IMG/VR virus record: IMGVR_UViG_3300035698_006057
Span: 1-23,986 of that record
Reading direction: 5' to 3' (one strand)
DNA length: 23,986 nt
Source: a virus
Shown here: positions 1 through 23,986 of the stretch, piece by piece
Layout: each line of letters opens with the position of its first letter
Position numbering within the stretch: position 1 is the first letter of the stretch
Notes under the pieces: model-generated
Told to the model about the DNA's origin: nothing
Seen by the model: the letters and a program-made list of their open reading frames with translations, nothing else
Databases searched by the model: none
Translations under genes and position numbers: made by a program

Positions 1-133
1 AGCCCGATTTCTTCAGGTGCGCCGTGTCATACCGCGCGGCCTCGCGGGCACGGTCGACGATCGTTGCACCGCCGGCAATCGCGGCGGCCAGTATGGCCAA
101 CAGAATGGCGGCGGTGCGGCGTGTCATCTTCAT
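1..133 (-). CDS. Small membrane or exported protein, 3' end cut by the window edge
   Basis: An ATG at 133-131 opens a frame that stays open to the left edge, giving at least 44 residues. The N-terminus is MKMTRR followed by an uninterrupted hydrophobic stretch (about residues 7-25, rich in Ala, Ile and Leu) and then charged residues. This reads as a signal peptide or N-terminal membrane anchor. A second ATG two codons later (127-125) is an alternative start. The gene begins 26 bases after the previous stop, in the same direction. It is preceded by a promoter-like TTGACA element (see 142-163), like the two clear accessory loci in this window. Function is unknown. Candidates are a lysis protein (spanin or holin-like) or a moron lipoprotein, but too little is visible to choose. 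Confidence 0.6.
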   Translation of the reverse strand, partial: MKMTRRTAAILLAILAAAIAGGATIVDRAREAARYDTAHLKKSG

Positions 134-141
134 AACCCTAT

Positions 142-163
142 ACCTATCCCGGCCCGATGTCAA
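142..163 (-). promoter_or_regulatory. Promoter-like element upstream of the left-edge gene
   Basis: On the minus strand, TTGACA (163-158) is followed by a spacer containing GGGCCGGG and then TATAGG 15 bases on (142-137) or ATAGGG 16 bases on. The -35 and the GGGCCGGG spacer match the elements at 13086-13113 and 20982-21009, but the -10 is weaker here. The -35 overlaps the stop codon of the upstream gene (160-162). Confidence 0.45.
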
Positions 164-1158
164 CTGCACGCCTCGGGCACGTCGATCGTCACCCGGGACT
201 CGGGCGTCATGTTATACAGGTGGCCGCCCGCGTCGAACTCCAGGTCGCGCTTGTAAGCGTACAGAGTCTCGTTCCCGGCGTCGTAGTACGCCGCGCCCGT
301 GTTCACGCTCAGCTTCATGCCCCGGAACGAGCCCTGATTCTCCAGGTCCCAGCCGCTGTCGCTGATTGCCGCCTCGGAATGCTCACCGAGGTACGTGAAC
401 TCCTTGCGGTTCGATTCGGCCGTGTCCTCCTGGTCGTCGCCGGCGCCCAGGTCAAACCAATACCGCGGCATCCGCAGGCTGTAGTCCCACACCACGAACA
501 TCCGCACCTGTGTCCCGGCCGGCGTGCCCGACCGCCAGTTCACCTCGCTAGACGTACCCGTGCGCCCGTCGGGCAGGTCCTCCAACTGGTCCGTTGTGCC
601 CCGCTTGAGGCGGCGCTCCTTGAACGCGTGATCGTTGTACGCCGTCGTCGTGCCCGTGATCTCGGCCCAGAACTCACGCTCGACCGGGTGCCAGAACACC
701 CACTGAAGCTGACCGGTCGTCACCTCGACCTGCCACGCCAGCACCGCCACGCCGTCGCCCAGCAGGTGCGACCCCGCCGTTGCGGGCGATGCGGGGTCGA
801 TCTCGGCAAGGTTCGTTGCCGCCACCTGTGATGAGCCCGCCGCCCCGGCAAGGGTCACCACAGCCCGCGTGCTGTTGTCGCCGGGGCTGTGGGCGTTCGC
901 CACGCCGTCGCGGTACATCCGCAGCCAGTAGGCGTTGTGATCGAAGTCGGGTCTACCCGCCGAGTCGATTACCGCGATCGTCGCCCGCGTCGAGCGGCCG
1001 CCCCGCGCTGAGGCCATCACACCGCCGCCGCTCATCATGCCGGACACGCTCATCGCGTGGACCATCGTCGCGGCATCGGCTACGCCGTTCCACTGCTTGG
1101 CGCTCAGCGGACCCTTGTGCGGGCCGTCACCCTTCTTTAGTCGGCGGATGCGTTTCAT
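160..1158 (-). CDS. Putative distal tail or baseplate structural protein
   Basis: A 332-residue protein that I do not recognise as a named family. It starts with a very basic stretch (MKRIRRLKKGDGPHKG), then a segment (LSAKQWNGVADA) of the kind found at the start of phage tail-associated proteins. The remainder is rich in Trp, Tyr, Gly, Thr and Asp and looks like beta-structure (for example the FWHPVEREFWAEITG segment near residue 155). It is the last gene of the tail block, downstream of the tape measure and one further gene, where distal tail, baseplate or fibre proteins are encoded. Its start overlaps the upstream stop by four bases (ATGA at 1155-1158), implying translational coupling. No membrane segment is seen. 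The structural role is inferred from position only. Confidence 0.55.
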   Translation of the reverse strand: MKRIRRLKKGDGPHKGPLSAKQWNGVADAATMVHAMSVSGMMSGGGVMASARGGRSTRATIAVIDSAGRPDFDHNAYWLRMYRDGVANAHSPGDNSTRAVVTLAGAAGSSQVAATNLAEIDPASPATAGSHLLGDGVAVLAWQVEVTTGQLQWVFWHPVEREFWAEITGTTTAYNDHAFKERRLKRGTTDQLEDLPDGRTGTSSEVNWRSGTPAGTQVRMFVVWDYSLRMPRYWFDLGAGDDQEDTAESNRKEFTYLGEHSEAAISDSGWDLENQGSFRGMKLSVNTGAAYYDAGNETLYAYKRDLEFDAGGHLYNMTPESRVTIDVPEACS

Positions 1159-2069
1159 GTGGTGCTCGTCGGAACGCCCAGGGATTCGAGCGTCGCCTTT
1201 TCATAGAACATGGGTACCTCACACTCCGGCCCTTGTGACCCCTGCTCCTGCGTCATGATCCGGTCGAAGTCGGATGCGGCCGCACGCCAGTAGCCGTTCC
1301 AGCCCAGCACCTCGGCGTCCACCTTCGTCCGCGCATTCTCGCGGATCAGCATCGACATTGTGAGGTTAATCACCGACGTGTCGGACGCGCTGCTCACCGC
1401 CTCGGAATCGAAGTCGACATACAGAACCGTGTTGGGCGCGAACGTCAGGCCGTACCGCTTGCTGGCCAGCGAGTTCGTGTTCACCTTGCCCTGGTACGCC
1501 TTGAAGTTATCGTCCAGCGGCTTCTTTATCCGCAGGAACGACATCGACCACGCAAGGTAGGGCACTACCCGCGACGGTACCTCCTGCTCGCCGACCTTCT
1601 GGCACAGCGGGGCATGCGCTCCGAAACTCTTTTCCCAACCCATCACATCGGGTACCGTCAGCAGTTCGTGCCCACCGCTCATCCGCTCCTGGATCAACTG
1701 ACCGCTGCCGCCGGCGTCCGGGTCATACACCACCGGCTCGTACCGCACGGTCAACAGGGCATGGTCGTAGGTCGCCAGCGGCGTTGTGCCGAGCGCCGAC
1801 GAGCACGCGCCGTCCTGCTTCGGGACCTCATCGTGCCGCTCGAACGACTCGACGGCCGTGGCCATGATGCCCGTCAGCGGTCGGTGCGGGTAGTCCTGCG
1901 GCAAGATGATATTGTTATTGTTGTCGCGCGTGCCCAACAGTTCGTTCGCCAGTTGATAGCGCGACGACCATGCGCAGCGCAGCACGCGCCGGGCGGTGAA
2001 CACCTGGTTCTCGTCCACGGCCTCGACTGGCGAACCGTCCATCTCTTCGTGGGGGATTGTGATCGGCAT
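1155..2069 (-). CDS. Putative tail structural protein downstream of tape measure
   Basis: A 304-residue soluble protein of mixed composition with no signal peptide or membrane segment. The N-terminal part (ENQVFTARRVLRCAWSSRYQ) and the internal segment SYLAWSMSFLRIKKPL-like around residue 190 do not match any family I can name. Its ATG overlaps the tape-measure stop by one base (TGATG), and its stop overlaps the next ATG, so it belongs to the same translationally coupled tail operon. The position directly after the tape measure is where siphovirus distal tail proteins are encoded, so a distal tail or baseplate hub role is plausible. No hydrolase motif is visible. Confidence 0.55.
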   Translation of the reverse strand: MPITIPHEEMDGSPVEAVDENQVFTARRVLRCAWSSRYQLANELLGTRDNNNNIILPQDYPHRPLTGIMATAVESFERHDEVPKQDGACSSALGTTPLATYDHALLTVRYEPVVYDPDAGGSGQLIQERMSGGHELLTVPDVMGWEKSFGAHAPLCQKVGEQEVPSRVVPYLAWSMSFLRIKKPLDDNFKAYQGKVNTNSLASKRYGLTFAPNTVLYVDFDSEAVSSASDTSVINLTMSMLIRENARTKVDAEVLGWNGYWRAAASDFDRIMTQEQGSQGPECEVPMFYEKATLESLGVPTSTT

Positions 2070-3709
2070 CAGTTCGACATCTCCAGTTTGAACGCCGCCG
2101 CGGCCTTCTCGCCGATCAGGTCGGCCAACTTCGCGTCGCGGCGCTGCGGGTTGGCCAGTATCTCGGCGAACCGGCCGACCAGTTCGACGATCTTCTTTCC
2201 GTCGTCCGCGATCTCCTTCGTGTTCACCGCGACCTGCTCATCCTTCGGCACGGCCTTGGATTGCAGCAGCCGCTCCTGCGTGGCTATAAACGCAGACATC
2301 ACATCAGAGACACCGCCGGTCAGGCCGGACACCTTCCCCCCCGCATCTTTCGCGGGGTCTTTGGGTCGCGTAAATGCAAGCGCTGGCGGCGTACCCTTCG
2401 GCACGAGCGACGAATCAATCAGCGAGTTCGCGAGGTTCTGTGACATCACCTCGGCGGTGCGGCGCTTGATCTCCTGCGCGACCAGCCCGGCCTCGATCCG
2501 CACCGTTTCGGCAAACGCCTTGACGCTTGACGTGTCAGTGAACCTGCCTATTAGTTCATCGACTTTGGCGATCTGGTCTTCAACCCACTTGGTCGAAAGC
2601 TGGCTGGCGAGAAGGCCCGCCAGTTTGACCGCCGCCGCCGCAATGTCTTTCAGGGCGCCGGCGATCTCAATCAGCGAGGCCAGGAACAGCTTGGCGCCGT
2701 CAAGGAATGCGCCGCTGATCCCGCTGAACTTCTCCAGTACGGACGCAAACGCATCTAGCACAAACCGCTTAACCTCCAGCACGGTCGTGCGGATCACGAC
2801 CCGGACCTTCTTCCCAAAGCTCACCACGTCACCAACGCTCACGTCCTTTAACAGCAGCTTGGCGAGGTTGAACTGTGGCGACAGGCTAAGCAGGTCCATC
2901 AGCACAAACCGAAGGTCAGCCAGTACCGCGCCGACCTGGAAGCCGACATCGCCCATGCGGGCCAGCAGGCTTGTGAACCGGCCGAACGCTTCGGATAGCT
3001 GCGTGAGGAACCCGACGCCGATCGCGGCCGCAAAGTCGTTCATCGCATTGACGAACTGTCGGAGCCGGCCAACGGGCGTTCGCGCGATCGCTTGAGCGAT
3101 CTTGTCAAAGCCCTGCTCGCGGATTGCTTTGAGCATCGCAAGCTGGGCACCCTGGATATTCCCCGCCGCCGCCATCGTCTTGATTGAATTAGAGAACGCC
3201 TCGTCAAACGCGACGTTGGCCCGCTTCAATTTAGTGAGGCCCAGCACGGGGTCATTCAACGCCATGCCAAGTTGTGTTGCTGCACCGGCAAGGTCGTTGC
3301 CCATCACGGCCGACAGGTCCAGCGCGGCCTGCATCGTCTCGTCGAATACGTTCCCCCGGATGTTCGTGTCCGTCAATAGGATCGACATCGCGTTCTGCGC
3401 CGCCTGCGCACTGAAGATCGTCGTTCGCGCGACCTCGTTGGATATGCCGATCAACTCCTCCATGCTCTTGCCGACCGCGTTGTTCGTCGCCAGCCACACT
3501 GATTGCAGCTTGGTCAAAACGTCGACCATTTCGATAGCGCCGACGACCATTTGCCGCGCCGCGAACAGCGCGGCCAGAGGCGCCGCCAGTTTCGCCACCA
3601 TGCCGAGCGTGCTCCGCAGCGCGGACCCCAGCCCCCGCAGTCCGGCGGACACGGCGTTCATGCCTTTCAGCTTGAAGTCGATCGTCGCGGTGGCAAGGCT
3701 GAACGCCAT
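2069..3709 (-). CDS. Tail tape measure protein
   Basis: A 546-residue protein, mostly helical and rich in Ala, Leu and Val. Hydrophobic stretches occur near residues 35-60 (LGMVAKLAAPLAALFAARQ) and again in the central and C-terminal thirds (near 210-235 and 335-370). The N-terminal third resembles the TP901-type tape measure core: a cluster of Ala/Leu helices followed by segments like LTKLQSVWLATNNAVGKSME and ALDLSAVMGNDLAGAATQLG. Tape measures span the tail lumen and set its length. At about 0.15 nm per residue this one would imply a tail of roughly 80 nm. It follows the tail assembly chaperone pair, the standard order in long-tailed phages. It starts at 3709, overlapping the last base region of the chaperone extension's stop (3709-3711). 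Tape measures are usually longer, so this is a short one. Confidence 0.85.
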   Translation of the reverse strand: MAFSLATATIDFKLKGMNAVSAGLRGLGSALRSTLGMVAKLAAPLAALFAARQMVVGAIEMVDVLTKLQSVWLATNNAVGKSMEELIGISNEVARTTIFSAQAAQNAMSILLTDTNIRGNVFDETMQAALDLSAVMGNDLAGAATQLGMALNDPVLGLTKLKRANVAFDEAFSNSIKTMAAAGNIQGAQLAMLKAIREQGFDKIAQAIARTPVGRLRQFVNAMNDFAAAIGVGFLTQLSEAFGRFTSLLARMGDVGFQVGAVLADLRFVLMDLLSLSPQFNLAKLLLKDVSVGDVVSFGKKVRVVIRTTVLEVKRFVLDAFASVLEKFSGISGAFLDGAKLFLASLIEIAGALKDIAAAAVKLAGLLASQLSTKWVEDQIAKVDELIGRFTDTSSVKAFAETVRIEAGLVAQEIKRRTAEVMSQNLANSLIDSSLVPKGTPPALAFTRPKDPAKDAGGKVSGLTGGVSDVMSAFIATQERLLQSKAVPKDEQVAVNTKEIADDGKKIVELVGRFAEILANPQRRDAKLADLIGEKAAAAFKLEMSN

Positions 3710-3945
3710 TAGCGGTTCATCTCCTGTGACATCTGGAGCGCATGTCGCAGACTACGCGCCTGCTGGGGGTTGCCCATCGGCTTCGCCTCGCCCTTCGTCC
3801 GCTTCGCCGCCAGCATCCACACCTGCGCCAGCGTCAGCTGGTTCACCTGCTGCGGCGTCCACCCCGCCGCGTCCATCATCCCCCGGTACAAGTCCTCCCA
3901 CCGGAAAGCCCTTGGCCTTACCGGCCGCCCCCTTCCCGCCGCCAT
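3709..3945 (-). CDS. Tail assembly chaperone, T-like extension reached by frameshift
   Basis: This 78-codon frame overlaps the end of the upstream chaperone frame and lies directly before the tape measure, as T does in the lambda G/GT pair. The conserved-looking part is the segment FRWEDLYRGMMDAAGWTPQQ and then NQLTLAQVWMLAAK, which resembles the short helical T domain. The first dozen or so residues after the ATG at 3945 are basic, low-complexity and probably a by-product of the other frame. No convincing ribosome-binding site precedes that ATG. I therefore think the frame is mainly expressed as a fusion of about 241 residues made by ribosomal frameshifting from the 3752-4435 frame. The relative frame is +1 (equivalently -2), not the usual -1. 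Independent initiation at 3945 is the alternative. Confidence 0.75.
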   Translation of the reverse strand: MAAGRGRPVRPRAFRWEDLYRGMMDAAGWTPQQVNQLTLAQVWMLAAKRTKGEAKPMGNPQQARSLRHALQMSQEMNR

Positions 3946-4435
3946 TGTCAGGCTCGTCGGGATCGTCAGGATCGTCAGGATCGCCGTCGAAGCCGCACAG
4001 GTGCATCACCTCAGTGAACATCGCCAGCATTTCAACCAGGTCGGCGATCCCGAACCACTCGCTGATTTCATCGAGCGTCGCGTCGGGCTGCTCGCGCCTC
4101 AACGAACAATGCAGTACGGTCATCACGACCTCGGGCAACTGGAGTAGCCGCTGCGTCCCGCCGGCCTCGCCCAACTCTACGACGCTCACCGCCGCGGCGG
4201 CCTCGTGGGCCATGCCGACGATCAGTCGTCGCGTGGCGTCGTCCGTCTCGGACTTGATGTCCGACAGGTACTCGGCCCGGACAATCTGTTTCATCTTCGC
4301 TTCGACCCTGCCCCAGTCGGACAGGTTCAGCGGCGATAGTAGGTATGACTGGCCGCGGAACTCATACTCGACGGGCGAGGCCGCGGCCTTGGGAAGTTCG
4401 ATCGGCCGCGCGGCGCGGCGCTGCTTGCGGTTCAT
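3752..4435 (-). CDS. Tail assembly chaperone, G-like
   Basis: A 227-residue frame. Residues 1-150 look like a folded globular domain: a basic start (MNRKQRRAARP), then EYEFRGQSYLLSPLNLSDWG, which is typical of phage tail chaperones acting on the tail tube and tape measure. Residues 150-165 are an acidic Asp/Pro repeat. After about residue 177 the sequence is Gly/Ala/Asp-rich low complexity because the same DNA encodes the T-like domain in another frame. Gene order (tail tube, this gene, overlapping second frame, tape measure) matches the conserved G/GT arrangement of long-tailed phages. The protein is a non-virion assembly factor in that family. The family call rests on order and overlap more than on sequence. 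Confidence 0.78.
   Translation of the reverse strand: MNRKQRRAARPIELPKAAASPVEYEFRGQSYLLSPLNLSDWGRVEAKMKQIVRAEYLSDIKSETDDATRRLIVGMAHEAAAAVSVVELGEAGGTQRLLQLPEVVMTVLHCSLRREQPDATLDEISEWFGIADLVEMLAMFTEVMHLCGFDGDPDDPDDPDEPDNGGGKGAAGKAKGFPVGGLVPGDDGRGGVDAAAGEPADAGAGVDAGGEADEGRGEADGQPPAGA
3904..3932 (-). promoter_or_regulatory. Candidate programmed frameshift site
   Basis: Two places in the overlap would let a P-site tRNA slip by +1 with perfect re-pairing. The first is GGG followed by G (codon 169, 3931-3929, inside the five-G run 3932-3928). The second is TTT followed by C (codon 177, 3907-3905), which can re-pair on TTC. Either route joins the G-like frame to CGG in the T-like frame and yields a 241-residue product. 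A -2 slip would reach the same frame, but re-pairing on the five-G run would be poorer. Confidence 0.55.
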
Positions 4436-4480
4436 CAGTTGGGGCTCCTGTTTGAAGGTCGGAGCCTCAGTCTAGCACGA

Positions 4481-4864
4481 CTACGCAGGCACCGTCACCG
4501 TGCCGCCCTCGAACGTGACGTTCGCCGAAGCGTTGTCACCTTCTTCGATCTCGGCGCTGGGTTCAATCCCGGTGATCACAGCGTCGGTTATCGTCCAGAA
4601 CCGCGTAGCGTTGTCATACAGCAACAGTAGCACGGTATCGCCGGGCAGCACGTCGCCCTCGATCGGTTGAACCGTGTCGACGTATACCTCGAACCGCCCG
4701 CCCTGAACATCCTTCGGGCCGGCCGTGCGCTGCTTCACGCAGTTGGTGGACGACGACGAGTAGGGCTTGGCCTCGGAGACCCAGTTGAACGACCACCGCC
4801 GGACGTGGGCCAGGGTGGTCCCGTCGGCCTTAACAAGCCCGCTGCATCCGGCGATGACTGCCAT
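4481..4864 (-). CDS. Tail tube protein (probable)
   Basis: A 127-residue protein (MAVIAGCSGLVKADGTTLAH...) with the beta-rich, Thr/Val/Gly-rich composition and length of small phage tail tube proteins. Features include an N-terminal strand pattern with RRWSFNW, a central VYVDTVQPIEGDVLPGD segment and a C-terminal end rich in alternating strands (ANVTFEGGTVTV). It lies directly before the tail assembly chaperones and tape measure, the usual place of the major tail tube gene. No sheath gene is present nearby, which argues for a siphovirus. The Shine-Dalgarno-like GGAG upstream lies in the 3' arm of an inverted repeat (4874-4910). The neighbouring 169-residue gene could instead be the tube protein, so the choice is not certain. 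Confidence 0.68.
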   Translation of the reverse strand: MAVIAGCSGLVKADGTTLAHVRRWSFNWVSEAKPYSSSSTNCVKQRTAGPKDVQGGRFEVYVDTVQPIEGDVLPGDTVLLLLYDNATRFWTITDAVITGIEPSAEIEEGDNASANVTFEGGTVTVPA

Positions 4865-4873
4865 GTTCGATTA

Positions 4874-4910
4874 CTCCGTCGTGGTCGTCGCTGGGGGCGT
4901 GGCGACGGAG
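4874..4910 (-). promoter_or_regulatory. Inverted repeat covering the tail tube ribosome-binding site
   Basis: Arms CTCCGTCG (4874-4881) and CGACGGAG (4903-4910) are perfect 8-base complements separated by 21 bases. In the minus-strand transcript the 3' arm contains the GGAG that sits about nine bases before the ATG at 4864. Folding would hide the ribosome-binding site. There is no U-run after it, so it is not a standard intrinsic terminator. Confidence 0.4.
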
Positions 4911-4927
4911 TGGGGCCGGGTCAGGGG

Positions 4928-5437
4928 TCAGACAACAATGCCGAGCACCACGATATCGTAGGTCAGCGATGCGCTCGTATCAGCGCCGTGGGTTACGTCC
5001 AGAATATCCGACGCGCCGTTCGCAATAGCGATGCCGGCCGCGCTCAGGATCGCCGTGCAGAACCACTGGCCGGGCTGAAGTTTCAGTTCGTCATTAGCGG
5101 CGGCGAACAGGGCCAGGGCGTTGGCGTTACCGCCAACCAGCAGCGTGTCGGTCGTTGAGTTGTTGCGGATGTACAGAAGCTTCAGGCCGTTGAAGTTGCT
5201 GGTGTCCTCGAAAATCTGGTCCACAAGCGCGTTGAAGTCGAGGTTGTCGGCGGCGGCCGTGGCCAGCGTGCGCGTGTCGTGCCACATATCCTCGATCGCG
5301 TTGACGCCGGCACCGTCAGACAGGGCCTGGCTGATGGCGATCGACATTGCGTTCAAGCCCGTGACGCCGGTGAGCCCGTCAACCTTGGTCTTGGTAACGT
5401 GGACATCCAGCTTGATATTCGCGCTTTGAATTGTCAT
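4928..5437 (-). CDS. Putative tail structural protein
   Basis: A 169-residue protein of unknown family. It has a beta-rich, Thr/Ala/Asn-rich sequence (for example LLYIRNNSTTDTLLVGG and the C-terminal SASLTYDIVVLGIVV), with no signal peptide, and looks like a virion beta-sandwich subunit. A GGAG lies eight bases before the ATG at 5437. It sits between the tail terminator-like gene and the probable tail tube gene, so it may be a tube-associated, tail-completion or decorating protein, or even the tube protein itself. No motif decides this. Confidence 0.6.
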   Translation of the reverse strand: MTIQSANIKLDVHVTKTKVDGLTGVTGLNAMSIAISQALSDGAGVNAIEDMWHDTRTLATAAADNLDFNALVDQIFEDTSNFNGLKLLYIRNNSTTDTLLVGGNANALALFAAANDELKLQPGQWFCTAILSAAGIAIANGASDILDVTHGADTSASLTYDIVVLGIVV

Positions 5438-5451
5438 CTGGTCGTCTCCGG

Positions 5452-5955
5452 TCAGGTGCTCACTTCGACCTTGCTAAGGCTCAGCCGGGTCTCCAGCGTC
5501 ATCACAGTGAGCCAGCCACGGGCGGCGGCACGCTCGATCTGCTCGTCGGTAGTGTAGTTGCCCATCCGCGTGTTCGCCACAAGGTCGGGCAGGCCCAGGT
5601 CGCAGGGCGCGGCGACGAACGCCCGGATCAGTTCCCAGTAGACAGGGAACGTCTGCTCGTCAAGGTAGAGCGAGCCCGTCCGCAGGCCGACCTCCCATGC
5701 GTGGAGAATCTCGACGGTCGAACCCTTCTGGTCGACTTGGCCCCCGGCGCTCATCACGTCGATCTCGGGCAGGTCGCCGTGGTGGAGGCCTTGTTTCTCC
5801 GGGCCCACCCCGTCGCCGCTCTTGGCCTGTATCCGTTTGATTCGGTTGCCGATATTGACCAGCTGGGCCAGCGGCTCGTGCTGCTCGATCACCGTCCAGA
5901 TGGCGTCGCAAACGCGGGTGAACGGGTCGGTGGTGTTCGTGGGCAGGGCGGCCAT
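5452..5955 (-). CDS. Tail terminator/completion-like protein
   Basis: A 167-residue protein. The N-terminal helix (TDPFTRVCDAIWTVIEQHEP) followed by LVNIGNRIK resembles the opening of phage minor tail (tail terminator, gpU-like) proteins, which begin with a helix that defines the subunit range and continue into an alpha/beta fold. The ending is a strand pattern (WLTVMTLETRLSLSKVEV). It lies between the gpG-like morphogenesis gene and the tail tube region, which is the terminator position in long-tailed phages. These proteins cap the tail tube and join it to the head. The call is supported mainly by position and length. Confidence 0.6.
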   Translation of the reverse strand: MAALPTNTTDPFTRVCDAIWTVIEQHEPLAQLVNIGNRIKRIQAKSGDGVGPEKQGLHHGDLPEIDVMSAGGQVDQKGSTVEILHAWEVGLRTGSLYLDEQTFPVYWELIRAFVAAPCDLGLPDLVANTRMGNYTTDEQIERAAARGWLTVMTLETRLSLSKVEVST

Positions 5956-5964
5956 GCGGGTAGT

Positions 5965-6456
5965 TTAGCGTATCGAACTCCGCACCGCCCGCTCGGCCGC
6001 CTTGATCATCTTCCCCACCGTCGCGCGGTTCGGCACCACGAGGATCGGACGCTTCGGGACGCCGCTGCCTGTCTGGTGGATCTCGGCCAGGCGGTGAAAT
6101 GTAATCCCGCCCGAGTGACCCGTCTTGGCGAACCCAACCGTTACCTTGTCGCGCCCGATCTTGAACTGCTGCCCGGTGCTGCCGCTGCCCGTCGCGTTGA
6201 ACAATTCGCCCTTATCCTTCAGGATCGTCGCCCCGCCCTTGGCCGCGATGGTCGCGGCGGCCAGCGACGGCCACTTGCCCTGATCGCTACCGCCGCGGCT
6301 CAGCGTGTTGTAACGCCGCCTGATCCGGGCCATATAGATCGCCCCCCACTGCTTGAGCATCTTCGTAACAGACGGCGACCCCGTCCGCAGGTTACGGGTG
6401 GCTCGCTTGAGGCCGCGGTCTTGGACGGTGATCTTGGCGGCGATCATTACGGGCAA
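5965..6456 (-). CDS. Virion morphogenesis protein, Mu gpG-like
   Basis: A 163-residue basic protein with the features I associate with the Mu gpG / tail-completion S family. These are an N-terminal helix rich in Arg and Lys, a segment with G-x-W-P-x-L followed by T and K (DQGKWPSLAAATIAAKGG, about residues 58-75), ILKDKGELFNAT (about 78-89), a beta section with HRLAEIHQTG, and a C-terminal basic helix. This family acts at head-tail joining or tail completion. The start ATG at 6456 overlaps the upstream gene by 10 bases. In Mu-like phages this gene commonly follows the gp36-like connector. Here the two are separated by the glycan cassette, which indicates an insertion at that junction. Confidence 0.75.
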   Translation of the reverse strand: MPVMIAAKITVQDRGLKRATRNLRTGSPSVTKMLKQWGAIYMARIRRRYNTLSRGGSDQGKWPSLAAATIAAKGGATILKDKGELFNATGSGSTGQQFKIGRDKVTVGFAKTGHSGGITFHRLAEIHQTGSGVPKRPILVVPNRATVGKMIKAAERAVRSSIR

Positions 6457-6662
6457 TCCACTGCGACCGACGTTCGGGACTTCTCCTCATCCGCCATCGC
6501 GCCATTCGTGGCGCTAATCAACTCGCCGTGCGCGTGCAATTCTACGCGAGACACACTGCTTGAGTGGGACAATACTTCCGCGGCAATCTCCGCGTTCGCT
6601 GCGTTGCCAAGCTCAAAAACGCGAGTGCCGCCAGGCCACACTTTTACATGATGCTCGTTCAT
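6447..6662 (-). CDS. Small hypothetical protein at the cassette end
   Basis: A 71-residue soluble protein. It begins MNEHHVKVWPGGTRVFELGN and has a short helix (NAANAEIAAEVLSH) and a strand-like VSRVELHAHGELIS. I do not recognise it. The start overlaps the previous stop (ATGA at 6659-6662) and its own stop overlaps the gpG-like start, so it is locked into the translation-coupled string of small genes that closes the glycan cassette. The fold could be a small alpha/beta domain. No function can be assigned. Confidence 0.55.
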   Translation of the reverse strand: MNEHHVKVWPGGTRVFELGNAANAEIAAEVLSHSSSVSRVELHAHGELISATNGAMADEEKSRTSVAVDCP

Positions 6663-6874
6663 CGCTTTAGCCCTTCCATTTGTTTAGCACCGATCAGCCG
6701 CACCTCGCAGCCGATCCCGTTGTAGTTCAGTTCCTCGGCCAGAGCATCGGCGTGGTCGCGCTCGAAGTTCGCGCCCGTCGGCTTGAACATCCGCCCTTGC
6801 GACGGCGGGTACTTCCACCAGCGGCCGTGGGCCGTCAGCCAGACGCCATAACTGTATCTGGTGGATTCGCTCAT
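6659..6874 (-). CDS. Small hypothetical protein
   Basis: I place the start at the ATG at 6874, giving 71 residues (MSESTRYSYGVWLTAHG...), because it overlaps the upstream stop in an ATGA and matches the junctions around it. A longer reading from 6946 would add an implausible basic leader overlapping the upstream gene. The protein has an aromatic-rich N-terminal half (Trp-Leu, Trp-Trp-Lys-Tyr), then a helix (FERDHADALAEELNYN) and a final strand (CEVRLI). This strand-helix-strand layout is common in small phage proteins of unknown function. Confidence 0.6.
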   Translation of the reverse strand: MSESTRYSYGVWLTAHGRWWKYPPSQGRMFKPTGANFERDHADALAEELNYNGIGCEVRLIGAKQMEGLKR

Positions 6875-7026
6875 TTTTTCCCGACGATCTTTTGCTCGAC
6901 CGGCCTCACCATGCCGCCGCACCACGGAAATTCGTAGCACATGCATCGCCGTGTACGCTTCGACTTAAAGCGACATTTCGGATTGACGCATTTACACGGA
7001 TACTTCGGCTGCCAGTACCTTGCCAC
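6871..7026 (-). CDS. Small cysteine-rich, possibly zinc-binding protein
   Basis: A frame of about 51 residues carries six cysteines as C-x-C-x4-C then C-x-C-x5-C within a basic linker (CKCVNPKCRFKSKRTRRCMC), which suggests a small zinc-binding knuckle or disulfide-stabilised mini-domain. The start is unsure. I use GTG at 7026 just after the upstream stop, as elsewhere in this string of coupled genes. An ATG at 7098 would overlap the upstream gene by about 70 bases. Another ATG at 7031 opens a different, shorter and less convincing frame. Its stop overlaps the downstream ATG (6871-6874). Function unknown. Confidence 0.45.
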   Translation of the reverse strand: MARYWQPKYPCKCVNPKCRFKSKRTRRCMCYEFPWCGGMVRPVEQKIVGKK

Positions 7027-7027
7027 C

Positions 7028-7654
7028 TCATTTATCCTCGCAAATAGAAACCGCGCAACGCTGCGCCAGCAGCGTAACCCACTGATCAAACACCGCACGC
7101 TCGCGACCCCAGCGATTCTTGTGCTCCCTTGAGCTCACCTCCACGGAATCGCTGTCAACCCGATCGGACATCACATCGGTGACCCCGCCCAGGTCGTAGC
7201 CGTACAGCGTCGCATTGACGGGCGTCGCCGGCGCGTCGTGCCCGAAGTGCAGCGGGTCAATGGCGTACTTGTAGAGCCAGCCCAGCGCCGCCAGCCCGCT
7301 GTATTGGCCCCAGCCGCAGCGGTCGATGGGCGGGAACGGATGTACAGGGTACGCGTCCTCGTGATACCACAAGGCCCGCTCGGTGATCGCCGCCGCCGCG
7401 TGGTGGTTCTGGTGAAGCGGCACCAACTGCATTACTTGCGACCGCCGCGTGAAGATGCGTGCAGGACCGCCGCCGAATCCGGGGGGCGCGTCCTGCCCCT
7501 TCGCCGCCCAGCCGATCCACATGCTGGCGTCGCAGAACACCCACCAGTGGCAGGCGAACCGCGCAGCGGCCTTGTTGACCCCGACGATCAGGTCGTAGCC
7601 CTCGGGCTTGAATAGCCGGGCACTGGGTCCGTTGCTGATGATGGCGATGTTCAT
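7028..7654 (-). CDS. Putative glycosyltransferase with NGPS motif
   Basis: A 208-residue protein starting MNIAIISNGPSARLF. A first strand ending in a short Gly-Pro-Ser turn, followed by DLIVGVNKAA, is typical of the Rossmann-type sialyltransferase-like (GT42) and DUF115/MAF-like proteins, which use nucleotide-activated sugars. Later segments (VNATLYGYDLGGV near residue 150) fit the 'G-x-D' strand end of those folds, and HFGHDAPATP is unusual. It overlaps the upstream small gene by four bases. Together with the other transferases of the cassette it probably adds a sugar (perhaps a nonulosonic acid) to a glycan. The family link is by motif only. It is shorter than most family members. Confidence 0.5.
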   Translation of the reverse strand: MNIAIISNGPSARLFKPEGYDLIVGVNKAAARFACHWWVFCDASMWIGWAAKGQDAPPGFGGGPARIFTRRSQVMQLVPLHQNHHAAAAITERALWYHEDAYPVHPFPPIDRCGWGQYSGLAALGWLYKYAIDPLHFGHDAPATPVNATLYGYDLGGVTDVMSDRVDSDSVEVSSREHKNRWGRERAVFDQWVTLLAQRCAVSICEDK

Positions 7655-7854
7655 CCGATCCGCTCCCGATGCATCCGCTCAATGATGTCCTGTTGCTTAT
7701 GCGACGGGCACCAGCCCTTGCGCTCGGATTCGCGCATCAGGTCGTCGACAAAACCAAGCTCCCAGCCGGTCAAGCCCTCGCCGTCGCGGTCGATCTCAGT
7801 CAACATCTTAGCGTAGTCGTTGTAGTCATCGGCTGCAAGGAATGGGTCACCCAT
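7651..7854 (-). CDS. Small hypothetical helical protein
   Basis: A 67-residue acidic, helical protein. The C-terminal half has LTGWELGFVDDLMRE, then SHKQQDIIERMHRER. The pattern of Leu-Thr-x-Trp-Glu helix and Ser-x-Lys-Gln helix is one I have seen in many short phage proteins without known function. It is coupled on both sides: its start lies inside the GT9-like gene end (8-base overlap), and its stop overlaps the NGPS-protein start (7651-7654). It could be a small regulator or partner of the transferases, but nothing in the sequence shows it. Confidence 0.6.
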   Translation of the reverse strand: MGDPFLAADDYNDYAKMLTEIDRDGEGLTGWELGFVDDLMRESERKGWCPSHKQQDIIERMHRERIG

Positions 7855-8650
7855 GACGAATCACCTCCACAGCCCGGGCGGCCACCGCCTCCGGGCTGTC
7901 CCATGAATCGGGCATGATCTCAATCGGGCTGCCCATGTGATTCGCCCGCGCGTAGCGCTCGCGCTGGATCGGAATGTACGGCTGGCCACCGGCGCCCGCC
8001 TTTTCCTCGGCCGCCGTCATGCACAGGCCGGGTGCCGTCCGGCACTCGGGGCCGTGGCTAATCATCAGCAGCGGCGAGCCGCACATCACAGCCAGGTGGG
8101 CTAAGCCCGCGTCGGTGGCGATGACCAGCCGTGCACTGCGCATCGCCTGGATCGTTGCGTCCAGCGGGCGGGGGTACAGCCACGCACTCGGCAGCATGGC
8201 GATTGAATATGAGGTTTCCCTTGCCCCGCCCGCGAACACCCGCTGGCCAGCCAGTCTCAATAGATCGGCCAGAGACAGCCAGTGCTGCCAGTTCTTGCTC
8301 GGTCCGTATGTGCGGCGTCGGGGGCAGATCACTACGTCGACGGGCGGCGGGTCTTGGCGCACATGCGGCGACGGCGTGAAGTATTCGCGCTCGGCCGCCT
8401 TGTCTGGCTCAACGAACGTGAGCCCCGGCCACGACGCCCGCAGGTTCGACCACAGGTGATCGTGGCCCGCCGACCGCTTCTCGGCGTCGGGCTTGATCGG
8501 CACCGGCTTGAATATATTGGCCGACGGGTAGAGCGCTTCGAGGCCGGGCTCGCCGAACACGACCTTATCTCGCTGGTCAGCGTGGACCTGCGGCGCATGG
8601 CCCATGCAGAGCCAGCCGAACTCCCAGCGTGCTGGTAGGTATGCGATCAT
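7847..8650 (-). CDS. Glycosyltransferase family 9-like protein
   Basis: I choose the ATG at 8650 (267 residues) because it forms an ATGA overlap with the upstream stop. A GTG five codons earlier is the alternative. The C-terminal domain contains ATDAGLAHLAVMCGSPLLMI (about residues 178-197), the hallmark of heptosyltransferase-type GT9 enzymes, whose usual form is TDSGxxHLAxAxGxPxxxLFG. The upstream segment (SLADLLRLAGQRVFAGGARE) fits the nucleotide-binding side of the GT-B fold. The N-terminal domain is short and atypical, so this is a compact or partly reduced GT9. It would transfer a sugar (in the family, heptose or a similar sugar from ADP/GDP donors) to a surface glycan or protein. Confidence 0.7.
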   Translation of the reverse strand: MIAYLPARWEFGWLCMGHAPQVHADQRDKVVFGEPGLEALYPSANIFKPVPIKPDAEKRSAGHDHLWSNLRASWPGLTFVEPDKAAEREYFTPSPHVRQDPPPVDVVICPRRRTYGPSKNWQHWLSLADLLRLAGQRVFAGGARETSYSIAMLPSAWLYPRPLDATIQAMRSARLVIATDAGLAHLAVMCGSPLLMISHGPECRTAPGLCMTAAEEKAGAGGQPYIPIQRERYARANHMGSPIEIMPDSWDSPEAVAARAVEVIRHG

Positions 8651-8817
8651 CGAATTAACCGCCACTCGGTATCATTCTCGCCGCACACCCACAGGCCATC
8701 TTCATCTTCCATCATTAGATCGAACGGCCCGACGCCATGCTTAGCCCCCCAGCACGCCGCCCAGATTAGCAATGCAACCGCAACAGAAAACACGATAACC
8801 AGAACAATAATCATCAT
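8647..8817 (-). CDS. Small single-pass membrane protein
   Basis: A 56-residue protein starting at the second-last ATG of an ATGATG pair (8817), which overlaps the upstream stop. A strong GGAGG lies seven bases before it. Residues 1-25 are a hydrophobic helix (MMIIVLVIVFSVAVALLIWA), followed by a soluble acidic tail with Asp-Glu-Asp-Gly-Leu-Trp-Val-Cys. It would sit in the inner membrane with one short exposed domain. It lies between the methyltransferase and the GT9-like gene, so it may anchor or assist the glycan-modifying enzymes. No family is recognised. Confidence 0.6.
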   Translation of the reverse strand: MMIIVLVIVFSVAVALLIWAACWGAKHGVGPFDLMMEDEDGLWVCGENDTEWRLIR

Positions 8818-9350
8818 TTGAATGCCTCCAAAATGCACTCGTGATTCGTCCGCGGAAGCCACGACCTGCACGTCGAGAACCCCGCTTCATCACAAAGTGC
8901 CGCCAGTGAGTCAACGTCGTAAGCGTATCGGTGCCCGAACTCACCCATGCCCATGATGCTGTCGAGCAGCTTGTCGGCCAGCGTCAGGCCGGTCCACAAC
9001 AGCTTGCCGTTCGCGTACTGCTGGTTATAGAACTCATCGTCGCCCGCGATGTACTTCTCTGCCATGATCCGCAGGTCCGGGCACGCGATCTGCATCGAAC
9101 AGCCGGGCTTCAGCACCCGATGAATCTCGCGCAGCAACGCCAAGCCCTCGTCGCGCGTCAGGTGCTCGATGACGTGGTTCAGGATAACGTGATCGGCGGT
9201 CTCGTCGCCGTACAGCAGCCCGTCGCGGATATCGGCCTGCACGTATGGAGCGCCCGGAACCTTCGGGTTCTTAGGCGGCGGGTGCTGGTCGATACCGATA
9301 TAGCCTTCGTGTTTTGTGCCGCGTCCACCGCAGCCAACGTCAAGTTTCAT
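8814..9350 (-). CDS. SAM-dependent methyltransferase, class I
   Basis: A 178-residue protein with a complete small class I methyltransferase signature. Motif I is LDVGCGG at residues 3-9, the acidic residue binding the SAM ribose is in GYIGIDQ (Asp21), ADIRDG is near 39-44, and ADHVILNHVIEHL (52-64) with REIHRVLKPGC (74-84) matches the Methyltransf_11-like core. Such enzymes often O- or N-methylate sugars or their precursors. The gene overlaps both neighbours by four bases. In this cassette, methylation of a glycan or a nucleotide sugar is the simplest reading. Substrate specificity cannot be read from the sequence. Confidence 0.82.
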   Translation of the reverse strand: MKLDVGCGGRGTKHEGYIGIDQHPPPKNPKVPGAPYVQADIRDGLLYGDETADHVILNHVIEHLTRDEGLALLREIHRVLKPGCSMQIACPDLRIMAEKYIAGDDEFYNQQYANGKLLWTGLTLADKLLDSIMGMGEFGHRYAYDVDSLAALCDEAGFSTCRSWLPRTNHECILEAFK

Positions 9351-9904
9351 TTGCCTTGGCCCCGTAATTGAACAACGGATTGATAAAGGCCGAGCGCTTC
9401 GGGCTCAATCTGCTCGGCGTGGCGCATCCATTGATCGGGTATGTCGTGACGATTGCCCGCGCCGTTGAGTGTCAACGGCTCCAGCGTGATCCCGAATAAG
9501 TCCTTCGCCAGGATGTTCCGTTGCGACGGCAGATAAAACACCGTCTGGCCTTGCGGATTAAAGTGGTTATACAGGCTCATTATAAATCCATCGCACCCCA
9601 TCCGGGAATAGTTCTCGATAAATCCTTCCGGTGTGTCCGATTCGCACTTACACAACTCGTTCGCCATTCCGTGGTCGATCGGCTTCCATTTTACGCGGCG
9701 ACTCTTATACCAGGACCAGAGCCAATCGCCGGGATGCCGTATCATGGCGAACTCTTTGTATTCATCAGGAGGCCTGCCCCATTCATGCTTCGGCCCCGAA
9801 CCCATCCAGTTAGCCCCAGAGATTCTCAATTGCTCTCGCAATGCCGAGCCGCTGGTTCTTGGTATGTGGTGCATGCATATTTGATGATCGCGAAATAAAT
9901 ACAT
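9347..9904 (-). CDS. Sulfotransferase-like protein 1
   Basis: A 185-residue protein with the two PAPS-binding features of the sulfotransferase fold. The 5'-phosphosulfate loop is near residues 12-19 (HHIPRTSG) and the 3'-phosphate-binding segment is RHPGDWLWSWY (56-66), with Arg56 and Ser64 in the expected spacing. Sulfotransferases move sulfate from PAPS to hydroxyls or amines of sugars, proteins or small molecules. It is coupled to the methyltransferase (ATGA at 9347-9350). It begins one base after the upstream stop (TAGCATG). It is a compact version of the family. It probably sulfates a glycan made by the neighbouring transferases. Confidence 0.72.
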   Translation of the reverse strand: MYLFRDHQICMHHIPRTSGSALREQLRISGANWMGSGPKHEWGRPPDEYKEFAMIRHPGDWLWSWYKSRRVKWKPIDHGMANELCKCESDTPEGFIENYSRMGCDGFIMSLYNHFNPQGQTVFYLPSQRNILAKDLFGITLEPLTLNGAGNRHDIPDQWMRHAEQIEPEALGLYQSVVQLRGQGK

Positions 9905-9905
9905 G

Positions 9906-10478
9906 CTATTTCTGCTTCCTCATCCGCTCCATCAGCCGCCCGGCATTGGCCGGCCTCTTGCCCCAGTGTTCATCGAGGAACCCCCACCACGCGCAGAAGT
10001 TGGGCTCGCTGTTCGGCACATGCCGGGCGATGCGCTTCAGGAACGCACGGCGTTTTTCAAGGTCGGCCAAGTCGTCGTATTCCACGCTCACGCACGCGAC
10101 CTTGACCGGGTCGTACTTGTCGCTCTCCATGCTGGCCAGCGGGGCAATCTGGGCAGCCCAGTTCGCCTGTTCCGGCCCATGCAGCGCCCATATCTCCTCC
10201 CTGCCGAACCAAGGGGAATGGCCGAGTTGTTCACCGGCCGCCTGGCTATCAAGGATGTCCCGGATACCGCGCGACGTTCTCACGAACACCACGCAATCGT
10301 GCCGACGAAACAGCTTCGCCAATGTGAGCAGGCCCGCAACCGAGTGGCAGGTGTGCAGCGGGTGGTTCTCGGCCAGTTTGATGTGAAAGTAGTCGTTGCC
10401 CTGCGCGAGCATCTTCTGCACGATCGTGGTCCCGCTTCGTGGCATCCCTAAGTTGATGATCGTGTGCTTCGGCGTCAC
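9906..10478 (-). CDS. Sulfotransferase-like protein 2
   Basis: I start at the GTG at 10478 (190 residues), because its first base is the last base of the upstream TAG. An ATG at 10511 would run into the upstream gene. Residues 7-20 contain INLGMPRSGTTIV, the PxSGTT loop that binds the 5'-phosphosulfate of PAPS. VFVRTSRGIRDILDS (64-78) fits the 3'-phosphate-binding region, with Arg67 and Ser78. The C-terminal half is helical and basic. It is a second, divergent sulfotransferase beside 9347-9904, so two different positions or substrates may be sulfated. The P-loop could also read as a kinase-like loop, but the context and the RxxxxxxS region favour sulfotransferase. Confidence 0.72.
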   Translation of the reverse strand: MTPKHTIINLGMPRSGTTIVQKMLAQGNDYFHIKLAENHPLHTCHSVAGLLTLAKLFRRHDCVVFVRTSRGIRDILDSQAAGEQLGHSPWFGREEIWALHGPEQANWAAQIAPLASMESDKYDPVKVACVSVEYDDLADLEKRRAFLKRIARHVPNSEPNFCAWWGFLDEHWGKRPANAGRLMERMRKQK

Positions 10479-10633
10479 TAAGCGTCGTCCATGTTCCAGG
10501 TATCTTCGCACGCCTTGATCCGACGGCGAATCTCTTTGACAACCCTGAGGTAGTACCTCGCCGCGACAGCAAAGCAGGCAACGGCAAAAACAAGCGTAAC
10601 GACGGCGGCAATCAGGGCGGTCAAGTCAATCAT
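10478..10633 (-). CDS. Small membrane protein
   Basis: A 51-residue gene. The ATG at 10633 overlaps the upstream stop (10630-10632), AGGAG lies six bases upstream, and the TAG stop (10480-10478) overlaps the GTG of the next gene by one base. Residues 1-25 form a clear hydrophobic helix (MIDLTALIAAVVTLVFAVAC), followed by RYYLR and a basic, helical tail. This is a single-pass inner-membrane protein with a short cytoplasmic tail. It resembles short phage membrane proteins of unknown use and could be a membrane partner of the glycan enzymes. Confidence 0.6.
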   Translation of the reverse strand: MIDLTALIAAVVTLVFAVACFAVAARYYLRVVKEIRRRIKACEDTWNMDDA

Positions 10634-10935
10634 CGCAAACTCCTTGCGCGATCCGAAAGGCGTTGCGCGATCCGAAAGGCGTCACCCGAATTGAAGTCGC
10701 ACAAGTCGGCCGCGTCGCGAAGCGCCCCCATCAGATCGTTAATGTGGACTATCCGCACCCACGGGCCGCAAACAAATCCGCTTGGTTCGGCTTGATCAGT
10801 CGCCGCGATTAGCACGGCAGCGCAGTTGGCAGGCGGGGCCATGACCGTCCATGAGCAAACGCCTTTAGCGCCGACGATGCGCCCCGCGTGAAACTGAGTA
10901 ACCCAAGCGGCGCATGATTCGACTTCTTCACTCAT
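10630..10935 (-). CDS. Small hypothetical protein
   Basis: I start at the ATG at 10935 (101 residues, MSEEVESCAAWVTQFHAGRI...), one base after the upstream stop, with AGGAA about nine bases before. The protein has a beta-like core (VCSWTVMAPPANCAAVLIAA) and a helical C-terminus (HINDLMGALRDAADLCDF). I do not recognise it. A 19-base tandem duplication (10644-10681) in its 3' end changes the reading frame of the last residues. Without it the protein would end ...FRIAQGVCDD. Both versions end at the junction with the following gene. Confidence 0.6.
   Translation of the reverse strand: MSEEVESCAAWVTQFHAGRIVGAKGVCSWTVMAPPANCAAVLIAATDQAEPSGFVCGPWVRIVHINDLMGALRDAADLCDFNSGDAFRIAQRLSDRARSLR
10644..10681. 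repeat. 19-base perfect tandem duplication
   Basis: The sequence TTGCGCGATCCGAAAGGCG occurs twice back to back on the plus strand (10644-10662 and 10663-10681). It lies in the 3' end of a coding gene. Because 19 is not a multiple of three, it shifts the reading frame there. The perfect identity suggests a recent event. Confidence 0.9.
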
Positions 10936-10936
10936 A

Positions 10937-11617
10937 TCACAGATTCCTCGCAATCCGTTCGGGGTTCTCCGGGTCACGGTAACGCTTGCGGCTGTTGACC
11001 CCGCAGTACGGATCGAAGATCGCGCCCATGTCGATCAGCGTGCACTGCTGCGGCCAGAGGTCGTGGATCAACACATTCGTCAGCATCGACGCGCTGAACG
11101 TCACAACGTCGGGCTTCAGGTCGCGGATCGCCGCGGGCAGAAGCCCGAGCAGCATGTCGCACATCGTGTAGCAATTCACCGACGGCACCGAAATGCGGTC
11201 CATCGGAATCATCACCTCTCGTGGCAGGTCCGCCAGGTGCGGCGGGCCGACCATCAGTACCCGCTTCGACCGAAGCGCACGGATCACCGGGCCTAGCTCG
11301 CCCCTCCAGTTCGCATCGCTCAGCGTGTTCTTTTCCACCCAGTCGATCGGCGGCGGCGCGTACTCATCCAGCCACGCGTTGACGCGGGGCATCATCCGCG
11401 GGCCGGGGTCCAGGCCGTACATACACGACTCCGGTTGCATCAGCGTATAGATCAAGTCGTCGCCCAGCGCCGTGAAGTATTCATGACCGTCGCAGTTGCG
11501 GCCGCGCTCGTGCAGGATCGCGTTCCACTCGCCGTCTCCGTAGTTCGCCTGCGCGAACGGCGGGCCGTTGGCGATCATGTCCGCGTACTGGTCAATGGTA
11601 ATGTTGCGCGGTGTCAT
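10937..11617 (-). CDS. DUF1792/GT-D-like glycosyltransferase (putative)
   Basis: I start at the ATG at 11617 (226 residues, MTPRNITIDQYADMI...), which overlaps the upstream stop in an ATGA and has AAGGAG upstream. The main signature is NYGDGEWNAIL (residues 25-35), matching the RFGDGE motif of DUF1792 proteins, shown in that family to be GT-D-fold glycosyltransferases. The C-terminal half has a paired-strand region (KRVLMVGPPHLADLP) and ends with TLIDMGAIFDP, similar to the D-x-G strand of the family. The gene lies within the glycan cassette. A longer start at 11815 would add an implausible Arg/Ala-rich extension. Confidence 0.6.
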   Translation of the reverse strand: MTPRNITIDQYADMIANGPPFAQANYGDGEWNAILHERGRNCDGHEYFTALGDDLIYTLMQPESCMYGLDPGPRMMPRVNAWLDEYAPPPIDWVEKNTLSDANWRGELGPVIRALRSKRVLMVGPPHLADLPREVMIPMDRISVPSVNCYTMCDMLLGLLPAAIRDLKPDVVTFSASMLTNVLIHDLWPQQCTLIDMGAIFDPYCGVNSRKRYRDPENPERIARNL

Positions 11618-12366
11618 TTGAACTCCTTGCCGTCTTTGCCAACATGCTCCCACTCTTCGTAGTTGCCTACATGCTTCGCTTTTGATGGATGCCCTGAGAG
11701 TTCCGCGATCCGCCGCTGTCGCGGCTCGTTCGTCTTGCCATCGCTCGGGCCGCGGTTCTCCCGGCTGGCAATCAGGTGCTCGATGATCGGCTTGCAGCCG
11801 TCCGGGTACGCCCACGGCTTATCGAACACGTAGCAATACTCGCCCGGCAGCCGCGCGATGCGCAGCGACGGCAGGCAGGTGGTCAGATACCAGAGGTTCT
11901 TTTGACCGCCGCCTTCGCGGATGCCGTGGAACCGCAGCGACGCGTTCATTGACTGCCACGCCTCGGTCAACTCGCGGGCGGCGGCGGTGTCCCCAAAGTA
12001 GAGCGTGCCGCTCAGCAGGCGGTTCATGTGGCCGTGCTCGCCGCCCGGCACCGGCCGGTACGTCGGGCCTTTGAAGTAATGCGCCCCCAAGTCAAACCCC
12101 TCCGCTTGCAGGTCGTTGAAGTACCCCGAGCAGTCCGAATGGACGAACGCGTCGGCGTCGACCCACACCAGCGGTCCGCGGATTGATCGGCGGCAGTCGT
12201 TGATGAACCGCGCCTTCTCAGCCGTCGCGTCGTACCAATCGCCGCCGTTCAGGTCGATGCCCTCGATATAGTGGGTCATACCGCATCGGTCCAGCGACCG
12301 ACGCATGCGGGCAGCCTCGCCCTCGTAGGCGGTATCGCGCGTGTAGAAGCTGATGACGGTGGTCAT
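11614..12366 (-). CDS. GT-A type glycosyltransferase with DxD motif, paralog 2
   Basis: A 250-residue protein starting at the ATG at 12366, which overlaps the upstream stop and has AGGAG about eight bases before it. VWVDADAF (residues 67-74) gives the DxD motif (Asp70, Asp72) that binds nucleotide sugar and metal in GT-A enzymes. GDWYDAT with KARFI (about 42-54) precedes it. Near the C-terminus PGEYCYVFDKPW and IIEHLIASR are shared with the neighbouring gene. The two proteins thus have a common core and arose by duplication. It would transfer a sugar from a nucleotide donor, probably to a growing surface or virion glycan. The C-terminal Lys/Glu-rich tail is unique to this copy. Confidence 0.72.
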   Translation of the reverse strand: MTTVISFYTRDTAYEGEAARMRRSLDRCGMTHYIEGIDLNGGDWYDATAEKARFINDCRRSIRGPLVWVDADAFVHSDCSGYFNDLQAEGFDLGAHYFKGPTYRPVPGGEHGHMNRLLSGTLYFGDTAAARELTEAWQSMNASLRFHGIREGGGQKNLWYLTTCLPSLRIARLPGEYCYVFDKPWAYPDGCKPIIEHLIASRENRGPSDGKTNEPRQRRIAELSGHPSKAKHVGNYEEWEHVGKDGKEFK

Positions 12367-13079
12367 TCCGCGTTCTCCTGCTTGCTCAGCCACGCCTCGA
12401 CTTCCTTCACCCGCGCATCGCGCCGTGCGCGCTGCTCGTCGGAATGAGCATCGGCGCAGCCCACGCGGCTCGCCTGAAGGTGCTCGACGATCGGGTCGTC
12501 GCAACGCCGGCCGTGCGTGTGGGGCTCGTCGAATATCCAGCACCATTCAGGGGGCAGGTGCCCAATAACCCAATCACCAGACAGCCCCGCCACCACAGCT
12601 TGTCCATTCCAACTGTTCTGGCCCGCCGCCATCCGCTCATCGACCGCATCGCACCACGCGTTACACCAGCGCAGCGCAGGCAGCGTGTCAGCGATCCAAA
12701 TCGTTCCGGTAAGATATCCGGCCATCCGCTCACCGTGCGGCCAGCGGGCCATCCACGGCCGCATGGCAACGTCATAGTCGGACAGGGCGGCAATCTCATC
12801 AGGGGTGGGCAGGCGGCGGAATACGGCGTCGACGTCAACGTAGAGGATTGGTCCGCGGGTCGTGCACCGGGCCTCGCGGATCAGGCCGGCCTTCTGTGAG
12901 GTGTTGGCGTACCAGTCGCCACGGTCCGGGGCAATCTTCAGAACCAGCAGCGACAGCCAGTCCAGCGGCAGCAATGAACGCCGAAGACGCGTCGCCTCTT
13001 CGGCGTATAGCCCCCCAGTGTGATAAGCAAAGATCGTGAAGTGGGGGGCGTCCACTGACATGCCCTCATCATATGACAT
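12363..13079 (-). CDS. GT-A type glycosyltransferase with DxD motif, paralog 1
   Basis: A 238-residue frame from the ATG at 13079, or 232 residues from the in-frame ATG at 13061. The 5' end is an 18-base tandem duplication, so either copy may supply the start. LYVDVDAVF (79-87) carries DxD at Asp82 and Asp84. GDWYANT and QKAGLI (54-68) and the C-terminal PEWCWIFDEPH with IVEHLQASR match the downstream paralog. It is the first gene of the cassette and is preceded by a promoter-like TTGACA-N16-TATGAT element. In the duplicated copy the -10 lies six bases from the ATG, so the transcript could be leaderless. Confidence 0.72.
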   Translation of the reverse strand: MSYDEGMSVDAPHFTIFAYHTGGLYAEEATRLRRSLLPLDWLSLLVLKIAPDRGDWYANTSQKAGLIREARCTTRGPILYVDVDAVFRRLPTPDEIAALSDYDVAMRPWMARWPHGERMAGYLTGTIWIADTLPALRWCNAWCDAVDERMAAGQNSWNGQAVVAGLSGDWVIGHLPPEWCWIFDEPHTHGRRCDDPIVEHLQASRVGCADAHSDEQRARRDARVKEVEAWLSKQENAE

Positions 13080-13091
13080 GCCCTCATCATA
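13056..13091. repeat. 18-base perfect tandem duplication at a start codon
   Basis: The 18-base unit TGACATGCCCTCATCATA on the plus strand is present twice (13056-13073, 13074-13091). On the minus strand each copy holds a TATGAT hexamer, a GAGGGC and an ATG, so both the -10-like box and the start are doubled and remain in frame. Confidence 0.9.
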
Positions 13092-13113
13092 CCCCGCCCG
13101 GCCCTGATGTCAA
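13086..13113 (-). promoter_or_regulatory. Promoter-like element of the glycan cassette
   Basis: On the minus strand TTGACA (13113-13108), 16 bases, TATGAT (13091-13086). The spacer contains GGGCCGGG. The -35 overlaps the stop codon of the DUF1320-like gene, and the -10 is followed by six bases and the ATG of the first cassette gene. The hexamers and spacer are close to the bacterial sigma-70 consensus. Confidence 0.65.
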
Positions 13114-13538
13114 ATGATGCCGGTCGGCTGCCGCTCGCCCCGGTCGCTGGCCTGCGCCGCGTCCAGTTTCCGGCTGCCCATCTGCACATCCGAGATCTCG
13201 GACAGCACCTTATTCCGCTCGCGCTCGGCGCCGAAGAACGCATCCCCGCCGCCAGCTTCGCGGCCACCCGCCATCATCCTCGGCATCAGGACCTCGTGCG
13301 CCATCAGCACGTCAGACCAGTGCCGCACACGCCGGGCGGCGGCCGTCGCGTTGAATGTCAGCGGGACCTCATACGGGCCCCCGCGCAGCATGTCGTCGAT
13401 CTCGGCATCGGCCGCGGCCCGGGCGTCGGTCAGCAGCGTCTCGATATCCTCGCCGCCGTCGTTTTCGCGCGCAGCCCACTTATCGACATTCGTCGATCCA
13501 AAGGCGGAGCGGAACTCGGTGTTCGTTCCGTAGGGCAT
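13110..13538 (-). CDS. Head-tail connector, DUF1320/Mu gp36-like
   Basis: A 142-residue protein with the layout of the DUF1320 (Mu gp36) family. It opens with a short motif (MPYGTNTEFRSAFG), then has a helix with LLTDARAAADAEIDDMLRGG (about residues 35-54, where the family has a 'DA..ID..L' pattern), Y-x-V-P-L (55-60) and a helix (AAARRVRHWSDVLMAHEVLM). The family forms part of the head-completion or connector region. It lies after the head genes and three small genes, the normal place for this function. Its stop overlaps the cassette promoter. Confidence 0.72.
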   Translation of the reverse strand: MPYGTNTEFRSAFGSTNVDKWAARENDGGEDIETLLTDARAAADAEIDDMLRGGPYEVPLTFNATAAARRVRHWSDVLMAHEVLMPRMMAGGREAGGGDAFFGAERERNKVLSEISDVQMGSRKLDAAQASDRGERQPTGII

Positions 13539-13541
13539 GGA

Positions 13542-13820
13542 TTAAAAAACCTTCTGGATAATCAGCGTGCCCGCCACGCCGGCCGCCGCGCTCAACGTGC
13601 AGAACAGCCACACGTAGGTCCGCCGGAGAACCGCGACCCAGGCGACCAAGCCGATCTCGCTGTTCTCCCCGCGCAGCAGCGTGTTCATCGTGTCGACCCG
13701 GCCGACCAGGCCAAGCTCGCCGTTCTCGCCGCGCAGCAGTGTGTTCATCGTATCGACCTTTTGTTCCAAGTGATCAAGCCTGCGGATAACCTCTTGGTCG
13801 GTCTGCTCACTCATCGTCAT
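13542..13820 (-). CDS. Small coiled-coil membrane protein with internal repeat
   Basis: I start at the ATG at 13820 (92 residues, MTMSEQTDQ...). A longer frame from 13904 would overlap the upstream gene. The N-terminal half is a heptad-like helix (IRRLDHLEQKVDTMNTLLRG), then a tandem repeat of 20 residues, VDTMNTLLRGENGELGLVGR and a near copy. The C-terminus is a hydrophobic helix (VWLFCTLSAAAGVAGTLIIQ). Coiled coil followed by a membrane helix is the layout of XhlA-like hemolysin/holin-associated proteins. An XhlA-like lysis role is possible, but position inside the head module makes it uncertain. Confidence 0.6.
   Translation of the reverse strand: MTMSEQTDQEVIRRLDHLEQKVDTMNTLLRGENGELGLVGRVDTMNTLLRGENSEIGLVAWVAVLRRTYVWLFCTLSAAAGVAGTLIIQKVF
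13638..13757. repeat. Two tandem 60-base units in a coding gene
   Basis: The two 60-base halves (13698-13757 and 13638-13697) encode the two near-identical 20-residue repeats (VDTMNTLLRGEN...) of the coiled-coil membrane protein. They differ at several positions, mainly around the Gly/Ser and Leu/Ile changes and in the last residues, so the duplication is older than the 18- and 19-base ones. Confidence 0.8.
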
Positions 13821-13839
13821 TCTTTCTTGCGGAGTAATA

Positions 13840-14049
13840 TCACCGAGGCTTGCTCTCCCACCAGCGCCACGCGGCCAATACAACGGCGATCGCAACGCCC
13901 GCAACGATCTGCACCACGGGGCGGGCCATACCGCCGCTATCCGACGACAGCGCCGTGCTGCCCGTCACGAGCAAGCTACCGGCCAGGCCCCAGCCGAGGA
14001 TGCGTAGCCCCTCGGCGCCGGTGACCGGGTTTTGTTTCTTGGTGGGCAT
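13840..14049 (-). CDS. Small protein with two membrane segments
   Basis: A 69-residue protein. It has a polar start (MPTKKQNPVTG), a hydrophobic helix (about residues 15-34, LRILGWGLAGSLLVTGSTAL), a short linker with SSDSGG, and a second hydrophobic helix (about 43-61, ARPVVQIVAGVAIAVVLAAW) with a basic end. Two membrane spans and a short basic tail fit a class II holin-like protein, but many phages have such proteins of unknown function. It sits next to the coiled-coil membrane protein at 13542-13820, and the two may work together. Confidence 0.5.
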   Translation of the reverse strand: MPTKKQNPVTGAEGLRILGWGLAGSLLVTGSTALSSDSGGMARPVVQIVAGVAIAVVLAAWRWWESKPR

Positions 14050-14055
14050 GACGGC

Positions 14056-14433
14056 CTACTCGTAGCAGAACGCCTCGGCCTTATCGCACGTCAACCCCGG
14101 GAACAGGCCACCGCCAACCTCGCGCCGATGATTGCGCAGCAAAGCCACGAACTCAAGCCCGCGGGCCTTTGGGTTCGCGGCCATGACGCTTCGCATGATA
14201 TCGATCTTCGTTGCGCCCGTGCCTGTCTTCGCTACATGGTCGATGATCGCGCTCGCCTTCGGCTGCGCCTGCTTAGCGCGCTTCGGCTTCGGCGCAGGCA
14301 CTGGCGCTAGCTCGGGCACTGGCACTGGCGCTAGCTCGGGCGCAGGCTCGGGCGCAGGCACTGGCTTGGGCGCTGCCGCAGGCGCGGGCGCTGACTTGAA
14401 TGGATTGACTGGACTGGCTGGACTCTCGGGCAT
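14056..14433 (-). CDS. Proline/alanine-rich linker protein of unknown function
   Basis: A 125-residue protein with two parts. Residues 5-55 are a low-complexity Pro-Ala-Glu-Val stretch with repeats of PELAPVP type, encoded by imperfect DNA repeats with GCTAGC sites. Residues 56-125 form a compact domain (ASAIIDHVAKTGTGATKIDI, then MRSVMAANPKARG) that resembles a small helix-turn-helix or winged domain, followed by LRNHRREVGGGLFPGLTCDKAEAF. Function unknown. A flexible arm plus folded domain suits a capsid-associated protein. AAAGGAG lies about ten bases before the ATG. Confidence 0.6.
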   Translation of the reverse strand: MPESPASPVNPFKSAPAPAAAPKPVPAPEPAPELAPVPVPELAPVPAPKPKRAKQAQPKASAIIDHVAKTGTGATKIDIMRSVMAANPKARGLEFVALLRNHRREVGGGLFPGLTCDKAEAFCYE

Positions 14434-14473
14434 GGCTGGGGGGCTCCTTTTGATGTGGCGAGATCAAATTGCA

Positions 14474-14502
14474 AACGGCCCGGCAGATTATACCGGGCCG
14501 TT
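14474..14502 (-). terminator. Strong hairpin downstream of the major capsid gene
   Basis: Arms AACGGCCCGG (14474-14483) and CCGGGCCGTT (14493-14502) are perfect 10-base complements around a 9-base loop. On the minus-strand transcript the hairpin follows the capsid gene's stop at 14534. It is followed by TTTGCAATTT, only a weak U-run. It could be a partial terminator or an RNA-stabilising 3' end that raises capsid expression. Confidence 0.65.
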
Positions 14503-14533
14503 GCATCGCGGGCGAGCGATCGGAGGGTCAGGG

Positions 14534-15640
14534 TTACGGGGTCACGTCGGCCTTGCAAACCGAGTTCGTCGCGGCGATTACAGGGACGTAGTTGAGGCCG
14601 TGCAGGAACTCGATACTCACAGGGTTGTGGCTCATCGCCGCGTAGCTGAACGAGCCGAACACCTCGGACAGATTGCCCAGCATCGCCTGCGCGTCGCTGC
14701 CGACCTGCGCGATGCCCGTCGGCACCATCTCGCTGCCGTGGGCCATCCGCCACCAGTCGCTCGACGGCTCGGGCGTGAAAACAACATCGTCGTCGCCGAG
14801 GATCTGCTGCGTCGTGCCGTCGGCGTCGATGTAATACATATCCGAACAGTTGACCCACGTCAGGTCTTGAAAACCGTTGGGCACCATGTTCGCGCCGGTG
14901 AAGCGCTGCGTTGCAAGCGCTGGGGTCTGGTCGATGTATTCCTTCGCCACCGTGTTGCTGCCGATGTATTTCGGGATGTTCTTGCCGTGGAAGGCGAACC
15001 TCATCGTCCATCCGCCCAGCTTCAACATCTGCCGCTTCAACTCGGCCAGGTGGCCAATGATGTCCGTGCCGGCCACCGACCACGAGGCGTCGATAATGCT
15101 GCCGCTGCCGAGGATATCCAACTGCGACTGCTGCCCGGCGGGGATGCCGGGGTCAATGCTGATCACCGCGCCGGACGAAGAGGTGAGTAACTCGCCCTGT
15201 TCGTTGGCGTGAAGCGAGAACTTCAGCAGCATCACAGCCGCCGTCGTCTGGACCAGGTTCATCTGGGCCTTCTTGAAGTCCATGATGTTCCGCTCAACGA
15301 AGCTGCGACCCATCGCGTCCCGCTGCTGCGGGTTCTCGACTTCCACCAAGTTCCGCAGCTTGTTCGCATTGAACACCTGCGACTCGAAGGTGCGCAGCAT
15401 GTTGACCGACTTGTACGTCACGCCCTGGTGGCCCTGACGACGGGCCGGGGAGCCCTGAGAAACCAGCAGGGCCAGGCGGCGCGAACCGTTGACCTGCGGG
15501 TACTCGAACGTATGGCCGGGGATCATCGGATCGGTCGGCGTCAAGAACGACACAGGCAGCGTGAACGGCAGCCCACTCTTGACGTTCTGGACGAGGCGCG
15601 ACATATTGCGGCCGGCGAGTAGCGATTCGAGAGTTGCCAT
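14534..15640 (-). CDS. Major capsid protein
   Basis: A 368-residue protein in the position and size range of an HK97-fold capsid subunit (E-like or similar family). Its N-terminal arm (MATLESLLAGRNMSRLVQNV) is short. The core has helices and strands, such as KAQMNLVQTTAAVMLLKFS, DIIGHLAELKRQMLKLGGWT and the YYIDADGTTQQI beta region, typical of an A-domain. The end (YVPVIAATNSVCKAD) is strand-like. The gene follows a decoration-like gene and the protease/scaffold gene. A GAGGA-type sequence lies about 11 bases before the ATG at 15640. It is followed by a strong hairpin, common after capsid genes. Confidence 0.78.
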   Translation of the reverse strand: MATLESLLAGRNMSRLVQNVKSGLPFTLPVSFLTPTDPMIPGHTFEYPQVNGSRRLALLVSQGSPARRQGHQGVTYKSVNMLRTFESQVFNANKLRNLVEVENPQQRDAMGRSFVERNIMDFKKAQMNLVQTTAAVMLLKFSLHANEQGELLTSSSGAVISIDPGIPAGQQSQLDILGSGSIIDASWSVAGTDIIGHLAELKRQMLKLGGWTMRFAFHGKNIPKYIGSNTVAKEYIDQTPALATQRFTGANMVPNGFQDLTWVNCSDMYYIDADGTTQQILGDDDVVFTPEPSSDWWRMAHGSEMVPTGIAQVGSDAQAMLGNLSEVFGSFSYAAMSHNPVSIEFLHGLNYVPVIAATNSVCKADVTP

Positions 15641-15722
15641 AGCTGGTGGTCCTCAAGCGGGTGCCTGTGTGAACTCCAGCGGGGGGCGTCGCTGTCGGTT
15701 CGGCCTGTTGTCGGTCGGTCGA

Positions 15723-16472
15723 TTAGAGGTTGTATCGGTCGTCGAACTGGAACGGCGTTTCGCTGGGGGCCAGCGTGGCTGTAGTCTCGGTGCCAACGGC
15801 ACCGCCGTTCAGCTTCGCCTTGATCCACGCGATCAGGCTCGTATCGGTCGGGTAGTTGACGATGTTCGCCGTATTGATGAACCCGCCGAGAGACAGCTTC
15901 ATCTGTGCATCGCGGGCGTTGCCGTCCTGGTCGACCACACGGATCGGATACCCGCCCCCGTCGAGAACCGTCTTGGGGTACTGGCTGCCGTCCTCGGGGC
16001 AGAGGAACGAGCCCGCCACCTTGTTGACGTCCGGGTCGGTGATCGTGATAACGCCGGTCGTGGTGTTCACCGCCGAGTAGGTGATCTGCGTCTCGACAAT
16101 CTGCCCGTTTGCCGTCGCCGGGCCGACCAGCAGGAACGTGCCGGACGAGCCGACCCGCCGCACCAGTTCGGTCGCCGTCGCGGCGCTCACAGTCATTGAC
16201 GTCGCTGTGGTGCTGACGCCGGTGTAGGCGCTGGCCAGCACGCCCATGATCGACGGCGCGTATTTCTTCGTGGCCGTGACAATGCCCATCAACAGACCGG
16301 CGCGCAGTTCGGTAACCGGCGAGTTCAGCGGGTCGCGAGACTTGGCGCTGCTGATGATGGCCAGGGCGTCCGCCCACTTCTCATCGCGGCGGAAGATTTG
16401 TCGATGCGCGAAGCTGGCATCCGTGCCGAATCCGGGTGCGGCGTTGCCTGCTTCGGGGAATGGTCCAGACAT
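15723..16472 (-). CDS. Putative head decoration or capsid-associated protein
   Basis: A 249-residue protein. The N-terminal part (about residues 1-55) is polar and flexible, with EAGNAAPGFGTDASFAHRQ. The middle (55-160) has RAGLLMGIVTATKKYAPSIMG and beta-rich Val/Thr/Gly segments, resembling small capsid-decorating proteins fused to an extra beta domain. A DPDVNK turn is near residue 145, and the C-terminal strand region is followed by LIAWIKAKLNG. It lies between the protease/scaffold and the capsid genes, the usual place for a decoration protein. No other motif is visible. Confidence 0.55.
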   Translation of the reverse strand: MSGPFPEAGNAAPGFGTDASFAHRQIFRRDEKWADALAIISSAKSRDPLNSPVTELRAGLLMGIVTATKKYAPSIMGVLASAYTGVSTTATSMTVSAATATELVRRVGSSGTFLLVGPATANGQIVETQITYSAVNTTTGVITITDPDVNKVAGSFLCPEDGSQYPKTVLDGGGYPIRVVDQDGNARDAQMKLSLGGFINTANIVNYPTDTSLIAWIKAKLNGGAVGTETTATLAPSETPFQFDDRYNL

Positions 16473-16521
16473 GCGGGTGCTCCGTGTGTGGTGCTGTCAA
16501 TCGGCGATGCCCGCCGCTTCA

Positions 16522-17094
16522 TCAAACCGCGTGCCCGCCCGGCGCACTGCTGGCGTCGGTGTTCGCGTTCATGCTCTTGATCGAATCGTCGACCCATTCA
16601 TCTTTCTTCGGGTCGTCCCCGTCGCCGCCCCCCCGGCTCAGGGCCAAGACCTGCGGGCCGGTGCGCTCGGCTGGCTTCGCTGGGCTAATCGCCTTCAGCA
16701 GGTCGCCGACCAATGTGACCACCCGGCGGGCCATCGGCTTCTGATCGCCGTTGCGGCTCAGAGCGAACGACGGGCGGGCGCCGGGCTTGCCGCACAGTTC
16801 GGTCTTGAGGCTGGCCGCGATCGCCGGTGGAAGGCCCGCGTTCTCGGTCAGGTCGTCGATCCGCTCCTCGATGATCTCGGCGCGATCCTCGGCAATGTCC
16901 GGGGCCAGCGTGTCCTCACCGCTTTTTTCAAGCTCGGAGATCCTCGCCTTCGCGGCCGTCAGCGCCTCGGTCGCCTCGGTTAGCTTCACGCCGTCGGCCT
17001 TCTGCCCATCGACCCACGCCTTGATCTTGTCGGCGGCGTTCTCATCGGTCAGGTCAGCAATGCCGGTGATGGTTTTGAGGTTGGCAAGGTCCAT
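16522..17094 (-). CDS. Nested scaffold protein (internal start in the protease gene)
   Basis: ATG at 17094 is in frame with the protease gene (residue 195). GAGGA lies seven bases before it, a good Shine-Dalgarno. The product would be 190 residues: a helical, Asp/Glu/Lys-rich region with coiled-coil tendency (LTEATEALTAAKARISELEK), then a Pro/Gly/Asp-rich tail. In Mu and lambda the scaffold is made from an internal start within the protease gene (Z in I, Nu3 in C), so this is the expected partner. Confidence 0.6.
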   Translation of the reverse strand: MDLANLKTITGIADLTDENAADKIKAWVDGQKADGVKLTEATEALTAAKARISELEKSGEDTLAPDIAEDRAEIIEERIDDLTENAGLPPAIAASLKTELCGKPGARPSFALSRNGDQKPMARRVVTLVGDLLKAISPAKPAERTGPQVLALSRGGGDGDDPKKDEWVDDSIKSMNANTDASSAPGGHAV

Positions 17095-17676
17095 CGGTTT
17101 GTCCTCGGGTTCGTGGTCGCCGGCCTGGCTGGGGCCTTCGTTACTGCCAGTAGCGTAGCGGTACGCAGGGGGCGGTGTCAATCCCGCTGCACGGCTGGCC
17201 GCGATCGCGGCGGGGGACATCCCGGATATCACAGGGATCGGGGTCAGCGCCAGGTGGGTCACGGCCTCGCCGTACTTGATGCCCGCCCCGTCCTGAAAAT
17301 CCTCAATAAACACGCTCACATCGTTCCGCTGGACCATCGCGATCGCGTCGTCCCCGATCGCGTCGTAGGTGGCCACAAGGCTGCCCGCCTTCTCGTCGTA
17401 CTCCAGCGAATCGACGCGTCCCAGCACCGTCCCCGCGTTGACCTCGTGCCCGTTGGTCAGCGGCACGGCAACGCCGTTGCCCTTCATCTTGGCGAAGTTC
17501 GCCGCGTGGCTGCGCAGCCGGTCGTCGGTGTAGTCCAGTTCCTTGCCGTCCGACGTAACCCACTTACCCCGGCGGGCTGCCTGTTTGCGGAACCGCTGGA
17601 CGCGGGCGCCTGCGTCGTTGGTCGTGGTGTCGCCCAGCTTGAAGGTGGGGTCGGTTGCGGCGAGTGAGTAGGGCAT
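16522..17676 (-). CDS. Head maturation protease with scaffold domain (Mu I-like)
   Basis: A 384-residue protein. Residues 40-160 match the Mu protein I-like prohead protease pattern: WVTSDGKELDYT, VPLTNGHEVNAGTVLGRV (His77 in NGHE), a strand DVSVFIEDFQDGAG with a candidate Ser121, and HLALTPIPVISG (141-152). Residues 195-285 (MDLANL... LEKSGED) are helical and charged, as in scaffolds, and a Pro/Gly-rich tail follows. The arrangement (protease joined to scaffold, just before the decoration-like and capsid genes) matches Mu I/Z and lambda C/Nu3. The catalytic assignment is by eye. TATAAT lies six bases before the ATG and no Shine-Dalgarno is seen. Confidence 0.72.
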   Translation of the reverse strand: MPYSLAATDPTFKLGDTTTNDAGARVQRFRKQAARRGKWVTSDGKELDYTDDRLRSHAANFAKMKGNGVAVPLTNGHEVNAGTVLGRVDSLEYDEKAGSLVATYDAIGDDAIAMVQRNDVSVFIEDFQDGAGIKYGEAVTHLALTPIPVISGMSPAAIAASRAAGLTPPPAYRYATGSNEGPSQAGDHEPEDKPMDLANLKTITGIADLTDENAADKIKAWVDGQKADGVKLTEATEALTAAKARISELEKSGEDTLAPDIAEDRAEIIEERIDDLTENAGLPPAIAASLKTELCGKPGARPSFALSRNGDQKPMARRVVTLVGDLLKAISPAKPAERTGPQVLALSRGGGDGDDPKKDEWVDDSIKSMNANTDASSAPGGHAV

Positions 17677-17682
17677 CGCGGG

Positions 17683-17688
17683 ATTATA
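17683..17688 (-). promoter_or_regulatory. TATAAT close to the protease start (weak promoter candidate)
   Basis: On the minus strand TATAAT (17688-17683) is followed by six bases (CCCGCG) and the ATG at 17676. No good -35 is found 15-18 bases upstream. The spacing equals that of the two strong elements at 13086 and 20982. It lies in a 162-base gap (17677-17838) that otherwise holds only GC-rich short palindromes. Confidence 0.3.
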
Positions 17689-17838
17689 CCAATCAAAACA
17701 CCCGCGCGCCTTGGGGACGCACGGGCGAGAAAGGGATCAGACCCGTCCGTGGTTTGCGCCGGCGCTCGGGTATACGCCGTGTTCACGCCTCCGCGCGGGG
17801 TATCCACGCGGCCGCGCATGGCACTCACGGCTTGCCGA

Positions 17839-18750
17839 TCACCGCTTAACCTTCCCACTAAACACCTTGCCAGGATTGAACGAGAACCCGTCGTCGGGCA
17901 TCGCCGCCCGGCGCTTGCCGTCGTCGCTCACCTTGCGCGGCGGCTTCGTCCGGGCCTCGGTGTCGCCCCTCAGTATCTCGATCGTCGAGCAGCGACAGCG
18001 CCATCCGTTCGGAGGCCAGAGCCTGTTCCACCGCGGGTCGCCCTTCGGCAGCCGCATACCGTCCAAGGCCGCGTGGTCGGGCCGTACCTGGTCGTCGCCC
18101 ACCGTCGCGTACTCGAAGCCCCATAGCAACTCAGCGATGTCCTCGTCCTGCCACTGCTCCCAGCGCCCCGCGTTGTACGCCATGTTCGTCGCCGTGCGGT
18201 ACGTCGTCTCGATCCGCCAAGGATTCATCGGCGACAGCCCCGCACGCTTCGTCGCCTCGCCGATCAGCTTCAGCGCCTGCCGCGTGCCAAGCTCTCGCGT
18301 CTGCGCCTCGACGATCGCACGCCGCACCGTCGCGTCCGCCGCCGTTTTAACACTGGCAATCACATCGGCCGCCTCACGCCCCCAGACCGCCGCCAGCTTG
18401 TCCACATCGCGCTTACGCAGGTTCAGGCGGCTACGTGTGAAGTCGACCGCCGACCTGAAGATCCTCGGGGGGGCGCGGCCCAGCGCGAACGTCTCGGCCT
18501 TGCCCTTACTGACCGACAGCGTACGCGCCCGGCCAACCATGTCGGCACTGACCATCGACCACCGCATCAGTTCCTGTAGCTGGCCGAACAGGGCGTTCGT
18601 GCCGGCCGTCGGCGGGCGCCCGGCCTTGGCGTTCGCCGCCATGCGCAGCGTGATGCGCTGGCCGATCAGCACGGCCTTGTTCGCGGCCAGGCCCTCCAGC
18701 TTGGCCTGGTCGCGCATGTGCAGTGTGATTAGGCGGGATCGACTGGGCAT
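17839..18750 (-). CDS. Minor head protein, Mu F-like
   Basis: A 303-residue protein of the phage head morphogenesis (Mu F / SPP1 gp7) family. The helical N-terminal 200 residues lead to the hallmark C-terminal region: YATVGDDQVRPDHAALDG (His226), then W at 241, LWPPNGWRCRCS (Cys252, Cys254) and a final strand. These proteins associate with the portal and help start head assembly and DNA injection. The ATG at 18750 overlaps the last base of the portal stop (TAATG). The family normally follows the portal gene, as here. After this gene comes a 162-base gap before the protease. Confidence 0.82.
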   Translation of the reverse strand: MPSRSRLITLHMRDQAKLEGLAANKAVLIGQRITLRMAANAKAGRPPTAGTNALFGQLQELMRWSMVSADMVGRARTLSVSKGKAETFALGRAPPRIFRSAVDFTRSRLNLRKRDVDKLAAVWGREAADVIASVKTAADATVRRAIVEAQTRELGTRQALKLIGEATKRAGLSPMNPWRIETTYRTATNMAYNAGRWEQWQDEDIAELLWGFEYATVGDDQVRPDHAALDGMRLPKGDPRWNRLWPPNGWRCRCSTIEILRGDTEARTKPPRKVSDDGKRRAAMPDDGFSFNPGKVFSGKVKR

Positions 18751-20132
18751 TATTCAACCACCGGCACATCATCGCCGTCCTGATCCTCGGCCGGCGGCGG
18801 GTCGGTCACGTTCGCCGGCGGCGTCTCGTCGTCAATGTCCTCGCGCTCGTCGTCCTCGGTCACCGGCAGGCCCGACCCGACCAGCAGGTCCTCCAGTTGC
18901 AACAGCGGTAGCAGCTCGCCAATCGCCGCACTACCAAGCAGCTTCTCGATCACCGCGCGGTACAGGCTGCGCTCCTCGTTGACGATCGGGATCGGCTCAA
19001 TAAAAACGTCGCCGCTCTTGGCGCCGGGGAAGTTGATCAGCATCAGCCGGTCAACCACGTACCAGTTGATGCATTGGATGATGTCAATGTAAAGCTCGTC
19101 GGCAAGGTCCAGTACGAGGTTGCCACCCACCGTCGCGTCGGCCTTCGTGCCTGTAACGCCCTCCTGGAACGAACGCTCGGGCGTCAGCCATCCGCGGCTC
19201 AGTTGCTTGTCGTGGTAGTTCAGCATCGAAACGAAGTCGCTACCGTGCTGACCCTTCGCCTCGTAGAAGTCGAACAGCCACGGCCGCATTTGCTTGATGT
19301 CGACGCCGCGCTCGAGCAGGTCACGCGTGTAGGCCGCGAACACGTTGGGCATGACAATGCCCTTCATCTGGCCTAGCCTCTCGACCAGCCGGTTCGCAGC
19401 GTTGAAGTTGTCGGTCTCCGTGCCGTGGCTGTCGCGCGACTTCCCCTCGGGATACATGATCATCGGGATCACACCCGCGACCTTCGCCCCGTACATCGCC
19501 ATCTTCTCGGACGTGCTGTGCCACCATCGAAAACTCGTCTCGCGCACGTTCTCGTGGCGGCTGCGGCCGTACCAGTTCGTACCCTCAACGTCGTAGCTGT
19601 ACCGGAACGTCTCCGAGGGCTCGAGTGTTACATCCTCTTGCTTCAGCCCGGCGTAGCCGCCCGTGGCTTTGTCGATCAGGATCTCAGTATTGTCCGGCCG
19701 CAGCGGCTTGAACTTGCGGATACCCCACAGCACCGCGCCGCCGTCGTTGACTACCTCATCGACGCGCTCGAAGCCTTGCCAGCCGTAGTCAAGCGAGTAG
19801 AGACAGTGCCCCACGAGGTGCCGCCAGTGCGGGGTCATTTGATCTTCGACGAACTGGCGGCGGCGCTCGTCCACCCCGCCCTTCGCCTTGACCGTGAACC
19901 CCGCACGCCTGATCGGCGAGGTGCTAACGATGCGCGCCATGGCGATCGTTGGGTTGCGCCGCATCCGACGGTACGTGGCGTAGGTCGACGGCAGGACCTG
20001 GCCCGTGCCGGGTTCGCTGCTGAAGAACAGGGACACCCCGCTGGAGTTGCTTGTCCCGTCCTGCTGCGGGCCGGTGCGCTCGGTTCCAGTGGGCGTGGCG
20101 GTTATTTGTCCGTTATCGGGGGGGGTGGGCAT
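18750..20132 (-). CDS. Portal protein, DUF935/Mu gp29-like
   Basis: A 460-residue protein. An N-terminal Ser/Thr-rich arm (about residues 1-45) leads to TYATYRRMRRNPTIAMARIV, the start of the portal core. Next come the wing/stem elements: LYSLDYGWQGFERVDEVV, RKFKPLRPDNTEI, the YGRSRHENVRETSFRWW segment (about 190-210), and a helix-rich region with YHDKQLSRGWLTPERSF. The C-terminus is acidic. The pattern and position, directly after the terminase and before the F-like gene, identify it as the DUF935/Mu gp29-type portal through which DNA is packaged. A D12 methyltransferase lies between terminase and portal. Confidence 0.85.
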   Translation of the reverse strand: MPTPPDNGQITATPTGTERTGPQQDGTSNSSGVSLFFSSEPGTGQVLPSTYATYRRMRRNPTIAMARIVSTSPIRRAGFTVKAKGGVDERRRQFVEDQMTPHWRHLVGHCLYSLDYGWQGFERVDEVVNDGGAVLWGIRKFKPLRPDNTEILIDKATGGYAGLKQEDVTLEPSETFRYSYDVEGTNWYGRSRHENVRETSFRWWHSTSEKMAMYGAKVAGVIPMIMYPEGKSRDSHGTETDNFNAANRLVERLGQMKGIVMPNVFAAYTRDLLERGVDIKQMRPWLFDFYEAKGQHGSDFVSMLNYHDKQLSRGWLTPERSFQEGVTGTKADATVGGNLVLDLADELYIDIIQCINWYVVDRLMLINFPGAKSGDVFIEPIPIVNEERSLYRAVIEKLLGSAAIGELLPLLQLEDLLVGSGLPVTEDDEREDIDDETPPANVTDPPPAEDQDGDDVPVVE

Positions 20133-20141
20133 GTGGGTATG

Positions 20142-20975
20142 TTAGTGGGGGGAGACAATCAGAACCTCAGACACGCTGCCGTTCTTCTGGTCGCGGCTCG
20201 TCTGCTCGATCCATCGCCATTGGGTCTGTGGGTAAAGCTCGCGTATCAGCGGATGGTCGCCGTAGCGTATCACCACGCGGCAACACTTGAACGAACCAAG
20301 ACGCCCGGCCAGGCGGCGCTGCTGCGCCTCGCCGAACCGATGCTCGTAATCGTCACCAGCGTCGGGCCACGGCGCATCGACATACAGGCCGTGGCCGTCG
20401 CGGTCCTTCACGCTATCGATGAACTCGAACGCGTCGAGGCATGAGAACTCCCACCGCTTGAGGCACTGATGCCACGCCTCCAGCGATTCGACCGCCGACT
20501 GGAACCTCTTTGCCGAACCGCCGCCGCTCGCAGTCCACCGCATCGCCAGCGACTGATTGAACTCGCCGCGCCTGCCGGCGTGCCCACCGCGCCCCATCCA
20601 GCAAGCGGTGAAGTACGCGGCCGCCCAGTGTGGCTGCGCATTGCCTCCGCGCGTGCCCGCATCGATGAACAGACCCATCTCGCGCAACTCGCAGATGCTT
20701 TGCGCGTTCTTCAACTCATCGGGATGAAAGAGCATCCCATCGAGGTATTGAACCATCTCTGCCTTGAGTTCCGCGTCTGCAATGCAGCGCGCAAGATTGA
20801 TGACGTGGCGGTGCAAATCGTTCGCCACCCCGCCGCGGGCCTGGATGTGGGGTAGCTCAGGCATCCCACCGCAAAACGGAACGCCGCACCATGCCAGCTT
20901 GCCCAGCGTCTCGCCGACTCGCCGGGCAAGCATCCGGTTCGATCCGAACCACGGGGCTATGGTCTTGATCTTCAT
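20142..20975 (-). CDS. D12-class adenine DNA methyltransferase, divergent
   Basis: A 277-residue protein with the D12 (Dam-like) N6-adenine methyltransferase layout. APWFGSNR (7-14) matches PWFGGK of the family, FCGGMPE (34-40) is the SAM-binding F-x-G-G motif, and VANDLHRHVINLAR (50-63) matches the ND element. The catalytic motif IV, normally DPPY, reads DAPW (200-203) in GLYVDAPWPD. The fold seems intact but the key Pro and Tyr are replaced, so it may be inactive, changed in specificity, or act on an altered base. The gene sits between terminase and portal with a promoter-like sequence directly before its ATG, and only nine bases separate its stop from the portal start. Confidence 0.72.
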   Translation of the reverse strand: MKIKTIAPWFGSNRMLARRVGETLGKLAWCGVPFCGGMPELPHIQARGGVANDLHRHVINLARCIADAELKAEMVQYLDGMLFHPDELKNAQSICELREMGLFIDAGTRGGNAQPHWAAAYFTACWMGRGGHAGRRGEFNQSLAMRWTASGGGSAKRFQSAVESLEAWHQCLKRWEFSCLDAFEFIDSVKDRDGHGLYVDAPWPDAGDDYEHRFGEAQQRRLAGRLGSFKCCRVVIRYGDHPLIRELYPQTQWRWIEQTSRDQKNGSVSEVLIVSPH

Positions 20976-20981
20976 GCCTCA

Positions 20982-21009
20982 ATCATACCCAACCCGGCCC
21001 GCATGTCAA
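20982..21009 (-). promoter_or_regulatory. Promoter-like element of the D12 methyltransferase
   Basis: On the minus strand TTGACA (21009-21004), 16 bases with GGGCCGGG, TATGAT (20987-20982), then TGAGGC and the ATG at 20975. It matches the element at 13086-13113 in hexamers, spacing and spacer. The -35 overlaps the stop region of the terminase gene. A start site about seven bases downstream of the -10 would give a leaderless message. Confidence 0.65.
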
Positions 21010-22367
21010 TACGCCTCGAACGACAGCCTGCCGATGCTCTCAACGATCCGGCGGCACGGCCGCAGGTAGTGGACCCAGTACCCCAGCGCGTCGGACGAGT
21101 GCGTGTACCGCGAGTCGGACTTAACCAGTTCCTTGCCACGGTCGTCCCACCGTACATGGGCGAAGTCGGCGCGTAGGCGATCGCACTTCGGGTCAATCCG
21201 CAGGTGCTTCTCGCCCTTCACGTCCAGCAGGGCCAGGCCCACGGCGTTTACACGGTCGGCAACGAACGGGTTGGACTTCGGCACGCGAAGCTCGAAGTCG
21301 AGGCCCGCACCGTGAAGCACCTGGGCCACAATGTCGTAGCACGATTCGCCCGTGCCCTCCCAGCCGCTGTTGCCCGACGAGTCGCCGAACACCCGCAGCC
21401 CCTGCCATTGCGTGTTCCAATTCTCGCCGCCATAGCGACGCGCGAACTCGGCCAGGCATGTACGGACATCCCAGCGCGGGCCGTGCAGTTCATCAGCCAC
21501 GTGGAACCGATCGCGGGTCGAATCGTATTGACCCACCAGCGCGTGCATGCCGGGGTTGATGTTGAAGTCGAGGATCAGGTCAAGCGGCAGCCCGCCCAGC
21601 AGACTCGTCGGCTTCAGGTGCCGCTGCTCGTCGTACAGGGCGTAGGCGAACGAGCCGCCGCGGGCGATCGCGCCGCCCTCAAGGTACTGCTCGATCAGTT
21701 CGGGGGTCAGCGTCTCGGTGTTCGCCGCAAAAAACGATTCGGCCGTTGGGTTGTCGGCCGTCCGTGCCCGGTACAGAGCCCGGTCGTTACCGCGCCGCGC
21801 CTCCTCGAATACCCGCGTCTGGTCGCCCTCGTTCGTGTACGTGTAAATCACCTGGAGGATGCGGGCTTTGGGGTGACGCACGCGGCCCTGCAACTGGAGC
21901 ATCGGGTCGTTGCGCGGATTGTCGCGGTCCTCGCGCCACCGGCTCGGCTCGTCGCCCCATGCGGCGCCGACCTGCCAGCCCGTGATGCGCTCGGACTTCT
22001 CGGCGCTGCGGCAGATGATCGACGCGCCGATCCTCGGTAAGACGTACGTCCGCTTGCCGGCCAGCCAGCGGAACGCGACGCCCCATTCATCACAGGCCGC
22101 CTCGAACGCCGGGTACATGAAGTCTTGCATTGTGCCGTAGGTCGGCCCGATCATCGCGCTACCGACGCCCGTCGTCTTGCCGTGCTCGTCGCGTGCGTTA
22201 TAGATCGTGTCCGCCAGCAGCTTGCGGGCACCGATGTACGACTTGCCCGACATCCACCCGCCTTCAAGGAAGATCTGGTGCACGCCGCCATTGACGCCGC
22301 GCCAGTCGTTCCATGCGTAGAACTGGCCACCGGGGCGCGGCTTGAAGTCGAGGCGCTCAATCCGCAT
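21006..22367 (-). CDS. terL: Terminase large subunit
   Basis: I start at the ATG at 22367 (453 residues). It has GGAGGG five bases upstream and overlaps the small subunit stop by 11 bases. A longer frame to 22547 adds an Arg-rich leader in the shadow of the small subunit. The ATPase part has an altered Walker A, GGWMSGKS (36-43), and Walker B with catalytic acid AAWGDE (Asp139, Glu140). The C-terminal RNase H-like nuclease has LILDFNINP (Asp267), RVFGDSSG (Asp329) and HSSDALGYW (Asp426). It packages DNA into the prohead through the portal. All key acidic residues appear present. Confidence 0.92.
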   Translation of the reverse strand: MRIERLDFKPRPGGQFYAWNDWRGVNGGVHQIFLEGGWMSGKSYIGARKLLADTIYNARDEHGKTTGVGSAMIGPTYGTMQDFMYPAFEAACDEWGVAFRWLAGKRTYVLPRIGASIICRSAEKSERITGWQVGAAWGDEPSRWREDRDNPRNDPMLQLQGRVRHPKARILQVIYTYTNEGDQTRVFEEARRGNDRALYRARTADNPTAESFFAANTETLTPELIEQYLEGGAIARGGSFAYALYDEQRHLKPTSLLGGLPLDLILDFNINPGMHALVGQYDSTRDRFHVADELHGPRWDVRTCLAEFARRYGGENWNTQWQGLRVFGDSSGNSGWEGTGESCYDIVAQVLHGAGLDFELRVPKSNPFVADRVNAVGLALLDVKGEKHLRIDPKCDRLRADFAHVRWDDRGKELVKSDSRYTHSSDALGYWVHYLRPCRRIVESIGRLSFEAY

Positions 22368-22785
22368 CGTCGCCCTCCACCGCCTGGTGCATCGGCGCCT
22401 CGACATGCGCGTCCGGGTCGATGTGCGAGCCGGCCGCCGACCACGGGCCGTCTGGCAGACGCAGCACGTCCTCGGCCTGATCGGTCTCGTTGCCCAGCTT
22501 GTCGCGGTCGAGTTGCAGGCGCTCGATCGCCAGCGCGGTCTGGGCACCGTTGTGCTCGAACATCTGAATCACACGGGCGGCGCGCAGCCGCACCCGCTCG
22601 TCGTCGCTCTTCAGCATCAGCCGCAGCGCCTCGCGCGCCGCGGCGTCGACCCACTCGGGCTTGATGTTCCAGGCGTTGACCACCGCCCGCTCTAACAACT
22701 GCATAGACATCCGAGGCTTGCGACCGCCGGGCATGGTCAGTACGTCGTCCCCCTGACCCCGATTGCTTTCATCGTCGCTGCTCAT
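22357..22785 (-). CDS. Terminase small subunit (putative)
   Basis: A 142-residue protein directly upstream of the large subunit with an 11-base overlap at its stop. The start is polar and acidic (MSSDDESNRGQGDD), then GGRKPRMSMQLLERAVVNAW and a helical core (DAAAREALRLMLKSDDERVR), with an acidic, Pro/Asp-rich C-terminus. Small terminases have an N-terminal DNA-binding helical region and oligomerising helices, which this could be. The assignment relies on position, size and helical character. It follows the repeat-rich region, which could be its recognition site. Confidence 0.65.
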   Translation of the reverse strand: MSSDDESNRGQGDDVLTMPGGRKPRMSMQLLERAVVNAWNIKPEWVDAAAREALRLMLKSDDERVRLRAARVIQMFEHNGAQTALAIERLQLDRDKLGNETDQAEDVLRLPDGPWSAAGSHIDPDAHVEAPMHQAVEGDDAD

Positions 22786-23423
22786 AATCGAAGTTTAGCG
22801 AGCGGCCATCACATGCCGCCAGTGCCGGCCCTCCTATACACACGCACGAGGAAGAACAATCAAGCCCTCACGCGTACGCGCTGTGACGAGGCGAGGTCTT
22901 GGCCTCCCTCGCGTATAAGACTACGTTTTAAGGCGCGCATACAGCGCGCGTATGCGCCACAATCCAAGCCATACAAAAGGCTTACGCCTCCAAAATCACC
23001 GCGCGCATACGCGCGCATACAGCGCGCGTATGCGCCATAATCCCACTCGCGATAAGGGGTTGCGCCTCCAAAATCAGCGCGCATACGCGCCGCCAGACTT
23101 TTTTCGTGTTTGGCTTTTTTCTCTCTCACGCGGATGCTGTATGCGCATTGACGTAAATCAAGCGGCGGCATGGCTTTGCGGCGCATACAGGCGTGTATGC
23201 GCGCGTATGCGCGTCAGACGTAAGATGTGGTGGTTACTGGCTTTGCGGCGCATACGCTGAAACGGGTGCGTGTATGCGCGCGGGGTGTTGAAGGGTGTTT
23301 GTCACGCCTGCAGCTTACCATGCGACGGCCGGCGGTGCAAGGGGCTTAGCTGGCCTGTACGGGCGTTTCGAAGCGGTGGGGACGTCGGCATCGACCTGGC
23401 GGATGGGGCTCTCCTGGTGGCGT
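22786..23423. other. 638-base region without a convincing gene
   Basis: It lies between the methyltransferase end and the terminase small subunit start. The central part (22933-23280) is the GCGCATAC repeat array. The part next to the terminase (22786-22932) holds a weak TTGATT...TATAGG candidate with a long 19-base spacer (22863-22833), which I do not consider established. The part next to the methyltransferase (23281-23423) shows no ORF, hairpin or repeat I can support. Open frames on both strands inside the array encode the repeats and look like by-products. Confidence 0.75.
22933..23280. repeat. GCGCATAC dyad array with two longer direct repeats
   Basis: The 8-mer GCGCATAC occurs six times (22935, 23003, 23013, 23079, 23181, 23248) and its complement GTATGCGC six times (22950, 23028, 23139, 23195, 23205, 23272). 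Dyads with 7 bases between arms occur at 22935-22957 and 23013-23035, one with 6 at 23181-23202. Around the first two dyads a unit of about 68 bases repeats (22933-23000, 23011-23078), sharing CGCCTCCAAAATCA. Possible roles are a packaging (pac) site, replication origin or operator array. Confidence 0.85.
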
Positions 23424-23986
23424 TCAGGCCTTCGTGGCGGCGAGTTCGGCCTTCTTCCCGGTGAGATTCTCCCACCGCTGGACGATGACGTCGCAGTAGG
23501 CGGGGCTGATCTCGATACCGTAGCAGCGGCGGTTGAGTTGCTCGGCGGCTATAAACGCCGTCCCCGAACCGGCGTAAATATCGGCCACCACGTCGCCACC
23601 GTCGCTGTTATTGAGGTAGGCGTTGGCGTACAGCGCGACCGGCTTCATCGTCGGGTGGTCGGCACACCTCCGCTCCCGGTCAATCTCCCACACGGTCGTC
23701 CGGTGCTCGCCCCGCATTGGCCGTTTGTGCCGCTTGCCCCACGTCAGCAGAATGGGCTCGTGCGCGTAGTCGTAATCGAGCTTGCCCATACTGAACGTCG
23801 GCTTGTTTTTTTTCCAGATAAGCACATGCCGCGGGGCCAGGCCCGCGTCTTGCATCATCGTCATCATCATCATGCCGAGGTCGCCACCCTGCGGGGCGGT
23901 GACAAACAGCGTGCAGTTGTCGGCTATGATTTCGGTTCGCAACGACACAAACGCCGGAAGTAGGGCCGCCTTCAGTTGCGCGGGGG
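23424..23986 (-). CDS. DNA methyltransferase (N4/N6 type), 5' end cut by the window edge
   Basis: The frame stays open to the right edge, so only the last 187 or so residues are seen. A GTG at 23948 is an internal possible start, but the frame upstream fits the fold and I take it as coding. The seen part has LFVTAPQGG, VLIWKKNKPTFSMGKLDYDY, EPILLTWG, HPTMKPVALYANAYLNNS, and ADIYAGSGTAFIAAEQLNRR with CYGIEISPAYCDVIVQRWE. This is the motif X/I end of N6/N4 methylases (DxFxGSGTT-like, here DIYAGSGTA, then GxExxxxY). The catalytic DPPY would lie beyond the edge. It probably methylates phage or host DNA. It is transcribed toward the repeat array. Confidence 0.85.
   Translation of the reverse strand, partial: PAQLKAALLPAFVSLRTEIIADNCTLFVTAPQGGDLGMMMMTMMQDAGLAPRHVLIWKKNKPTFSMGKLDYDYAHEPILLTWGKRHKRPMRGEHRTTVWEIDRERRCADHPTMKPVALYANAYLNNSDGGDVVADIYAGSGTAFIAAEQLNRRCYGIEISPAYCDVIVQRWENLTGKKAELAATKA

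Follow-up and report, generated by a model that had tools for sequence, protein, structure and literature searches.

The repeat array and its surroundings

The window, the whole 23,986-bp stretch of viral DNA that was analysed, contains a 638-bp noncoding gap between a truncated DNA methyltransferase gene and the terminase region, and an array of one repeated 8-mer (GCGCATAC/GTATGCGC) is located in this gap (Table 1). All these genes are encoded on the minus strand, and the portal, F, protease, capsid and gp36 of the window were Mu-type or related. The ORF at the small-terminase position had no Pfam, PHROG or homologue match above the cut-off and no recognisable DNA-binding fold, the single-sequence structure model being of low confidence and too weak for use. 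A second DNA methyltransferase of the D12 class (PHROG 56) was identified at 20142-20975 between the large terminase subunit (TerL) and the portal. The interval from capsid to tail (7028-13079) included Glycosyltransferase-9-like, weakly sulfotransferase-like and methyltransferase-like genes, an unusual cargo for a late operon.

Twelve exact copies of the 8-mer, six per strand, lie within the 345 bases of 22935-23279, and a search of the whole record identified zero copies outside the array. The expectation over the whole window was 1.14 copies, the maximum in 100 shuffles was five, and a Poisson estimate for twelve copies per 350 bp was approximately 1e-30. These results bear out the preliminary description, which had reported twelve copies in equal orientations as far beyond chance and had proposed the genome-wide search. 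Its two dyads with the same 7-base spacing were also found, at 22935/22950 and 23013/23028, and they do lie in direct repeats, which measured 72 rather than 68 nt. That account had further placed the array immediately upstream of the small terminase; the proximity is real, as the array ends about 150 bp ahead of the assumed gene (start at 22785), while the identity of that gene is by position only.

Table 1. Features of the array and flanking genes in the window
Feature	Position	Strand	Remark
Terminase large subunit (TerL)	21006..22367	-	Clear identification
ORF at small-terminase position, 142 aa	22357..22785	-	Assigned by position only
GCGCATAC/GTATGCGC sites, first half	22935+, 22950-, 23003+, 23013+, 23028-, 23079+		
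GCGCATAC/GTATGCGC sites, second half	23139-, 23181+, 23195-, 23205-, 23248+, 23272-		
Left arm	22935..23086	.	Six GCGCATAC sites, order + - + + - +
Central spacer	23087..23138	.	No sites, T-rich; candidate DNA-unwinding element
Right arm	23139..23279	.	Six sites, order - + - - + -, mirrors left arm
Direct repeat, copy 1	22933..23004	+	72 nt, with 7-base-spaced dyad
Direct repeat, copy 2	23011..23082	+	82% identity to copy 1, offset 78 bp
Perfect 20-nt inverted repeat, left half	23002..23021	+	Pairs with right half (23194-23213); purines and pyrimidines alternate
Perfect 20-nt inverted repeat, right half	23194..23213	-	
N6/N4 DNA methyltransferase, C-terminal part	23424..23984	-	PF01555, 7e-21; cut by contig end

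All twelve sites were exact although the intervening spacers had diverged, and the 8-mers were unchanged between the two direct repeats despite their identity of only 82%. There were zero one-mismatch copies within the array, the closest being at 22874, and the base following the 8-mer was a purine in 12 of 12 copies. Tandem sites were spaced by 10 bp or about one helical turn. Since the sites are exact and without near-misses, the spacers diverged and the tandem spacing 10 bp, the array fits a set of sites kept exact for a putative DNA-binding protein. A coding function for the array was dismissed, as the repeats at the 78-bp offset would preserve the motif while altering the encoded residues. 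A sequence in the right arm (TTGACGTAAATCAA at 23148-23161) resembles an FNR/CRP-type box, probably by chance.

A mirror symmetry of strand order and spacing, absent from the preliminary description, was observed across the array. The strand order of the twelve sites is unchanged by reverse complementation. The gaps between sites are mirrored as well (15, 53, 10, 15 and 51 against 24, 43, 10, 14 and 42; p=0.004 by gap shuffling) with four of the six outer-to-inner site pairs sharing a centre to within 1 bp. A stricter one-centre mirror test in which strands were also shuffled was marginal (p=0.06). The 52-bp central spacer contains T tracts and includes the AT-richest 30 bp (23095-23124; 33% GC, the lowest 0.3% of the contig), and this core is flanked by six sites on either side.

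Similar arrays beside replication genes

A comparator set of 80 viral loci was collected by the VapE domain alone, 79 of which were scanned (1.1 Mb), and the array detector was positive in 42 of these 79. Twenty-seven non-identical arrays, a count that drops only identically starting arrays and retains closely related contigs, started no more than 600 bp past the 3' end of the VapE helicase gene, with a median distance of 19 bp. Each of these arrays had 6-13 exact 7-mers, distributed over both strands; the median span was 255 bp and the motifs were diverse; a segment within the lowest 5% of local GC was present in 96% of them, and at least two sites were located on either side in 85%. Only one array of at least seven copies was found away from a VapE gene in the 1.1 Mb. 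The arrays 3' of VapE genes (L185, L203, L218, L226, L235 and others) resemble that of the window in having 6-13 exact 7-8-mers that extend over about 250-330 bp in both orientations and a low-GC segment inside, and global mirror symmetry about one centre was also present in L185, L187, L203, L218 and L226. They differ in that their motifs are others and they abut a helicase gene, whereas no helicase is visible in the window.

Further arrays were found in loci that had not been selected by VapE. In L165/L167, ten copies of GGAACCCA lie with a Prim-Pol-VapE gene on one side and the terminase genes on the other. L028 has eight copies of GTTGGACA directly 3' of a gene with a VapE domain, and a small-terminase candidate follows after 1.2 kb. 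The L094 array is located before a DUF5906 helicase gene and the L037 array by DnaA_N and DnaD-like genes. The arrays of L054/L074 lie inside the phage replication protein O gene as in lambda-type origins, which share with the window repeated short sites for an initiator (putative in the window) in a phage genome but differ in their repeat layout and in being within a coding gene. Arrays with a window-like architecture thus mostly adjoin replication-initiator genes elsewhere, with the terminase sometimes slightly further on. Two arrays stayed without assignment, one in L084 and a AACTGAAA-type repeat array in L169 (5144-5675), which is near unassigned genes and 4.2 kb before TerL. The L189 array (11784-12030) is 3.5 kb from the VapE gene and 1.3 kb before TerL, and an array is therefore separable from the helicase gene.

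Among published systems, the origins of phage-inducible chromosomal islands (PICIs) are described as invariably having two sets of iterons, one on each side of an AT-rich region (PMC6092414), and the origin of PLE has iterons that are bound by the PLE RepA (PMC7145576). The comparator arrays are computational origins with the exception of this published PICI class. PICI/SaPI origins (pri-rep-ori, PMC6092414) are like the window in having two sets of short iterons around an AT-rich segment in a phage-related genome, sometimes with terS close by. The iteron differs, and the PICI origin is immediately 3' of rep while the neighbour in the window is a methyltransferase, with no rep in the contig.

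Purines and pyrimidines alternate throughout the 8-mer GCGCATAC, and the longest alternating tracts of the contig are those in the array; this alternation is due to the iteron itself and is ordinary outside the 8-mers. Alternating tracts of 16-41 bp were also observed in the 450 bp that follow the 3' end of the VapE gene in L183, L184, L185, L187, L188, L190, L200, L202 and L203. These exceed any tract upstream, are within or near the array and occur mainly in the loci closest to L028. The tracts of L183, L184, L188, L190, L202 and L203 are 27-41 bp, Z-DNA-prone and in or near the origin-like region.

Packaging-gene relatives and alternative functions

In relatives by TerL (40-48% identity), the gene order was kept as far as the capsid gene, with a methyltransferase upstream in three of them as well. 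A search for closer host or phage relatives identified one Planctomycetota MAG with a TerL of 43% identity. Neither the motif nor a comparable array was found upstream in the TerL relatives sharing the order methyltransferase-TerS-TerL or TerS-TerL, and in L129 the methyltransferase and small terminase are 9 bp apart, the window region being about 0.6 kb longer. Replication-type genes vary among the relatives and include a family A polymerase (L141), a DnaB-like helicase (L137) and a Prim-Pol with DUF3987 (L125). The 650-bp region after the L125 Prim-Pol gene contained no array of this kind, and no viral relatives of the L125 primase were found. As relatives of the packaging module lack it, the array does not travel with the packaging genes and, judged from these sequences, is no fixed part of the packaging module of the family.

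These relatives bear on the proposal of a pac site, at which the small terminase would bind the sites, the large terminase would cut the T-rich core and headful packaging would begin. The preliminary description had suggested a pac site from position alone, and the array does lie close to the assumed small-terminase gene. However, the array precedes TerL by 1.3-2.4 kb in the few VapE loci where TerL was identified, and proximity to the terminase alone is therefore no argument for pac. Repeated motifs are known in the pac region of phiBB-1 (PMC11008901). The bipartite layout has a counterpart in P1, where the record shows TGATCA at 459, 466, 478 and 493 and TGATCA/G at 589, 601 and 612 with a gap between. 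The P1 pac site is under Dam control, and the two DNA methyltransferases close to the window array are reminiscent of this. P1 pac thus shares with the window two groups of short repeats, a central gap, nearby terminase genes and the involvement of methyltransferases. Its repeats, though, are hexamers in a single orientation inside pacA that the same array detector missed, while the window has mirror-symmetric 8-mers on both strands and so departs from the P1 pattern of one-orientation hexamers at the small-terminase gene. The absence of a comparable element beside the packaging genes of relatives, including L129, weakens a pac function rather than excluding it since pac sites are able to diverge, and the assumed small terminase offers no recognisable DNA-binding fold in its low-confidence model. 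Overall, a pac site is unlikely.

An operator or activator array for the late operon, from the terminase onward on the minus strand, is rather unlikely. The late genes begin about 150 bp downstream, and exact sites at helical spacing would suit a regulator. Nevertheless, a scan for promoters of the sigma-70-like type identified none in 22600-23600, one promoter would not need as many as twelve sites arranged as mirrored arms about a T-rich core, and the comparator arrays follow helicase genes.

The array could also be a palindromic mobile repeat or a hairpin-structured RNA in the methyltransferase-to-terminase transcript, as the region is additional relative to L129 and the minus-strand RNA folds much better than shuffled sequences (z = -6.4). 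No related copy of the element was found among viral contigs, phages, plasmids and 392 Planctomycetota genomes, which speaks against a mobile repeat; the dyad scan of viral contigs never gave more than three exact copies per cluster, and the tandem scan for array relatives returned same-strand tandems or scattered copies only. The 8-mers are exact while the spacers have diverged, even at the innermost sites, which lack a close partner, and a hairpin needs no single fixed 8-mer at 10-bp tandem spacing, making this explanation very improbable. Plasmid centromeres such as R1 parC have two groups of repeats around a spacer, but the least credible proposal is a centromere-like partition site of this kind, as its likeness in short repeats and grouping is set against repeats that occupy both strands in mirror order, ORFs and family searches that found no par genes in the window, and a weakly matching ParB-like domain in L129 that is fused to a methyltransferase and hence no evidence of partition.

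A candidate replication origin

The array is probably an iteron-type replication origin between the early and late modules. This best-supported reading is favoured because the same architecture recurs by replication helicases and matches the PICI origins; origin, operator and partition site, which the preliminary description had regarded as equally possible, do not stand level given that such arrays elsewhere mostly adjoin replication-initiator genes. As in those origins, the window has clustered exact short repeats in both orientations over about 250-350 bp, arranged as two sets around an AT-rich segment. The neighbour of the array is the methyltransferase cut by the contig end, where a PICI or VapE-type origin has a helicase gene 5'.

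Several observations count against an origin. No replication gene is present within the 23,986-bp contig, which ends inside the methyltransferase, and the array abuts methyltransferase and terminase genes whereas comparator arrays usually abut a helicase gene. The 8-mer is unlike every comparator iteron, the core between the arms is short at 52 bp (largest comparator gaps of 41-153) and only moderately AT-rich, and the one-centre mirror test was marginal.

From the sequence arrangement we infer how replication may start at the array. An initiator of the phage, probably a helicase or primase-helicase whose gene would lie past the cut end of the contig, would bind the 8-bp sites of both arms, and the six-site arms would build oppositely oriented complexes flanking the T-rich core. 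These complexes would melt the core and load two helicases, leading to bidirectional theta replication. That VapE-type origins and the candidate origin of the window open via a B-to-Z transition sensed or driven by the initiator is a very doubtful extension of this scheme.

The 8-mer was not found as a described element in the literature searched. The remark in the preliminary description that it knew of no described element with such a consensus is thus right for the 8-mer, whereas this kind of architecture is already known from PICI origins (PMC6092414). Judging by the comparator set, phages with VapE-type helicases commonly have the origin layout that has been held to be "unique" to PICIs. 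As a rule, exact short repeats on both strands with an AT-rich core between early genes and terminase would point to a replication start and not necessarily to pac, and the array would give a family of uncultured phages an origin that can be tested.
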